In this document: one piece after another, positions 1 to 64,000 of the stretch
How positions within the stretch are numbered: position 1 is the stretch's first letter
How the letters are laid out: every line of letters starts with the position of its first letter
The notes under the pieces: model-generated
Seen by the model: the letters and a program-made list of their open reading frames with translations, nothing else
What the model was told of the DNA's origin: nothing
Databases searched by the model: none
Origin: Coriobacteriaceae bacterium
GTDB taxonomy: Bacteria; Actinomycetota; Coriobacteriia; Coriobacteriales; Coriobacteriaceae
Assembly (NCBI GenBank): GCA_902362275.1
Contig: CABIWB010000004.1
Coordinates: 35,225 to 99,224, forward strand
Direction: 5' to 3'
Length of the DNA: 64,000 bases
Translations under genes and position numbers: made by a program

Positions 1-1
1 C

Positions 2-415
2 ATCCTTTCGCACTTCGATGCCGCCAACTCTCCTATCGATGAGTATGAGGGCGACGAGGGTGAGCTGATTTTGGATGTAACGGCTCCTGACCTTGCTGTT
101 CTCATTGGCCGTCATGGTCGCACCCTTGATGCCCTTCAGGTTATGTTCTCTTTGCTGGTGAGCCGCAAACTTGGCTTTAGGTATCCAGTTGTAGTGGACG
201 TCGAGGGATACAAGAGCCGCCGTCAGGACAAGGTTGCCTCCATGGCTCAATCTGCTGCCGAGCGTGCCATTCGCACTCACAAGAGTGTTTCGCTTCCGCC
301 CATGAATGCCTACGAGCGTCGACTGGTTCACATTGCACTTCGTGGCAATGATGCCGTCGATACTCATTCAGAGGGTTCTGACCCTGATCGCCATGTGGTG
401 ATTGTTGCTCGATAA
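2..415 (+). CDS. khpB: KhpB/Jag RNA-binding protein, C-terminal part
   Basis: The reading frame is open from the window edge to the stop, so the start lies to the left. The visible 137 residues hold a KH domain with the GxxG-type loop IGRHGRTL and then an R3H domain around PPMNAYERRLVHIAL. KhpB (Jag, SpoIIIJ-associated) is a cytoplasmic RNA-binding protein that works with KhpA and is normally encoded directly after the membrane insertase yidC near the replication origin. Here it is followed by an intrinsic terminator and rsmG, which fits the conserved rpmH-rnpA-yidC-jag-rsmG-parAB order. The domain pair is seen directly; the yidC neighbour is inferred. Confidence 0.9.
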   Translation: MLSHFDAANSPIDEYEGDEGELILDVTAPDLAVLIGRHGRTLDALQVMFSLLVSRKLGFRYPVVVDVEGYKSRRQDKVASMAQSAAERAIRTHKSVSLPPMNAYERRLVHIALRGNDAVDTHSEGSDPDRHVVIVAR

Positions 416-433
416 TCTACTCGAGTTTATGCT

Positions 434-465
434 AAGGGGACGTGGTTTCCACGTCCCCTTTTTTT
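434..465 (+). terminator. intrinsic terminator after khpB
   Basis: A perfect 12-bp stem (AAGGGGACGTGG / CCACGTCCCCTT) with a TTT loop runs into seven T residues. It ends khpB transcription, so rsmG probably has its own promoter or depends on read-through. Confidence 0.9.
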
Positions 466-511
466 GTCAAAAGTTCTCGATACACTGATTTTTGTCAGAA
501 AGGAGCTCTCG

Positions 512-1249
512 TTGTTAGTACTTACTGATCAGCAGGCTGACGAGATGTTGAGTCGTCTAGCTTTCTATTGCAAAGAGTATTCCTTGAGCGTAACTGATGT
601 TGAGCTGAGGAAATGTATTAAGCATTTGGATTTGGTTCTAGAAACAAATAAGACAACCAATCTCACCCGAATTCTTAACGTAGAAGATGCTGCAGTACTT
701 CATATCCTCGACTCACTTGTTTTACTCCCCTATATCAATAAGGCTCCAGAGGGAGCTATGCTCGATATGGGTACAGGTGCAGGCTTCCCTGGTATTCCGT
801 TAACCATAGCCACGCATCGTAAAGCTACTTATATTGACTCTGTTGGCAAGAAGGTTGATGCTGTCGATTCTTTTGTCCATACTCTTGGATTGAAACATGC
901 TCATGCGGTTCATGATCGTCTTGAAGAATATGCTCGAAGCCATAAGAAGCAGTTCTCCGTTGTAACCGCCCGCGCACTGGCCCCTCTACCGATTCTTGTT
1001 GAGTATGCGGCTCCGTACCTGAAGGATGGAGGGCTATTTGTTATCACCAAGGGCAATCCTTCGGATGAGGAGCTTGCTTCCGGTATGTCAGCAGCTAAGA
1101 TTTGCGGCTTCACTTTGCTTCTGAATGACGCAATTGATTTGCCTGAAGACTTGGGTCACAGGGAGTTCATTGTTCTTAAGAAGAGTCATCCAGCATCCGT
1201 TTCATTGCCTCGTGCAAATGGCATGGCAAAGAAGAATTCGCTTGCCTAG
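512..1249 (+). CDS. rsmG: 16S rRNA (guanine527-N7)-methyltransferase
   Basis: RsmG (GidB) uses SAM to methylate N7 of G527 in 16S rRNA; its loss gives low-level streptomycin resistance in other bacteria. The SAM-binding motif MGTGAGFPGIPL lies near residue 85 and the order of Rossmann-fold segments follows the family. I chose the TTG at 512 because AAAGGAG lies six bases upstream; the frame is open further left to a TTG at 464, but that lies inside the T tract of the preceding terminator. The product is about 245 residues, normal for RsmG. The C-terminal tail is lysine-rich. Three parS sites follow immediately. Confidence 0.9.
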   Translation: MLVLTDQQADEMLSRLAFYCKEYSLSVTDVELRKCIKHLDLVLETNKTTNLTRILNVEDAAVLHILDSLVLLPYINKAPEGAMLDMGTGAGFPGIPLTIATHRKATYIDSVGKKVDAVDSFVHTLGLKHAHAVHDRLEEYARSHKKQFSVVTARALAPLPILVEYAAPYLKDGGLFVITKGNPSDEELASGMSAAKICGFTLLLNDAIDLPEDLGHREFIVLKKSHPASVSLPRANGMAKKNSLA

Positions 1250-1250
1250 A

Positions 1251-1266
1251 TGTTTCACGTGAAACA
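1251..1266. other. parS site 1 (perfect)
   Basis: TGTTTCACGTGAAACA, the perfect palindromic parS consensus bound by ParB. It begins two bases after the rsmG stop codon. Confidence 0.97.
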
Positions 1267-1289
1267 TAATGGATACCAACAACTTGCAT

Positions 1290-1305
1290 TGTTTCACGTG
1301 AAACA
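1290..1305. other. parS site 2 (perfect)
   Basis: A second exact TGTTTCACGTGAAACA, exactly 39 bp after site 1. ParB loads here as a CTP-dependent clamp and spreads. Confidence 0.97.
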
Positions 1306-1328
1306 TGGCGGTTGATATCGATTCGGAA

Positions 1329-1344
1329 TGTTTCACGTGAAACA
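1329..1344. other. parS site 3 (perfect)
   Basis: A third exact copy, again 39 bp on, lying 40 bp before the parA start. The cluster sits in the parAB leader, so ParB binding may also regulate its own operon (inference). Confidence 0.97.
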
Positions 1345-1383
1345 TCCTCCGTTTGACAGCTTTAATACACACCAGGAGGGACC

Positions 1384-2184
1384 GTGGGATTTCGCGACGT
1401 TAAGCGTTCTAAGAGCGCAAAAGACACGCGTATTATTGCAATCATCAATCAAAAAGGCGGCGTTGGTAAGTCAACGACGGCTGTAAACCTTGCAGCAGCA
1501 CTGGGTGAGCAGGGTCGTAAGACGCTGATTGTCGATTTTGATCCGCAAGGAAACAGCACTAGCGGATTTGGAATTGAAAAAGAAGACCTTGACCACTGCA
1601 TTTATGATGCATTGTTGAATGATGTACCAGCAGAGTCGCTTGTTCTTGATACAAATTGCAAAAAGGTATTCGTAATTCCGGCTACAATTCAGCTTGCAGG
1701 CGCGGAAATTGAACTCGTAAGCGCAATTGCTCGTGAAACCCGCCTCAAAGATTTGCTTGAGCCGATTCAGGACGAGTTTGATTTTATTTTCATTGACTGT
1801 CCTCCTTCGCTCGGCCTTCTTACTATCAACGCCTTGACCGCAGCGGATAGCGTTTTGATTCCGATCCAGTGTGAGTATTACGCACTCGAGGGCGTTACGA
1901 AGCTGCTTGAGTCAATGAAGATGGTCAAATCACGTCTTAACAAGGGCTTAGACACCTATGGTGTGCTTATGACCATGTATGACTCGCGTACTTCTCTGTC
2001 GAATCAGGTTGTAGAAGAGGTTCAATCGTACTTTGGTGATAAGGCGTTTAAGACGCTGATTCCCCGTACGGTTAAAATCTCTGAAGCTCCGTCTTTTGGA
2101 GAACCAGTAATTACCTATGCACCTCAAAATAAGGGTGCAAAAGCGTATATGAACCTTGCAAAAGAGGTGATCAAGCGTGCCTAG
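1384..2184 (+). CDS. parA: chromosome partitioning ATPase ParA/Soj
   Basis: ParA is a deviant-Walker ATPase that binds the nucleoid non-specifically when ATP-bound and moves ParB-parS complexes to segregate origins. The deviant Walker A KGGVGKST occupies residues 24-31, with the signature lysine at residue 24. A later FIDCPPSLG motif is the Walker B region. The GTG start is supported by AGGAGG five bases upstream. At 266 residues it is a normal Soj-type ParA with a short basic N-terminal extension. It overlaps parB by eight bases, so the two are translationally coupled, and three parS sites precede it. Confidence 0.95.
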   Translation: MGFRDVKRSKSAKDTRIIAIINQKGGVGKSTTAVNLAAALGEQGRKTLIVDFDPQGNSTSGFGIEKEDLDHCIYDALLNDVPAESLVLDTNCKKVFVIPATIQLAGAEIELVSAIARETRLKDLLEPIQDEFDFIFIDCPPSLGLLTINALTAADSVLIPIQCEYYALEGVTKLLESMKMVKSRLNKGLDTYGVLMTMYDSRTSLSNQVVEEVQSYFGDKAFKTLIPRTVKISEAPSFGEPVITYAPQNKGAKAYMNLAKEVIKRA

Positions 2185-3082
2185 TGCAAAGAAACGTGGC
2201 GGATTGGGACGTGGACTCAATGCTTTGGTCTCAGAGGCCGAGTATGAGACCGGTGGTTCAGCCGCATCAGCTTCAAATGTTGCATCTGAAACAAAACTAC
2301 CTATTGAGGACATCGTTCCCAACCCTAATCAGCCGCGAATTCACTTTAACAAAACTGAACTTCGCGAGTTGAGCGAGTCAATCCAAGAACATGGTGTTTT
2401 GCAGCCGCTTTTGGTTCGCAAGCATGGAAACGGCTATGAGATCATCGCTGGTGAGCGTCGTTATCAGGCGTCGAAGCTTGCTGGTCTTGAGGAGCTGCCT
2501 GTCATCATTAAAGATGTTGATGATGAAGAGATGCTGGCTCTTGCTCTTATCGAAAACCTTCAGCGTTCTGATCTGAATCCCGTCGAAGAGGCTAAGGGCT
2601 ATCGCCAACTCATTGATGCCAGCGGTATGACCCAGGAGGCATTGTCGAAGGCTGTTAGCAAGTCGCGCTCTGCAATTACAAACTCGCTGCGCCTTCTCGA
2701 TCTCCCCGAAGTTGTTCAGCAGATGATTTTCGAGGGTAAACTTACTGCAGGTCATGCACGTGCAATTCTTGCAGTTCCCTATGAGGATGCTCGAATTCGA
2801 CTTGCTGAGAAGGTTGTTGCAGAGGGCCTTTCCGTAAGAGCGACAGAAAATCTTGCTCCGTTGTTTTCTGCCGGAGAGACACCTAAGACTCCGAGGCCTG
2901 CAACGCCTCAGTCTTTTAAAAAGGCTGCCCGCGTGCTTCGTCAGGTTTTTAATACCAACGTGCGTGTGAAGAGCTCGCGTGGAAAGAATAAGATTGAGAT
3001 TGAGTTTAAAGACGAGGAAGAGCTCTCTCGTATTCTTGGCGAAATGATTCAGTTTGATCAAGGAGGCCAGGATGAGGAATAA
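2177..3082 (+). CDS. parB: chromosome partitioning protein ParB/Spo0J
   Basis: ParB is the parS-binding CTPase clamp of chromosome segregation. The N-terminal CTP-binding domain shows NPNQPR and the arginine-rich AGERRYQA motif (residues about 90-97). The helix-turn-helix that reads parS follows (MTQEALSKAVSKSRSAITNSL), and a C-terminal dimerisation segment closes the protein. The start is a GTG inside the end of parA. The 3' end overlaps the next small gene by 11 bases. The 301-residue length is typical. Confidence 0.95.
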   Translation: MPSAKKRGGLGRGLNALVSEAEYETGGSAASASNVASETKLPIEDIVPNPNQPRIHFNKTELRELSESIQEHGVLQPLLVRKHGNGYEIIAGERRYQASKLAGLEELPVIIKDVDDEEMLALALIENLQRSDLNPVEEAKGYRQLIDASGMTQEALSKAVSKSRSAITNSLRLLDLPEVVQQMIFEGKLTAGHARAILAVPYEDARIRLAEKVVAEGLSVRATENLAPLFSAGETPKTPRPATPQSFKKAARVLRQVFNTNVRVKSSRGKNKIEIEFKDEEELSRILGEMIQFDQGGQDEE

Positions 3083-3326
3083 GATTTTAACAGCGATTGC
3101 ATTGGCGACGACTGTCGCGGCTGGCGCCTTTGCTGGCTATAAGATCGCGACAGATGATGAGCTTCGAGGTCGTTTGCTTCGTGGTGCGCAGGATTTCGTT
3201 GCTACTTCCAAGAAGAAAATGGATGTTATGACAGAAGATGTTGCTATGCGTACTGCTCAGGTAACGAAGAATCCAAAGATTAATCAAGGTTGGGTTAGTA
3301 ACCAATGGGAAAATGTAGGCTATTAG
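3072..3326 (+). CDS. small YtxH-like membrane-associated protein
   Basis: This 84-residue protein starts with a hydrophobic segment (ILTAIALATTVAAGAFAGYK), followed by a charged amphipathic tail that suggests a YtxH-type envelope protein. The ATG at 3072 has AAGGAGG six bases upstream, inside the end of parB, so it is the third gene of the parAB operon. Its function is not known to me. A strong terminator follows. Placement next to parAB suggests co-expression with segregation proteins but does not prove a role in segregation. Confidence 0.7.
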   Translation: MRNKILTAIALATTVAAGAFAGYKIATDDELRGRLLRGAQDFVATSKKKMDVMTEDVAMRTAQVTKNPKINQGWVSNQWENVGY

Positions 3327-3356
3327 GTACCTAACAATTACCCAGTAAATTTTGAA

Positions 3357-3395
3357 GGGTCCTTGTCTGATTCACGAGACAAGGACCCCTTATTT
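3357..3395 (+). terminator. intrinsic terminator of the parAB operon
   Basis: A perfect 12-bp stem (GGGTCCTTGTCT / AGACAAGGACCC) with an 8-base loop is followed by a T-rich stretch. Confidence 0.85.
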
Positions 3396-3453
3396 TGCTC
3401 GTAAAAAATGAGACCAGTAGCAGCAAAGTTAAAATTGTGGTCAATAAATGAAA

Positions 3454-3486
3454 CACTCCCGGTTGCATATCCAGCAACCGGGAGTG
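3454..3486 (-). terminator. intrinsic terminator after rlmN
   Basis: A perfect 13-bp stem (CACTCCCGGTTGC / GCAACCGGGAGTG) with a 7-base loop. Read on the minus strand it is followed by TTTCATTT, so it ends rlmN. Confidence 0.8.
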
Positions 3487-3491
3487 TTCGA

Positions 3492-3507
3492 TGTTTCACA
3501 TGAAACG
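3492..3507. other. degenerate parS-like site
   Basis: TGTTTCACATGAAACG differs from parS at the central G (to A) and at the last base. It lies between the rlmN stop codon and its terminator, about 2.2 kb from the parS cluster. ParB affinity is expected to be reduced; binding is untested. Confidence 0.55.
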
Positions 3508-3525
3508 TTTTGGGGTGCGACTCCC

Positions 3526-4578
3526 CTATGCGTTCTTCTGAACTTTGAAGCGCTGCTTCAGCTGTCCGCAAGCGGCGTCAATATCGTTACCACGGGAGTT
3601 ACGAATCGTAGTCTCGATGCCACGGGACTCAAGACGACGCTGAAGATCCTCAACCTTATGAATCGGCGACGGCTTGAGCGGGCTGCCCTCGATGTCGTTA
3701 AGCTGAATCAGGTTAACGTGGCACAACGTTCCCTCGCAGAAGTCGCAGAGCGCTTGCATCTCGGGATTCGTATCGTTGACGCCTTCGATCATGGCATACT
3801 CATAGGTCGGGCGGCGGCCAGTCTTCTCGGTGTAGAGCTGAAGCGCCTCGTGGAGGCGAAGCAGCGTGTACTTCTTAACACCGGGCATGAGCTTATTGCG
3901 CGTCGACTGGATGGCGGAATGCAGGGAAACGGCAAGCGTGAACTGCTCGGGGATGTCGGCAAATTTGCGAATACCGGGAATAACGCCGCTGGTGGAGACG
4001 GTGAGGTGACGAGCGCCGATACCGATTCCATCGGGGTCGTTGAGGATTCGCAGCGCCTTGAGAATCTCGTCGTAGTTGGCAAACGGCTCGCCCTGGCCCA
4101 TGAAGACAACGCTCGTGACACGCTCGCCAAAGTCGTTGGATACATGAAGTACCTGGTCGACGATCTCCTGAGCGGTCAGAGAGCGCTTGAGGCCGTTGAG
4201 GCCGGTAGCGCAAAAGGCGCAGCCCATGCCACAGCCAGCCTGGGTGGAAACGCAGACGGAAAGCTTGTTACGACGGGGCATACCGACAGCCTCGACGGAA
4301 ACGCCGTCGTGGTACTCGACCAGATACTTGCGAGAGCCATCTTTGGAAACCTGCTTGGTTAGTTCAGTCGGCGTGTCAAAGGCAAAAGCCTCTTTAAGCT
4401 GCTCGCGGAAAGCCTTGGGAAGGTTGGTCATATCGTCAAACGAACAAACGTTCTTCTCGAAGACCCATTCGATGAGCTGCTTCGCGCGGAAGGCGGGCTG
4501 GCCAAGTTCGGCCACAAGGTCGCGAATATCGTTTTGGCTCAAGTCGCGAATGTCCTGAGATTTAGTCCTGGGATTCAT
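3526..4578 (-). CDS. rlmN: dual-specificity rRNA/tRNA adenine-C2 methyltransferase
   Basis: RlmN is a radical-SAM enzyme that makes 2-methyladenosine at A2503 of 23S rRNA and at A37 of some tRNAs. The [4Fe-4S] motif CxxxCxxC is present as CGMGCAFC. The GEPFANYDE segment and a cysteine-bearing C-terminal stretch (NDIDAACGQL), which carries the family's methyl-carrier cysteine, also fit. The 350-residue length is normal. It is transcribed towards the parAB operon, with a hairpin terminator between the two, and is divergent from ddl. Confidence 0.93.
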   Translation of the reverse strand: MNPRTKSQDIRDLSQNDIRDLVAELGQPAFRAKQLIEWVFEKNVCSFDDMTNLPKAFREQLKEAFAFDTPTELTKQVSKDGSRKYLVEYHDGVSVEAVGMPRRNKLSVCVSTQAGCGMGCAFCATGLNGLKRSLTAQEIVDQVLHVSNDFGERVTSVVFMGQGEPFANYDEILKALRILNDPDGIGIGARHLTVSTSGVIPGIRKFADIPEQFTLAVSLHSAIQSTRNKLMPGVKKYTLLRLHEALQLYTEKTGRRPTYEYAMIEGVNDTNPEMQALCDFCEGTLCHVNLIQLNDIEGSPLKPSPIHKVEDLQRRLESRGIETTIRNSRGNDIDAACGQLKQRFKVQKNA

Positions 4579-4663
4579 GGAAGCCTTTCGATTTTGGGGA
4601 AACGTAGAGGGTATCGCTACAATATGGTATCAGCTGCAGAAATTATAGAGGAGGAGTCTGCCC

Positions 4664-5629
4664 ATGCCGGGTAAAAGCCTAGAGAACATGCACGTAGCGG
4701 TCTTGGCGGGCGGTCATTCCGCTGAGCGCGAGATCTCGCTCAATTCGGGAAAGAACGTCGTGGTTGCCTTGAAGGAGGCCGGCTACACTTCGGTGGAGCT
4801 GCTCGACACGGCTGCCGATGATTTTATGGTAACCATGGCGACCGGCGGCTTTGACGTGGCGTTTATCGCCATGCACGGTGCCGGCGGCGAGGATGGCGCC
4901 ATGCAGGGCGCCATGGAGACCCTGGGTATCCCCTACACGGCCTCGGGCGTGCTTGCCAGCGCCTGCGGTGCCGACAAGGAGGTCTCTAAGCTCCTGTACG
5001 CCAAGGCGGGCATTCCCATTGCCCCCGGCCTCGCGCTCGAGGTGGGCGATGAAGTCGATATCGATCATATCGTCGAGGTTTGTGGCGAGCGCTGCTTTGT
5101 GAAGCCGGCCGTCAACGGTTCCAGCTATGGTATTTCCCTGGTCCATGAGCCCTCCGAGCTGCCCGCGGCAATCGCCAAGGCGTTTGAGTACGGCGACAAA
5201 GTGCTGGTCGAGAAGTGCATCGAGGGTACCGAGATCACCGTCGGCGTATACGGCGAAGATGACGTGCGCGCTCTGCCGATTGTCGAGATTCGTAAGCCCG
5301 AGGACTGCGAGTTCTACGATCTGGACGTGAAGTATGTTGACCCTACGGACATCCATCGCATTCCGGCGCAGATTTTACCCGAGAATTATGCTCGTGCCCA
5401 GGAGCTTGCCTGCGCCGCTCACAAGGCCCTCGGTTGCCTGGGTATCTCGCGCAGCGATTTTATTGTGAGTGAGGACGGCCCCGTTATCCTCGAGACCAAT
5501 ACCATTCCCGGCATGACCGATACGTCGCTGTATCCGGATGAGATCCGCCACACCGACGACATGACGTTCCCGCAGGTCTGTGACAGCCTGATCCGTATGG
5601 GCCTTCGTCGAGCGGGCATTGCATGCTAA
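4664..5629 (+). CDS. ddl: D-alanine--D-alanine ligase
   Basis: Ddl is the ATP-grasp enzyme that joins two D-alanines for peptidoglycan precursors. The start shows the family signature VAVLAGGHSAEREISL, and the centre has KPAVNGSSYGIS. The C-terminal metal-binding region reads LETNTIPGMTDTSLYPD. GAGGAGG precedes the ATG. The 321-residue length is typical. The last seven bases overlap the helicase gene downstream, so the two are probably co-transcribed. The SYG in the substrate loop would fit a D-Ala-D-Ala (vancomycin-susceptible) ligase; that specificity is inference. Confidence 0.95.
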   Translation: MPGKSLENMHVAVLAGGHSAEREISLNSGKNVVVALKEAGYTSVELLDTAADDFMVTMATGGFDVAFIAMHGAGGEDGAMQGAMETLGIPYTASGVLASACGADKEVSKLLYAKAGIPIAPGLALEVGDEVDIDHIVEVCGERCFVKPAVNGSSYGISLVHEPSELPAAIAKAFEYGDKVLVEKCIEGTEITVGVYGEDDVRALPIVEIRKPEDCEFYDLDVKYVDPTDIHRIPAQILPENYARAQELACAAHKALGCLGISRSDFIVSEDGPVILETNTIPGMTDTSLYPDEIRHTDDMTFPQVCDSLIRMGLRRAGIAC

Positions 5630-8517
5630 TCGAGGACGCGGTTTCGTCAGGAACGCCGCAGTTTGTCATCGACTCCTATGCCACGCTTGCCGAACGCGCC
5701 AAAACGCAGTCCTTCGGCCTTATCGAGGAAGATGTAATTGTCCTCGATACCGAGACCACAGGTCTTTCGGTGCAGGACAACGAGCTGATCGAGATCTCGG
5801 CGGCCCGTCTTTCGGGCCGCGAGATCGTCGACCGTTTCGATACCTTCGTGCATCCCAAGCAGCTGATTCCCGCCGAGATTACCGAGCTCACGAGCATTAC
5901 AAATGCCGATGTGGCAGATGCCCCGTCGGCCGTTGAGGCCGTCGCCGCTCTCGCCGATTTTGTCGGTGGTTGCCCGGTGATCGCACATAACGCCACGTTC
6001 GACCGCTCGTTTATCGAGTCGGTCAAAGGCGGCGTCAACGTGAGCGATATTTGGATCGATTCGCTGGCGCTGTCGCGAATCGCGCTTCCGCGCCTGGCCT
6101 CGCACAAGCTGTCTTTTATGGCCGATCTGTTTGGCTGTGACTCGGTATCACACCGTGCCAATGCCGACGTCGACGCCCTGTGTGGCGTATGGCGCGTGTT
6201 GCTCGTGGCGCTCACCGACTTGCCCCAGGGCCTCATGGCGCGCCTAGCCGACATGCATCCGGATGTGCCTTGGTCCTATCGTCCTATCTTCTCATTCTTG
6301 GCAGGGCAGAACCCTGGTTCTATCTTCTCTCTCAGCGCCGCTCGTGCTGACGTTCTCAAGGCCGATCGCGCCGACGATCGGGTGGACGCCGACGAACTAC
6401 CGGTCCTCAAGATGCCGAGTCGTGAGGAGATTGAGGCAGACTATGCGCCGGGTGGCCTGGTCAATCGCATGTATCCCGCTTACGAGCCGCGTGATGAGCA
6501 GATCGCGATGGCGCTCGAGGTCCGCGATGCGCTGGTCACGGGCACTCATCGTGTAATTGAGGCGGGCACAGGCGTCGGCAAATCGATGGCCTATCTGGTG
6601 CCTTTTGCCGAGGCAGCACGCCGTAACAACATCACGGTTGGTATTGCGACCAAATCGAACAATCTTGCCGACCAGCTCATGTACCATGAGCTGCCAAAAC
6701 TTGCCGAGCAACTGGACGGTGGTCTGTCATTTTGCGCTCTCAAGGGGTATGATCACTATCCGTGCCTGCGCAAGCTCGAGCGCATGAGCCGCGGCCAGGT
6801 CGAGATTACCACCAAGCGCGATCCGGCGGACACGCTCACGGCGGTCGCGGTCATTATGGCGTACGTCTGCCAATCAGCCGATGGCGACCTCGACTCGCTC
6901 GGTATTCGGTGGCGCAGCGTTAACCGCCCCGACTTTACGACGGCCTCGCGCGAGTGTGCTCGTCGCCTCTGCCCGTTTTTCCCTGATAAATGTTTGGTCC
7001 ACGGCGCTCGCCGTCGTGCGGCGCATGCCGATGTGGTGGTCACCAACCATTCCCTGCTGTTCCGCAATGTCGCGGCCGAGGGCAGGATTTTACCTCCGAT
7101 TCGTCATTGGGTAATCGACGAGGCCCATTCCATCGAGCGCGAGGCGCGCCGCCAGTGGGCGCGCGTGGTGTCGGCGGACGAATCACGCGTTTTGTTTGAG
7201 CGCCTGGGTGGCTCGAGCACCGGCGCGCTAAGCCAGGTTTCCCGTGATTTGGCAACCTCCGAGGGCTCTACGCTCTATTTGGGCCTTACTGCCAAGGCGA
7301 CGTCGACGGTTGCGCGCGCGAGCATGGCAATCGCCGACGTGTTCGATGGCGTTCGCGAGCTCGGCCGCCGTGCCCGTGGGGGTTATGACAATGCCAATCT
7401 ATGGATTGGCCCCGAGCTGCGCGAATCTGACGACTGGCATGATTTCTTACCGTCGGCCTACACTGCCATCGACGCATTGGAGCAAGCTGACAAGAGCGTC
7501 GACGCGCTGGTGCAAGCCGTCGCCGCCGACAAGCCCGAGGTTGTTGTCGACCTGGGTGATATCTCGCGCCGCTTGCACGAGCTGGCCGAGAACCTCAAAC
7601 TCATCATTGACGGCACCGATGAACACTACGTGTATTCGCTGCAGGTCAATCGCAGGCTGCGTGCCGGCGGAGAGTCAATGACCGCAGAGCGCATCGACAT
7701 TGGCGAGGCCTTGGCAACCGAGTGGCTGCCCGAGGTTCACACGGCCATCTTTGCCTCGGCGACCATGACGGTGTCCAAAAGCTTTGAACACTTTAACCAC
7801 GCGGTCGGCCTCGATCGCATCGGTGCTTCAACATCCTCATCGCTGCACTTGGACTCGAGCTACGACTTCGATTCGAACATGGCTGTGGTCGTTGCAGGCG
7901 ATATCCCCGATCCGCGCGATCGTGAGAGCTATCTTACGGCGCTCGAGCGCGTGCTGGTCGACGCCCATCTTGCCATGGGCGGATCGGTGCTCACGCTGTT
8001 CACCAATCGGCGCGACATGGAAGACCTGTACGCCCGCGTTGAGCCCAAGATGGCCCGTGCGGGTCTGGAGCTCAACTGCCAGCAGCGCAACTCATCTCCT
8101 CGTCGCCTGCGCGACCGGTTTATCAACGAGCCGACCTCCTCGCTTTTTGCGCTTAAGGCCTTCTGGGAGGGATTCGACGCCAGCGGCGAGACGCTGCGCT
8201 GCGTCATCATTCCCAAGCTGCCGTTCTCGAGCCCCACGGACCCGCTCTCGTGCGAGCGCAACCTGCGCGAAGACCGCGCTTGGGCGCGCTATTCGCTGCC
8301 CGAGGCAGTGCTCGAGGTCAAGCAGGCGGCCGGCCGCCTTATCCGCTCGTCGACTGATTGCGGCGTGCTGATTCTGGCCGACCCGCGCCTGGTGACGAAG
8401 GGCTACGGAAAGAAGTTCTTAACGTCGCTGCCCACGAGCTCCTACCAGCGCATCGAATCGGCGCAGATCGGCCACTATCTGCAGCTGTGGCGCGCACGCC
8501 ACGAGCGGCGGCGCTAA
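5623..8517 (+). CDS. DnaQ-type exonuclease / DinG-family helicase fusion
   Basis: The 964-residue product joins two DNA-processing modules. Residues about 40-200 form a DEDD 3'-5' exonuclease: DTETTGL (ExoI), HNATFDRSF (ExoII) and HRANADVDAL (ExoIII). Residues about 270-960 form an XPD/DinG-like superfamily 2 helicase. This part has Walker A EAGTGVGKS and the DEAH box VIDEAHS. A cysteine cluster (CARRLCPFFPDKC plus an upstream cysteine) could hold the 4Fe-4S centre. KAFWEGFDASG and QAAGRLIR are the late motifs. This resembles the exonuclease-bearing DinG of Gram-positive bacteria. It starts inside ddl and ends tail-to-tail with a WYL regulator, sharing stop-codon bases. Confidence 0.88.
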   Translation: MLIEDAVSSGTPQFVIDSYATLAERAKTQSFGLIEEDVIVLDTETTGLSVQDNELIEISAARLSGREIVDRFDTFVHPKQLIPAEITELTSITNADVADAPSAVEAVAALADFVGGCPVIAHNATFDRSFIESVKGGVNVSDIWIDSLALSRIALPRLASHKLSFMADLFGCDSVSHRANADVDALCGVWRVLLVALTDLPQGLMARLADMHPDVPWSYRPIFSFLAGQNPGSIFSLSAARADVLKADRADDRVDADELPVLKMPSREEIEADYAPGGLVNRMYPAYEPRDEQIAMALEVRDALVTGTHRVIEAGTGVGKSMAYLVPFAEAARRNNITVGIATKSNNLADQLMYHELPKLAEQLDGGLSFCALKGYDHYPCLRKLERMSRGQVEITTKRDPADTLTAVAVIMAYVCQSADGDLDSLGIRWRSVNRPDFTTASRECARRLCPFFPDKCLVHGARRRAAHADVVVTNHSLLFRNVAAEGRILPPIRHWVIDEAHSIEREARRQWARVVSADESRVLFERLGGSSTGALSQVSRDLATSEGSTLYLGLTAKATSTVARASMAIADVFDGVRELGRRARGGYDNANLWIGPELRESDDWHDFLPSAYTAIDALEQADKSVDALVQAVAADKPEVVVDLGDISRRLHELAENLKLIIDGTDEHYVYSLQVNRRLRAGGESMTAERIDIGEALATEWLPEVHTAIFASATMTVSKSFEHFNHAVGLDRIGASTSSSLHLDSSYDFDSNMAVVVAGDIPDPRDRESYLTALERVLVDAHLAMGGSVLTLFTNRRDMEDLYARVEPKMARAGLELNCQQRNSSPRRLRDRFINEPTSSLFALKAFWEGFDASGETLRCVIIPKLPFSSPTDPLSCERNLREDRAWARYSLPEAVLEVKQAAGRLIRSSTDCGVLILADPRLVTKGYGKKFLTSLPTSSYQRIESAQIGHYLQLWRARHERRR

Positions 8518-9431
8518 AGCGGACAGACGAGGGTTTTTGCCATATCGCACAGACGCTTTGACAGGGTGGGGTCATCCAAGATGCGGATGGCTCCGCCCGC
8601 TGCGATTATCTGGCTCAGTAGCCAACGCTCGGAGCCGTAATGCACGGTTACCGTTGCCATGTCTGCCCCGCTGCGCTCGATGAGGGTGATGCCGGCCCAG
8701 TCCAGATGCTCCGCCATATCGAATGGCATCAAGAGCTTTGCGCTACGCTGCGTCCGGGCAAGGGAATCGTGGAGGGATGCGACGTCCGGTGCGTGAGGCA
8801 CGACGGAGTCTTCCGTCAAGGCGAGTCCCTCGATTTTATCCATGCGATAGGTGCGCTGCTCATCGACCGCGATGTCCCAGGCAATCAGGTATGTTTGGTC
8901 GCCGTTTGCCGTAATGCGCAAAGGGTCGACCAGACGTTCGCGTGGCCGTGCATCGTCCATCGAGCGATACGAGATACGGCAGAGAACGCCGTCCTGAATG
9001 GCGCAGCTCAGCTGCTGCCAGTGCGACCCGTGGTTGACGGTGTCAAAGACGCGCTGGTTGTAGCCGAGCTCTTCGGGTAGAAGAGCGTGTCGAATCCGAG
9101 CTGCCGCCTGGGGCTCGATCCCCAACGATTCAAGTTCGTGGTTGAGCACAGCGCCCTCGGCGGCACTCAGACGCAGCGGTAACACACGCCCAGCGTCACC
9201 GGTGAGGACCACACGCTCGCCATGGCATTCGCAGATGATGCGCGCACCCGATTCTCGGTCCGCGAGCGTCGAGACGATCTCGAGAATCTCGTCGAGCGAC
9301 ACTCCCGTGATGTCAAAGCGACTGCAAATCTCGTTTCGAGTCATGCCGTTCTCGCCGGCGGCGTAGAGGGCCTCCATGATGTCGATGGCGCGCGAGAGCC
9401 TCTGCTCGCTGGTGAGTTTACGCACGGGCAT
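8514..9431 (-). CDS. WYL-domain transcriptional regulator (PafC-like)
   Basis: This 305-residue protein has an N-terminal winged-helix segment and a C-terminal WYL ligand-binding domain (around RISYRSMDDARPRERLVDPL). It is the second gene of a pair whose reading frames overlap by 14 bases, the arrangement of mycobacterial pafB-pafC. PafBC activates many DNA-damage genes in mycobacteria. Here the convergent neighbour is a DinG/exonuclease, but no proteasome gene is present, so the DNA-damage role is inference. Its stop codon overlaps the stop of the helicase gene on the other strand. Confidence 0.8.
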   Translation of the reverse strand: MPVRKLTSEQRLSRAIDIMEALYAAGENGMTRNEICSRFDITGVSLDEILEIVSTLADRESGARIICECHGERVVLTGDAGRVLPLRLSAAEGAVLNHELESLGIEPQAAARIRHALLPEELGYNQRVFDTVNHGSHWQQLSCAIQDGVLCRISYRSMDDARPRERLVDPLRITANGDQTYLIAWDIAVDEQRTYRMDKIEGLALTEDSVVPHAPDVASLHDSLARTQRSAKLLMPFDMAEHLDWAGITLIERSGADMATVTVHYGSERWLLSQIIAAGGAIRILDDPTLSKRLCDMAKTLVCPL

Positions 9432-10440
9432 GCTCGTGCACCGTCCTTTCGATGAGGTGGTTCCACGCCTGTTTGAGCGATTTGGGGGCCATGGGCCTCA
9501 TGCCGTCCATGGCGTGGGCCATGCAAAATGAAGCGGCGGCTTCAAGGTCGCGCACGTCAACGGTCCAGATCCATCCCGCATCGGTGTGTGCGAGCTTACC
9601 TCGCCCGCGCGTGAGACCGTTGATCATATCGATCTGCGTCTGAGGGGCGAATGAGAACGTAGCTGCAACGGGCGGTCGGTCGGCAAAATCGAATTCAAAG
9701 AACAGGTAGTCGTTGAGGTTGAAGTCCACAGGGATGGTGTAGGCCTTCGAAGGACGCCAAGCGTGAACGATACGGTCGCAGCGGAATGTCCTGATGTCGT
9801 CGGTGGCATTGTCGAGGCCGCAGAAGTACGCCACGCCCTCGCGCTCGAACATGCCGTAGACGCAGACGGTACGCTCTTTTTGCTCACCGCGTCCGTTCTG
9901 ATATAAAAATCGCAGCGCGCATCGCTCGGCAAAGGCGCTCCATACCGCATCGACGGTGGGAGAGCGGCTGATTGTCGCCTCGTCCGCCGTCGTCCTGCCG
10001 GTGAGGTAGGCAATTTTGGAGCGAATATCGGCAAGCGGCGTGGCAAAGGTGGAAGAGCCGGCCGCTAGCGTCTGGTCGATGGCGTTGAGTAGGATGTCGG
10101 CGTCGTCTGCGGTGATGAGGCCACCTGCTGCAAACGTGTGCTCGCGGTCGATTGTCCACGAGCTTTCCTCGGTCTCCTGCGCACCAGCGGGGCGAACCTC
10201 CTTGATTAAGATACCGCGCTCGAGCAGTTTGTCACGATCGCGCCGAAACTTGCGCTTATCCGAGTCGATGTTGCCCGAGCCATATCCCAGGTCAGAATCC
10301 AAGACAATTTGCTCGGTCGTCAGCGGTTCGGGGGAGCTGTTGAGCACAAAGAAAAGATTGAGGATGCGCTGAGCCGTTTTATCGAAACTGGGCTCCGAAT
10401 TCCCCTTTTTAATTGTCGCGGTCGCGTCGCTTGCCGTCAT
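9418..10440 (-). CDS. WYL-domain transcriptional regulator (PafB-like)
   Basis: First gene of the two-gene WYL operon. The N-terminal winged helix (residues about 20-90) includes TEQIVLDSDLGYGSG. A central linker follows, and the WYL domain (about residues 170-240) has LRFLYQNGRGEQKERTV and YFCGLDNATDDIRTFRCDR. Two adjacent WYL proteins probably form a heterodimer, as PafB and PafC do. The ATG at 10440 faces the promoter region shared with the divergent M28-like gene. The signal it senses cannot be read from the sequence; single-stranded nucleic acid is the proposed ligand for the mycobacterial relatives. Confidence 0.8.
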   Translation of the reverse strand: MTASDATATIKKGNSEPSFDKTAQRILNLFFVLNSSPEPLTTEQIVLDSDLGYGSGNIDSDKRKFRRDRDKLLERGILIKEVRPAGAQETEESSWTIDREHTFAAGGLITADDADILLNAIDQTLAAGSSTFATPLADIRSKIAYLTGRTTADEATISRSPTVDAVWSAFAERCALRFLYQNGRGEQKERTVCVYGMFEREGVAYFCGLDNATDDIRTFRCDRIVHAWRPSKAYTIPVDFNLNDYLFFEFDFADRPPVAATFSFAPQTQIDMINGLTRGRGKLAHTDAGWIWTVDVRDLEAAASFCMAHAMDGMRPMAPKSLKQAWNHLIERTVHEHARA

Positions 10441-10638
10441 AGAGTCCTCGCATGAGAAGGTGGTTTGCTGCCATGATTTTAGTCCGATATGGAGATTAGG
10501 CTATATCCTTGTCCGCTCGGGGCGTTAAGATGGCCCAAATTCGGTCGTTTGCGCTCGCTCGGGGTATACTTTCGACTATATACGGTTCTAATGTGCATGC
10601 ATTGGGCCTATTTGTCGGATTATGGATGTGGAGCGCAC

Positions 10639-13600
10639 ATGGCGAACACCCAGAACTATATTAACCACCTGCTGCAGAACACCGGCATTACGCCGGCATG
10701 CAGCGAAGAAGAGCGCTTGGCTGCCGAGGATATCGCTCAGATCTTCCGCAACCACGGCTTTAATCCCGAGGTTCAGGAGTTCAATGCCCCGGCGCCCAGT
10801 AGGTTGGCATTTGCCGTTACCGGTATTCTTGCGTTTGCCGGCGCCCTACTGATGGGCATCGGTGGCGGCATCGGCTTGGTCGGCACCTTGCTGGCCATTG
10901 CCGGCGCCGTTCTTTATGTGCTCGAACGCACGGGCCACCCCGTGGTTTCGCGCCTGGGCAAGACGGGCGTGAGCCAAAATGTCATCGCCTACCACAAGGC
11001 CTCGGGCCCGCTCGCGTCTCCGCGCAACCGCCCGGTGGTCGTTGTCGCACACTACGACTCTCCCCGTGCTGAGCTGCTCGCCCGCGAGCCCTATGCTTCT
11101 TATCGTGCGCTCATCGCCAAGCTGTTGCCCGTTGCCACGGTTGCCCCTGCTGCCGTTGCCATCTTGCGTATCCTGCCGCTCCCCGGCGCGCTCAAGGTTC
11201 TGCTGTGGATTGTCGCGATCCTCGCTTCCCTCGTTGCGCTCGCCAACGCGGCAAACATCATTTCTAACCGCTACATTCTTCCCTATACGTCCGGCGCGGT
11301 GTGCAACAAGTCTTCTGTCGCCGCTATGCTCGGCGTTATGGACAACGTTGCTCCCTTCCAGGGCGAAAACGAGTTTCCCGACGATGTTCCGTTCGATACC
11401 TATTTTGGGGAGCAGAAGCGTCGTGCCGAGGAGATGGCGCGCGCAGCAGCGGAGTATGCCGCGGCCCAACAGCAAAACGACTACGGCAACACCATCGAGT
11501 ATGAAGAGCCTACCTACGCCGAGGACGAGTTCGGTCAGCCGATTGCTCCCGACGCTCAGACCGAGCCTGAACAGGGCGAGGCTTTCGACGAGCAGATCGA
11601 GGGCTTTGAGGGTGCGTCTGCCGACGAGACGCTGATTGGCGCCATCGTGCCCGAGGATCAGAATCAGGCTGTCCAGGCCGAAGAGTTCAATGACGAGGTT
11701 CCCACTGCCGAGCCGGCGGAGGAGCCTGTCGCGGCCGAGCCCGAGCCCAAGCTCTATCGCAATGCCGCCGGCAACATCCGCTTTGGTTCGGATGCTATCC
11801 GTGCGCTCGGAATGCTTCCCGAGTCCTGCACGCTCGATTACGAGGAAGGCGAGGAGCCGACGTTTGAGCCCGAGCCTGCCCCCGTCGTGACTGCACCTGC
11901 GCCCGTTGTCGCCGTGGATGATGAGTCTGCCGCGGTTACCGCTGCCGTTGCCGAGCGCGAGGCGGTGTCCGCGATCGATCCCGCGGCAGGACTGGACATT
12001 TTGGCTCCCACTGCGCCGGCGCGAGACGTTACGGACGAGTCTGACGACGATTACGTTGAACAGCCGAGGCGCGTGTCTTACGAGAGCGATACTGATTTCT
12101 CGGCCGAGATTCCCGCGGCAACGCCCCATGCCGATATTGCATCCGCGTTCTCTTCGATTGGCGCCAGTGCTTCCAACTTCTTTAAGGGTGTGCTTGCAAA
12201 GGGCAAGAAATTTGTCGACGATTTCGAGGAGAAGCGCGCTGCCGCACGCGAGGCTGCCGAGCAGGAGGCTATCGCTCAGCAGCAGGCAGCCGAGGCGGCA
12301 CGCGAGCGCGCGGCGCAAGAGTTCGAGCAGAACGAGGCTATGCAGTCCGTGCCCGTCGACGCCGCCGAAGCTACAACCCCCTTTGAGTCCCAGCAGCCGA
12401 CGTCCGCGGATGTTGTTGAGGCGACGACGTCTTTCGAGGCTCAGCAGCACGTCGATAGCACCATGTCGTTTGATGCCGCGCAGTTCGATTCCACGATAAC
12501 GTTTGAAAAGCAAGGCACCGCGATTGCCGAGCCCCTTCCTGCTTCCGATGACCAGGACGACGCGGCAGACGATGACGAGCCCATTAATGCTGCCGAAATT
12601 CAGGATGCGACCGAGGACGAGCCCGTCGAGGTCAACTCTGACGAAGAACAATACGCGGCAGCCGATCAAGGTGATTCGACCGAGGTCGAGCAGGAGGAAG
12701 TGCCTGCGGTTTTCGAGACTCCCGAGACGGATGAGTCGAGGCCTTACTCCACGCAGATTTTCACCATGCCGACCCCGAGTGGTTCCGGTGCCACGGTTGC
12801 CAATGTCGCTCCCACCCAGGACGAAACGGTCGATTCCCTTATGGCCCAGATTTCCTCCCAGGCATCGCCGCGTCCGCAGATGAATGTTCCCGATCCGGCG
12901 TCGGCACCGTCGCCTGCACCTTCCTCGTCTCCGCTGGCTTCGGTCCCCGATCCGTCGCTGCCGTCTATGAAGCAGGCAAACGTTGCGTCTCACACGTCGC
13001 TGTTCGACCTTCCCGATCCCTCTGCCCAGGTCAACGACCCCTTTGCTACTGCCCAGGGTCCCGAACCCACATCGGCACCCGTTGCGCCTTCTATGCCCGT
13101 TGCGTCGGGCGCGCAGCCGATCGAGACCATTTCGGCTCCCGCCCCGGCGGCACCCAAGTCTCGCAAACGCGGCCTGGGTGGCCTGTTCGGTCGTAAAAGG
13201 AAAAACGAGCAGGACAGCATGAGTGATTGGCTGGGCGTCGAAGACGATTACGATGCCAAGAAGTCCGGTCGCGGTATCGGTTCGTGGGATAACTTCGAGG
13301 ACGATAACGATGGCTGGAAGGGCGGCGCTACGTCTTCCGATGGCGCTTCTTCCGAAGATATGCTCTCGGCTGTCGCCTCTATGGGCGACGATGAGCTGCT
13401 CGGTCACGATATCTGGTTTGTGGCAACGGGCGCCTCGGATTGTGATGGCGCCGGTATGAAGGCCTTCTTGGCTTCGCATCGCGATAAGCTCCGCGGCGTA
13501 TTCTTCATCAATCTTGAATCCGTCGGCGCCGGTAGGCTTTCGGTGGTGACGGTTGAGGGCGAACAGCAGCTGCTCAAGGGCGATCGCCGCATCATGAACC

Positions 13601-13836
13601 TGGTCAGCAAGGTGTGCAAGTCGTTCCATGTCGATTGTGGCGCGCTCGAGATGCCCTATGCCAAGACCGATGCCTATGCCGCGCTCGAGGCGAGCCGCCG
13701 AGCCCTCACCATCGCTGGCGTGGACGGCACGCGTCTGGCTTGCGCTCGTACCGAGGACGACCTGCCCCACAATGTCAACCCGACGAACATTGCCACGGTA
13801 TCCGAGGTCGTGACCGAGGTTATCCGCCGTTCATAG
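10639..13836 (+). CDS. membrane protein with degenerate M28 peptidase domain and long acidic insert
   Basis: The product is 1065 residues from the ATG with GGAG upstream. It opens with a soluble M28-like start, two hydrophobic segments (about residues 55-90), then AHYDS (His138, Asp140), which matches the first M28 metal motif. A second pair of hydrophobic segments (about 160-210) follows, and then SGAVCNKSSVAAML, where Cys222 stands in place of the bridging aspartate of GAxDNxSG. From about 245 to 900 the chain is low-complexity, acidic and proline/alanine-rich. The fold resumes at DIWFVATGASDCDG (924-937), where the usual Glu-Glu pair is Ser933-Asp934. It ends with LPHNVNP, where His1044 is the likely last ligand. 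Likely a pseudo-peptidase or strongly altered enzyme at the membrane. Confidence 0.72.
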   Translation: MANTQNYINHLLQNTGITPACSEEERLAAEDIAQIFRNHGFNPEVQEFNAPAPSRLAFAVTGILAFAGALLMGIGGGIGLVGTLLAIAGAVLYVLERTGHPVVSRLGKTGVSQNVIAYHKASGPLASPRNRPVVVVAHYDSPRAELLAREPYASYRALIAKLLPVATVAPAAVAILRILPLPGALKVLLWIVAILASLVALANAANIISNRYILPYTSGAVCNKSSVAAMLGVMDNVAPFQGENEFPDDVPFDTYFGEQKRRAEEMARAAAEYAAAQQQNDYGNTIEYEEPTYAEDEFGQPIAPDAQTEPEQGEAFDEQIEGFEGASADETLIGAIVPEDQNQAVQAEEFNDEVPTAEPAEEPVAAEPEPKLYRNAAGNIRFGSDAIRALGMLPESCTLDYEEGEEPTFEPEPAPVVTAPAPVVAVDDESAAVTAAVAEREAVSAIDPAAGLDILAPTAPARDVTDESDDDYVEQPRRVSYESDTDFSAEIPAATPHADIASAFSSIGASASNFFKGVLAKGKKFVDDFEEKRAAAREAAEQEAIAQQQAAEAARERAAQEFEQNEAMQSVPVDAAEATTPFESQQPTSADVVEATTSFEAQQHVDSTMSFDAAQFDSTITFEKQGTAIAEPLPASDDQDDAADDDEPINAAEIQDATEDEPVEVNSDEEQYAAADQGDSTEVEQEEVPAVFETPETDESRPYSTQIFTMPTPSGSGATVANVAPTQDETVDSLMAQISSQASPRPQMNVPDPASAPSPAPSSSPLASVPDPSLPSMKQANVASHTSLFDLPDPSAQVNDPFATAQGPEPTSAPVAPSMPVASGAQPIETISAPAPAAPKSRKRGLGGLFGRKRKNEQDSMSDWLGVEDDYDAKKSGRGIGSWDNFEDDNDGWKGGATSSDGASSEDMLSAVASMGDDELLGHDIWFVATGASDCDGAGMKAFLASHRDKLRGVFFINLESVGAGRLSVVTVEGEQQLLKGDRRIMNLVSKVCKSFHVDCGALEMPYAKTDAYAALEASRRALTIAGVDGTRLACARTEDDLPHNVNPTNIATVSEVVTEVIRRS

Positions 13837-13857
13837 ACGGAGCTCTAAGGAGTCAAC

Positions 13858-14076
13858 GTGTTTTCGTATATTAAGCGCCATTGGCCTGTCTACGTGATTT
13901 TGACCTTGATTGCCATTGCGTTAGGATTTGGGGCTGCCTACATCGTGGGTGCGAAGGGCTCGACCCCCGCCTCCGCAATCAGCGAAGAGGTGGAGCAAGA
14001 ACAGAGCACGGGTGCCGATGGGATTCCTGAGTCCGAGCAAGCAATCGTTGATGGTGGATCTTCGTCTGCAGAGTAG
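13858..14076 (+). CDS. small single-pass membrane protein
   Basis: A GTG start nine bases after AAGGAG gives a 72-residue protein. It has one strong membrane segment (VYVILTLIAIALGFGAAYIV, residues about 11-30) and a Glu/Ser-rich outer tail. It lies 21 bases after the M28-like gene, so it is probably co-transcribed with it. I recognise no family. A terminator follows. Confidence 0.65.
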   Translation: MFSYIKRHWPVYVILTLIAIALGFGAAYIVGAKGSTPASAISEEVEQEQSTGADGIPESEQAIVDGGSSSAE

Positions 14077-14097
14077 ATACGGCGATTTACATGATTG

Positions 14098-14135
14098 AAA
14101 GCGGGCGAGCCGGGGGACTGACTCGCCCGCTTTTT
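14098..14135. terminator. shared terminator between convergent genes
   Basis: A 12-bp stem (AAAGCGGGCGAG / CTCGCCCGCTTT) with TTTTT on the plus side and CTTTC on the minus side. It can serve both converging transcripts, more strongly the plus strand. Confidence 0.8.
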
Positions 14136-14142
14136 CATCGCG

Positions 14143-17100
14143 CTAGCGCTTCTTTGGAATCGACCTAAGGCGAGCGAACCATAGGGCTGCGGCACCCGAG
14201 GTCAGGAGTGCGGTGATGCAAGCGGCGATGGGAACTGATCCTGTTGCCGGTAGGTCCTGCGGTAGGGTACAGCGTTGAATGACACGGTCCTCGTCATGTG
14301 ACTCAAGTTTATCGCCGCCGCCGTTGCGGCAAAGATCGACGCGCGCGCTGTTGGTGAGTGCGGTTTGGGGCGTATAAGCCGACGTTGCCTGCATGTGCAC
14401 GACTGCGCCCCGAGCGTCTGTGCCAAGGATTGCTTTGGCATCGTCGAGGTCGTCGTGCTCATCTTTGAGATCATCACGGGTCCAAGAATCCACATCGCTT
14501 CGAGTCGTAAAGTCGGCGGCTACTACACCGTATTCAATGCGAATGCCCGTTACGACGGTATTGGATGCAAGGTCGAGTTCTTTCGCCTCGAGTGTGGTGG
14601 ATTCCGTGGTCGAGACATCCGCCTTCCACAGGTGCCAGCCGTCGTAATCGACGAGGCGGCAATCCTCACCCAGGCTCTCTTTTACTTCGTCGGACTCAAG
14701 CCAAGGATTTTCGTGCCCATCGTCAAGTGTCGCGTTTGCCGGCTCATCGACGTCTGTCGAGTCCAACGGCGTCGTGCGATACCACACGTTGCACAGACCG
14801 TTGAGGTCGCCGATGGTGACGGGGGTTTCGATTGAGACGAATCTCGCCGTATCGTCCTCGGCACACTCAAGATCATCGGTAATTGTGAACTCATCAACCC
14901 AGGTAGCTGAATCGTTTCGAGCGTCGATGGTATAGGAGAAAAGTCCATCCGTATTGGTTTGCGTCGCGGCGCGATTTTTACCATCGCCGTTGGCCAACAG
15001 ACCCTTCCCGATAGGTTGGACAAGCTCCTGACGCTTATCGACCTGTCCTTTGATCTCGATGGGCGTATCCTTCATCGCGACGGATTGGACTTCTCCCGTA
15101 TCCTTTATTTCAAATGTTATCTCCTCGGCAAGGTCATAGGTCCGCGGAGACATCATTTCGCGCAACGAGTAGGTGCCGGGTGCAAGATGTTCGACGCGGT
15201 GCGGCTTCTCGGATGAGGTCCAGGAGTCTATTTCGGTTTTACCGGGACCATATAAGGTGAGCTGTGCGCCTTCCACTTCCTGCTCACCGCTTGCATCGAC
15301 CTTGGAGATATCAACCTTGGTGTAATCGTCGGATACGTTAAGCCGTGCTTCTACAACGGGTGTTTTCTGGTCGGCATAAGTAAGGTCGACAATATGGGTT
15401 GTCTGATCGAGCAAGAAGCCTGCCGGCGCTTGAGTCTCGACAACCTCGTAGCGTGCGGTGCCAGATCCCAGTGGGAGGTTGTCCGCGCGTGCTTCTCCAG
15501 TTTCATCCGTCGTGACGGTCGCGACGGTCTCACCGTCGAGCGCGGCAATGCTACCGTCGGGGCGCACGATATCACCCGAGGCACGGATCTCAAAGACGGC
15601 GCCCGCGAGGCTGCTGCCGTCTATGGCATCGGTTTTAACGATCCTGATGTTTCCGGTCGCGGCGTGGTCATAATACGAGGCGATTGCAACGGGCGTTAGG
15701 TTCATGTCGGCGGGTATGTTTACCTCGATCTCTTCGCCGACAAGATAGGGCTCTTTGGCCGAGGTTTCGCGTACATAATAGGTGCCCGGCACGAGCGATT
15801 CGGGCAGTGTGACGGTGCCGGTCGCGTCAGTCGTAAAGGTGTCCATTACGTTATGTGCTGGATACCAGCAAGTTTGTGAGACAGGTTTGTGATTGCTGTC
15901 GAGGAGTTGGAAGGTGAATCCGGCTAGGGGAACAGAAACGCCTGTTTGGGCATCGCGTTTTACAATCTGGAGATGCGTCGACAGCGCGTGGTTGTCCACG
16001 ATATATTGAAGCTCGGTGCCGTCGGAAATCTGATTGGCCTCGACGGTCCATTCCCCTGCACGTTTAAAACCCTCGGGGACGGTTTCCGGAACCTCGCGAA
16101 CCGTGTAGCCGGCACGGTCGTATGGGACGGCTCCGTGGACACCGGCGGGTCGCTTGCCTGTGCCGAACCATGCTTCGGGCTGATCTTTGGTGGAGGCAAA
16201 GCCATAGATGTTTGTGGTCAGTGTGCCAACAACCTGATGAGAGCTGTTGCTGACAACCTCAAAGACAACACCTCCCGCCGGCTGCTCTAGGCCGGATTGG
16301 TCGCTACTGCCGTAATCCTTGAATTTGGAAATCTCAAGGTCAAACGCAATGGGGATATCGGAAACGCGCGATTCGATCTCGACCACGCCTGAATCGCCGA
16401 GCTGGTCGGCTCCAACGGTATAGGACCAACTGTCACCGGAGGGCAAATAGCCCTCGGGCGCCTTCGATTCATAGATGGTAAAGGTTCCCAGGGGGACATC
16501 GGTGAGGGTAGCTTGACCGCTTTCATCGGTCCTGAGAGTTTGTGTCCATCCAGGGGTTGATTGCGATACGCACACGAATTCTGCTCCTGCGAGCGAAGCC
16601 CCAACTTGGGGGCCTGCATTCGTTGCGGCGTCGAGCTTTACAATGCGCAAGGTAATGGTGCCGGGTTGTTCATCAATGGTGACGTATCCGCCGTTATCTG
16701 TCGTGGTAAAGGCAATGCGATCGTGCAGGGGGATATAACCAGCTGGCGCTGTTGTCTCAACTAGGTAGTATGCCGTGTTGGGTAGGAGTGTTGCCTGCGC
16801 TCGACCGTTGCTGTCCATCTGGACGGTGCCGACACGCGCGCCGCTGGCGCTCTCAAAAACATCGAATGTTGCCCCGTCAAACTGATAAGTATTGTTTCCG
16901 CTGGTAATGGCAGCGTTTGCAGACTGCTTTTGGAAGGAAACAGAGACCGCCGGCAGTACATAGAGCATGTCTTGACGTTTGCTGCCGCCCGATACAGTTC
17001 CTATATAGCGCCGCGCGCGGTGCGGAGCGGCTTTGATGCTTCCTGATTTCGCGCTGTCGTGGAGCCACCGCGCAGCCGCCACGACTTCATTGTCGGCGGT

Positions 17101-17574
17101 AAAGTGCCCACTCTTGGTTTTGCCCTGAGCGGTCGTGTAGGAGTAGGTGCCGTCGACATGGGTAGTGCCGTTGAGCATCCATACGGCAAGCTGGGTGGCG
17201 GCGCGGGCGCGATCGGGTGAAAGATGGTAACCGCCAAACGACGTGGCGGTAGGATATCCGTGACAAACGATTGCCGCGAACTCGTCGTCGAGCCACACCC
17301 AGCCTTGATCAAAGTTGAGCCATGGACCGCCCGGCTTGGTGGGCCCGGGGCGTTCCTGGTTCATGCAGTAGGCAATCGAGGCGTCTTGAGCTTCATATTT
17401 GCCGATGAAGAAGGGCCCACAATCATCGCTAATAGTACGGAAGCCGAGCTGGTCGTAGCCATCGACGGCAAATGCGGCTCCCGGTGTCAGGCAGCCGAAC
17501 AGCAGGAAGAGGAGCAGGAGCAGCGGACCTGTTGCGATTGCGCTGTGGACAGAGTGCGTGGGTGCGTTGGACAT
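14143..17574 (-). CDS. LPXTG-anchored thioester/SpaA-repeat surface adhesin
   Basis: This 1143-residue cell-wall protein has a signal peptide (hydrophobic run at 17-35). A thioester-domain signature follows: Cys70 in AYCMNQ and Gln128 in the TQLAVW motif, the pair that forms the internal Cys-Gln thioester of TED adhesins. About six SpaA/Cna-B-type repeats come next, each opening with a strand like IVKRDAQTG, ISKFKDYG or ISKVDASG. Each closes near an E-box such as ETTAPAGY, ESKAPEGY or ETQAPAGF, which fits isopeptide cross-links. An uncharacterised globular region precedes the sorting signal LPATG (1108-1112), membrane segment and KKR tail. AAGGAG precedes the ATG. The role (covalent host adhesion) is inferred from the family; no sortase gene is adjacent. 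Confidence 0.88.
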   Translation of the reverse strand: MSNAPTHSVHSAIATGPLLLLLFLLFGCLTPGAAFAVDGYDQLGFRTISDDCGPFFIGKYEAQDASIAYCMNQERPGPTKPGGPWLNFDQGWVWLDDEFAAIVCHGYPTATSFGGYHLSPDRARAATQLAVWMLNGTTHVDGTYSYTTAQGKTKSGHFTADNEVVAAARWLHDSAKSGSIKAAPHRARRYIGTVSGGSKRQDMLYVLPAVSVSFQKQSANAAITSGNNTYQFDGATFDVFESASGARVGTVQMDSNGRAQATLLPNTAYYLVETTAPAGYIPLHDRIAFTTTDNGGYVTIDEQPGTITLRIVKLDAATNAGPQVGASLAGAEFVCVSQSTPGWTQTLRTDESGQATLTDVPLGTFTIYESKAPEGYLPSGDSWSYTVGADQLGDSGVVEIESRVSDIPIAFDLEISKFKDYGSSDQSGLEQPAGGVVFEVVSNSSHQVVGTLTTNIYGFASTKDQPEAWFGTGKRPAGVHGAVPYDRAGYTVREVPETVPEGFKRAGEWTVEANQISDGTELQYIVDNHALSTHLQIVKRDAQTGVSVPLAGFTFQLLDSNHKPVSQTCWYPAHNVMDTFTTDATGTVTLPESLVPGTYYVRETSAKEPYLVGEEIEVNIPADMNLTPVAIASYYDHAATGNIRIVKTDAIDGSSLAGAVFEIRASGDIVRPDGSIAALDGETVATVTTDETGEARADNLPLGSGTARYEVVETQAPAGFLLDQTTHIVDLTYADQKTPVVEARLNVSDDYTKVDISKVDASGEQEVEGAQLTLYGPGKTEIDSWTSSEKPHRVEHLAPGTYSLREMMSPRTYDLAEEITFEIKDTGEVQSVAMKDTPIEIKGQVDKRQELVQPIGKGLLANGDGKNRAATQTNTDGLFSYTIDARNDSATWVDEFTITDDLECAEDDTARFVSIETPVTIGDLNGLCNVWYRTTPLDSTDVDEPANATLDDGHENPWLESDEVKESLGEDCRLVDYDGWHLWKADVSTTESTTLEAKELDLASNTVVTGIRIEYGVVAADFTTRSDVDSWTRDDLKDEHDDLDDAKAILGTDARGAVVHMQATSAYTPQTALTNSARVDLCRNGGGDKLESHDEDRVIQRCTLPQDLPATGSVPIAACITALLTSGAAALWFARLRSIPKKR

Positions 17575-17871
17575 GGCTGCTCCTTATCCCTCGTGCGCCG
17601 CATGGGGAGGTTGCGACGCGTAGGATGAGGCTACCCCCGAGGTTCATGCGGGTAAGTACCGGAGCCTGACCCAAAGCTTGCCCAATTCCTGACAAATTGA
17701 GCTCAAATACAACAATCAAGCAAAAGTGCAGGTAGAAGATAGGGAGAACAGGAAGTCAAAGGTCCTCGTCTCCACAATTGACGCGATTTTCAAACGAATC
17801 TCCACAGCTAAAACAAGCATCACCACCCTTGTATCGAACAAGACAACCGCGTTATACTAGCCAACACACAA
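17575..17871. other. intergenic region upstream of adhesin and tRNA-Gly
   Basis: About 300 bases between the divergent adhesin and tRNA-Gly genes. Apart from the tRNA promoter at its right end I see no gene, repeat or clear hairpin. Confidence 0.6.
17829..17858 (+). promoter_or_regulatory. promoter of tRNA-Gly
   Basis: TTGTAT (-35) and TATACT (-10), separated by 18 bases. The -10 element ends 13 bases before the mature tRNA 5' end. Confidence 0.6.
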
Positions 17872-17946
17872 GCGGGCATCGCCAAGTGGTAAGGCATCAG
17901 CTTCCCAAGCTGACACTCGCGGGTTCGAGTCCCGTTGCCCGCTCCA
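17872..17946 (+). tRNA. tRNA-Gly (anticodon CCC)
   Basis: A complete cloverleaf. The acceptor GCGGGCA pairs with TGCCCGC, and the anticodon stem TCAGC/GCTGA holds the loop TTCCCAA (anticodon CCC). The T arm is GCGGGTTCGAGTCCCGT, and discriminator T and CCA are encoded. Its last 45 bases are the left attachment repeat of the integrated element; integration leaves the tRNA intact. Confidence 0.95.
17902..17946. repeat. attL core (tRNA-Gly 3' end)
   Basis: 45 bp from the anticodon loop to CCA, identical to the copy at 23098-23142. Confidence 0.92.
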
Positions 17947-18003
17947 CGCAAAACAGCAGGTCAAGAGCTTAGAGCGCTTGGCCTGTTTCTCTTTTTCGGC
18001 TCC

Positions 18004-18037
18004 GTAGACCACGGAAATAGACCAAATGTAGACCAAA
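18004..18037. repeat. arm-type integrase sites, left cluster
   Basis: Three copies of a decamer: GTAGACCACG (partial match), ATAGACCAAA and GTAGACCAAA. A further inverted copy, TTTGGTCTAC, lies at 18320-18329. Confidence 0.6.
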
Positions 18038-18086
18038 CTCCGGTGAAACCGTTTTTCGCCCCGACGCCGCCCGCGTCTCCTCCGGC

Positions 18087-18270
18087 CCCTTTTTAGGGCT
18101 TGGGAAAGTTGGGGCTGATCGGCCCGTGTGCCCCTCCCCGCCCTTTTTTAGTTGTTGACATAGTTGACGTTAAAGCAGCGGGGCCGCACCCCTGATACCG
18201 GGATACGGCCCTTTTTAGTTGTTCAGATAGTTCAAATTGAACCCCTTTTTAGGGGCTTCAGAAACTTCAG
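18087..18270. repeat. four degenerate CCCTTTTTAG units
   Basis: Units share CC(C)TTTTTAG, then a purine-rich step and AGTT/ACTT followed by TT, for example TTGTTCAGATAGTTCAAATT. Spacing is uneven (55, 67 and 34 bp), so they are iteron-like rather than a strict tandem array. Confidence 0.45.
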
Positions 18271-18292
18271 ATTGAACGGCCCCGCCCTCGGC

Positions 18293-18351
18293 GCGGTATC
18301 GGCTTGGAACGAGCGCGGTTTTGGTCTACGGAGACCGCGCCCCGATACCGC
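18293..18351. repeat. nested 59-bp palindrome
   Basis: Outer arms GCGGTATCGG / CCGATACCGC and inner arms GCGCGGT / ACCGCGC enclose an inverted copy of the integrase arm decamer. Confidence 0.6.
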
Positions 18352-18379
18352 CCCGGCGACGGGGCCGCCACCTCGGGCG

Positions 18380-18743
18380 CTAGGCCCTGAGCCAATGTTC
18401 CCCGCCCCGGCCCCTCACGTAGACGGGGGCGTAGGCGGCCACTATCACGCCGTCAACGGTAAGCCCATCCTCCGGCTTTGCGTCCCGGGCCACCGTGGCG
18501 GCCTCTAGGGCCGTGTCCAACGGCTGCACCTCCAACGTACCCGCCTCGGCGTCAATGCGCCGAATACGGGCAATCTGTGGCGCTGAGGGGCAATCGTCGG
18601 CGGTCGAGCACGCCACCAAATCGCCGCGCTCCGGCTCTAGCGCCGTGTCCACCTCCACGACAACCCCCCCCCGCAGCGGGTACCGCGCCCACTATCTCCG
18701 GTAGGCCCTCGGCGATCATGCCCCCGATAAATCGAGTCGCCAT
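18380..18743 (-). pseudogene. small element protein, frame broken at a G9 tract
   Basis: The ATG at 18743 follows AGGAGGAGAC and opens MATRFIGGMIAEGLPEIVGA, but the frame breaks at a run of nine G (C9 on the plus strand, 18664-18672). With eight G the frame continues through VVVEVDTALEPERGDLVACS to the stop at 18380, giving about 120 residues of uniform composition. So the gene is off by one base in a homopolymer: a phase-variable tract, a mutation or a sequencing error. The product has no family I recognise; it is probably a small beta-rich protein. Confidence 0.6.
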
Positions 18744-18926
18744 GTCTCCTCCTCGTCTCTCCGTTCCGTTCCGGCGCTTCCCATGTTGCGCCGACGCCGC
18801 GCCCTCGGCGCCCTCGCTCCGCATGTCCCGGCGAAACGCCGAAACCCTGCACACGCCACGCCCCCGGCCCCGCCTCGCGGGTTCGCCCCGGCATGAAAAA
18901 GGCGCCGCCACGGCGGAGCCTCACAG

Positions 18927-18983
18927 TCAGATGAACGGGGCTATGTCCTTGGCCTCATTGAGGAACTTCCTCACCTTGGCCAT
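18927..18983 (-). CDS. 18-residue peptide
   Basis: MAKVRKFLNEAKDIAPFI starts two bases after the stop of the zinc-ribbon frame. It may be a real micro-peptide, since its context is tightly packed, but no independent evidence supports translation. Confidence 0.3.
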   Translation of the reverse strand: MAKVRKFLNEAKDIAPFI

Positions 18984-18985
18984 GG

Positions 18986-19201
18986 CTAAACCCCCCTGAC
19001 CCCGTCCTCGTAATTGCACCTGTCGCATCTCGCCCCGTAGGAGTTTCCGCGCTCGAAATAGCAGAGCGGCTCGCCGCAGTTCGGGCAGCGGACGTCCTTC
19101 TCGGGGTTCTCGCACTTATCGGCTACCGCGCTTCTCTCGGCCTCGGTCATTTTCGGCCATGTCCTCAGCTTCTGCATTCGATTCACCTGCTCAGTAGCCA
19201 T
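18986..19201 (-). CDS. small zinc-ribbon protein
   Basis: A 71-residue protein with two CxxC pairs, CPNCGEPLC and CDRC, separated by about 20 residues, as in a zinc ribbon. The N-terminal half is charged and helical. It begins within the last codons of the preceding tiny frame. Similar short zinc-ribbon proteins are common in phages and conjugative elements; function unknown. Confidence 0.6.
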   Translation of the reverse strand: MATEQVNRMQKLRTWPKMTEAERSAVADKCENPEKDVRCPNCGEPLCYFERGNSYGARCDRCNYEDGVRGV

Positions 19202-19269
19202 ATACGAGTTTTCTGTAGCTCTTCGTATATCTTACCTTAACCCCGGCCTCGCTAGCCCTCTGGTATGCG

Positions 19270-19386
19270 TCAACCATGAGAGACGCCCTCGACGGCCGCG
19301 ATGAGCGTGCAGCGGCAGTTGCACGTCTCGGCATACGGCGCCTCCGGGTCGCCCGGATAGCGGCAGCCGTTGCCGAACTTGCCCAT
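19270..19386 (-). CDS. short remnant resembling a phage head-morphogenesis C-terminus
   Basis: AGGAGGTG precedes this ATG. The 38 residues include PGDPEAPYAETCNCRCTLIA. That pattern (acidic/proline stretch, then E-x-x-N-C-R-C-T) resembles the C-terminal tail of Mu gpF-like minor head proteins. The rest of such a protein is absent, so this is either a remnant or a small stand-alone gene. An overlapping frame immediately downstream (about 28 residues, ATG in CATGGTTGA) could continue the chain after a frameshift. Confidence 0.4.
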   Translation of the reverse strand: MGKFGNGCRYPGDPEAPYAETCNCRCTLIAAVEGVSHG

Positions 19387-19393
19387 AGCGGCC

Positions 19394-19615
19394 TCACCTC
19401 CTAGCTTTCCTTTGCCTCGTGGCCTGAGCCTCGCCCAATAGGCCGTTGACCCGCTCCATGCCCTCACGCGCCTCGGCTATGAGGCATTGACGCTTTCCCG
19501 TGGCCTCGGCCTCCGCCGCCTCGATCTCTTTGAGGGTGTGCGTAGCGCTCCACCGTGAACGGCTGAGGGCATCGGGCATCCATTCGGCATGGATAGCGGC
19601 TCTAGCCCTCTCCAT
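19394..19615 (-). CDS. small helical element protein
   Basis: 73 residues, rich in Ala, Glu and Arg, with a predicted helical central part (TLKEIEAAEAEATGKRQ). It starts inside the end of the 253-residue gene with a 14-base overlap. No family recognised. Confidence 0.45.
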   Translation of the reverse strand: MERARAAIHAEWMPDALSRSRWSATHTLKEIEAAEAEATGKRQCLIAEAREGMERVNGLLGEAQATRQRKARR

Positions 19616-20363
19616 GCTCCCCGCTTTCCCTGAGCACGTATGAGCTTCGACCGTTCTCCCTCACGGCCTCCAGACCCGATGGCGGCAGGCCGACGGTTTT
19701 CATGCCGTGCCTGTCGCAGCTCGAAACGATTAGGCCTCTGCCGTCTATCCATGCCTTCACCGCCTCATGGCATACGGGGCACGGGGCGTGAAAGAACGTC
19801 TCGCCCGTCTCGAAAACGCCGGGGCCTCGCTCATAGTCGGTAGCCTCCTCGCTACTAGCCATTGGGCTTATAGGCCCATGGCTAGTAGCGGATAGGTCAT
19901 AGCTAGTAGGTAGTAGTTTATAGCTATGCTGTGTGCACACCCCGTCTGGCACGGGGTGTGACACGGGGTGTGACACCCCCTCTCCAGCTGGGGGAACGTT
20001 GCCGTTCCCGTCCTCCAGCCACCCGGTGAGGTCTATGTCCCGCAGCATGTTGGCCTTTCGCCACGAGTCCTCGCGGGCGTCGCTGAGGCGGTCGGCGTTG
20101 GCGTCGAAATAGGCGCGGGGCACGCCGTCCAGATGGTCGGGGGACACGCCCGTGAACCAATAGTCGATGAGCGCGGCAAGGTAGGCGCACCGCTCACCCT
20201 CGTCCTCTATCCTGAGCGACGCGAGGTAGTCCCGCAGTTGAATCTTGTCGTATGCGCACGGGGGCTTGCCGCTCGCAATGCCCCGGTCTTTCCTCATGCG
20301 CCTGAGTGCCGCCGCCCGGCGCTCGACCTCTCGGCGGTACTCTGTCCGCTTTTCGCTATCCAT
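19602..20363 (-). CDS. element protein, DUF6291-like N-terminus with C-terminal zinc-binding segment
   Basis: The 253-residue product starts with a basic helix. Residues about 45-105 (YLASLRIEDEGERCAYLAAL, then YFDANADRLSDARE) resemble the small helical domain often found at the start of phage replication-organiser proteins. A repetitive linker (SHPVSHPVPDG, then a Ser/Thr-rich stretch) follows. The C-terminus has CPVCHEA and CDRHG, a likely metal site. It overlaps the neighbouring HTH gene by eight bases. The replication role is a guess from context; the linker DNA contains short TAGCTAGTAG-type repeats. Confidence 0.55.
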   Translation of the reverse strand: MDSEKRTEYRREVERRAAALRRMRKDRGIASGKPPCAYDKIQLRDYLASLRIEDEGERCAYLAALIDYWFTGVSPDHLDGVPRAYFDANADRLSDAREDSWRKANMLRDIDLTGWLEDGNGNVPPAGEGVSHPVSHPVPDGVCTQHSYKLLPTSYDLSATSHGPISPMASSEEATDYERGPGVFETGETFFHAPCPVCHEAVKAWIDGRGLIVSSCDRHGMKTVGLPPSGLEAVRENGRSSYVLRESGEHGEG

Positions 20364-20559
20364 CGTCCACCCCCACGAGTGCGAGGGCCGACTTGCGGGT
20401 TACGTAGACGCGCCGCCCTATGCGCACCTCGTCGAGCGTCCCATGTCTGATGAGGCGGCGAACGTCCCTCTCGCTGAGGTCGAGCACCGCGCCCGCCTGA
20501 GCCGACGTTATGAGCCTCCCCATGTTCACGGGCACGGGCCTAATGTCCTCGTTCCACAC
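20356..20559 (-). CDS. small helix-turn-helix DNA-binding protein (MerR/Xis-like)
   Basis: 67 residues from a GTG with AGAGGGGG upstream. ITSAQAGAVLDLSERDVRRL and the following RHGTLDEVRIGRRVYV match the winged HTH-17 fold of excisionase-type proteins. This is one of two such proteins in the element; the other is at 20784-21008. Confidence 0.65.
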   Translation of the reverse strand: MWNEDIRPVPVNMGRLITSAQAGAVLDLSERDVRRLIRHGTLDEVRIGRRVYVTRKSALALVGVDDG

Positions 20560-20773
20560 TGCCGCCGCCCCCTCTCTTTCGCCTCGCTATCTCGCGCCCG
20601 ATGGCCTCGATACGGCCCCGCGCCCAAGCGCGGTAGGGCTGCCTGTACCCCTTAGCGGCTAGACGGGCCGTGAGGCGGTCTATCTCCTCGCCCATCTGCC
20701 GCCCGGTCATTCCCGGAACGTCGGCGTTCGCCGCGCACCTCGCGGCCTCCAGCGCCGTCCTGATCGGCCTCAT
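20540..20773 (-). CDS. small basic element protein
   Basis: 77 residues, Arg/Ala-rich, predicted mostly helical, with a glycine-rich tail (KRGGGGSVERGH). I used the internal ATG (MRPIRTALEA), which lies just downstream of the excisionase-like gene. No family recognised. Confidence 0.45.
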   Translation of the reverse strand: MRPIRTALEAARCAANADVPGMTGRQMGEEIDRLTARLAAKGYRQPYRAWARGRIEAIGREIARRKRGGGGSVERGH

Positions 20774-20783
20774 GCGCCGCGCC

Positions 20784-21008
20784 CTAGATGAGGCCCGCGT
20801 ATGCGAGCAGGCTGTCACGGTTGATGTTCCACTTGTTGCCCGTCTGAACGGCCTTGAGCTTGCCCGAGATACAGGCCCTCGTGATGGTCGTGCGCGAACG
20901 TCGGGCGATAACCTCGGCCTCGGCCACCACTAGCGGGTTCGGTAGTTCCGAAAAGCGCCCATCCCTTGCAAGCCCGGCGACGCTTTCGAGGTGTTCTTTG
21001 CTGCACAT
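20784..21008 (-). CDS. excisionase-like helix-turn-helix protein
   Basis: 74 residues. The C-terminal half (VIARRSRTTITRACISGKLK, then GNKWNINRDSLLAY) fits the HTH-17 excisionase fold that bends attachment-site DNA and drives excision by the integrase. It starts the lower operon, after a terminator that separates it from integrase and repressor. Confidence 0.65.
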   Translation of the reverse strand: MCSKEHLESVAGLARDGRFSELPNPLVVAEAEVIARRSRTTITRACISGKLKAVQTGNKWNINRDSLLAYAGLI

Positions 21009-21082
21009 TATGGGTTGCCCCCTCCTAATCGAGTTGCTACTTAGACGCGTCTCGCATCGTTTTTAACTCAACGGGCGTGCGA

Positions 21083-21127
21083 TATAAAACGGACGTTCTA
21101 CCTGCGATTATTCGGTAGAACGTCCGT
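21083..21127 (-). terminator. terminator or operator hairpin after the repressor-like gene
   Basis: A perfect 14-bp inverted repeat (ACGGACGTTCTACC / GGTAGAACGTCCGT) with an 11-base loop. On the minus strand it runs into TTTTAT, so it can end the integrase-repressor transcript. Its length also allows a role as an operator for the adjoining operon. Confidence 0.7.
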
Positions 21128-21238
21128 GATGCTTGGTATTCAGTTTGGTTTGCCGAACTTTCGGTATGTCGGGCTGTCCGTTTTTCGGCTAATGCGCACC
21201 GGGCGACGCCGCCGAGCGAGAAAAACCGAACGGGTTTT

Positions 21239-21748
21239 CTATTCGCCCTCGGCCTCGTTCGCTATTGCCATGTCCGTAGCTATCTCGGCTATAACCTCGC
21301 GTTGATGCTCCGTGAGATCGGGCCATGCGTCGAGCAGAACGGAGTACGGGGAAACCCACGGTTCGGGCGTCTCGTAGAACCCCGGACTAGCCATGCAGTC
21401 CACATCCAAGAGGCCCCGGATAAACTCTGTGTACCCCTCGGGCGTACCGCTCCAGTAGCTCTCGCAGTAGTTGACTATCCGAACGAGTTCCGGCGCTCTC
21501 ACGAGTTCCGGCTTGGCCGCCCACTCGCTTACCCTAGAGTTTGACCTATGGCATACGTTCGCCAAAACGCCCTGTTTGACCCCGCAGGCCTCTCGTATGC
21601 GGCGAATGGCGTCCGTCCCCACCCCGAACCGGGGCAGCCTTAGCGGAAAGACGCCGTACCGCCTCATCCATGCAATAGCCTCCTCGTCTGTCTCGAAAGT
21701 ATCGTGGAAATTGTCCGACTCTTTTCTCTTCGCTTTGTGTGCGTCCAT
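21239..21748 (-). CDS. HTH (Cro/CI-like) regulator of the element
   Basis: 169 residues from the ATG that shares bases with the integrase stop codon (GTGATGG). Residues about 45-85 (DAIRRIREACGVKQGVLANV, then CHRSNSRVSEWA) form a Cro/CI-like helix-turn-helix. The C-terminal half is acidic and helical (LTEHQREVIAEIATDMA). It is translationally coupled to the integrase and is probably the element's maintenance repressor; that role is inferred from position. Confidence 0.65.
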   Translation of the reverse strand: MDAHKAKRKESDNFHDTFETDEEAIAWMRRYGVFPLRLPRFGVGTDAIRRIREACGVKQGVLANVCHRSNSRVSEWAAKPELVRAPELVRIVNYCESYWSGTPEGYTEFIRGLLDVDCMASPGFYETPEPWVSPYSVLLDAWPDLTEHQREVIAEIATDMAIANEAEGE

Positions 21749-22950
21749 CACGCCTCACCGCCCGACAAAACGGTTTGCATGGTCTGGGCCGCGCGTTGCT
21801 TGCCCTCGGCTGTCGCGTCGGCGTAAATGTTGAGCGTCATGGCGGCGTTCGAGTGCCCCATAGATGCTGAGATGGCCTTAATGTCCACGTGAGCGGCTAC
21901 AGCCATGGTCGCGAACGTATGGCGCAGGTCGTGGAACGTCGGGCGGGTTCCCCTCGTCCCTTTCAGCTCCAGCGCCTCGGCAAGGTTGCGCCATCTCTGC
22001 CAAATCGTGTTTGGGCGCATGAAACCGCCACGAATGTCCCCGAGCACGTAGAGCGCCCCGGTGAACGGCACGCCCGCAGCGAGGCAGGCGGCCTCCATCT
22101 CATCGCGCCGGGCCACGAGGTCGGCGGCAAGCTCTGAGCCGAAATACACCGCGCGGGCGCTGCCGTCGTTCTTGGGGTCTTTGGCGTAGAACCTCGTTCC
22201 GTCGCGGCCTATGCTGTACTCCACCTTGAGCACGCCGCTATCGGTATCGACGTTCGCCCACCGGAGGCCGCATATCTCGCCCTCCCTCATGCCCGTGTAT
22301 AGGGCGATTTTCACCCCGAGCATAGCCGGGGTCATGCCCGCCACCCTGAGCACCTCGCGCACGGTTCGCACGCCCTCGGCGGTAAGCGAGTTGGGGCGCG
22401 GGCGTCCGGCCTTGGGCGGCTTTACGCCTCGGGTCGGGTCTTTGCCCAACAAATCGGTATCGACGGCCTGATTACACGCAGACCGTAGCAGCGTGAGCGC
22501 CTTTTTCATCGTTCCGGGGGCGTATGTCTCGCCCATCTTGGCAACCCACGCCCTCACCATGTCCGGGTTGAGATCGGAAAGCGCCACCTCCCCGAGCAGC
22601 GGGGAAATGATGTTGTCGAGCAGACGCCCGTACTCGTTGAACGTTGACGGGTCGATACTCGGGCGCTTGCCGTCGATATAGCGGCGAACGTAGGCGGCCA
22701 CGGTAAGCACCGTCTCCGGGTCGAACCCCAGAACCGCCAACGCCGCGCCCTCGCGCTGCCTCTGGTTCCACTCGGCCTCCATGGCCGCGCGCCATTCCTC
22801 CAGCTCTTTCTGGGCCGCGCGTTTCCCGGTGGCCTTGAGGGCCTTGGTCGTTTTCCTCCTCGCGCCGTCCTCGTCGATGTATTTCAGCGCCGCGCGGTAT
22901 TTCCCGCCCCTGCTTTCGAGGTTCGCGGCTATGTAGTGCGTGTACTTCAT
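21748..22950 (-). CDS. int: tyrosine site-specific integrase
   Basis: A phage-type tyrosine recombinase of 400 residues. It has an arm-binding/AP2-like N-terminus (RAALKYIDEDGARRKTTKAL) and a core-binding domain (residues about 75-180). The catalytic domain includes the first Arg in TGMREGEICGLRW, HDLRHTFATMA (His-x-x-Arg), then GHSNAAMTLNIYAD with the nucleophilic Tyr. I used the ATG with GGAG upstream; the frame stays open 54 codons further, but that region carries arm-type sites and attR. It inserts the element into tRNA-Gly. Confidence 0.93.
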   Translation of the reverse strand: MKYTHYIAANLESRGGKYRAALKYIDEDGARRKTTKALKATGKRAAQKELEEWRAAMEAEWNQRQREGAALAVLGFDPETVLTVAAYVRRYIDGKRPSIDPSTFNEYGRLLDNIISPLLGEVALSDLNPDMVRAWVAKMGETYAPGTMKKALTLLRSACNQAVDTDLLGKDPTRGVKPPKAGRPRPNSLTAEGVRTVREVLRVAGMTPAMLGVKIALYTGMREGEICGLRWANVDTDSGVLKVEYSIGRDGTRFYAKDPKNDGSARAVYFGSELAADLVARRDEMEAACLAAGVPFTGALYVLGDIRGGFMRPNTIWQRWRNLAEALELKGTRGTRPTFHDLRHTFATMAVAAHVDIKAISASMGHSNAAMTLNIYADATAEGKQRAAQTMQTVLSGGEA

Positions 22951-22959
22951 GCGTGCTCC

Positions 22960-23015
22960 GTAGACCAAAACGTAGACCAAATGTAGACCAAATAGCGTGT
23001 ACCTCTTTGGTCTAC
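22960..23015. repeat. arm-type integrase sites, right cluster
   Basis: Three direct copies of GTAGACCAAA (22960, 22972, 22983; 11-12 bp apart) and one inverted copy (TTTGGTCTAC, 23006-23015), between the integrase start and attR. They also overlap the likely integrase promoter region, which would allow autoregulation. Confidence 0.7.
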
Positions 23016-23097
23016 GTTGCACATTATGGCACATAACGCGCGTTTTACCTGCAACGTTAGTAACGCTTTTTATCTCTTTGAACACTTGCGTGTAAGA

Positions 23098-23142
23098 TTC
23101 CCAAGCTGACACTCGCGGGTTCGAGTCCCGTTGCCCGCTCCA
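23098..23142. repeat. attR core
   Basis: Exact 45-bp copy of the tRNA-Gly 3' portion. Before integration this was the tRNA end, so sequence to its right is the native tRNA-Gly downstream region. Confidence 0.92.
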
Positions 23143-23462
23143 GTTAAGAGCACAAGCATGGCACCATCACGGTGCCGTGCTTTTTTCAATAAAGTGCCGG
23201 GACTCGAACCCGACAGGGTGCGAGCGTTAAGCAAACGCGAAGCGTTTGTAGCGAGCAGGCGAAGGCGCCGACAGGCGCCTGAAGCCGGTGCGGATTTGCG
23301 AAGCAAATACGCGGACGTCCCGTTGCCCGCTCCACCGAGCGCGGAAGACCTCGGGACGGCCAATTCAACAAAGTCTCCCCCATCGTCTCCGTGAATCCGA
23401 GGAGATCGCCGCAGCCGGTGCGCGTCCGCGACGCGGGCGCGCGGACGTCCCGTTGCCCGCTC
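23143..23462 (+). repeat. tRNA-Gly 3'-tail repeat modules
   Basis: After the attR copy of the tRNA end come a terminator, then GCCGGGACTCGAACCCGAC (a T-arm-like palindrome). Three hairpins follow: CAAACGCgaaGCGTTTG, GGCGCCgacaGGCGCC and ATTTGCgaaGCAAAT. Next is a re-created tRNA 3' end, GTCCCGTTGCCCGCTCCA, at 23317-23334. A shorter second unit repeats AGCCGGTGCG, a changed hairpin (GTCCGCgacGCGGGC) and the same tRNA tail at 23445-23462. No protein gene is seen. Confidence 0.8.
23154..23186 (+). terminator. native terminator of tRNA-Gly
   Basis: A 12-bp stem (AAGCATGGCACC / GGTGCCGTGCTT) with a 5-base loop and six T. It is now separated from the tRNA by the integrated element. Confidence 0.85.
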
Positions 23463-23566
23463 CAATTCCAAAATGTTAGGTTAATGCCTGCTGCCCATAC
23501 TTGCACCTGCGCACGGTACAATGGTTGGGGTACGACCAACGTGCCAATAACCAAAAAGGAGCCGCT

Positions 23567-24913
23567 ATGATCGATCGCTATACCCGCCCGGAGATGGGAC
23601 ACATCTTCTCCCTCGAGAACAAGTACACCATTTGGCAGGAAATCGAGGTTCTGGCCTGCGAGGCCCAGGCGGAGCTCGGCAAGATCGGTATTTCCAAAGA
23701 CGAGGCCCAGTGGATCCGCGACCATGCCAACTTTGAGAAGGCGAAGGTCGATGAGATCGAGGAAGTCACGCGCCACGACGTCATTGCCTTCCTGACCAAC
23801 ATGAAGGAGTACATCGATGCCGATGTTCCCGAGGGCGACCCCAAGCCCAGCCGCTGGGTTCACTATGGCATGACCAGCTCCGATCTGGGCGACACGGCCC
23901 TGTGCTACCAGCTCACCCAGGCCTGCGACCTGATCATCGAGGATGTCAAGAAGCTCGGCGAGATTTGCAAGCGTCGCGCCTTTGAGGAGCGCAACACGCT
24001 CTGTGCCGGCCGTACTCATGGCATCCATGCCGAGCCGATGACCTTTGGCATGAAGTTTGGCTCTTGGGCCTGGGAGCTCAAGCGCGATCTGGACCGTCTT
24101 GAGGATGCCCGCAAGAACGTTGCCTTTGGTGCCATCTCGGGCGCTGTCGGCACGTACAGCTCCATCGAGCCGTTTGTCGAGGAATATGTCTGCGAGCATC
24201 TGGGCCTGGTTCACGACCCGCTGTCCACGCAGGTTATTAGCCGCGATCATCACGCCTACCTCGCCGGCGTTCTTGCCACCACCGCGGCCACCTGTGAGCG
24301 CATCGCTACCGAGGTTCGCAATCTGCAGAAGACCGATACACTCGAGGCCGAGGAGCCGTTCCGTAAGGGTCAAAAGGGCAGCTCCGCCATGCCGCACAAG
24401 CGCAACCCGATCACCATGGAGAAGGTCTGCGGTCTGTCGCGCGTCGTGAAGTCCAACGCCCAGGTTGCCTTCGATAACGTCGCCCTGTGGCACGAGCGTG
24501 ACATTTCGCACTCCTCTGCCGAGCGCGTTGCCCAGGCTGACAGCTTCATCGCCCTCGACCACATGTTCCAGTGCCTCATCCGCGTTATCGACGGCCTGCA
24601 GCTGTACCCTGCCCGCATGATGGCCAACCTCAATAAGACCCGCGGGCTCATCTTCTCCTCCAAGGTGCTGCTGGCCCTCGTCGACACGGGCATCACCCGC
24701 GAGGACGCGTACGCCATTGTGCAGGAGAACGCCATGGCAACCTGGCATGAGGTACAGGATTGTGTCTCCGGCCCCACCTTTAAAGAACGTCTCGAGGCCG
24801 ACCCGCGCTGCACCGTTAGCCAGGAGAAGCTCGACGAGATTTTTGATCCGTGGGACTTCCTCACCCGTATCGACACGGTCTTTGATCGTCTGGAGCAGCT
24901 GAGCTTCGAGTAG
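23567..24913 (+). CDS. purB: adenylosuccinate lyase
   Basis: PurB catalyses two steps of purine synthesis: SAICAR to AICAR, and adenylosuccinate to AMP, each releasing fumarate. The fumarase/aspartase-superfamily signature GSSAMPHKRNP is present, with TSSDLGDTA and RTHGIHAEP in the active-site regions. The ATG follows AAAAAGGAG. The product is 448 residues, normal for PurB. It stands alone with a TACAAT -10-like element upstream. purC lies 4 kb downstream in another transcript. Confidence 0.95.
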   Translation: MIDRYTRPEMGHIFSLENKYTIWQEIEVLACEAQAELGKIGISKDEAQWIRDHANFEKAKVDEIEEVTRHDVIAFLTNMKEYIDADVPEGDPKPSRWVHYGMTSSDLGDTALCYQLTQACDLIIEDVKKLGEICKRRAFEERNTLCAGRTHGIHAEPMTFGMKFGSWAWELKRDLDRLEDARKNVAFGAISGAVGTYSSIEPFVEEYVCEHLGLVHDPLSTQVISRDHHAYLAGVLATTAATCERIATEVRNLQKTDTLEAEEPFRKGQKGSSAMPHKRNPITMEKVCGLSRVVKSNAQVAFDNVALWHERDISHSSAERVAQADSFIALDHMFQCLIRVIDGLQLYPARMMANLNKTRGLIFSSKVLLALVDTGITREDAYAIVQENAMATWHEVQDCVSGPTFKERLEADPRCTVSQEKLDEIFDPWDFLTRIDTVFDRLEQLSFE

Positions 24914-24939
24914 GTTCGGGCATAACGTTAGCTTTTTAG

Positions 24940-24980
24940 GGCGCTTTGCTGGTAATGTGTGTTGCCGGCAAAGCGCCTCG
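24940..24980 (+). terminator. hairpin after purB
   Basis: A 10-bp stem (GGCGCTTTGC / GCAAAGCGCC) with an 18-base loop. The following T tract is weak. Confidence 0.5.
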
Positions 24981-25041
24981 TTGCATTTAGGGAAAGACGG
25001 GGATAATAGTCGTCTCGAATAACATTCTGAGAGGGGATCGC

Positions 25042-25305
25042 ATGATTTCGTTTGATTACAAGCCTCAAGGCGTGTGCGCTCGCAATATTCACCTTGACCT
25101 TTCCGATGACGGCAACAAGGTGATGGGCGTTGAGTTTACCGGCGGCTGCGACGGCAATCTCAAGGCTATCTCCAAGCTGGTCGAGGGCGCTCCTGCCGAT
25201 CGCGTAATCGAGGTTCTCGCCGGTAATACCTGCGGTATGAAAAAGACCTCCTGCGCCGACCAGCTTACACGCGCTATCGAGGCCGCTCGCGCCGAGATCG
25301 CCTAA
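25042..25305 (+). CDS. TSCPD-domain protein
   Basis: An 87-residue protein with the TSCPD-family pattern: VEFTGGCDGNLKAISKLVEG, then a cysteine in NTCGM and the end TSCADQLTRAIE. The conserved cysteines suggest metal binding. In other proteins this domain is fused to vitamin-B12-dependent ribonucleotide reductase. The free-standing form has no assigned function that I know. Its stop codon shares one base with the start of the next gene. Confidence 0.8.
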   Translation: MISFDYKPQGVCARNIHLDLSDDGNKVMGVEFTGGCDGNLKAISKLVEGAPADRVIEVLAGNTCGMKKTSCADQLTRAIEAARAEIA

Positions 25306-26516
25306 TGGGTATCGCCGATCACATCAAGAACGGAATATCGCGTCGCGGCTTTGTGCTCGGTGGGGCTGCCGCGGGCGCTGCCACGTTGCTTGCCGGATGC
25401 TCGAAAAAAACGGGCACCAGCGATGACGCCGCCGGCGAGCCGCAGGTTATCAAGGACGATTCCAAAATCATCTCGATTACGGATGAGTACGAGGCAGTCG
25501 ACATCGATCTTGAGCCGGCGGCGTCGTGGACGCTGCCGCTGGGTACGCTGCTGTACTACTGCGACGGCGATTACGCCGCGGCGATGATGGCGCCCGCATC
25601 GGCACTGCACGCCAACACACTCGGTGTGCTTAACCTGGGCGATGGCTCGCTTACCACATTAATCGAGGATCCTATCGAGGGCACGGGATATGCATTCTAC
25701 GATGTCCGTGCCGGCGACGGCGTATTCGCGTGGGTTGAGATGAACTTTGCCAATTCATCGTGGAAGCTCTACGCTCAAAATCTGTCGGGCGCTTCGCTCT
25801 CTGGCGACGTGGTTGAGCTCGATCGAGGTGGCAAGGACTATGATCCGCCCCTGTTTACGGCGTTCGGGTCATCGGTTATCTGGTATAAAATGCCTTCGGC
25901 AGGCGGCAATAAAACGAGTAGTGATTCGTTTTGCTATCGTCGCTCGCTTGATGAATCCAAGGCCGAGGCAATTTGGAAATCGACGGGCCGCTTTGCGTCG
26001 GCCCCGCGAGCGAGCGACGGCATTTTGACCATCTCGCCGCGTGTCCGCAACGACGAGGGCGTCTACTACGGCATAACGGCAATCGATCTGACCGACGGCA
26101 ACAACACCAAGCGTGCCCAGCTGGTCCTCCCTTCGTCAGTCTCGCCTTTCGAGGCCGTATATATGGGCGATACCTTCGTGTTTTCTATCGAGGCGGCCTA
26201 TAGCGGCGTGGGCAGCCTGGGCAACATGGGCACATATATCGGTAATGAGGGAGGGCCGTACCTTTTCCTGTCACGCGAGCCGCTCGCATGTGCGGCTGGC
26301 AAGAAGAATAAATACCTTGTTAAGGTACAGGCGTCGCATTTTCTGATCGACACCTCTACCAAGACCTATGGCTCGCTACTGTCGCCCGACCGCGCTTTGG
26401 AGTATGGCGATTATCCAGCTACGGCGGGAAAATCGGACTCATTCCTTACGTACGCCACGGTGCGCAACAGCCAGGGTATACCAGAGACGGTCACTGCACG
26501 CCTGTTCTCTCTTTAA
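25305..26516 (+). CDS. Tat-exported lipoprotein, beta-propeller-like
   Basis: A 403-residue protein with a twin-arginine signal (ISRRGFVLGG) and a lipobox (LLAGC, cysteine near residue 32), so it should be a folded, lipid-anchored protein outside the membrane. The rest is made of repeated beta strands ending in W or aromatic residues (for example WVEMNFANSSWKLYAQNL), as in a beta-propeller. No catalytic motif is evident. It is translationally coupled to the TSCPD gene (TAATG). Confidence 0.65.
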   Translation: MGIADHIKNGISRRGFVLGGAAAGAATLLAGCSKKTGTSDDAAGEPQVIKDDSKIISITDEYEAVDIDLEPAASWTLPLGTLLYYCDGDYAAAMMAPASALHANTLGVLNLGDGSLTTLIEDPIEGTGYAFYDVRAGDGVFAWVEMNFANSSWKLYAQNLSGASLSGDVVELDRGGKDYDPPLFTAFGSSVIWYKMPSAGGNKTSSDSFCYRRSLDESKAEAIWKSTGRFASAPRASDGILTISPRVRNDEGVYYGITAIDLTDGNNTKRAQLVLPSSVSPFEAVYMGDTFVFSIEAAYSGVGSLGNMGTYIGNEGGPYLFLSREPLACAAGKKNKYLVKVQASHFLIDTSTKTYGSLLSPDRALEYGDYPATAGKSDSFLTYATVRNSQGIPETVTARLFSL

Positions 26517-26575
26517 GCTTAGAGGGGTTAAAAAGGCGCCAACAGGGGAATAAACGCGTTGTAATTGTGAGTACC

Positions 26576-26613
26576 GCCCGCCGAGCTGCCGCGTCATAGC
26601 GGCATCCGGCGGG
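26576..26613 (+). terminator. hairpin before the two-component system
   Basis: Imperfect stem GCCCGCCGAGCTGCCGC / GCGGCATCCGGCGGGC with a 6-base loop. There is no good T tract, so termination is uncertain. Confidence 0.4.
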
Positions 26614-26669
26614 CTCGGGTGCGTTAAAATGGGCTTGTTCTTAGCTAATTGAGACAGGGGGGCCGTGTT

Positions 26670-27392
26670 ATGGCTTCAGATGCAAAAAAGATTCTGCTGG
26701 TCGAGGATGAGAAGGCAATCCGTGACGCCGTCGCTGCCTATCTCGAGCGCGAAGGCTACTGGGTTGTGGGCGTCGGCGACGGCCAGTCCGCGATCGAGGA
26801 GTTCGAGAAGCATCAGTTCGACCTGGTCGTGCTCGACCTTATGCTCCCCAAGATCCCCGGCGAGCGCGTTTGCCGCACCATTCGCGATACCTCGGATGTC
26901 CCCATCATCATGCTAACGGCTAAGGGCGAGATCGAGGACCGTATTATCGGTCTTGAGCTCGGCGCCGACGACTATCTGATTAAGCCGTTCTCGCCGCGCG
27001 AGCTCGTCGCCCGCGTTCGCGCTCTGTTCCGCCGTGCCCATCAGGCCGATGAGCCCGCCGTCGAGGTACTCGACTTCGGCGATCTAGTTATCGATATCTC
27101 GGGCCACAAGATCTTGGTCGAGGGCAAGGAAGTCGATCTGACGGCTTCCGAGTTCAAGCTACTCACCACGCTTGCTCGCCATCCCGGCCGTGTCTACAAC
27201 CGTATGGAGTTGGTCGAGAAGGTGCTTGGGTACGACTTTGAGGGTTACGAGCGCACCATCGATAGCCACGTGAAGAACCTTCGCGCCAAGCTGGGCGATG
27301 ATCCCAAGAAGCCCAAGTGGCTCTACACCGTCCATGGTGTCGGCTATCGTTTCGAGGCTCCGGCCAAGACCGATAAGTCGGGCGAGAAATAG
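26670..27392 (+). CDS. OmpR-family response regulator
   Basis: A 240-residue two-component regulator. The receiver domain has the acidic pocket VEDE (11-14), the phospho-acceptor Asp56 in VVLDLMLP, and Lys105 in DYLIKPFSP. The C-terminal winged helix (about 140-235) has TASEFKLLTTLARHPGRVYN, then ERTIDSHVKNLRAKLGDD. I used the ATG of MASDAKK; the frame opens seven codons earlier. It pairs with the histidine kinase 11 bases downstream. The regulated genes are not evident; overall form resembles MtrA/RegX3-type regulators. Confidence 0.88.
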   Translation: MASDAKKILLVEDEKAIRDAVAAYLEREGYWVVGVGDGQSAIEEFEKHQFDLVVLDLMLPKIPGERVCRTIRDTSDVPIIMLTAKGEIEDRIIGLELGADDYLIKPFSPRELVARVRALFRRAHQADEPAVEVLDFGDLVIDISGHKILVEGKEVDLTASEFKLLTTLARHPGRVYNRMELVEKVLGYDFEGYERTIDSHVKNLRAKLGDDPKKPKWLYTVHGVGYRFEAPAKTDKSGEK

Positions 27393-27403
27393 GGAAATCA
27401 CAT

Positions 27404-28969
27404 ATGACACCTGCGCGCTTTGAAATCGGACAAAAGCACAAGCAGGAGAGCGAGGCGGGTTCCAAGGCTAGTTGGAACACGCCTCGTTCCGATTCACGGC
27501 CAACGATGAGCTATCCCTCGCGCATGGCACTTGCTTTTGCTCTGACATCGCTCATGACGGTATTGGTGCTGGTGGGCGTTGTCTCTGTTGTGTGGGGCAC
27601 GGTCTTTTCGGATTACACGCGCTCCAATATCGTCGAAATCGCAAATTCCGCTGCCGAGAAGTTGGCAACCTCATATGAGGAAAACGGCTCTTGGACCGCG
27701 GGAGAACTGCGCACGGTCGCAACGTCGAGTTTGGTTTCCGACGATCTGAGCATGCAGGTCGTCAACAAAAAGGGCGTTGTCGTCTATGACGACTCATGGC
27801 CTTCGGCAAGTGCGACCGCCGATGTGCGCGAGAGCGAATCGCCGTCGAGCAGCTCGAGCGGTAAAAAAGCAGCGCATAGCCCGGTCTCGTCAGCGCCCAC
27901 CGACTCCGATAGCGTTGCCAACGTCGAAATCGTTACGTCCTCTGGCGAACATGTCGGACAGGTAAAGCTATGGGCCATCGGCTCCGACGCCCTGCTCACC
28001 AAGGCAGATTCTGCGTTTAGGGAGAAGACCTTTAACGCCATGGCCCTTGCCGCGGTTGTTGCGGTCTGCATCTCGGTTGTTATCGGATCGTTCGTGTCGC
28101 GCATGCTCACCAAGCCGATTCATCGTATTACCAGCACCGCCAAGCAGATTCGCGACGGCGATTTGTCCGCTCGTACGGGCTTGCGCGGCGATGACGAAAT
28201 CGATCAGCTGGGAGAGACCTTCGACGAGATGGCCACCTCACTCGAGAAAGATATGAAGCACGAGAAGCGCCTGACCTCTGAAGTTGCCCACGAGCTGCGC
28301 ACGCCGCTCATGGCCATGCTTGCAACGGTCGAGGCTATGCAAGACGGTGTGTATCCCACCGACGACGAACACCTGGAGACGGTCGCTTCCGAGACGCGTC
28401 GCCTGGCTCGTCTGGTGCAGCAGATGCTCGACCTATCGCGTATGGAAAACAGCACGGCTCCGCTCAATCTAGAACCGGTGGACATGGTTCCGTTCGTGCG
28501 ATCGATTGTGAACGGCCAGGAGCGTCTGTTTGCCGACCGTGACCTTCGTCTTCGCTTTGCAGATGAAACCCAGGGGCACGACGATGTCGTCGAAGCCGAT
28601 CCCGACATGATCACGCAATGCGTCATCAACCTCATGAGCAACGCCATGCGCTACACCCCCGAGGGCGGTTGGGTTGTGGTGTCGGTGCTCAGTGACCGCA
28701 GACATGTCAGTATTGCCGTTTCGGATACAGGCATCGGTATTGCCAAGGACGATCTGTCGCGCATCTTCGGGCGGTTTTGGCGCGCCGATGCCAGCCGCGC
28801 CCGCGAAGCTGGCGGCCTGGGCGTTGGCCTCGCCGTGACCAAGCAGATCGTCGAGCGTCACCATGGCTACATATCCGTGGAGTCGGAGCTTGGAAAGGGT
28901 ACGACTTTTACAATTCATCTGCCCCGCGAGCACACGGCAGACGCGGCATCTACTACAATGGAGCACTAG
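27404..28969 (+). CDS. membrane sensor histidine kinase
   Basis: A 521-residue kinase. A 45-residue cytoplasmic tail is followed by a first membrane segment (LAFALTSLMTVLVLVGVVSV). The outer sensor region has a serine-rich stretch (SESPSSSSSGKKA), and a second membrane segment ends with MLTKP. Next come a HAMP domain, the phospho-acceptor box SEVAHELRTPL, an N box INLMSNAMRYTP, and ATP motifs DTGIGIAKDD and GLGVGLAV. It acts with the response regulator just upstream. The signal cannot be deduced from the sensor sequence. Confidence 0.88.
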   Translation: MTPARFEIGQKHKQESEAGSKASWNTPRSDSRPTMSYPSRMALAFALTSLMTVLVLVGVVSVVWGTVFSDYTRSNIVEIANSAAEKLATSYEENGSWTAGELRTVATSSLVSDDLSMQVVNKKGVVVYDDSWPSASATADVRESESPSSSSSGKKAAHSPVSSAPTDSDSVANVEIVTSSGEHVGQVKLWAIGSDALLTKADSAFREKTFNAMALAAVVAVCISVVIGSFVSRMLTKPIHRITSTAKQIRDGDLSARTGLRGDDEIDQLGETFDEMATSLEKDMKHEKRLTSEVAHELRTPLMAMLATVEAMQDGVYPTDDEHLETVASETRRLARLVQQMLDLSRMENSTAPLNLEPVDMVPFVRSIVNGQERLFADRDLRLRFADETQGHDDVVEADPDMITQCVINLMSNAMRYTPEGGWVVVSVLSDRRHVSIAVSDTGIGIAKDDLSRIFGRFWRADASRAREAGGLGVGLAVTKQIVERHHGYISVESELGKGTTFTIHLPREHTADAASTTMEH

Positions 28970-29027
28970 CTTTTCGCTATTCGGTGAAGGAGGGGCCGCG
29001 TCCCTGCCGCTCCGAGTTTGCGAAAAC

Positions 29028-29052
29028 ATGCGGGAAAGAACCCGCATTTCTG
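29028..29052 (+). terminator. hairpin between kinase and purC
   Basis: 7-bp stem ATGCGGG / CCCGCAT with a 6-base loop, followed by TTCT. It may be a weak terminator of the kinase transcript, or it may sit within the purC leader. Confidence 0.45.
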
Positions 29053-29078
29053 TCGTATTTAGGTAAGGAGTGACTCAC

Positions 29079-29966
29079 GTGACAACGATGGAGCGTCGTC
29101 CGGATTCCCGTGGCAAGGTTCGTGATATTTACGATGCCGGTGAAAACCTGCTGATGGTCGCCACCGACCGCATTTCTGCGTTCGACTTCATTCTTCCCGA
29201 CGAGATTCCGTTTAAGGGAGAGGTACTCAATCGCATCTCGGCATTCTGGTTCGATAAGTTTGCCGACATCGTCCCCAACCATCTCGTTTCCATCGACCCG
29301 GCGGATTTCCCCGAGGAGTTTGCTGAGTATCGTGACTACCTCGCTGGCCGCGCTATGCTGGTTAAGAAGGCCCAGACGATTCCTATCGAGTGCATCGTCC
29401 GCGGCTATCTGACCGGTTCGGGCAAGAAGACCTACGACGAGAACGGCACCGTCTGCGGTATCCAGCTGCCTGAGGGCCTGACCGAGGCCTCCAAGCTTCC
29501 CGAGCCGCTGTTCACGCCGTCCACGAAGGCCGAGATCGGTGACCACGACGAGAACATCTCGTTCGAGCGTTGCTGCGAGATCGTGGGCGAGGACATCGCC
29601 ACGCAGATTCGCGACCTTTCCCTCAAGATCTACAAGGCTGCCGCCGAGTACGCCGCGACCCGTGGCATCATCATCGCCGACACTAAGTTTGAGTTTGGTG
29701 TCATAGATGGCAAGGTCACGCTGATCGACGAGTGCCTCACGCCCGACTCCAGCCGTTTCTGGCCTGCTGCCAGCTACGAGGAGGGCAAGATCCAGCCTAG
29801 CTACGACAAACAATTCGTCCGCAATTGGCTCAAGGCCAACTGGGATATGACGGGGGAGACCCCGCACCTGCCCGCCGAGGTCATCGATGGCACGTCCGAG
29901 CGCTATCGCGAGGCCTTCCAGATCATCACGGGCTCCCAGTTCACAAGCATGAAGGAGAACGCATAA
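29079..29966 (+). CDS. purC: phosphoribosylaminoimidazole-succinocarboxamide synthase
   Basis: PurC (SAICAR synthase) joins CAIR and aspartate with ATP in purine synthesis. Recognisable features are GKVRDIYDAGENLLMVATDR at the start, the substrate segment ECIVRGYLTGSG, and DEVLTPDSSRFW-type residues (DECLTPDSSRFW). The start is most likely the GTG at 29079, eight bases after AAGGAG; an in-frame GTG at 29070 is too close to that site. The 295-residue length fits. The product feeds PurB, encoded 4 kb upstream. The next gene begins one base after the stop. Confidence 0.93.
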   Translation: MTTMERRPDSRGKVRDIYDAGENLLMVATDRISAFDFILPDEIPFKGEVLNRISAFWFDKFADIVPNHLVSIDPADFPEEFAEYRDYLAGRAMLVKKAQTIPIECIVRGYLTGSGKKTYDENGTVCGIQLPEGLTEASKLPEPLFTPSTKAEIGDHDENISFERCCEIVGEDIATQIRDLSLKIYKAAAEYAATRGIIIADTKFEFGVIDGKVTLIDECLTPDSSRFWPAASYEEGKIQPSYDKQFVRNWLKANWDMTGETPHLPAEVIDGTSERYREAFQIITGSQFTSMKENA

Positions 29967-30542
29967 GTGAGTACCCGTAGCGCCACGAACAAGCGCACGC
30001 AATCCCACGAAGTTACCGGGGTTGCGCGCAAGTCCGCCGCATCTGCTAAGCCCGCCCGCCAGGCGGCGAGCTCCGTTCGCGTCGTGCCGGCTTCGTCTAA
30101 GGCACGCCGCAAAGAGCTCGAGAAGGGTGAGAACCTCGAGGGCCTCTCTAAAGAGGAGAAGCGCGCCCGCAAGGCTAAGCAGCGCGCCAAGGAGGACCGC
30201 ATCTACACGGTGTCGAATATCCTCCTCAAGCAGGACGAGGACTACACCAAGCGCCGTCGTATCTGGTGGGCCGTGCTCGCCATCGGCATGGTACTCGTCG
30301 TGGCAATTTGGGCTTCGCTCTACTTCGCTCCCAGCGGCACGGTGTCCAGTCCCGTCCAGATGGTCGGCATTGTTTTGTCCTATGTCATCATCTTAGGTGA
30401 CTTTATCTACGACTTCGCTCGTATTCGTCCCTTGCGCAACATGTACCGCGCGCAGGCCGAGGGCATGTCCGAGAACAAGCTCAACGCTCTTATCGAGCGC
30501 GCAGCTGCCGAGGAGGATAAGAAGGACTCCAAGAAGAAGTAG
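29967..30542 (+). CDS. hypothetical membrane protein
   Basis: 191 residues from a GTG directly after purC. The first 85 residues are basic and Ser/Ala-rich, then very Lys/Arg/Glu-rich (KEEKRARKAKQRAKEDR). Two membrane segments follow (about residues 95-118 and 127-150), then an acidic-lysine tail ending DKKDSKKK. It resembles small actinobacterial membrane proteins of unknown function. A terminator follows, so it is the last gene of the purC transcript. Confidence 0.65.
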   Translation: MSTRSATNKRTQSHEVTGVARKSAASAKPARQAASSVRVVPASSKARRKELEKGENLEGLSKEEKRARKAKQRAKEDRIYTVSNILLKQDEDYTKRRRIWWAVLAIGMVLVVAIWASLYFAPSGTVSSPVQMVGIVLSYVIILGDFIYDFARIRPLRNMYRAQAEGMSENKLNALIERAAAEEDKKDSKKK

Positions 30543-30572
30543 CGTTTGCATACATACTTATCGCTAAGATAT

Positions 30573-30604
30573 AAGGCGCGTCGTTTTTGCGGCGCGCCTT
30601 TTTA
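30573..30604 (+). terminator. intrinsic terminator after the purC transcript
   Basis: Stem AAGGCGCG / CGCGCCTT with a 12-base loop and six T residues. Confidence 0.8.
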
Positions 30605-30631
30605 CTGTTCTATAGATAGATGGAGTGGCAC

Positions 30632-31912
30632 ATGATTCGAGCTGCCCTGACGGTCGAAGAGGCCTTGGAGGGTATGAAGTCCCTGGAGCCCAAGATTAAA
30701 AACTATGCGCGCCTGGTTGTCCGCAAGGGCGTAAACGTTAAGCCCGGCCAGGAAGTCGTCGTTCAGTCTCCGGTCGAGTGCGCGCCGTTTGCGCGCGTGG
30801 TGGTCGCGGAGACCTATGCCGCCGGCGCCGGCCACGTGACGGTCATTTGGGCCGACGATGCCGTGACGAGGCTCACGTACGAGCATGTCGAGAAAGGCTA
30901 TTTTGAGCAGACGCCCGAGTGGAAGCGCCTGCAGCTGGATTCCCTGGCCCAGGACGGTGCCTGCTTTATCTTTATCGAGGGTGCGGACCCTGCCGCCCTT
31001 AAGGGCATCGATCCCGCTAAGCCCGCTGCAGCTTCTAAGGCAAGGAACACGCAGTGCAAAGTTTTCCGCCGTGGACTGGATTACAACATCAATCCGTGGT
31101 GCATCGCCGGCGCTCCGGTCGTGGCTTGGGCGCGCGAGGTGTTCCCGGGAGACGCCGATGAGGTTGCAATCTATAAGCTGTGGAATGCGATTCTGCACAC
31201 CGCTCGCGCCGATGGCCAGGACCCAGAGAGCGACTGGGAACTCCATGACGCCGCATTCGAAAAGAACCTGCGTTTCCTGAACGACAATCGTTTCGACCGC
31301 CTGCATTACACCGCGGCAAATGGAACCGATCTGACGATTGGCATGACGAAGGGTCACGAGTGGGCCGGTGGCAAGGGCAAGACGCTCGATGGGCACCCCT
31401 TCTTCCCCAACATTCCCACCGAGGAAGTCTTCACTTCGCCCGATCGTATGCGCGCCGACGGTATCGTGTACTCGGCCATGCCGCTCATCCACCACGGCAA
31501 TAAAGTCGACGATTTTTGGATTAAGTTCGAGAGCGGCCGCGTGGTGGGCTACGACGCCCGCGTGGGCAAGGCAACGCTCGCAAGTATCATCGATACTGAC
31601 GAGGGCGCTGCTCACCTGGGAGAGGTCGCGCTCATTTCCAAGAACACGCCGATCCGCGAAAGTGGTGTTCTGTTCTACGATACGCTCTATGACGAGAACG
31701 CTAGCTGCCATCTCGCGCTAGGTGTCGGTTTCCCCGAATGTATCGAGGGTGGGTATGACATGTCCAAGGAGGAGCTCCTGGAGCATGGCGTTAACGTCTC
31801 GAGCACGCACGTCGATTTTATGATCGGCACGGACGACATCGATATTACGGGCATTACGCCTGATGGACGTGAAGTTGTGATTTTCCAGAACGGCCAATGG
31901 AGTTGGGAATAG
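30632..31912 (+). CDS. M29-family metallo-aminopeptidase
   Basis: A 426-residue aminopeptidase of the thermophilic AmpS/PepS family, cytoplasmic, removing N-terminal residues from peptides. Family landmarks are the N-terminal NYARLVVRKGVNVKPGQEV and the metal-ligand region NIPTEEVFTSPDR. Later come LIHHGNKVDDFWIKFESGRV, then IRESGVLFYDTLYDENASCH, with the His/Asp/Glu cluster of the dinuclear site. GGAGTG precedes the ATG at 30632. The frame is also open from an ATG at 30620, which lacks a binding site. Confidence 0.88.
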   Translation: MIRAALTVEEALEGMKSLEPKIKNYARLVVRKGVNVKPGQEVVVQSPVECAPFARVVVAETYAAGAGHVTVIWADDAVTRLTYEHVEKGYFEQTPEWKRLQLDSLAQDGACFIFIEGADPAALKGIDPAKPAAASKARNTQCKVFRRGLDYNINPWCIAGAPVVAWAREVFPGDADEVAIYKLWNAILHTARADGQDPESDWELHDAAFEKNLRFLNDNRFDRLHYTAANGTDLTIGMTKGHEWAGGKGKTLDGHPFFPNIPTEEVFTSPDRMRADGIVYSAMPLIHHGNKVDDFWIKFESGRVVGYDARVGKATLASIIDTDEGAAHLGEVALISKNTPIRESGVLFYDTLYDENASCHLALGVGFPECIEGGYDMSKEELLEHGVNVSSTHVDFMIGTDDIDITGITPDGREVVIFQNGQWSWE

Positions 31913-31931
31913 TCCCAGACCGTGGTACAAT
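31903..31931 (+). promoter_or_regulatory. promoter of tRNA-Lys
   Basis: TTGGGA (-35) and TACAAT (-10) with a 17-base spacer. The -35 box overlaps the end of the aminopeptidase gene. Confidence 0.65.
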
Positions 31932-31940
31932 GCCACCCGC

Positions 31941-32016
31941 GGGCCGTTAGCTCAGCTGGCAGAGCAGGGGACTTTTAATCCCAAGGTCCAGGGTTCGAAC
32001 CCCTGACGGCCCACCA
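31941..32016 (+). tRNA. tRNA-Lys (anticodon TTT)
   Basis: Acceptor GGGCCGT pairs with ACGGCCC. The D arm is GCTCAGCTGGCAGAGC, the anticodon loop CTTTTAA (anticodon TTT), and the T arm CAGGGTTCGAACCCCTG; CCA is encoded. The anticodon stem has one G-A mismatch at its base. Confidence 0.95.
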
Positions 32017-32260
32017 TAGAAAAGAAAGCGATCGACTCCGGTTGGTCGCTTTTTTGTTGCCGCGGCACGGGTTCGAACCCGAAAGGGCGCGGAGATGAGG
32101 AAACGCGTGAGCGTTTGCCAGCGCAGCGCGCAAGGCGCGAAAGCGCCGCAGCGGCCGCCTACGAAGCAGGCTGAACCCCTGACGGCCCACCATAGAATAG
32201 AAAAGCGACTGGCGGATGCCGTCCGCTTTTTTGTTGCCGGTGCACGGGTTCGAACCCGTA
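31997..32260 (+). repeat. tRNA-Lys 3'-tail repeat module
   Basis: The 25-base stretch from GAACCCCTGACGGCCC through CCATAGAA is present in the tRNA (31997) and again at 32173, 176 bp later. Each copy is followed by a terminator hairpin ending GCTTTTTTGTTGCCG and then by CACGGGTTCGAACCCG (32066 and 32243). Between them lie hairpins AAACGCgtgaGCGTTT and GGCGCgaaaGCGCC, in the same order as in the tRNA-Gly module. The second unit stops after the T-arm-like palindrome. Confidence 0.82.
32026..32056 (+). terminator. intrinsic terminator of tRNA-Lys
   Basis: 12-bp stem AAAGCGATCGAC / GTTGGTCGCTTT (two G-T pairs) with a four-base loop and six T. Confidence 0.85.
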
Positions 32261-32791
32261 TCTATCTATATATAAGAACGCTTGGCGAACAAAACCCGCC
32301 TTTTACCGATGGGAAACAAATAGCTGATGCCTTTGGAGTAAAGTAGCGCTCCAGAGATGACCGATGTCTCAATACTCATAAAACAGCTGGTCATCGCCAA
32401 TATCAGAAGCCAATGCTTCAGTTTAAACCTCAGTGATGCGACTGGGGGACCTATTCATTTGTGAACAAAATATGGAGTGCGCGATTCCCGCCCCCGGCGC
32501 CCCTCCGGTCTGGCAATATATCTCCTTGCCGCGCGGCCCGGTCGGACCGGATCGGCCGCGGGGGCGTGCACCTTGAGAACCGGATACTGCGAGGATGGAC
32601 ACTTACTTCAGTGTCGCATCCGGGCAGACATCGAACCATTTGAAATGGTCTAACTTGGATTTGTTTTTCGCAAGGCCGCCGAGAGGCGGCCCCGAGAAAT
32701 TCCTTTTCCTATCTAGTAGAACCATATGAATCGAACGGAACCGATCAGCTGATAGTTGTGAGGACCGGACGGGCTCGAAGCCCAGAATATT
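32261..32791 (+). other. rRNA promoter and leader region
   Basis: About 530 bases with no protein gene. The left part is AT-rich (TATCTATCTATATATAAG) and may hold promoters. The right part holds leader hairpins (GGCCGCC/GGCGGCC near 32680; ACCATTTGAAATGGT). It also holds CACCTTGAGAACCGGATA near 32570, which is repeated in similar form in the 16S-23S spacer (ACCTTGAGAGCCGCATA), a common rRNA leader element. Confidence 0.65.
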
Positions 32792-37674
<4,883 letters not shown>

Positions 37675-37814
37675 CGCACCTCGCGGCCCGCGGGACCCAG
37701 CGCTTGCGCGGTCCGGGCACGAGGATGCCCCCGAGTCATCTTTCCTATACGCCATGCGGCCCCCAGGGCACGCGAGAGAGACACCGGACACCGTAACGGT
37801 GGGCGCCGCCCACC

Positions 37815-37932
37815 GGTCAGCGGCCATAGCATGGGGGGCACGCCCGGTCCCGTTCCGAACCCGGAAGCTAAGCCCCATCGCGCCGAGAGTACTGCGGGGC
37901 CAGCCCGTGGGAGGCCAGGGCGCCGCTGACCG
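37815..37932 (+). rRNA. rrf: 5S ribosomal RNA
   Basis: Terminal stem GGTCAGCGG / CCGCTGACC encloses CCCGTTCCGAACCCGGAAGC and GAGAGTACTG, the conserved 5S loops. About 117 nt. Confidence 0.92.
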
Positions 37933-37965
37933 GTGGACGGCACCGGGCCGTCGGATGACTTTGAG

Positions 37966-37997
37966 AAGGGGGAGGCCTCGCGGTCTCCCCCTTTTTT
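37966..37997 (+). terminator. intrinsic terminator of the rrn operon
   Basis: Stem AAGGGGGAG / CTCCCCCTT with a 10-base loop and a run of T residues. Confidence 0.9.
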
Positions 37998-38045
37998 GCG
38001 TTTGGTCGATATGCGCTAAACGCCTCTATGGCTTAAAAGCCTTCT

Positions 38046-38516
38046 CTATTTGAAGAAAACAAAATAAACGACCAGTGCGATTGCCACGCTGGCAATGATC
38101 AACAGCGCGATTTGGAGACGGTGCTGTTTGCGCCGTCTGTTTGACGATGTAAATATCGATTTCCCCTGCTTAGGCGTCTCAAGATAGCGGGCGGAATGCG
38201 TTAGAGTTTGCTTGGGACGGGGCCCTCTGCGATGTTGCTGGGTGGGTGTTTGTGTTTGCTCCTGGTTGCATGCGCTGTTTTTGGATAAGGGGGCATCTTT
38301 GAGATACACCGGATCGCTCGAGGCGACTCCCATGTGTCTGCGACCTGATTGAGCTTCTTCAAGGGTTTGATAACGATTGCGAGTTACATACTCAGGTTCT
38401 GCATCGTCAATAGGATCTTGGGAAATATGGGGACGATGGTAGCGTCTGGGCTGTGAATAAGCGGAACTATCGTTCTGCAGCGGCTCATACGAATTGTCGG
38501 AGGTCTGATCGTCCAT
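38046..38516 (-). CDS. hypothetical tail-anchored membrane protein
   Basis: 156 residues. The first 125 are polar, rich in Gln, Ser, Arg and Pro, and probably disordered. A basic patch (SNRRRKQHRLQ) leads to one C-terminal membrane segment (IALLIIASVAIALVVYFVFF). The orientation would leave the polar part in the cytoplasm. The gene converges on the rrn operon. AAGGG precedes the ATG. Codon use is less G+C-rich than its neighbours. No family recognised. Confidence 0.6.
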   Translation of the reverse strand: MDDQTSDNSYEPLQNDSSAYSQPRRYHRPHISQDPIDDAEPEYVTRNRYQTLEEAQSGRRHMGVASSDPVYLKDAPLSKNSACNQEQTQTPTQQHRRGPRPKQTLTHSARYLETPKQGKSIFTSSNRRRKQHRLQIALLIIASVAIALVVYFVFFK

Positions 38517-38793
38517 GATGCCCTTAGGTTGTCATTAACAACGTGTATGCGCTCATTGTAAGCCCCTCGCTCCGTTTTGACAGGTGCGTATATGGTATTC
38601 ATAGCGCGGTTCAAAGAACCTTTATCTCGTTAAAACCTTAGTCACAAAGACTTAGATATGCTTATAGAAAGAGACTTAAAAAACTTTATAGCAAAATGTA
38701 TATATACGTGACCGTTGGGCATATATAAGAGCGTCAAAAGAAGTCCCTGCCACCTGGAAGATGGCTCGGCAGTCCCTAAAAGGAGTGGTAGTC

Positions 38794-39225
38794 ATGGCAA
38801 GCATGGTTCCTTATCGTTCGGTCTTTGGTGTTCGTCCCTCTGCTAGCTCGTTGTTTGACCTCTTTGATGATATGACCGATCTGGCAAACAACTCGATCGC
38901 CTCTAAGGCGTTCCCCGTTGATGTTGAGGACAAGGGCGACGGGTACGAGGTCAAGGCCTATTTGACTGGCGTCGCCAAGGATGACATCGATGTTGAGCTC
39001 AATGAGGGTCGTCTTTCCATTTGCGTGAATGTCGAGGAGAGCGAAGAGAACGAGGGCAAGAACTTCCTGCAGAAGGAGTTTAGCTCGTACAGCGCGACGC
39101 GCGGTGTGTATCTGAAGGATGCTTCGAGCGAGGGCCTTTCTGCAAAGTACGCTGACGGCATCCTTACCGTTACGGTTCCTAAGATTGTCGAGAAGAAGAA
39201 CGTTACGAAGATTTCCATCGACTAA
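38794..39225 (+). CDS. hsp20: Hsp20/alpha-crystallin small heat-shock protein
   Basis: 143 residues. Small heat-shock proteins form oligomers that hold unfolded proteins without ATP. The alpha-crystallin domain runs from AFPVDVEDKGDGYEVKAYL to GILTVTVPKI; the C-terminal tail VTKISID carries an I-x-I-like motif. AAAAGGAG precedes the ATG of MASMVPYRS. The upstream 150 bases are AT-rich with a TATATA segment. I looked for CIRCE and HAIR operators and saw neither. Confidence 0.9.
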   Translation: MASMVPYRSVFGVRPSASSLFDLFDDMTDLANNSIASKAFPVDVEDKGDGYEVKAYLTGVAKDDIDVELNEGRLSICVNVEESEENEGKNFLQKEFSSYSATRGVYLKDASSEGLSAKYADGILTVTVPKIVEKKNVTKISID

Positions 39226-39259
39226 CGCTATCGGCTATTAGCATCGGTGCCTGCGTTAA

Positions 39260-39294
39260 GGGGGCTGGGAAGTGATTCCCGGCCCCCCCCTTTC
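39260..39294 (+). terminator. intrinsic terminator after hsp20
   Basis: 12-bp stem GGGGGCTGGGAA / TTCCCGGCCCCC with a GTGA loop, followed by CCCTTTCT. Confidence 0.75.
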
Positions 39295-39306
39295 TATTTG
39301 GCTGGC

Positions 39307-40116
39307 CTATTGAATGGTCATGGGCCGATATTGCCCGGCGGGACGTATTGTGAGTTTATGCAGCCCCTCAACGCGGGTGGCGGCGCTGCCAAGCTCGTTG
39401 TCGAGTGTTGCGCCGAGGGAGCTTGCGTAGCTTTTGACGGTCAGGCTTGGGCGATTGTTGTCTTGGCTAATGTGCATCGCGATAAGTTGCTCGGTGCGAT
39501 CGGTTACCAACGCGCGTGCGGCATCGGCGGCCTGATCGTTGGAGAGATGTCCTTTTACAGACAGGATACGTTCCTGAAGAAAGCGAGGATAGTCGCCTTG
39601 ACGCAGTATGGTTACATCGTGGTTGCTTTCGAGTGCGAGAATGCGACAGTCCTTGAGCGTATCGATGGCATGCTTCGACAGTTCGCCGGTGTCGGTGGCA
39701 AAGCCAACCGAATCGCCCTGAGCGTCAAAACGGTAGCCGACGGGATTGACGACGTCGTGGGATGTCGAATACGTTTGAATGTGGACTCCGGCAATAGAGA
39801 GGGTGTCACCTGGGTCAAATTCCTCAACAGGCAGATGTGCGAGGCTTTCTTTTGATGTGAGCGTGCCTCTACTGGAAAAGATCGGGCCATTCCAATGCTT
39901 ACACCATACCTCAAGCCCCTTAATGTGGTCGCTGTGCTCATGGGTGACAACAAGGGCGGACACGTCGTCTGCCGAAAGGCCGAGCTCCGCCATGCGTTTG
40001 AGCGTCTCGCGGCGAGACAGTCCGTCATCGACCATAATGAGCCCCTGCGGGCCCTCGATGAGTGCGCAGTTGCCTTTAGAGCCACTGCCGAGGATATGAA
40101 GGTGCAGGCGAGACAT
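39307..40116 (-). CDS. MBL-fold metallohydrolase (YycJ/WalJ-like)
   Basis: 269 residues of metallo-beta-lactamase fold. The metal motif THEHSDHIKG lies near residue 60; SHDVVNPVGYRF and ATDTG follow, and SNHDVTIL comes later. The opening LHILGSGSKGNCALIEG and this order match YycJ/WalJ, a 5'-to-3' exonuclease implicated in DNA repair or cell-wall signalling. No walRK neighbour is present here. It diverges from tilS, with the two starts 48 bases apart. Confidence 0.82.
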   Translation of the reverse strand: MSRLHLHILGSGSKGNCALIEGPQGLIMVDDGLSRRETLKRMAELGLSADDVSALVVTHEHSDHIKGLEVWCKHWNGPIFSSRGTLTSKESLAHLPVEEFDPGDTLSIAGVHIQTYSTSHDVVNPVGYRFDAQGDSVGFATDTGELSKHAIDTLKDCRILALESNHDVTILRQGDYPRFLQERILSVKGHLSNDQAADAARALVTDRTEQLIAMHISQDNNRPSLTVKSYASSLGATLDNELGSAATRVEGLHKLTIRPAGQYRPMTIQ

Positions 40117-40164
40117 AAGATTCCAAAGGATACAATGGGTGCGGACGAATAGAGGAGGAAGCGA

Positions 40165-41703
40165 ATGCCGACGGTATCACAGCATTACGGACACCATGCC
40201 GCGCCTGGGGCAGTCGATGAGACCCGGACGAGGCAGCAGGCTGCTCCTGTCGTGCTCATGGTATCAGGCGGTGCGGACTCAACGGCACTGCTTCTTATGG
40301 CGTGCACATCAAAGCTGGATATCCAAGATGGACGCGGCGTTGCCCCCATTGCTCGCGAGCGCCTGCATGTGCTGCATGTAAACCATCATCTACGAGGCAA
40401 GGCGTCCGATGGCGACGAGGCCTTTGTGCGTGAGCTTTGCGCGCAATATGGTTTGCCGCTGTGCGTTGAGCACGCTTATTTTGATGGGGAGTCGGGCAAT
40501 ATCGAGGCGGCGGCGCGCGAGGTGCGTTATGCAGCGGCGCGAAGGTATGTTCGCAAACTATGTGCCAAGACGGGGGCGCCGAGAACGGCGGCGCGCATCT
40601 GTACTGCCCATACCTCTTCGGACCGCGCGGAAACATTTTTGATGAACGCTATTAAGGGGTCGGGTCCAGCTGGGCTTTCGAGCATTCCCCGCCGAAGGAA
40701 TATCGTGGTGCGTCCCTTGCTCGACCTAACTCATGGCGAGCTCGTGGGCTATCTGCAGATACATGGTCAGCCGTGGCGTGAAGACGAGAGCAACGAGGAT
40801 ATCTCGTATCTGCGAAACTACGTGCGCCATCGGGTAATGCCAGTGGTGGCACAGCGTAACGCGAGCGTGTGCAAGACGATTGGCGCCGCCTGCGAGATCC
40901 TTGGTGACGAAGATGCGTTTCTATCCCAGCTGTCGGCACAAGCGTTTCGAAGCTGTTTGCGCAAAGAGGCGGCGGGCGCGCTGGTGCTCGATGCCAGGCG
41001 CCTTGCTGCGGCCGAGGTAGTGATTGCGCGGCGCATCGTGCGATTGGCGATTAAACGCATCGATCCGGACGCTCGTCCAGAGATGCGACATGTGGAGCGA
41101 GTCCTTTCCTGCGTTGCCGAGGGCGCCGGCTCGGTCACGCTTCCGGCGGGAATTGACGCGCGCGTTGAATTTGGCATGTTGGCGTTTAAGGCGCCGGCGG
41201 CTCGTGAGGGCCTGGTCGCGGATTGGATCACCATACCCGGGCGTTTGCCGCTGGGCGGGGGACGCATGCTGGTCGCAGAACCGATGGCCGTTGAGCCGGG
41301 ATGCGATATCGTGCGCCGTGCCCGTGAGCTTGCGGCTGCCGGGGAAGTGACGGCTTTGGTGGACGCGGCTGCCCTGGGTTTTGCCGACAGCGATAGTGAG
41401 CGGATCCTGGCAGGCTCGCGTGGCGAGATCCCTGCCGAGGCGCGATTGGCGCGCCTGTGGGTGGACGGTCCCGCACCGGGAGACGTGATGTGCCCGTTAG
41501 GAATGAGTGGTCGAAGCAAGAAGGTATCCGACTTGCTAGGAGAGGCTCGCATTCCCGTTTCCGAGCGCGCCGGCGTGCCCATGGTGAGGACGGCGCCGGG
41601 GGGTGCCGTGGTGTGGGTCGCCGGAGTTCGCGCGGACGAGCGTTTTAAGTGCACGGCCGCAACGCGCGTGGCATATCTGCTTCGTGTGGTCGATGCGGGT
41701 TAG
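40165..41703 (+). CDS. tilS: tRNA(Ile)-lysidine synthetase
   Basis: TilS attaches lysine to C34 of tRNA-Ile(CAU) so that it reads AUA codons. The PP-loop SGGADS occupies residues 34-39, followed by HVNHHLRGKASDGDE and HTSSDRAETFLMN. The C-terminal substrate domain runs to the end (SKKVSDLLGEARIPVSER). GAGGAGGAAG precedes the ATG. The 512-residue length is at the longer end for the family. It begins the tilS-hpt-ftsH series, a conserved order in Gram-positive bacteria. Confidence 0.93.
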   Translation: MPTVSQHYGHHAAPGAVDETRTRQQAAPVVLMVSGGADSTALLLMACTSKLDIQDGRGVAPIARERLHVLHVNHHLRGKASDGDEAFVRELCAQYGLPLCVEHAYFDGESGNIEAAAREVRYAAARRYVRKLCAKTGAPRTAARICTAHTSSDRAETFLMNAIKGSGPAGLSSIPRRRNIVVRPLLDLTHGELVGYLQIHGQPWREDESNEDISYLRNYVRHRVMPVVAQRNASVCKTIGAACEILGDEDAFLSQLSAQAFRSCLRKEAAGALVLDARRLAAAEVVIARRIVRLAIKRIDPDARPEMRHVERVLSCVAEGAGSVTLPAGIDARVEFGMLAFKAPAAREGLVADWITIPGRLPLGGGRMLVAEPMAVEPGCDIVRRARELAAAGEVTALVDAAALGFADSDSERILAGSRGEIPAEARLARLWVDGPAPGDVMCPLGMSGRSKKVSDLLGEARIPVSERAGVPMVRTAPGGAVVWVAGVRADERFKCTAATRVAYLLRVVDAG

Positions 41704-41851
41704 CCCCTCGCACCAGCTTTTCTGTGCGGCGTTGACGGTATTCCCGCGCTGATGGTGCGCGGGCTGGAAAATATACCCCGTGCGCTGCTAGAATGTGTAG
41801 TTCGCGTCCATACGGCGGTGTGTGGGCGATTAGGCACAAGAAAGGGTTGTC

Positions 41852-42400
41852 ATGGCTTCTCAACATCCGGATATCGAGAAGGTTCTGTTTACGCAGGAGG
41901 ATATCGACGGTATCGTCTCTCGCCTGGGCGAGGAGATTACGCGCGACTACGCTGGTAAGGATCTGGTGCTGATCGCGGTTCTGCGCGGCGCCGTTGTCTT
42001 TATGGGCGACCTGATGCGCAAGATCGAGCTGCCGACCAACATCGATTTCATGGCTGTTTCGAGCTATGGCGACGGTGTGAAGTCCTCGGGTATCGTGCGT
42101 ATCATTAAGGACCTGGATATCGACATCCGCGGTCGCGACGTGCTGATCGTCGAGGACATTCTGGACTCGGGCCTGACGCTCAAGTATCTGATGAAGAACC
42201 TCGAGAGCCGCAAGCCCGCTTCTCTGGAGGTCGCCGCCTTCCTGTGGAAGGACGTTGAGGACCGCGTCTCGGCCGTCACGCCCAAGTATGTTGGAACCCA
42301 TTGCCCCGATGCCTTTGTGGTGGGCTACGGCCTCGACTATGCCGAGCGCTATCGCAACCTTCCGTATCTGGGCATTTTGAAACCGGAGGTTTATTCGTAA
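41852..42400 (+). CDS. hpt: hypoxanthine phosphoribosyltransferase
   Basis: Salvages hypoxanthine and guanine to IMP and GMP using PRPP. The PRPP motif VLIVEDILDSGLT is clear. YAERYRNLPYLGIL is the C-terminal base-binding end, and LRGAVVFMGDLMR lies near the start. The 182-residue length is usual. ftsH begins one base after its stop codon. Confidence 0.94.
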   Translation: MASQHPDIEKVLFTQEDIDGIVSRLGEEITRDYAGKDLVLIAVLRGAVVFMGDLMRKIELPTNIDFMAVSSYGDGVKSSGIVRIIKDLDIDIRGRDVLIVEDILDSGLTLKYLMKNLESRKPASLEVAAFLWKDVEDRVSAVTPKYVGTHCPDAFVVGYGLDYAERYRNLPYLGILKPEVYS

Positions 42401-42401
42401 G

Positions 42402-44549
42402 ATGCCCGACGACCGTAACGATAACAATTCCCAGACTCCCCGGGAGCCTAAGATCCCGGGGATGCCTGGAGGCAAGAAGCCCACGCGTACGGGCTGGCTG
42501 TATTTTATTTTGGCTTGCGCGCTTCTGGGCTACGCCTTCTTTAACATGGGCTCCGGCTTTGCCAATTCCAGCAATACCGTTAAGCTCGCGACGAGCGAGA
42601 TGGTCAGCGCCATTAAGCAGGATCGCGTCGAAGATTTGACCTATACGGTTCAAGACGGAAGCGTGGCGGGTCATTACTGGAAGACGAAAAAGGACAAGGG
42701 CGATACGAGCGAGCTCAAGAGCTTCTCCTCGACCTATGTCGGCTCCGATTCGCTTGCTGAGCTCATGGCGGAGCACCCCGACACCAAGTATATCGTCAAC
42801 ACCAACGACCCCGATTTTTGGGGCGACTTGGCTATGAGCGTGCTGCCGACGATCGCCCTGATCGCCATCATGTTCTACTTTATGCGCCAAATGATGGGCG
42901 CCAATAATAGGAACATGCAGTTTGGCAAGACCAACGCCAAGACTAACGAGGCTACGCGTCCCAAGGTAAAGTTCGAGGACGTTGCCGGCGTGGACGAGGC
43001 CGTCGAGGAGCTCGAGGAGATCCGCGACTTCCTGAGCGATCCGGACCGCTATCGCAAGCTGGGTGCCAAGATTCCGCGCGGCGTTTTGCTGGTTGGTCCT
43101 CCGGGCACCGGTAAGACGCTGCTGGCTAAGGCCGTTGCCGGCGAGGCAGGCGTGCCGTTCTTTAGCATCTCGGGCTCTGACTTTGTCGAGATGTTCGTGG
43201 GCGTCGGCGCCAGCCGCGTGCGCGACCTCTTTAAGGAGGCCAAGTCTCAGGCTCCGTCGATCATCTTTATTGACGAGATCGATGCCGTGGGACGTCAGCG
43301 CGGAGCCGGCCTAGGCGGCGGTCACGACGAGCGCGAGCAGACGCTCAACCAGCTGCTGGTCGAGATGGACGGTTTTGAGGAAAGCGAGTCGGTCATCCTG
43401 ATCGCCGCAACCAATCGCCCCGATATTTTGGATCCGGCATTGCTGCGCCCCGGTCGTTTTGATCGTCAGGTCACGGTCGACCGTCCGGACGTAAAGGGTC
43501 GCGAGCAGATCTTGCGCGTACATGCCGAGAATAAGCCGATGGACGAGGACGTTAAGTTTGAGAAGCTCGCCCAGATGACCGTTGGCTTTACCGGTGCCGA
43601 TCTGGCAAACCTGCTCAACGAGTCTGCGCTGCTGGCCGCTCGCCGTCATCGTTCCGTGATCTCGATGGATGAGGTCGAGGAGTCGATGGAGCGCGTGATT
43701 GCCGGACCGCAACGCAAGGGTCGCGTGATGACCGAGGCCGAGCGCACCACGATTGCCTACCACGAGAGTGGTCACGCCCTGGTGGGCCACATCTTGGAGC
43801 ATTCCGATCCGGTTCACAAGATCTCAATCGTCAGCCGCGGCCAGGCGCTGGGCTACACGCTGCAGCTTCCGCAGGAGGACCACTTCCTCAAGACCAAGAA
43901 CGAGATGCTCGACGAGCTTGCCGTGTTCTTGGGCGGTCGCGTTGCCGAGGAGCTCATGTGCGATGACATCACGTCGGGCGCGAGCAACGACCTGGAGCGT
44001 GCGACCAAGATGGCGCGCGAGATGGTTACGCGTCTGGGCATGAGCGAGGAGCTGGGCACGCAAGTGTTTGGCGAGGCGCAGCATCAGGTGTTCCTTGGTC
44101 GCGATTACGCCGATCACCAGGATTACTCCGAGGAGACGGCACGCCGCATCGATATCGAGGTTCAGCGCATCATGCGCGAAGCCCATCGTCGTGCGGTCGA
44201 GATTTTGGATGCTCGTCGCGATCAGCTCGATCTGATGGCGAAGGTGCTGCTTGAGCGCGAGACCGTCGAAGGCGACGCCGTGAACGCCCTGCTCGACAAC
44301 GAGTGGAATGCCTACCTTGAGCGCGAGAGCGATATCCTGGCGGCCAAGGAGGAGCGCAATGCCAAGGCGGCCGGCATGCCGACCAAGAAGCGCGCGCCTC
44401 GCATGAGCGAGGAGGAGCTGGCGGCTGATGCCGCGGCCTTTGCGCAGGCGGCCATGCAGGAGGATGCCGAAGCCGCATCCGAGACTGCCGATGATGCTGG
44501 CGACGACTGTGCCGCCAATGCCGGTGTCGACACCGACGCCGACAAATAG
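42402..44549 (+). CDS. ftsH: ATP-dependent zinc metalloprotease FtsH
   Basis: A membrane-bound AAA+ protease that degrades misfolded or regulated membrane and cytosolic proteins. Two membrane segments (about residues 28-48 and 144-166) flank the small outer domain. The AAA domain has Walker A GPPGTGKT, Walker [12 protein letters not shown] and the second region of homology [20 protein letters not shown]. The zinc motif HESGH (HExxH) lies in the protease domain. The N-terminus is proline-rich, and the last 60 residues are acidic, alanine-rich and variable. 715 residues. Confidence 0.96.
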
Positions 44550-44560
44550 CCTTTGTGGCG

Positions 44561-44596
44561 AAAGTCTCCGCGGGGAAACCTGCGGAGGCTTTTTCT
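44561..44596 (+). terminator. intrinsic terminator after ftsH
   Basis: Stem built on CTCCGC / GCGGAG with flanking AAG/CTT pairs, followed by TTTTTCTTTT. Confidence 0.75.
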
Positions 44597-44618
44597 TTTG
44601 AGCGATATGGGGCCATTT

Positions 44619-44678
44619 GTTGATTGGGGACAGACTTAAATGAGCGTTTTCACGCATTTAAGTCTGTCCCCAATCAAC
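44619..44678. repeat. perfect 24-bp inverted repeat
   Basis: Arms GTTGATTGGGGACAGACTTA (plus AATG) and their exact complement are separated by 12 bases. It contains GGGGACAG, a word shared with other intergenic hairpins in the window, and lies just upstream of the aminotransferase. Confidence 0.9.
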
Positions 44679-44738
44679 ATTGCTGCGGCACTTTGCTCGG
44701 CTAAAGCGTACAATAGCGCCTATGCGAAAGGGGAACAG

Positions 44739-45923
44739 ATGATCAACGAAACTATGCATGCTCGCGGTGCGGAAAGCTCCATCATCCGTGAGATTTTTAG
44801 CTATGGCCTTGAGCGCAAGGCACAGATCGGTGTGGAAAACGTATTCGATTTTTCGCTGGGCAACCCGAGTGTTCCGGCGCCGGCTGCCGTGGCGGAGTCC
44901 ATTAAGAAGGCCTTGGGGCTGCCGAGTGACCAGCTGCACGGTTATACGCCCGCACCGGGTCTGCCGCAATGTCGAGCAGCCGTCGCCGAATCGCTCAACC
45001 GCCGCTTTGGCACGAGCTATGAGGGCAAGGACGTCTTTATGACGGTGGGTGCCGCGGCTTCGCTCACCTGCACGCTCAACGCCGTTACGAACCCGGGCGA
45101 CGAGGTTATTGTTATCGCCCCGTACTTTCCGGAGTATCGCGTGTGGATTGAGAAGGCCGGCTGTACGTGTGTTGAGGCGCTCGCCGATGAAGGCACGTTC
45201 CAGCTGAGCGTGGACAACGTGCTCAAGGCGATCAGCGATAAGACGGCGGCCGTCATTATCGACTCGCCCAACAATCCGACCGGTGCCGTATATACACGCG
45301 ACACGCTGACGCGACTGGCCAATGTTCTGCGCGAGGCCAACGCTCAGCGCGATCCCGAGAATCCGATTATGCTCATCTCGGATGAGCCGTACCGCGAGAT
45401 CGTCTACGGTGCCGAGGTGCCTTGGGTGCCCTCGATCTACGAGAACACCGTGGTGTGTTACTCGTATTCTAAGTCGTTGTCGCTGCCGGGCGAGCGCGTG
45501 GGATGGATCCTGGTTCCCAATACGAATCCTCAGGCAGATCGTCTAATGCCCGCCGTTGCCGGTGCCGCCCGTACGCTGGGCTTCGTGTGCGCGCCGGCGC
45601 TCTTTCAGCGCGTAATTATCGACTGCGTCGATGAGCCGAGTGACGTTGAGGCCTATGCACGCAACCGCACCGCGCTTACCGACGCACTAGCGGAGTACGG
45701 CTACACCTATGTTGAGCCGGATGGCGCGTTTTACCTATGGGTGAAAGCGTTGGAGCCCGATGCGAATGCGTTTTGCGAGCGCGCAAAGAAGTATGAGTTG
45801 CTTGCGGTTCCCTCGGACAGCTTTGGTATGCCGGGTTGGTTCCGCTTGGGCTATTGCGTGAGCTACGAAACGATTGTCAATTCGCTACCCGCTTGGAAAC
45901 AGTTGGCGGACGAGTATCGTTAA
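44739..45923 (+). CDS. class I/II pyridoxal-phosphate aminotransferase
   Basis: A 394-residue fold-type I aminotransferase. The opening FSLGNPSVPAPAAV, the cofactor-binding SPNNPTGAVY and DEPYREIVYG regions fit the family. The PLP lysine lies in SYSKSLSLPGERVGW, with the final arginine in WFRLGYC. This is the aspartate/alanine/aromatic branch; the exact substrate cannot be fixed. The ATG of MINETMHARG follows GGGGAACAG. A TACAAT -10-like element lies 26 bases upstream, next to the large palindrome. Confidence 0.85.
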   Translation: MINETMHARGAESSIIREIFSYGLERKAQIGVENVFDFSLGNPSVPAPAAVAESIKKALGLPSDQLHGYTPAPGLPQCRAAVAESLNRRFGTSYEGKDVFMTVGAAASLTCTLNAVTNPGDEVIVIAPYFPEYRVWIEKAGCTCVEALADEGTFQLSVDNVLKAISDKTAAVIIDSPNNPTGAVYTRDTLTRLANVLREANAQRDPENPIMLISDEPYREIVYGAEVPWVPSIYENTVVCYSYSKSLSLPGERVGWILVPNTNPQADRLMPAVAGAARTLGFVCAPALFQRVIIDCVDEPSDVEAYARNRTALTDALAEYGYTYVEPDGAFYLWVKALEPDANAFCERAKKYELLAVPSDSFGMPGWFRLGYCVSYETIVNSLPAWKQLADEYR

Positions 45924-45945
45924 AAGTAAAGCGCTCTGCCTACAA

Positions 45946-45961
45946 TGTTTTACGTGAAACG
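45946..45961. other. degenerate parS-like site
   Basis: TGTTTTACGTGAAACG has the full central ACGTG and differs from parS at position 5 (C to T) and at the last base. It lies about 45 kb from the parS cluster, in the gap before the PHP gene. Confidence 0.5.
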
Positions 45962-46088
45962 GGGTTTGGTGTTAAGCCGGGCCCCGTTGTCATGGACGTT
46001 GTGTCTTTGGGATGGAGTGGTTTTACGACTATCGAAGGCTATGCGTACAATGAATATAAGCGACGGCCGTGCCAGATAAGGAGACCTG

Positions 46089-46910
46089 ATGCCCTACCTG
46101 CTTTCTTGTGACATTCATACCCATACGATGTTCTCTGCGCATGCATATTCGACCATTGAGGAGAATGTGTACTGGGCGGCAGAGCGTGGTCTGCAGGTAC
46201 TCGGATCTGCCGACCATTTGAGCTCTATGGTTACGGCTTGCCCCAATGACCTGCGCAGTTACCAGTTCTTTATCAACCAGGATATCTGGCCGCGCATTTG
46301 GAGCGGCGTGCTGGTGCTGCGTGGTGCCGAGGCCGATATCGTTTCGCTGGACGGAAGCCTGTTTGGCGAGGACACTCCTGTCACGCTTGATATTGCCGGC
46401 GATTCGTACAGCCGTCAGCATTCGCTGTTCGATTTGGTTACACGTAATTTGGATTATTTGGTTGCAAGCGTGCATAATCAGCAGATTGCTGAGGGCGCGA
46501 CGCTGGCCCAGACGACCGAGATGTATATCAATGCCCTGGAGCACCCCAAGGTGTTCATGCTGGGGCACACGGGGCGTTCGGGCGTGCCGTTCGATATCGA
46601 CGAGGTGCTGTTGGCAGCTAAGGCCAAGCACAAGATTATTGAGATCAACAACCATAGTCTTGAGCACGGTGTCGACACTGAGCATTGGGCCGTATGCCGC
46701 AAGATCGCCGAGCGCTGCGCCGAGCTGGGCGTGGGCATTGGCGTTTCGACCGATGCGCACATTGGCATGGCAATTGGTAAGCTCGATTACGCTCGCAAGA
46801 TGCTCGACGAGATTCACTTCCCGTTGGATCTGATCGTGACGCGCGATCGCGAGACGCTGCTGCGCGAGATGGCGGCGGCCGGTGTATGCGACCTGCGCAA
46901 GGGGATGTAG
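46089..46910 (+). CDS. PHP-domain phosphatase (YcdX-like)
   Basis: 273 residues. The PHP superfamily binds three metals; the first motif CDIHTHTMFSAHAYS is present, with ADHLSSM and EINNHSLEHG later and STDAHIG near the end. This resembles the YcdX branch of phosphatases rather than histidinol-phosphatase; the substrate is unknown. GTGTACAATGAATATAAG-type sequence upstream contains a TACAAT element. A terminator follows. Confidence 0.83.
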   Translation: MPYLLSCDIHTHTMFSAHAYSTIEENVYWAAERGLQVLGSADHLSSMVTACPNDLRSYQFFINQDIWPRIWSGVLVLRGAEADIVSLDGSLFGEDTPVTLDIAGDSYSRQHSLFDLVTRNLDYLVASVHNQQIAEGATLAQTTEMYINALEHPKVFMLGHTGRSGVPFDIDEVLLAAKAKHKIIEINNHSLEHGVDTEHWAVCRKIAERCAELGVGIGVSTDAHIGMAIGKLDYARKMLDEIHFPLDLIVTRDRETLLREMAAAGVCDLRKGM

Positions 46911-46930
46911 CGGAGTTTATAAACCAAGCG

Positions 46931-46964
46931 AAGGGGGCGGCCCAGGCGGGTCGCCCCCTTTCTT
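46931..46964 (+). terminator. intrinsic terminator after the PHP gene
   Basis: Stem AAGGGGGCG / CGCCCCCTT with a 12-base loop and TTTCTT. Confidence 0.8.
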
Positions 46965-46975
46965 GTACCGGTGGA

Positions 46976-48424
46976 TTAGCGGCGCTCGAGGACCGCTACG
47001 GTTTCGGTATGGTCGGTATGGGGGAACATGTCGACGGGCGTGATCTTGAGCAGGCGATAGCCTCCATCGAGGAGCTGGTGCAGGTCGCGCTCTTGAGTCA
47101 CGGGGTTGCAGCTGATATAGGTGATGCGGCGCGGCTTAAGCGCGCAGGCAGCTTCGAGGAACTCGGGGGTGGAGCCGGCGCGCGGCGGATCGATGGAAAG
47201 GACATCGACGCGCTCGTTGTTGTCGGCGGCATCTAGGATGTAATCGGTGGCATCGTCGGCTATAAACCAGGCGCTGCGGGCGAGGCCGTTGAGCTCGGCA
47301 TTGCGACGTGCGTCGGCAATGCCGGCGTGGTTGCGCTCCACGCCAAGCAGCATAATACCGACGCCCTTGTCCTGGGCGGCTTTGGCTGCGCACAGGCCGA
47401 TAGTTCCACTACCGCAATAGGCATCCATGAGTACGTCGCCCTGCTGCAGGTCCATGCCGTCAATCGCGAGCTGATAGAGCAGCTCGGTCTGCTGCGGGTT
47501 GGTCTGGTAGAACGCGGTGGGGGAGATATCGAACTCGCAGTCGAGCAGCTGGTCGCGCATGCACTCGGCGCCATATACAATGCGGGTTTCCTCGCCGAGG
47601 ATGGCGTTGCCGGGACGTCCGTTGATGTTTTGGGCGACGGTGACGATGTGCGGATTGAGTGCGGCGACAGCCTCAAAGAACTCCTGCGCATGCGGCAAGT
47701 CGCGCTGAGCGGTCACGAGCGTGACCATGACCTGGTCGGTACGCCAACCGCAGCGGACGACGGCATAGCGAAGCAAACCAAGATGCTTGTCCTCATTAAA
47801 GGCGGGAATATGCAGCCGCTCAGCTTCGCGTGCGATGCCGTTGAGAATCTGACGGGCGCCCGGTGCCTCGACGGGGCATTCGGGTACGGCAACGATCTTG
47901 TGCGTGCCGCGCTCAAAGAAACCGCAACGGACGGCGCCCTCCTTGCCGGGAGCAAAGGGAGTGGCAGCCTTATGACGAAAGCCGCGCGGCGCAGGATATT
48001 TACCCGGGTCGCCCAGAGTGACGCCCATACCGCGAATGGGGTCGACGCTAATGCCCTCGCGCTCGCAAAGAGCAGCAAAAAGCTCCTCCATAGCAGCCTG
48101 CTTGGCGGCGAGCTGCTTCTTATAAGGACGATTGAGCGCCGTACACCCACCGCAAGCTTTCATGATCGAACAGGGAGACTTGGGGTCCATAGCCTTACGC
48201 GCAGACGAAACCCGATCTTTATGCGAGCGCTTGGAGCGAGTCTGAGATGCCTTATCCTCGTTCCGACGAGAGCCGGGACGCTTGGCCTTAGCCTTGCCCT
48301 TGGCCGACTTACCCTTTGCGTCCTGAGACGACTTGGATTTCTTAGAAGATTGTTTCTCCTCCGACCCCTCAGCCGCCTCTATCAAAGCACGACGAGCCCT
48401 ACGCTCCGCACGAGATTCTGCCAT
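46976..48424 (-). CDS. rlmD: 23S rRNA (uracil-5)-methyltransferase, RlmD/RlmCD type
   Basis: A SAM-dependent m5U methyltransferase of 482 residues. The iron-sulfur cysteine cluster CSIMKACGGC lies near residue 85. The SAM motif LMDAYCGSGTIGLCAAK and the catalytic cysteine in ISCNPVTQERDL are clear. The first 75 residues are a lysine/serine-rich tail not found in E. coli RlmD; its role may be rRNA binding. The ATG of MAESRAERRARR is chosen. Gram-positive relatives can modify both U747 and U1939, so the site is not certain. Confidence 0.85.
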   Translation of the reverse strand: MAESRAERRARRALIEAAEGSEEKQSSKKSKSSQDAKGKSAKGKAKAKRPGSRRNEDKASQTRSKRSHKDRVSSARKAMDPKSPCSIMKACGGCTALNRPYKKQLAAKQAAMEELFAALCEREGISVDPIRGMGVTLGDPGKYPAPRGFRHKAATPFAPGKEGAVRCGFFERGTHKIVAVPECPVEAPGARQILNGIAREAERLHIPAFNEDKHLGLLRYAVVRCGWRTDQVMVTLVTAQRDLPHAQEFFEAVAALNPHIVTVAQNINGRPGNAILGEETRIVYGAECMRDQLLDCEFDISPTAFYQTNPQQTELLYQLAIDGMDLQQGDVLMDAYCGSGTIGLCAAKAAQDKGVGIMLLGVERNHAGIADARRNAELNGLARSAWFIADDATDYILDAADNNERVDVLSIDPPRAGSTPEFLEAACALKPRRITYISCNPVTQERDLHQLLDGGYRLLKITPVDMFPHTDHTETVAVLERR

Positions 48425-48764
48425 GAATTTAACCCCACTATTAAATAAAAGAAAAGTCCGAAGCAATTGTACCGTGCATTCAACGTGCCCGATTGGAGGG
48501 GACGCTTATTTAAGGCCTCGAGCACGGTGTCTCCCGGAATGCCGACAGCCGTCGCGGTATTTAATTTGTCGCGAGTTCCGCACGAACAGGAGGCCACTTA
48601 ATGTGGCCTCCGTCGTGAGCAGGACTGTAGAGCAGCAAATTAAATACCGCGACGGCTGCCGGCATTCCGGGAGACAACCTTGTACTCCATCTCACTAAAG
48701 TGTATGATTCTGAACGTTACATGACTCACTTTACCTAACTAAAGTGCCACCAAGGGGGAATACC
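48425..48764. other. intergenic region with a large palindrome
   Basis: 340 bases between two divergent genes. It contains the 149-bp inverted-repeat unit listed separately and, to its right, TACATGACTCACTTTACC-type sequence before the binding-protein gene. No protein gene is seen. Confidence 0.6.
48528..48676. repeat. 149-bp MITE-like inverted repeat
   Basis: 41-bp arms (beginning TGTCTCCCGGAATGCCG; ending CATTCCGGGAGACA) with one mismatch surround a perfect inner hairpin GGAGGCCAC-TTAAT-GTGGCCTCC. The unit could fold into a cruciform or a transcribed hairpin, or be a miniature transposable element. No target duplication is obvious at its edges. Confidence 0.85.
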
Positions 48765-49625
48765 ATGAATACCGATATGTCTCGTCGTCAGTTTGTTGGT
48801 CTAGCCGGCTCGCTCGCCACGGTGCTTGGCCTTGGTCTTGTCGGCTGCGGCGGTGGTGCCGGCAAGGGCTCCGCTGCTGGCTCTGCCGCGGCCAAGGATG
48901 TGAAGGGCGCTGCGGAGTCCAAGAAGCTCATGGTGGGCTTTGATAAGTCCTATCCTCCGTACGGCTTTGTGGGCGACGATGGCGAGTATACCGGCTTTGA
49001 TCTCGATCTGGCCAAGGCTGTTGCCGATAAGCAGGGCTGGGAGGTCAAATACGAGGCCATCGACTGGGACGCCAAGGATACGCTGCTCAATTCGGGCGCC
49101 ATCAACTGCATCTGGAACGGCTTTACCATGGAGGGCCGCGAGGACGATTACACGTTCTCCGAGCCGTATATGCTCAACGAGCAGGTGCTGGTGGTAAAGA
49201 AGGATGCGGGCATCAAGAGCTGGGACGATCTTGCTGGAAAGACCGTGATTACCCAGACCGATTCCGCTGCGCAGGATGTGCTCGAGGGCGACCAGAAGGA
49301 TCTGGCGGCGACGTTTGCCACGCTCGACACGATCGGCGAGTACAATACGGCCTTTATGCAGCTCGAGAGCGGCGCGGTCGATGCCGTGGCTTGCGACCTT
49401 TCGATTGCCCAGTATCAGCTTGCCGCCAAGCCCGATGCCTATACGCAGCTTGATGAGCCGCTGTCCAGCGAGCACTACGCCGTCGGCTTTAAGAAGGGCG
49501 ACACCAAGTCGGCCGACGCCGTGACCGAGTCGCTCAAGGCGCTCTATGAGGACGGTACGGTCAAGGACCTGTGCGATAAATATGCAGATTACGGTCTTTC
49601 CTTCGACAACTGGGTTCTGAAATAG
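48765..49625 (+). CDS. amino-acid ABC transporter substrate-binding lipoprotein
   Basis: 286 residues with a twin-arginine signal (SRRQFVGLAG), lipobox VGC (cysteine near 30) and a GSAAGSAAA linker. The mature protein follows the family-3 polar amino-acid binding fold: MVGFDKSYPPYGFVGDDGE at the start, then FDLDLAKAVADKQGW, and TDSAAQDVLEG. It captures the ligand outside the cell and delivers it to the permease and ATPase encoded next. AAGGGGG precedes the ATG. Ligand specificity is not clear. Confidence 0.88.
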   Translation: MNTDMSRRQFVGLAGSLATVLGLGLVGCGGGAGKGSAAGSAAAKDVKGAAESKKLMVGFDKSYPPYGFVGDDGEYTGFDLDLAKAVADKQGWEVKYEAIDWDAKDTLLNSGAINCIWNGFTMEGREDDYTFSEPYMLNEQVLVVKKDAGIKSWDDLAGKTVITQTDSAAQDVLEGDQKDLAATFATLDTIGEYNTAFMQLESGAVDAVACDLSIAQYQLAAKPDAYTQLDEPLSSEHYAVGFKKGDTKSADAVTESLKALYEDGTVKDLCDKYADYGLSFDNWVLK

Positions 49626-49730
49626 CGGCTTTCCCAGGCACCCGATTTTGCCGTTCAAACCGTCGCTTGCGTACATTTAGTACGCGGCGCTCCTCTTTCA
49701 CGGCGAACTCGAGCACCTGGAAAACCCGCT
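49624..49730 (+). repeat. large imperfect hairpin between binding protein and permease
   Basis: Outer arms AGCGGCTTTCCCAGGCACC / CACCTGGAAAACCCGCT and middle arms GCCGT/ACGGC surround a perfect inner stem GCGTAC-ATTTA-GTACGC. Position suggests mRNA stabilisation or partial termination, so that more binding protein than permease is made (inference). Confidence 0.65.
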
Positions 49731-49775
49731 TTAGCATTGGGTTTACTGTTCTGTTGTCGCGAAAGAGAGCTTAGG

Positions 49776-50429
49776 TTGTCCATTCAGGTCATGATGCAGA
49801 TGCTTGGCCAGGGCTTCTTGGTCAGTTTGCAGTTGTTTGTGCTGACGCTGCTGGGGTCGATTCCGCTGGGAATCCCCGTGGCGTTTATGCGCATGAGCAA
49901 AATCGCGCCGCTTCGCTGGATTGCGCGCATCTATATCTCGGTCATGCGCGGCACGCCGCTCATGCTGCAGATGTTTGCCATCTACTTTGCCCCGTACTAC
50001 GTGTTCGGTATCTCGCTCACGCCCGATTCCAAGTGGACGGCGTGCGTTGTGGCATTCATCATCAACTATGCCGGCTACTTTGCCGAAATCTATCGCTCGG
50101 GCCTGCAGTCCATTCCGCGCGGTCAATACGAGGCTGCCGAGGTGCTGGGCTATTCGCGCGTGCAGACGTTTCTGTATATCGTGATGCCGCAGGTCGCCAA
50201 GCGTATTCTGCCGGCGATGGGCAACGAGATCATCACGCTGGTCAAGGACACGTCGCTGGCGTTTGCCATTGGCGTGGGTGAGATGTTCTCGACGGCCAAG
50301 GCGCTGGTCGCCTCGCAGGTGAGCATGGTGCCGTTTGCGATCGCGGCGCTGATTTACTGGGTCTTTAACTTTGTGGTCGAGATGCTGCTGGGCGCCGCCG
50401 AAAAGAAGCTGGACTATTATCATGACTAA
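49776..50429 (+). CDS. amino-acid ABC transporter permease
   Basis: About 217 residues of the HisM/GlnP type. Membrane segments are evident (LVSLQLFVLTLLGSIPLGIP; ACVVAFIINYAGYFAEIYRSG; VPFAIAALIYWVFNFVVEML). The ATPase-docking EAA loop reads YEAAEVLGYSRVQTFLYIVM. The start is uncertain: TTG at 49776 or ATG at 49791; the frame is open to 49737. It forms the channel with itself or a partner and overlaps the ATPase gene by eight bases. Confidence 0.85.
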   Translation: MSIQVMMQMLGQGFLVSLQLFVLTLLGSIPLGIPVAFMRMSKIAPLRWIARIYISVMRGTPLMLQMFAIYFAPYYVFGISLTPDSKWTACVVAFIINYAGYFAEIYRSGLQSIPRGQYEAAEVLGYSRVQTFLYIVMPQVAKRILPAMGNEIITLVKDTSLAFAIGVGEMFSTAKALVASQVSMVPFAIAALIYWVFNFVVEMLLGAAEKKLDYYHD

Positions 50430-51186
50430 CTCAGTGATGAAAATCGAAAACGCGCGTAAGGCGTTTGGCGGCAATGAGGTGCTCAAGGATATCTCGCTTG
50501 AGGTGAAGCGTGGCGAGGTCGTGGCGATTATCGGGCCTTCAGGTGGCGGCAAGTCCACGCTGCTGCGGTGTGCCACGCTGCTCGAGACACTCGACGGAGG
50601 CTCGCTCTCGTTTGGTGACCTTGCCGTTGCGACGGATGCGGGCTCGGGCGCGGTCTATGCGAAGGGCGATGTGCCCAAGCAGGCGCGCTCGCGATTCGGT
50701 CTGGTGTTCCAAAATTACAACCTGTTCCCGCACTATACCGTGATGAAAAACATCATCGATGCTCCGATTCGTGTGCTTAAGCGTCCGCGCGAGCAGGCAG
50801 AAGCCCGCGCTCACGAGCTGATTGCGCAAATGGGGCTGACGGGCAACGAGAACAAGGTGCCATGTGAGCTTTCGGGCGGTCAGCAACAGCGTGTGAGTAT
50901 CGCCCGCGCCTTGGCGCTTGACCCGGAGATCTTGTTCTTTGACGAGCCGACCTCGGCGCTCGATCCCGAGCTAACGGCCGAGGTGCTGCGTGTCATTAAA
51001 GACCTTGCCGCGCAGAATATGACGATGGTGATCGTGACCCATGCGATGCAGTTTGCGCGCGATGTTGCCGACCGCGTGGTCTTTATGGACGGCGGTCGCA
51101 TTGTCGAGGAGGGTCCGGCCGAGCAGGTCATCGATCATCCGCGCGAGCAACGTACCCGTGAGTTCTTGAGCCGTATCGAGGGCTAG
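50422..51186 (+). CDS. amino-acid ABC transporter ATP-binding protein
   Basis: 254 residues. Walker A GPSGGGKST, Q loop VFQNYNLFPHYTV, signature LSGGQQQR, Walker B ILFFDEPTSAL and switch VTHAM are all intact. It belongs to the polar amino-acid (GlnQ/HisP) class. There is a small insert after strand 2 (TDAGSGAVYAKGDVPKQARS). The ATG at 50422 lies inside the permease end; a second ATG at 50437 is possible. It may also power the orphan permease at 61280, whose own ATPase gene is missing (inference). Confidence 0.93.
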   Translation: MTNSVMKIENARKAFGGNEVLKDISLEVKRGEVVAIIGPSGGGKSTLLRCATLLETLDGGSLSFGDLAVATDAGSGAVYAKGDVPKQARSRFGLVFQNYNLFPHYTVMKNIIDAPIRVLKRPREQAEARAHELIAQMGLTGNENKVPCELSGGQQQRVSIARALALDPEILFFDEPTSALDPELTAEVLRVIKDLAAQNMTMVIVTHAMQFARDVADRVVFMDGGRIVEEGPAEQVIDHPREQRTREFLSRIEG

Positions 51187-51207
51187 GCTCAGCTATGTAT
51201 TGAGATG

Positions 51208-51246
51208 AAGCCGCCGCGGGTCTTATGGTCTGCGGCGGCTTTTATT
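51208..51246 (+). terminator. intrinsic terminator after the ABC operon
   Basis: 10-bp stem AAGCCGCCGC / GCGGCGGCTT with a 14-base loop, followed by TTATTT. Confidence 0.85.
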
Positions 51247-51483
51247 TGTATCGATGGGGTTTAATAATCGCCTCATGCGTTCGTCCCCTCCTCTCGCCGC
51301 CTGTATTCATACGTGCGCCGAAAGGTATGCATGGATAGTCGTCTGTGAGGGTAGGGTGGTGCCATAGGACATTTGGAGGGTGAGTCGGCTCGGCTGCCGA
51401 CCATGCTGCTCCCGGGACGGCATCGACCGCGAACTCTCCCCGTTGGCGTCGCGCATTGCGCGCGGCCCTGCAAGGAGGTCATC

Positions 51484-53559
51484 ATGGGTGCTCCCAAGAC
51501 CGGTAACGTAAGGAACGTGGTGCTCGTAGGCCAAGGCGGGGTGGGCAAGACTTCACTCGCCGAGGCCATGCTCCACCTTTCCGGCAAGACCGCCCGCCTG
51601 GGCGGCCACGACGGCACCAAGCCCACGCTCGACTATGACCCCGAAGAGGTCAAGCGTGCATTTTCCATCTCGACGACCATTGCGCCGATCGACTGGAAGG
51701 GCGCGCGCATCAATGTGCTCGATGCCCCGTGCTATCCCGATTTTATCGGCGACGCCTTTGCCGCGATGAGCGTCTGCGAGACGGCTCTGTTTGTGGTCGA
51801 CGCCGAGGCCGGCCCGCAGCCTACGACGGTTAAGCTCTGGTATGCCGCCGAGGACCTGCGCCTGGCGCGTGCGGTGTTCGTAAACCGCCTTTCGCGCTCC
51901 GAGGCCAGCTTTACGACCACAATGAACCTGCTGCAGGAGCGCTTTGGTACGCGCCTGGGCGCCGTGACCCTTCCCTGGGGCGAGGGCGAGGACTTTGACG
52001 GCATTATCGACCTGGTGCGCATGAAGGCGCGCCATTGCAACGGCACCGAAGCCGTTGAGTCGGAGATTCCCGAGGAGTATCGTGCCCAGGCTGAGGAAGC
52101 CCATGACCATCTGTGCGAGCTGGTGGCCGAGGCTGATGACGAACTGATGATGAAGTACTTGGAAGGCGAGGAGACGCTGACGCAGGAGGAGCTCGAAGGC
52201 CTGCTGTCGAAGGCGATCGCCGAGCGCATCTTTGTGCCGGTCTTTGCGGGCGATTGCATTAAGGAGCAGGGCGTCAACTCGCTGATGGACGACATCGCCA
52301 CGTACTTCCCGGCGCCGACTGACTACGGTGAGATGCCGCTCATCGATGGCGACTCGCTTAAGATTTCGAGCGACGATGATCGTCCGGTGGCGTTTGTGTT
52401 TAAGACCCTGGCCGATCCGCAGCAGGGTCGCATCAGCTTTATCAAGGTGCTGACGGGTACGCTTGAGCCGGGTCTTGAGCTGATCAACGCGCGTACCCGC
52501 AAGAGCGATCGTCTGGCTCACCTGTATGTGATGTGCGGTCGCGACATGACCGAGGTCGGTCACGCCTATGCCGGCGACATCATCGTGGCGCCCAAGCTGG
52601 CGGCCGAGACGGGCGATACGCTCTCCATTACCGGTAAGGTAGAGGCTGCGGCGTTTAAGTTCCCCAACTCTCAGTACCGCATCGCCATCGAGGCCGAGAA
52701 TCGCGGGGACGAGGAAAAGCTCTATACGTTTATCGAGAAGGCCTGCAAGGCCGATCCGACCATGAGCATCGACCGCGACGAGGAGACCGGGCAGACCATT
52801 ATCTCGGCGGTGGGCGAGGCGCAGGTTTCGGTGCTGCTCAATCGCCTTGAGGACCGTACCAAGGTTGTGGCAAAGAGCGTTCCGATCCGTATTCCGTATC
52901 GCGAGACCATCCGCCGCACGGCAAGCGCCCAGGGTCGCCACAAGAAGCAGACTGGCGGCGCCGGTCAGTACGGCGACTGCTGGCTGCGTGTTGAGCCGCT
53001 CATTGGGCCCGACGGCACGAGCGAAGGCTATGAGTTTGCGGACGAGGTCGTGGGCGGCCGCATCCCGCGCTCGCTTATCCCCGCCGTGGACAAGGGTGTC
53101 CAGGAGACCATGAAGGACGGCATTATCGCCGGCTATCCGCTCACGGGCATTCGCGTCGCGGTGTATGACGGCTCGTATCACAGCGTCGACTCCAACGAGA
53201 TGGCGTTTCGCGCGGCGGCTCGCATCGGTCTGCGCAAGGCATGCGCCGATGCCGACCCAGTGGTGCTGGAGCCCATCGAGGAAATCACGGTGACTATCCC
53301 CGAGAGCTACGCCGGCGCCGTGATGGGTGACATCTCGGCCTCGCGCGGTCGCGTGACGGGCATGGAGACCGATGAGCGCGGCGATACCGTGGTCATTGCC
53401 CAGGCGCCGCTGGCCGAGCTGACGGATTATTCGACGCGCCTGCGCTCCATCACGCGCGGCACGGGCGACTTTACCATGAAGTCCGCAGGCTATGAGCAGG
53501 TGCCTTATGACGTTCAGGCCAAGCTGGTCGAGCGCTATGAGGAGGGCCGCGCCAAGTAG
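51484..53559 (+). CDS. EF-G-like GTPase (EF-G2 type) with divergent G motifs
   Basis: 691 residues with the five-domain layout of elongation factor G. The P-loop is GQGGVGKT (16-23). The switch II motif is LDAPCYPDF in place of DTPGH, and the NKxD position reads VNRLSR. Domain IV has the conserved stretch SAQGRHKKQTGGAGQYGD, and domain V ends in TDYSTRLRSITRGTGDF. AAGGAGG lies seven bases before the ATG. It matches the second, EF-G-like protein of actinobacteria, whose function is not settled. Altered G3 and G4 motifs suggest changed nucleotide handling; the main fusA should be elsewhere. Confidence 0.83.
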   Translation: MGAPKTGNVRNVVLVGQGGVGKTSLAEAMLHLSGKTARLGGHDGTKPTLDYDPEEVKRAFSISTTIAPIDWKGARINVLDAPCYPDFIGDAFAAMSVCETALFVVDAEAGPQPTTVKLWYAAEDLRLARAVFVNRLSRSEASFTTTMNLLQERFGTRLGAVTLPWGEGEDFDGIIDLVRMKARHCNGTEAVESEIPEEYRAQAEEAHDHLCELVAEADDELMMKYLEGEETLTQEELEGLLSKAIAERIFVPVFAGDCIKEQGVNSLMDDIATYFPAPTDYGEMPLIDGDSLKISSDDDRPVAFVFKTLADPQQGRISFIKVLTGTLEPGLELINARTRKSDRLAHLYVMCGRDMTEVGHAYAGDIIVAPKLAAETGDTLSITGKVEAAAFKFPNSQYRIAIEAENRGDEEKLYTFIEKACKADPTMSIDRDEETGQTIISAVGEAQVSVLLNRLEDRTKVVAKSVPIRIPYRETIRRTASAQGRHKKQTGGAGQYGDCWLRVEPLIGPDGTSEGYEFADEVVGGRIPRSLIPAVDKGVQETMKDGIIAGYPLTGIRVAVYDGSYHSVDSNEMAFRAAARIGLRKACADADPVVLEPIEEITVTIPESYAGAVMGDISASRGRVTGMETDERGDTVVIAQAPLAELTDYSTRLRSITRGTGDFTMKSAGYEQVPYDVQAKLVERYEEGRAK

Positions 53560-53594
53560 CGTGGGGCCTTGCCTGCAGTGTAGGTGCTGACGAA

Positions 53595-53665
53595 AAGGCC
53601 GCCCTGGGTAACCGGGGCGGCCTTATTTGATCCCTTGGGGACGGAGGAAAACGGATCATTTTTTT
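53595..53665 (+). terminator. terminator and adjoining palindrome
   Basis: Stem AAGGCCGCCC / GGGCGGCCTT is followed by a second inverted repeat TGATCC / GGATCA enclosing GGGGACGG and ending in seven T. The second hairpin resembles the GGGACAG-bearing hairpins elsewhere. Confidence 0.7.
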
Positions 53666-53689
53666 GGGTTACGGGCGGCGCGGTCGGCA

Positions 53690-54673
53690 CTAGTCTCCGG
53701 ATGCCTGGTTGCGGCCGGTGGCGTAGTCGATCTGCACGTGCGGCTGCAGGTTGTAGCAGTACACGTGGAAGCATAGGGTCTTGCCGTGGTCCTCGACCGA
53801 TTGTGCTTCCAGACGAACGCCACGACAGACGAGTTCCTCTTCGTTGTACATGGGCGTGACGCGGTAGAGCACATGGTTGCCCGTGTCGTGGATGTAGCCG
53901 AGGATCTGCTCTTCAAACGGCAGCATGCCCGTCTCGTTGAGATAGCGCGTGCCGGTGAGGAGATTCTTGCGGTTGGCGTTTTCGCCGTAGAGCGACCAGG
54001 CGATGAGATGGCAGCGGTTGTAGAGGCTCTGGCCCGGAATAAAGTCGTAGCGCTGCTGATGCCATCCGGCGGGGTGGATACGCGAGATGTCGCCGCGCTT
54101 GCCCTGACCGAGCGATTCGGGGCCCACACAGGTGAGCGCTTTGCGGGTGCGACCCAAGCTGTCGAGCTTGGAGAACCTCTTAAAGCAGCCTTCTTCGGTA
54201 GCTCGCTCGTATTCGTCGAGCGTGAATGACGGCGTGCCCAACGGGTGCGTGCTGTCGGCGCGAAGGGCAACGTAGGGATTGCCGCCGTAGTCGGGAATGC
54301 TGCTGAGATATACGCCGCGGGCGCGGTTGAGATCGGGGTTTTCCACCTCGTCGATGGGGGCGGCGCCGCCGTCTGCGGAAGCGTCGTCACCGGCGTCGGT
54401 TGCGGCGGAATCGGAGCCGTCGCCAGAGTCTTGGCTGTTTTGGGAGTCCGGGGAGCTCGCTGCTCCCGATTCGAGCCGGGCAACCAGGTCTGCCTCGTCG
54501 TCGGTGCGGCTGGGGCTCTCGTTTTGTTTTTCGGCCAGAGCCGCCGCCTGCTCGTCGCTTTGCGGCGACAACAGCTTGGGCGCTCCGTCGAGCGACCCTG
54601 TGAACAGCGCAAACCCCAGCACCACGGCGGTGCCGATGGAAAGTACTTGCTTGTAGGCGGACTTGCGCGACAT
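53690..54673 (-). CDS. secreted DNA/RNA non-specific endonuclease
   Basis: 327 residues. An N-terminal signal anchor (VLSIGTAVVLGFALFTGS) is followed by an acidic, Ser/Asp/Ala-rich spacer (about 30-120). The nuclease domain has the beta-beta-alpha-metal motif LYNRCHLIAW, with the general-base histidine. GENANRKNLLTGTRYLNETG supplies the metal asparagine. The NRCH form is normal in the streptodornase-like (Endonuclea_NS_2) branch, as I recall it. It probably acts outside the cell on nucleic acid for nutrition, competence or defence; nothing nearby decides which. Confidence 0.83.
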   Translation of the reverse strand: MSRKSAYKQVLSIGTAVVLGFALFTGSLDGAPKLLSPQSDEQAAALAEKQNESPSRTDDEADLVARLESGAASSPDSQNSQDSGDGSDSAATDAGDDASADGGAAPIDEVENPDLNRARGVYLSSIPDYGGNPYVALRADSTHPLGTPSFTLDEYERATEEGCFKRFSKLDSLGRTRKALTCVGPESLGQGKRGDISRIHPAGWHQQRYDFIPGQSLYNRCHLIAWSLYGENANRKNLLTGTRYLNETGMLPFEEQILGYIHDTGNHVLYRVTPMYNEEELVCRGVRLEAQSVEDHGKTLCFHVYCYNLQPHVQIDYATGRNQASGD

Positions 54674-54828
54674 TGAGGCTCCTGGATGGACGGTTGGGAA
54701 TCTACCAGTCTAGCAGGAGCCGCCGAGGGTCGTTCTATCGAACAAATACTCAAGATTTGGGACAAACGCTGCTGGTTCATTTGCCTCATATAGAGCTGCG
54801 GCGGTTGTGAATGTGGGGCTATTCGGCG

Positions 54829-54876
54829 TTTCCCCAGATAAAACCTGCCAAAATAAACCTGTCCCTTTTTGGTAGG
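54829..54876. repeat. 48-bp palindromic repeat, copy 1
   Basis: TTTCCCCAGATAAAACCTGC continues into a stem CCTGCCA / TGGTAGG with CCTGTCCC in the loop. It differs from copy 2 by one base. Confidence 0.85.
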
Positions 54877-54949
54877 CTAATCGCGAGTTATTTCACCGCA
54901 ACTTAGGGCACGGTTAGGAAGTGTGCACCTTAAAGAGTGGAGCCCATGA

Positions 54950-55139
54950 TTAGAGAGGTCGCGCTCGTCTCTCTAAATGTCTCTCTAAAGAGAAGGTTGG
55001 TTAGAGAGATAGCATTAGGCAATCTAACAGTGAATTCGATACATCTCTCTAAATGTCTCTCTAAAATAAGGTGCTTATCTCTCTAAAGTTAGAGAGATAT
55101 ACTATACTTTAGAGAGATAAATCTATCGTTTTAGAGAGA
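54950..55139. promoter_or_regulatory. TTAGAGAGA operator-like array
   Basis: TTAGAGAGA or its complement occurs exactly at 54968, 54980, 55001, 55044, 55056, 55078, 55089, 55109 and 55131, with a one-mismatch copy at 54950. Two pairs are direct and 12 bp apart; 55078 and 55089 form the palindrome TCTCTCTAAAGTTAGAGAGA. TATACT (near 55099) lies between sites, and the last site ends five bases before the ATG and overlaps the ribosome-binding position. Confidence 0.85.
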
Positions 55140-55143
55140 CGGA

Positions 55144-56844
55144 ATGCCAATGCTGCTGGATGTACCTCTTGGCCTTATCGTTGAGCGCCTTCGCAGGCGG
55201 GGGACTGATGACGCATCGGTAGAAGTTAAAGCCTGCACGAATAAATTGAGCGCAGACGTATGGGAGACAGTGAGCGCTTTTGCGAACACTGCGGGTGGAC
55301 TCATTATTTTGGGCCTGAACGAGGCCGAAGGATTTGTTCCTTCGGCTAACTTTGCTATCGATAGGGTGCGCGATCAGTTTGTTTCGGGTATCGGAGACGG
55401 AGGCTCAGCGGCAGTGGTGACCCATGCGCCGCGGTACGAGCTTGATCGAGGCGAGGTCGACGGGCTCCAGGTGCTTCTGGTGCGCATCTTTGAACTTGAG
55501 CTTAAAGCGAAGCCTTGCTATATCGGCGCGCGCGGCGTGCAGAACGGTAGCTACAAGCGCGTGGATGATAAAGATATCAAGATGTCACCCGCTGAGCTAT
55601 ATGAGCTGCAGAGTGCGTTGCTTCCGAGCGATGCGGACGGCACGGTGGTTTCGGAGGCAACGGTCGAGGATTTGGATCCAGATGTCGTGCGGTCTATTAT
55701 CGCAAATCGCCGGCTGCAGACCCCGCGCGTTTTGCGCGGGGCCGATACGCTGGAAAAGCAGCTGGTCAGACTCAATATCACTACAAAGGATGGTGCCGTG
55801 AAGCTCGCGGGGCTTCTGTCGGCGGGAATTTACCCCCAGCAGTTCTATCCCAAACTGATGATCGATGTCGCCGTTCATTCCGATGTGGAAAAATCTGCAC
55901 CCGGGCAACCCCGGTTTATTGACCGCCAGTTGTGCGATGGCCCGATTCCGGCTTGCATCGAAGATGCCCTTGCCGCGATTGGACGAAACTTGCGCAAAGC
56001 GACGATAGTGCAAGGCGCTGGCAGAAGGGAGGATTGGGAAATTCCCCAGGAGGTTTTGCGCGAGGCCTTGGCAAATGCCTGCATCCATCGAGAATATTCG
56101 CCCATGTTTGTGGGGCAGGCCGTGAGTGTCGATATCTATCCAGACAGAATAGAGATCAAAAACCCTGGCGGGCTTTGGGGCGGAAAGACGGTGGACAATC
56201 TTGCAGACGGGGAATCGCGCTGCCGAAACCCAAAGCTCATGAGCCTAATGGGGGCGACGCCGTTAGAGCATGCCGAGGGGGCCGTTGCGGAAAGCCAGGG
56301 ATCTGGCATCCCGGCTATGATTCGCGAGATGGAGTCTCGTTCGCTTGGCAGGCCGAAATTTATCGTTAAGGCCGATTCGTTTACGGTGCTGCTTTCCCGG
56401 CACGGGGCGGAGCTTGCTGAAAACCGCACGTGGATTCAGAGCTATGTGGGCACCGAGCTGACGGATCGCGAAGAAACATTGCTCATGTTTATGCGGGAGC
56501 ATGGGTGCGTATGCGATGTTCAAAAAATACGAGAGGCCCTGAAGTGGGATTCGGATGACATTCGCCTGATCTGCGGGGGCCTTGTGGATAAACATGTCCT
56601 GTCAAAATGCGGCAAAGACACGTTTGAAATTATCGATATGAACAGAGAATCGTCAGCTTCGACGGCGGATAGGATCCTGGAGGCTCTCAGCGCCGAAGTG
56701 GATATGACGGCGCGAGAAATAGCGGTTGCATCGGGGGTCAGAATTTCGTCTGTCCGTTACCATCTGCCAAAAATGGCGGATAAAGGACTCATCGAAGTAA
56801 TGGGTTCATCGACGAGCCGTAACCGCCGATATCGGAAGAAGTAG
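55144..56844 (+). CDS. AlbA_2/Schlafen-type ATP-binding transcriptional regulator
   Basis: A 566-residue protein of the COG2865 type. Residues about 20-140 are the AlbA_2 (divergent AAA-4) nucleic-acid-binding domain: SVEVKACTNKLSADVWETVS, then AFANTAGGLIILGLNE. A middle segment follows (about 170-290). A GHKL-type ATPase piece comes next: REALANACIHREYS, DRIEIKNPGGLWGG, RNPKLM and SQGSGIPAM. The end is winged-helix (MTAREIAVASGVRISSVRYH, then a basic tail). Such proteins are predicted regulators, often autoregulatory. The TTAGAGAGA array at its own start strongly suggests self-control. The G+C content and leader are unlike the neighbours, and it lies between two copies of a 48-bp repeat. Confidence 0.82.
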   Translation: MPMLLDVPLGLIVERLRRRGTDDASVEVKACTNKLSADVWETVSAFANTAGGLIILGLNEAEGFVPSANFAIDRVRDQFVSGIGDGGSAAVVTHAPRYELDRGEVDGLQVLLVRIFELELKAKPCYIGARGVQNGSYKRVDDKDIKMSPAELYELQSALLPSDADGTVVSEATVEDLDPDVVRSIIANRRLQTPRVLRGADTLEKQLVRLNITTKDGAVKLAGLLSAGIYPQQFYPKLMIDVAVHSDVEKSAPGQPRFIDRQLCDGPIPACIEDALAAIGRNLRKATIVQGAGRREDWEIPQEVLREALANACIHREYSPMFVGQAVSVDIYPDRIEIKNPGGLWGGKTVDNLADGESRCRNPKLMSLMGATPLEHAEGAVAESQGSGIPAMIREMESRSLGRPKFIVKADSFTVLLSRHGAELAENRTWIQSYVGTELTDREETLLMFMREHGCVCDVQKIREALKWDSDDIRLICGGLVDKHVLSKCGKDTFEIIDMNRESSASTADRILEALSAEVDMTAREIAVASGVRISSVRYHLPKMADKGLIEVMGSSTSRNRRYRKK

Positions 56845-56915
56845 ATGCAGCCGGGTCGCCCTTCTGGTGTCTCTCGAAGCTAGATGGGTGCTAGAGGGGC
56901 GACTGTCTCGCGATA

Positions 56916-56963
56916 TTTCCCCAGATAAAACCTGCCAAAATAAACCTGTCCCTTTTTGGCAGG
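56916..56963. repeat. 48-bp palindromic repeat, copy 2
   Basis: Stem AACCTGCCA / TGGCAGGTT with CCTGTCCC in the loop. On the minus strand it begins at the base after the larE stop codon and ends in TTTTAT, so it serves as the larE terminator. Confidence 0.85.
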
Positions 56964-57842
56964 TTACTGATTCATGTTGCCGTGAATGTAGGGGGTGACC
57001 TCGGGGGAAATATGGTCGCAGCCCAGCTCGCGCAGCGCGGACTCGATGGCGGTGGGCAGCGGGGTCTTGCCCTTGTCGTCAACGGCGGCACCGCCGAGGG
57101 CGGCAATCTTGGCAACATCTGCGGGTGCGGCCTCGATATGCATGCAGCCGCCGACCAAGCGCGCGCGCACCTGTGCCAGATCAAGATCGTGCAGGTAATC
57201 CTCGCAGGCGCGAATCAGGGAGACCTTCTCGCGCGTGAGTTCCTCGCCCGTGGGGACGCGCGTGGCAAGACATGCTCCCGCCGGCAGGTTCCAGACGGGA
57301 TAGCCCCATGCGCGCAGCAGCTTGCGCTCTTCGTCCTTGGTAAAGCCGACCTCCATAAGAGGGGAGCGTACACCGAGCTCTTCTGCCGCGCGCATGCCAG
57401 GGCGGTAGTCACCGCGATCGCTTGCATTGCTGCCGTCGATGACGGTGGAAAAGCCCAGCGATTTGGCGTGGTTGACGATGGCGGTAAAGCCGGCGCGCTT
57501 GCAGTGGTAGCAGCGATTGGCGTCGTTGCAGGCAACCTGGGGGAGCTGCAACTGATCGACCGAAAGATTGAGTACGGGGAGCTTAAAATGCGGCTCCTTA
57601 CTGGCTTGTACGTCAACGGATCGCTCAAATGAAGCTTGCTCGGGTGTGCCGATGAGCGGCGTGGTGAGGTGAACGAGAAGCGTGCTGGTGGGCATGATAC
57701 GGGCGCAGACCGCGGCCAAAAAGCTGCTGTCGACGCCACCGGAAAAGCCGATGGCGATGCGTCCGTATGCCAAAAGCAACTGCTCGAGCGTCGTGAGTTT
57801 GTCCTGAAGCTCCTCTGCAGGTGCAGTAGTGTCTGAAAGCAT
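56964..57842 (-). CDS. larE: LarE-type sacrificial sulfur transferase
   Basis: 292 residues. LarE uses ATP and its own cysteine or a cluster to add sulfur to the pyridinium precursor of the nickel-pincer cofactor of lactate racemase. The PP-loop is FSGGVDSSFLAAVC near residue 34; a cysteine pair occurs in ANRCYHCKRAGF, followed by DGSNASDRGDYRPG and LPAGACLATR. larB, larC and larA are not in the window. The same family is sometimes annotated as a general ATP pyrophosphatase, so the exact acceptor is open. Confidence 0.85.
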   Translation of the reverse strand: MLSDTTAPAEELQDKLTTLEQLLLAYGRIAIGFSGGVDSSFLAAVCARIMPTSTLLVHLTTPLIGTPEQASFERSVDVQASKEPHFKLPVLNLSVDQLQLPQVACNDANRCYHCKRAGFTAIVNHAKSLGFSTVIDGSNASDRGDYRPGMRAAEELGVRSPLMEVGFTKDEERKLLRAWGYPVWNLPAGACLATRVPTGEELTREKVSLIRACEDYLHDLDLAQVRARLVGGCMHIEAAPADVAKIAALGGAAVDDKGKTPLPTAIESALRELGCDHISPEVTPYIHGNMNQ

Positions 57843-58009
57843 GAAACGATCCTTACCATTGAGTACTCGGTCGAAAACTATAATCCTACCGAGCCGCTTG
57901 TCATAAGACTTCTATCTATGTAACGAAAGTGCAATATGCTATATACGTTATATACAAGTTTGTAAAGTGCGGTAGAGTGGCAGTAATGTAATCCGGTGAG
58001 GGGACCGAT

Positions 58010-58660
58010 ATGATCAAGGCTGTTATTTTTGACATGGATGGAACGCTGGTCGATACCGAGCGTTTGGGGATTAAGGCCTGGAAGGCAGGCGCCGCCGAAC
58101 TGGGGCTCGCGATTGATGATGCGCTGATCCATCAGTTTATCGGCCGCACGCTGCCCGATGTCATGGACATCCTTGATAAGCATTACGGTAGTCGCGAAAC
58201 CGCCGAGGCGATCTATGTCCGCCACAAGGAGATTCGCGACGAGATAGTCAAGACCGAACTAGAGCTTAAGGCCGGCGCCGCCGAGTGCCTAGACGAGCTG
58301 CTGGCTGCGGACTATCACGTGGGGCTTGCGACCTCGTCGCGCCACGTTACAGCGGAGCGCAACCTTAAGATGGTCGGGCTCTTTGACAAGTTTGAAACGG
58401 TGACCTGCGGCGAGGACGTCGTGCACGGCAAGCCCGACCCTGAGATGTATCTGCTTGCCTGCGAGCGCGCGGGCTTTGCCCCCGAGGAATGTGCCGTGGT
58501 CGAGGATTCGCGCAACGGCTGCGTCTCGGGCATTACGGCCGGCTGCCATGTCTTTGCCGTTCCCGACATCGTGCCGCTGCCGCAGGACGTGGTGGATGGC
58601 TGCGAGGCCGTGCTCGATACGCTGTTCGATTTGACGGCGGCGGTCAAGGCCGTGCGCTAG
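58010..58660 (+). CDS. HAD-family hydrolase (beta-phosphoglucomutase-like)
   Basis: 216 residues of HAD subfamily I with a helical cap. Motif I is FDMDGTLVDTE (nucleophile Asp9, acid/base Asp11), motif II ATSSRH, the lysine lies in VHGKPDPEMYLLA, and motif IV in VVEDSRNG. It fits small sugar-phosphate phosphatases or mutases; substrate unknown. GTGAGGGG precedes the ATG. A bidirectional terminator separates it from the LacI-type gene. Confidence 0.87.
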   Translation: MIKAVIFDMDGTLVDTERLGIKAWKAGAAELGLAIDDALIHQFIGRTLPDVMDILDKHYGSRETAEAIYVRHKEIRDEIVKTELELKAGAAECLDELLAADYHVGLATSSRHVTAERNLKMVGLFDKFETVTCGEDVVHGKPDPEMYLLACERAGFAPEECAVVEDSRNGCVSGITAGCHVFAVPDIVPLPQDVVDGCEAVLDTLFDLTAAVKAVR

Positions 58661-58699
58661 ACAATTGCGGTGTTGAAACGAGCAATTTCCCACGTTTGC

Positions 58700-58747
58700 G
58701 CTTAAGCAAAAGAGGCCCGGCAATGGTCGGGCCTCTTTTGCTTAAGC
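58700..58747. terminator. bidirectional terminator between convergent genes
   Basis: A perfect 20-bp inverted repeat (GCTTAAGCAAAAGAGGCCCG and its complement) with an 8-base loop; the CTCTTTTGC and GCAAAAGAG arms give U-rich 3' sides on both strands. Confidence 0.88.
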
Positions 58748-58773
58748 GGCGTTTTGGCATACTGGCCGACGTG

Positions 58774-59886
58774 CTATAGATATGCGCCTAGGTTGATGGC
58801 CGTGGCGTCGGTCTGGGTGCTCGCCTGGGTGCTGGCGCGCTTCAAGAGGAACGGCCGCACGAGTTCCTGACGGTTGATGTCCTCGGTTGCCGTGCCCGCG
58901 GTGACGGTGCGCACAGCGGAGCCGATGCGGACGCGTTTGGCCTTGGCGATGGGCTTGTTCTCGATCTGCTCCATGAGGAGCTGTACGCCCTTACGGCCGA
59001 TTTCGTAGCCAGGCGGTGCTACCGTGGTGAGCGGGACCGACCCGCTCCATGCAAGTGGGTTGCCGTCGCAGCCGGCCACGCGGACTTGCTCGGGGACGGA
59101 GATGCCTTTGTCGATCAACGCCGAGATAACGCCCGAGGCCAATACATCGGAAAGGCCGATGACAAAATCGGGGCGCTCGTCGGAAGAGCGCTCGGCAATC
59201 TGCGCGCCGATGCTGTAGCCGTCGACTGCGGTATTCCACTCTCCGGCGTCAATGACCTCAATTTTGATATCGGGATGCAGGGCGAGGGCCTTGTGAATGC
59301 CAAGTACGCGCAGGGTGAGCTGCATGAATGCCGCTCTTCCCACAACGGTGATATGGTGCGCACCGCGGGCGATGGCGAGCTCGGCGATAATGCGCCCTTG
59401 CGCCTCGTTGTCGGCGGCCACGTAGTAACCGGGTTCGGAGCAGTGGATGTCCAGATAGACGATCGGCACGGGCATTTTGGTCATTGCGGGGTGCCAATCG
59501 GGGGACGCCATGGGCTGAACCATGACGCCGGACATCTGCGTGCCCATAAAATAGCGCAGGTAATGGTCCTCGAGGATGTCGTCGTTATCGGCGTTGGCGA
59601 TGAGCAGGTCGTAGCCGTGCTTACGGGCCTCGTTATGGGCGCCGCTGGCAATTTGGAGCGAGAAGCCGTGATCGAGACGGGGAAGGACCAGGCCAAAGGA
59701 CTTGGTGGTGCCGCCCGCGAGCTGACGGGCGCTTTGGTTGGGCAGGTAGCCAAGGCGATTGATGGTCTCGTTGATGAGTTTGAGGGTTTCGGGGCGCAGC
59801 TTTTCGGGGTGGTTGAGCGCGTTGGAAACCGTGCCCAGCGAGACCCCTGCCTCGCGTGCGACATCGCTGATTTTTACCTTTGCCAT
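58774..59886 (-). CDS. LacI-family transcriptional regulator
   Basis: 370 residues. The N-terminal helix-turn-helix VKISDVAREAGVSLGTVS and hinge helix (PNQSARQLAGG) are followed by a periplasmic-binding-protein-like sugar-sensing domain. The dimer and ligand regions include FVIGLSDVLASGVISALIDK, and VAGCDGNPLAW. AAAGGGG precedes the ATG of MAKVKISD. Such proteins repress sugar genes, but no sugar genes are adjacent. The intergenic region upstream carries paired 16-bp motifs that could include its operators (unproven). Confidence 0.88.
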   Translation of the reverse strand: MAKVKISDVAREAGVSLGTVSNALNHPEKLRPETLKLINETINRLGYLPNQSARQLAGGTTKSFGLVLPRLDHGFSLQIASGAHNEARKHGYDLLIANADNDDILEDHYLRYFMGTQMSGVMVQPMASPDWHPAMTKMPVPIVYLDIHCSEPGYYVAADNEAQGRIIAELAIARGAHHITVVGRAAFMQLTLRVLGIHKALALHPDIKIEVIDAGEWNTAVDGYSIGAQIAERSSDERPDFVIGLSDVLASGVISALIDKGISVPEQVRVAGCDGNPLAWSGSVPLTTVAPPGYEIGRKGVQLLMEQIENKPIAKAKRVRIGSAVRTVTAGTATEDINRQELVRPFLLKRASTQASTQTDATAINLGAYL

Positions 59887-59950
59887 AGCGGCCCCTTTGA
59901 TGCGTTTCAAGTACAAGCCAGATTGTAGCATCGCCCGTTTCCAGGGTGTC

Positions 59951-59998
59951 AAAACCTACCAATTAGGGACAGGTTTATTCTGGCAGGTTTTATCTGGG
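59951..59998. repeat. 48-bp palindromic repeat, copy 3 (inverted)
   Basis: The reverse complement reads CCCAGATAAAACCTGCCAGA, then ATAAACCTGTCCCTAATTGG, close to copies 1 and 2 but with several changes. Confidence 0.75.
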
Positions 59999-60020
59999 CA
60001 AACACCGGAGCCCAGACCAA

Positions 60021-60064
60021 ACCACCGCAAAGGTGACGCAGTGCGCTGCCTCCTTTGCGGTGGT
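60021..60064. repeat. hairpin repeat ACCACCGCAAAGG
   Basis: 13-bp perfect stem ACCACCGCAAAGG / CCTTTGCGGTGGT with an 18-base loop. Confidence 0.75.
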
Positions 60065-60086
60065 CGCGTTGCCTGGCCCTTCAATT

Positions 60087-60223
60087 GTCTCGATCTGTAA
60101 CATCTGGACGACAAAACAAGACCTACCTGTTACAGATCGAGACAGACCGCCGGGGCCAGGCGGAAAATCTCGATCTGTAACAGCAAACCCTCTTTCGGCG
60201 CCCCAAATGTTACAGATTGAGAC
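60087..60223. repeat. two inverted pairs of GTCTCGATCTGTAACA
   Basis: The 16-bp motif occurs forward at 60087 and 60167 and inverted at 60128 and 60208, with one or two mismatches in later copies. Each pair spans exactly 57 bp with a 25-base loop. The first pair is extended outward by GCCTGGCCC / GGGCCAGGC. Confidence 0.85.
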
Positions 60224-60253
60224 GTTTCGGCGGAGCTTGTTGTCGGACACCCG

Positions 60254-60290
60254 AACCGCCACGAAGGTGCCTGTCCCCTTTGTGGTGGTT
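60254..60290. repeat. hairpin repeat AACCGCCACGAAGG
   Basis: 14-bp stem with three G-T pairs, AACCGCCACGAAGG / CCTTTGTGGTGGTT, loop containing CCTGTCC. Confidence 0.75.
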
Positions 60291-60370
60291 TTGCCGCGGC
60301 TGGGCTGCTCGCTAAACAGTGGAGTGTCTACAATAGAAGCCGTTTTGATCGTAGATTGAAAGGCTTTGGT

Positions 60371-61252
60371 ATGGCTCGCGCTGTTTCTCGTCGTGATTTT
60401 CTGGGTTTGATCGCCGGTGCTGCAATGGTTGCGGCGAGCGGTTGCGCTGGCAGTGGCGCTGACAAGGGCTCTGCCGCTGGTTCTGCTGCGGTTGCGGGCG
60501 ACGATATCAGGGGCGCCAAGCTCACCTTTGTGGGCGACGATGCCTTTGCGCCCTATCGCTATCTGGAGACGCAGTCGGACGGCAAGCAGAAGGTTGTCGG
60601 CCTGGACATCGCTATCGCTGACGAGATGGCCTCGCGCTTGGGCTTTTCTTACGACTTTGAGCCGCAGGACTTTGCCGCCACGCTTGCATCGGTGCAGAGC
60701 GATGACAAGGCCTTTACCATGGCGATGAGCTCCAACGAAGAGCGCGAGCAGACCTATGACTTCACGCGCGGCTACTATCAGCCGCTTGTGGGCGTTCTCA
60801 CGCTCGGCGGCGATCCCGTCAAGCGCGTTGAGGACCTCGCCGGCAAGTCCATCGCCTGCACCACCGGTACCGTGCAGAACAAGTTCATCGCCAAGGTCAT
60901 GCCCGATGCTGATATTCACACGTACGACGGTGGTGACCAGTGCCTGCAAGAGGTGCTCGCCGGGCGCATCGATGCCTACCTGTGTGACGGCGCCGAGGGT
61001 CAGTCCATGCGCGATGCGAACGATGGCTTGGTGCTGGGCCTGCTCGATCGCTCCGAGACGAGCGACCACGTGGGCGTGTACCGTCTGATGGCCAAGAAGG
61101 GCGCCGGCTTTGTCGCGGCGCTTGACGAGTGCATCGGCGAGATGCTCGAGGATGGCACCATCGATGACTGCATCAAGCAGTATGTGGGTGCCGACTTTAT
61201 GTGGAACGGCGACTATTCCGCTTCCGGCACGTCGACGGCTGCCGGAAAATAG
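60371..61252 (+). CDS. amino-acid ABC substrate-binding lipoprotein (second system)
   Basis: 293 residues with a twin-arginine signal (SRRDFLGLIAG), lipobox (SGC near residue 25) and a GSAAGSAAVAG linker almost the same as in the protein encoded at 48765. The mature part has family-3 binding-protein features: FVGDDAFAPYRYLETQSDGK, VVGLDIAIADEMA and LAGKSIACTTGTVQNKFI. The ATG follows GAAAGG. A permease gene follows, but there is no ATPase gene. Confidence 0.87.
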   Translation: MARAVSRRDFLGLIAGAAMVAASGCAGSGADKGSAAGSAAVAGDDIRGAKLTFVGDDAFAPYRYLETQSDGKQKVVGLDIAIADEMASRLGFSYDFEPQDFAATLASVQSDDKAFTMAMSSNEEREQTYDFTRGYYQPLVGVLTLGGDPVKRVEDLAGKSIACTTGTVQNKFIAKVMPDADIHTYDGGDQCLQEVLAGRIDAYLCDGAEGQSMRDANDGLVLGLLDRSETSDHVGVYRLMAKKGAGFVAALDECIGEMLEDGTIDDCIKQYVGADFMWNGDYSASGTSTAAGK

Positions 61253-61279
61253 CGAGTCGATACGGCGCGCACCAAGGGC

Positions 61280-61933
61280 ATGCTGATGAAGTTTGAACTG
61301 CTAGAACCATATATACCGATGTTTATGAGCGGCCTGGTCGTGACCTGTCAGGTGACGGCCGCCGCGCTGGTCATAGCACTTGCCCTGGGCTTTTTCATCG
61401 CCGTGCTCAAGGTTTTGCCCTGTCGCCCGTTGCGCGCGGTGCTCAACTTCTACACCTCTATCTTTCGCGGCGTGCCGCTCATCGTGTTGCTCTTTTTGGC
61501 GTACTTTGCGACGCCGCAGCTCACGGGCTTTAAAATCTCGATGTTTGCCGCCGGTGCCATTACGCTGGGGCTCAACGGCTCGGCGACGGTGTCCGAGACA
61601 GTGCGCGGCGGTATCGAGGGCGTTGATCGGGGGCAGTACGATGCCGCTCGGGCCATCGGGCTTCGCTATGTTCCCATGATGTGCAAGATTGTCGTTCCGC
61701 AGGCGATGCGCTCGATTGCCCCTGCTCTGGTCAACGAAGTGATCACGGTCCTCAAGAGCTCCTCGCTGGTGGCAACCATCGGCCTGATGGATATGATGCG
61801 CGCCGCACAGAGCGTGCAGGCGCTCACCTATCGAGCCTTTGAACCGTTTTTAGCGGTGGCCGTGGTCTACTACGTCATTGTCATGGCGCTCACGGCCCTG
61901 GGCGATCGGCTCGAACGCCGCCTGCGACTCTAG
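61280..61933 (+). CDS. amino-acid ABC transporter permease (second system)
   Basis: 217 residues of the polar amino-acid permease type: membrane segments at the N-terminus (VVTCQVTAAALVIALALGFF), centre and C-terminus. The ATPase-docking loop is YDAARAIGLRYVPMMCKIVV. The ATG at 61280 or the one two codons later could start it. It lies 27 bases after the binding-protein gene, and glmS follows instead of an ATPase, so the transporter must borrow one, or has lost its own. Confidence 0.85.
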   Translation: MLMKFELLEPYIPMFMSGLVVTCQVTAAALVIALALGFFIAVLKVLPCRPLRAVLNFYTSIFRGVPLIVLLFLAYFATPQLTGFKISMFAAGAITLGLNGSATVSETVRGGIEGVDRGQYDAARAIGLRYVPMMCKIVVPQAMRSIAPALVNEVITVLKSSSLVATIGLMDMMRAAQSVQALTYRAFEPFLAVAVVYYVIVMALTALGDRLERRLRL

Positions 61934-61944
61934 GGGTGCGCAAA

Positions 61945-61971
61945 CCGCCACAAAGGTCCCCTTCGTGGCGG
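61945..61971. repeat. hairpin repeat CCGCCACAAAGG
   Basis: Stem CCGCCACAAAGG / CCTTCGTGGCGG (one mismatch) with a 3-base loop, directly after the permease stop. It probably acts as a terminator-like hairpin and belongs to the same family as the hairpins near 60.0 and 60.3 kb. Confidence 0.7.
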
Positions 61972-62122
61972 CGGGGTATGTGTATCGGGTGGTATCCAAG
62001 TTGAGGTACCACTTCTGGTATATCAGCTTGCGCCTGCGTGAGTACAATACTCGGACGTTATACGTCTCAGCGCCCGTCGTGCGTGGGCGTTTTGCAGTCA
62101 CGCGAACGAAGGGATTTATCCT

Positions 62123-63970
<1,848 letters not shown>

Positions 63971-64000
63971 TTGGTTCCGCCGTTCTAGCGGCTAAGGCCC

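Follow-up and report, generated by a model that had tools for sequence, protein, structure and literature searches.

Repeated units behind tRNA-Lys and tRNA-Gly

The stretch of DNA analysed here (64,000 nucleotides, hereafter the window) carries on its plus strand a tRNA-Lys(ttt) gene with an encoded CCA (31941..32016, called by ARAGORN and matched by Rfam RF00005 with 67.6 bits over 31941-32013). On its 3' side, a consensus scan placed a terminator-like hairpin with a T run (32026..32056, plus strand; stem at 32029-32044 or 32033-32048), which is copied again downstream. The core and tail of what we call the Lys unit follow on the same strand at 32064..32192, a match of 126.1 bits to covariance model R1, in which this sequence is itself included. 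The left arm of the unit, CACGGGTTCGAACCC (32067..32081), resembles an antisense T-arm, with 3 mismatches in 17 against the antisense of the T-arm of its own tRNA, and its GGGTTC can pair with GAACCC in the tail to form stem P1. Four plus-strand hairpins make up the core: P2 (CCC-GAAA-GGG, 32078..32087, from the sequence and the consensus structure), P3 (AAACGC-GTGA-GCGTTT, 32101..32116), P4 (GGCGC-GAAA-GCGCC, 32134..32147), and P5 (GCCTAC-GAA-GCAGGC, 32157..32171), the last of which has one A.C mismatch in the Lys copy, was read from the sequence and its relatives, and consists of pairs outside model R1. The tail (32173..32192) is a 20-nt copy of the tRNA-Lys 3' terminus, CCA included. A second terminator-like hairpin with a T run (32202..32232, stem 32211-32227) and a partial third repeat, the antisense T-arm alone (32243..32259), end the array on the same strand.

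One Lys unit of 176 bp therefore reads, in order, terminator, antisense local T-arm, four hairpins, and 20-nt tRNA 3' copy. The preliminary description of this DNA had identified the tail as the tRNA-Lys 3' end at an offset of 176 bp, which is correct: GAACCCCTGACGGCCCACCATAGAA occurs at 31997 and 32173, a repeat search gave the pair 97% identity across 31 nt, and an exact 25-nt copy runs from within the T-loop to beyond the CCA. It had also taken CGAACCCG as the start of the unit, a sequence that is present as part of the antisense T-arm, and it understated the extent of the repeat, in which the terminator (32029-32048 and 32211-32227) and the partial third copy at 32243-32259 take part as well. 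On its own, the Lys unit folds with no exceptional stability as RNA (z -0.19) and with slightly raised stability as DNA (z -1.88); the argument for structure comes from the family described below. The unit is situated between tRNA-Lys and a 16S rRNA gene (window 31941-32792); several Lys(ttt) units of the genus lie near contig ends, as expected if the order tRNA-Lys/unit/16S is conserved.

The Gly unit (23195..23334, plus strand; R1 92.8 bits), comprising a core and the tail GTCCCGTTGCCCGCTCCA at 23317-23334, is a second family member, separated from its tRNA by an integrated element. The intact tRNA-Gly(ccc) gene is found at 17872-17946, 5.2 kb away, and the unit lies directly behind a 45-nt remnant of the 3' part of tRNA-Gly(ccc) (23098..23142, plus strand, by reading), which is attR-like and forms the right end of the element; the preliminary description had this unit as a member, rightly, but next to the tRNA-Gly gene itself. 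Between the intact gene and the remnant, a minus-strand ORF (21748-23112) encodes a phage integrase domain (PF00589, E 1.9e-22), and the whole of 17872-23142 has the appearance of an element integrated into tRNA-Gly(ccc), with the integrase-domain ORF inside and the tRNA remnant at its right end. A truncated second Gly unit follows at 23388..23464 on the plus strand (weak R1 match, 12.4 bits, E 1.2), with a further tail at 23447-23464 assigned by reading. Taken alone, the R1 scores of the Lys and Gly units are circular, since both sequences are in the model alignment. The two cores, for which a common architecture had been proposed, are 78% identical across 68 aligned columns (E = 8e-5 in a search of the 64-kb window), bearing the proposal out. 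The segment CGAACCCGANAGGG is exact at 23205 (Gly) and 32074 (Lys), where 0.09 matches are expected with one mismatch permitted and two were reached in 0 of 100 shuffles. The Gly unit folds with z -3.04 as RNA (23194-23335) and z -4.36 as DNA. Hairpins of at least 6 pairs with GN(N)A loops number eight on the plus strand of the window, four of them within the two units, and four on the minus strand, so few that they are not a general feature there.

A family of units tied to tRNA genes

A query consisting of the Lys unit without its tail matched 32 of 58 relatives, namely 32 of the 35 in the same genus (Collinsella) and 0 of the 23 in other genera, which is support independent of model R1. The model itself, built from 28 units, located units in 40 of 43 Collinsella genomes (431 matches in total, ~10 per genome; no match in G015, G032 and G066) and in 57 of 246 genomes sampled across the class Coriobacteriia, representing 17 of 110 genera; among the class matches listed, these were 33 of 35 genomes in the genus, 9 of 13 in the rest of the family and 15 genomes in three further families. 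The preliminary description had named a loss of core similarity, or a lack of further loci, as what would speak against it; the similarity persisted and further loci were plentiful (32/58 relatives, 40/43 and 57/246 genomes). The units are real, conserved and widespread in Coriobacteriaceae, occurring singly or in short tandem arrays, with single units of 176-193 bp where measured. When 30 loci of other genera and families were re-read, 27 had a tail copy of the local tRNA (L227 and L244 overlap), L194 had a weak tail match only, to a neighbouring tRNA, and L246 and L247 had no tail copy. In three distant members that were read (L235, L236, L417), unit and tRNA stand without a terminator between them.

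Outside Coriobacteriia, the units are patchy or too diverged for R1. In a sample of the window's own phylum R1 matched 6 of 198 genomes, and L417, from another class of that phylum, is a Ser(gga) unit without a terminator. A Clostridia genome (G271) gave 10 R1 matches at E <= 0.01, and 7 of the 10 loci (two of which form one array) carry tails copied from local tRNAs for Arg, Pro, Ser or Leu; in G272, three loci had no tail copy by the same test, and L292 in that genome is a unit with a tail behind a tRNA 3' remnant. In an even sample of the phylum of G271, R1 at E 1e-6 matched only G271 among 348. A different repeat with CGAACCCGACAGGGCGCGAAGCGGGATCTT and no evident upstream tRNA was observed in Clostridia records (L314, L391, L392). 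No Rfam family reached its gathering score over the Lys unit or the other units searched; weak matches to sX4, Gut-1 and plastid families overlap tRNAs or fall elsewhere, and were set aside. The literature library that was searched listed no paper describing repeats of this sort in either Coriobacteriia or Clostridia.

The position of the units was assessed on 127 strong matches, composed of 117 and 10 from two R1 scans (the first gave 127 matches, minus 9 below 60 bits and 1 truncated at a contig end; from the second, 10 of 49 were retained at >=73 bits). The first-scan loci L071-L170 represent 100 of 129 regions drawn from 150 listed places, and weaker copies are under-represented among them. 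Within this set, 104 of 127 matches begin 45-69 nt behind a tRNA gene on the same strand, with 18 anticodon types represented. The other 23 comprise 10 second tandem units (226-252 nt), one match at 123 nt, the Gly unit of the window (5248 nt) and 11 without a called tRNA, of which 3 are at contig ends and 8 are represented by seven re-read stretches. All seven stretches have a tRNA 3' remnant upstream, with a full T-arm in five and ~9 nt in two Glu loci; the full T-arm in 5 of 7 implies that the real tRNA was the integration target and the unit lay beyond it, the two Glu loci being indecisive. Two remnant loci were read for genes and carry lysin or endolysin-like ORFs, one of them also a reverse-transcriptase domain (Pfam), and we read both as prophages. 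By a rough criterion of our own, 88 of the 104 adjacent units have a terminator-like hairpin and T run in front of them.

A pattern scan of Collinsella and other named genomes gave at least 132 matches, and among the matches listed 113 have an upstream tRNA or T-arm. The remaining 19 among these include three Glu remnants and 16 that were read individually: some are contig ends or missed tRNA ends, two are disrupted copies in Collinsella phocaeensis, and the rest are apparent chance matches, an antisense tRNA or unrelated repeats. The Collinsella phocaeensis cores (L304, L305) have nearly the same 140-bp sequence upstream and no tRNA, as if another repeat had inserted. At tRNA-Glu in G024 (L201), by reading, an IS-like piece of ~1.4 kb splits the terminator between the tRNA and the unit.

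Matched ends, hairpins and inheritance

The units are made up of a terminator region, present in most of them, an antisense copy of the local T-arm, a conserved core of ~105 bp that can form four hairpins, and a sense copy of the 3' end of the local tRNA; T-loop-like sequence flanks the core on both sides, and the arms can pair and close it. Compared with tRNAs whose tails differ at >3 places, the local tRNA was the better match to the tail in all of the units that could be tested (103 of 103; 1 of the 104 was unparsed), with a mean of 0.37 mismatches per 17 to the local tRNA vs 6.84 to others. The proposal of one core with different, tRNA-specific tails, originally made from two tRNAs, thus extends to many, with 18 anticodons. 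The antisense T-arm is matched more loosely: its own tRNA is the best fit in 71 of 103 units, with a tie in 11 and some other tRNA better in 21, and in 101 of 103 the arm resembles its own tRNA more than the mean of the others. The unusual T-loop of Leu(cag) is mirrored (TTCAA in the tRNA, TTGAA in the unit), the CCGC in the arm of Thr(cgt) is balanced by GCGG in P2, and the antisense arm extends into the acceptor in some relatives. In many single distant loci, the antisense segments are 5-7 nt long and individually non-significant.

In one genome, G024, a tail copy was present within <=700 nt downstream of 15 of 57 tRNAs, compared with 35 of 2918 for mismatched tails. By our reading, the copies behind the tRNAs for Ile, Gly(gcc), Asn, Glu(ctc), Ala(ggc) and Lys(ctt, 2148888) belong to second tRNA genes, and nine remain as tails (Val, Gln, Lys(ttt), Gly(ccc), Leu(cag), Leu(caa) and three Arg(acg)). 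In the outgroup G036, for which 34 of its 47 tRNAs were covered, a tail copy was found at 1 of 34 (a tandem gene), with 19 of 1008 for mismatched tails. Antisense T-arm-like matches occurred at 13 of 57 tRNAs in G024 vs 2 of 34 in G036.

Two-sided changes were seen at 21 of 27 modelled pairs, the P1 pairs between arm and tail included. Paired cells amounted to 96.0% vs 85.7% in shuffled and 37-53% in slid alignments, and none of five structure measures was reached by any of 500 shuffles (0/500), in a test for which the alignment had been fitted to the structure. Single-unit folds vary, from the unremarkable Lys unit to L028 (RNA z -4.53) and L232 (RNA z -5.63, DNA z -5.45). The loops are of a particular kind: 134 of 216 (62%) are GNA or GNNA, and 133 of these are closed by C-G (cGNAg or cGNNAg), whereas such loops account for 14 of 111 (13%) in upstream flanks, 25 of 137 (18%, partly next units) in downstream flanks and 13 of 352 (4%) in mononucleotide shuffles. 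Among the GNNA tetraloops, 49 of 69 are GNRA and 20 of 69 are not. GNRA loops are stable in RNA as well. In the excerpt consulted of PMC4686876, DNA mini-hairpins with a GNA or GNNA loop on a G-C stem are called extraordinarily stable. The excess of cGNAg/cGNNAg loops leans towards folding as single-stranded DNA.

Wobble pairs make up 33 of 1671 cells (2.0%), or 58 of 1732 (3.3%) counting one variable pair, against 19 of 372 (5.1%) in the acceptor and T stems of 31 tRNAs from the same loci; wobble is lower in the units than in tRNA stems, about twofold, and is not absent. In the model alignment G.T pairs outnumber A.C (33 vs 9), as they do at one further pair (25 vs 0) and in the tRNA stems (19 vs 1), which indicates that the sense strand folds and fits RNA and single-stranded DNA equally. 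A separate stem count gave 1638 Watson-Crick pairs vs 11 G.T, 5 A.C and 67 other, a purity that is partly by construction because stems were defined with at most one mismatch.

The median core distance was 0.086 for the same tRNA in different genomes, 0.302 for different tRNAs within one genome and 0.359 where neither was shared. The nearest core was at the same tRNA in 91 of 125 cases, at another tRNA in another genome in 29 and at another tRNA of the same genome in 5. Judging from these sequences, inheritance at a given tRNA dominates among close species, yet cores have crossed between tRNAs. The cores of Gly(ccc) in G016 (L124) and Arg(cct) in G022 (L142) differ at 5.2% of columns, with similarity spanning TCGAACCCG to GGACGCGA and dropping at the terminator and tail, and those of Leu(cag) (L099) and Arg(acg) (L143) at 7.1%; in both exchanged pairs the terminators, arms and tails differ, and similarity is bounded near T-loop sequence. 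The idea of a mobile family gains partial support from core exchange between tRNA loci and from the empty site described next, tempered by the prevalence of same-tRNA inheritance. Unit-bearing tRNAs vary between species, and one clear case of an empty vs filled site was found, at tRNA-Phe: the site is empty in G024 and filled in L017 and L120, where a direct repeat of about 63 bp, made of tail and terminator, lies on both sides of the unit. It can equally reflect gain in L017/L120 or deletion in G024. At L025, a tRNA-Ala(cgc) gene is accompanied by a core with a Leu(cag)-type tail, as if recombined through the core.

Comparison with known repeats and possible origins

The 178-bp repeats at E. 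coli tyrT were first described around 1978. As in Collinsella, the repeats at tyrT/tyrV (RtT RNA, RF00391; rttR b4425, tpr b1229) are tandem units behind a tRNA, each ending in a copy of its 3' end. In E. coli K-12, three tail copies lie downstream of tyrV, each after hairpins and an arm antisense to the tail, and a further unit lies between tyrT and tyrV. The exact 19-nt copies of the tRNA-Tyr tail start at +159, +337 and +515, and the Collinsella units likewise carry tails. The left arm GGGGAAGGAT at +59 is antisense to the tail, a match that 0 of 200 shuffles reached (its counterpart at the other Tyr gene has 8 nt and was reached by 12 of 200), and both systems share an antisense arm that pairs with the tail and cGNAg-loop hairpins in between, the RtT units having GCA and GAA triloops closed by C-G and a 9-bp P1 stem. 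One RtT unit overlaps the annotated small ORF tpr. RtT occurs in 4680 of 5426 E. coli genomes at a median of 2 places, and the part of PMC4986893 consulted places it at many E. coli tRNA operons and two Actinobacillus tRNAs; our comparison concerns the tyrT/tyrV locus.

Applied to 50 kb of E. coli, R1 ranked the four RtT units as the top 4 of 27 matches (E 0.016, 0.39, 0.42 and 0.47), weak scores aided by the tRNA-like tail, given that tRNA ends alone give 7.5 bits. In the reverse direction, RF00391, with 45 bits as the test of membership, matched 0 of 149 Coriobacteriia genomes even at E 0.01 and had no match in the window or at loci L124, L225 and L232, with four matches in the E. coli positive control (L280). 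RtT and the Coriobacteriia units thus have a common layout and different sequence, from which common descent and convergence cannot be told apart. To call the class undescribed, as was first suggested, is too strong in view of the tyrT/tyrV repeats, which have the same layout without a match at the level of Rfam.

Other known elements share single traits with the units. Repeats of the REP/BIME kind associated with RAYT are likewise short, non-coding, palindromic hairpin DNA; unlike them, the units are multi-hairpin, bound to tRNA 3' ends and furnished with locus-matched arms, they do not fit the definition of REP as a 20-40 bp palindrome in high copy (PMC3733652, in the part consulted), and they also occur in four genomes, some of them drafts, without a PF01797 match. 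MITE and IS elements have constant terminal inverted repeats, whereas the arms here follow the local tRNA, and in place of a short target duplication the units have a flanking repeat composed of the tail and the terminator (about 63 bp at Phe). Integrative elements that target tRNAs likewise duplicate the tRNA 3' end, but at 176-193 bp the units are too short for an integrase or cargo and have their own core, an antisense arm and tandem arrays.

The reading that we favour, at a probability of roughly 0.45 and from sequence comparison, is that these are tRNA-tethered hairpin repeats, whose core may move at the DNA level between tRNA loci and be refitted with the local tRNA end. The core would be a small non-coding, probably selfish DNA module. 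While single during replication or repair, its sense strand would form stable hairpins with cGN(N)Ag loops. A switch of strands at the T-loop, which is palindromic, could bring the core to another tRNA, and if the closed hairpin is then copied across, the outer arm may be rewritten to the local tRNA end, as the matched sequences suggest. Recombination between direct repeats (tail plus terminator) would add or delete whole units, and an insert behind the terminator would leave the tRNA intact, which would let it persist. Counting against this reading are the mostly vertical inheritance in close species (91 of 125 nearest cores at the same tRNA) and the sense-strand G.T excess, which fits RNA as well. 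A search for Y1 transposases as a mobilising enzyme found none tied to the units, and six genus genomes are without Y1_Tnp.

The main rival is a small RNA of the RtT kind, which we regard as possible but rather doubtful. Read-through of the terminator would yield ~130-170 nt with P1-closed hairpins and a CCA end, to be excised by tRNA-processing enzymes and to serve a putative regulatory or sponge role. The annotation of E. coli rttR (b4425) at the same place and with the same layout, the covariation and excess of G.T over A.C on the sense strand, and the missing terminator before the units in L235, L236 and L417 are all consistent with such an RNA, while the terminator-like hairpin and T run before 88 of 104 adjacent units, the cGNAg triloops and non-GNRA cGNNAg loops, the rarity of wobble relative to tRNA stems and the RNA fold of the Lys unit (z -0.19) argue against it. 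It is improbable that the units are instead a DNA device kept by the host behind its tRNAs, be it an integration decoy, a barrier to replication or transcription, or a recombination buffer that repairs damaged tRNA ends: near-universality in the genus (40 of 43) and long retention at given tRNAs would suit such a role, but the integrations that can be placed (5 of 7, and the Gly case in the window) are in the real tRNA and not in tail copies, three genus genomes have no match, and unit-bearing tRNAs differ among species.

Movement by a Y1 transposase (RAYT or TnpA), as for a REP/BIME-like or IS200-like repeat, seems to us very improbable. The hairpin DNA, the presence of Y1_Tnp genes in 37 of 43 genus genomes, a RAYT-like kind that several genomes carry some 4-5 kb from a unit, a 6-9 bp cGN(N)A hairpin just 3' of the gene at 3 of 9 loci scanned (L251-L253, IS200-like) and the rtT-like elements reported among BIMEs in Enterobacteria (PMC2965389, in the portion consulted) would agree with it; on the other hand, Y1_Tnp had no match in the unit-bearing genomes G033 (11 units), G026 (5), G006 (3) and G002 (1), and no unit was visible by eye among the hairpins listed for 350-nt flanks around 14 weaker Y1 genes. 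RAYT-like Y1 genes (L260, L263, L265 and others; PF01797) occur several per genome. Least probable of all, and only barely credible, is that repeated integration and loss of phages or ICEs at tRNA 3' ends left the tails behind. The tails resemble att repeats, and prophage-like or integrase-bearing DNA (lysin, endolysin-like, integrase; window 17872-23142) is found at the same tRNAs, but the conserved core, the antisense arm and the constant spacing of 45-69 nt would go unexplained; the Lys stretch had no match in 50,697 phage records.

More tentatively than for the Coriobacteriia units themselves, we suggest that there may be a general bacterial class of element, in which a gene-less core of single-stranded DNA hairpins hops between tRNA loci and rewrites its ends from each tRNA. 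Its terminal inverted repeats would then be borrowed from the host tRNA, the class would extend from Coriobacteriia and at least one further class of actinobacteria to some Clostridia and the Enterobacteria (tyrT/RtT), and the old oddity of the tyrT/RtT repeats would be explained. What was a curiosity known mainly from E. coli now looks like a class that recurs, with numerous replicates provided by nature at 18 or more tRNA types; these make the old question of whether it is an RNA or a DNA element, mobile or not, directly testable. The units suggest how a gene-less element can carry ends that match its neighbour, and they warn that copies of tRNA 3' ends beside tRNAs are not always integration scars. 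A related arrangement was seen at tRNA-Arg(cct) in G024 (L041), where an antisense copy of the 3' part of the tRNA, ~26 nt long and reaching the variable loop, stands behind the terminator with no core or tail; this longer antisense copy is possibly a precursor or a relic state.
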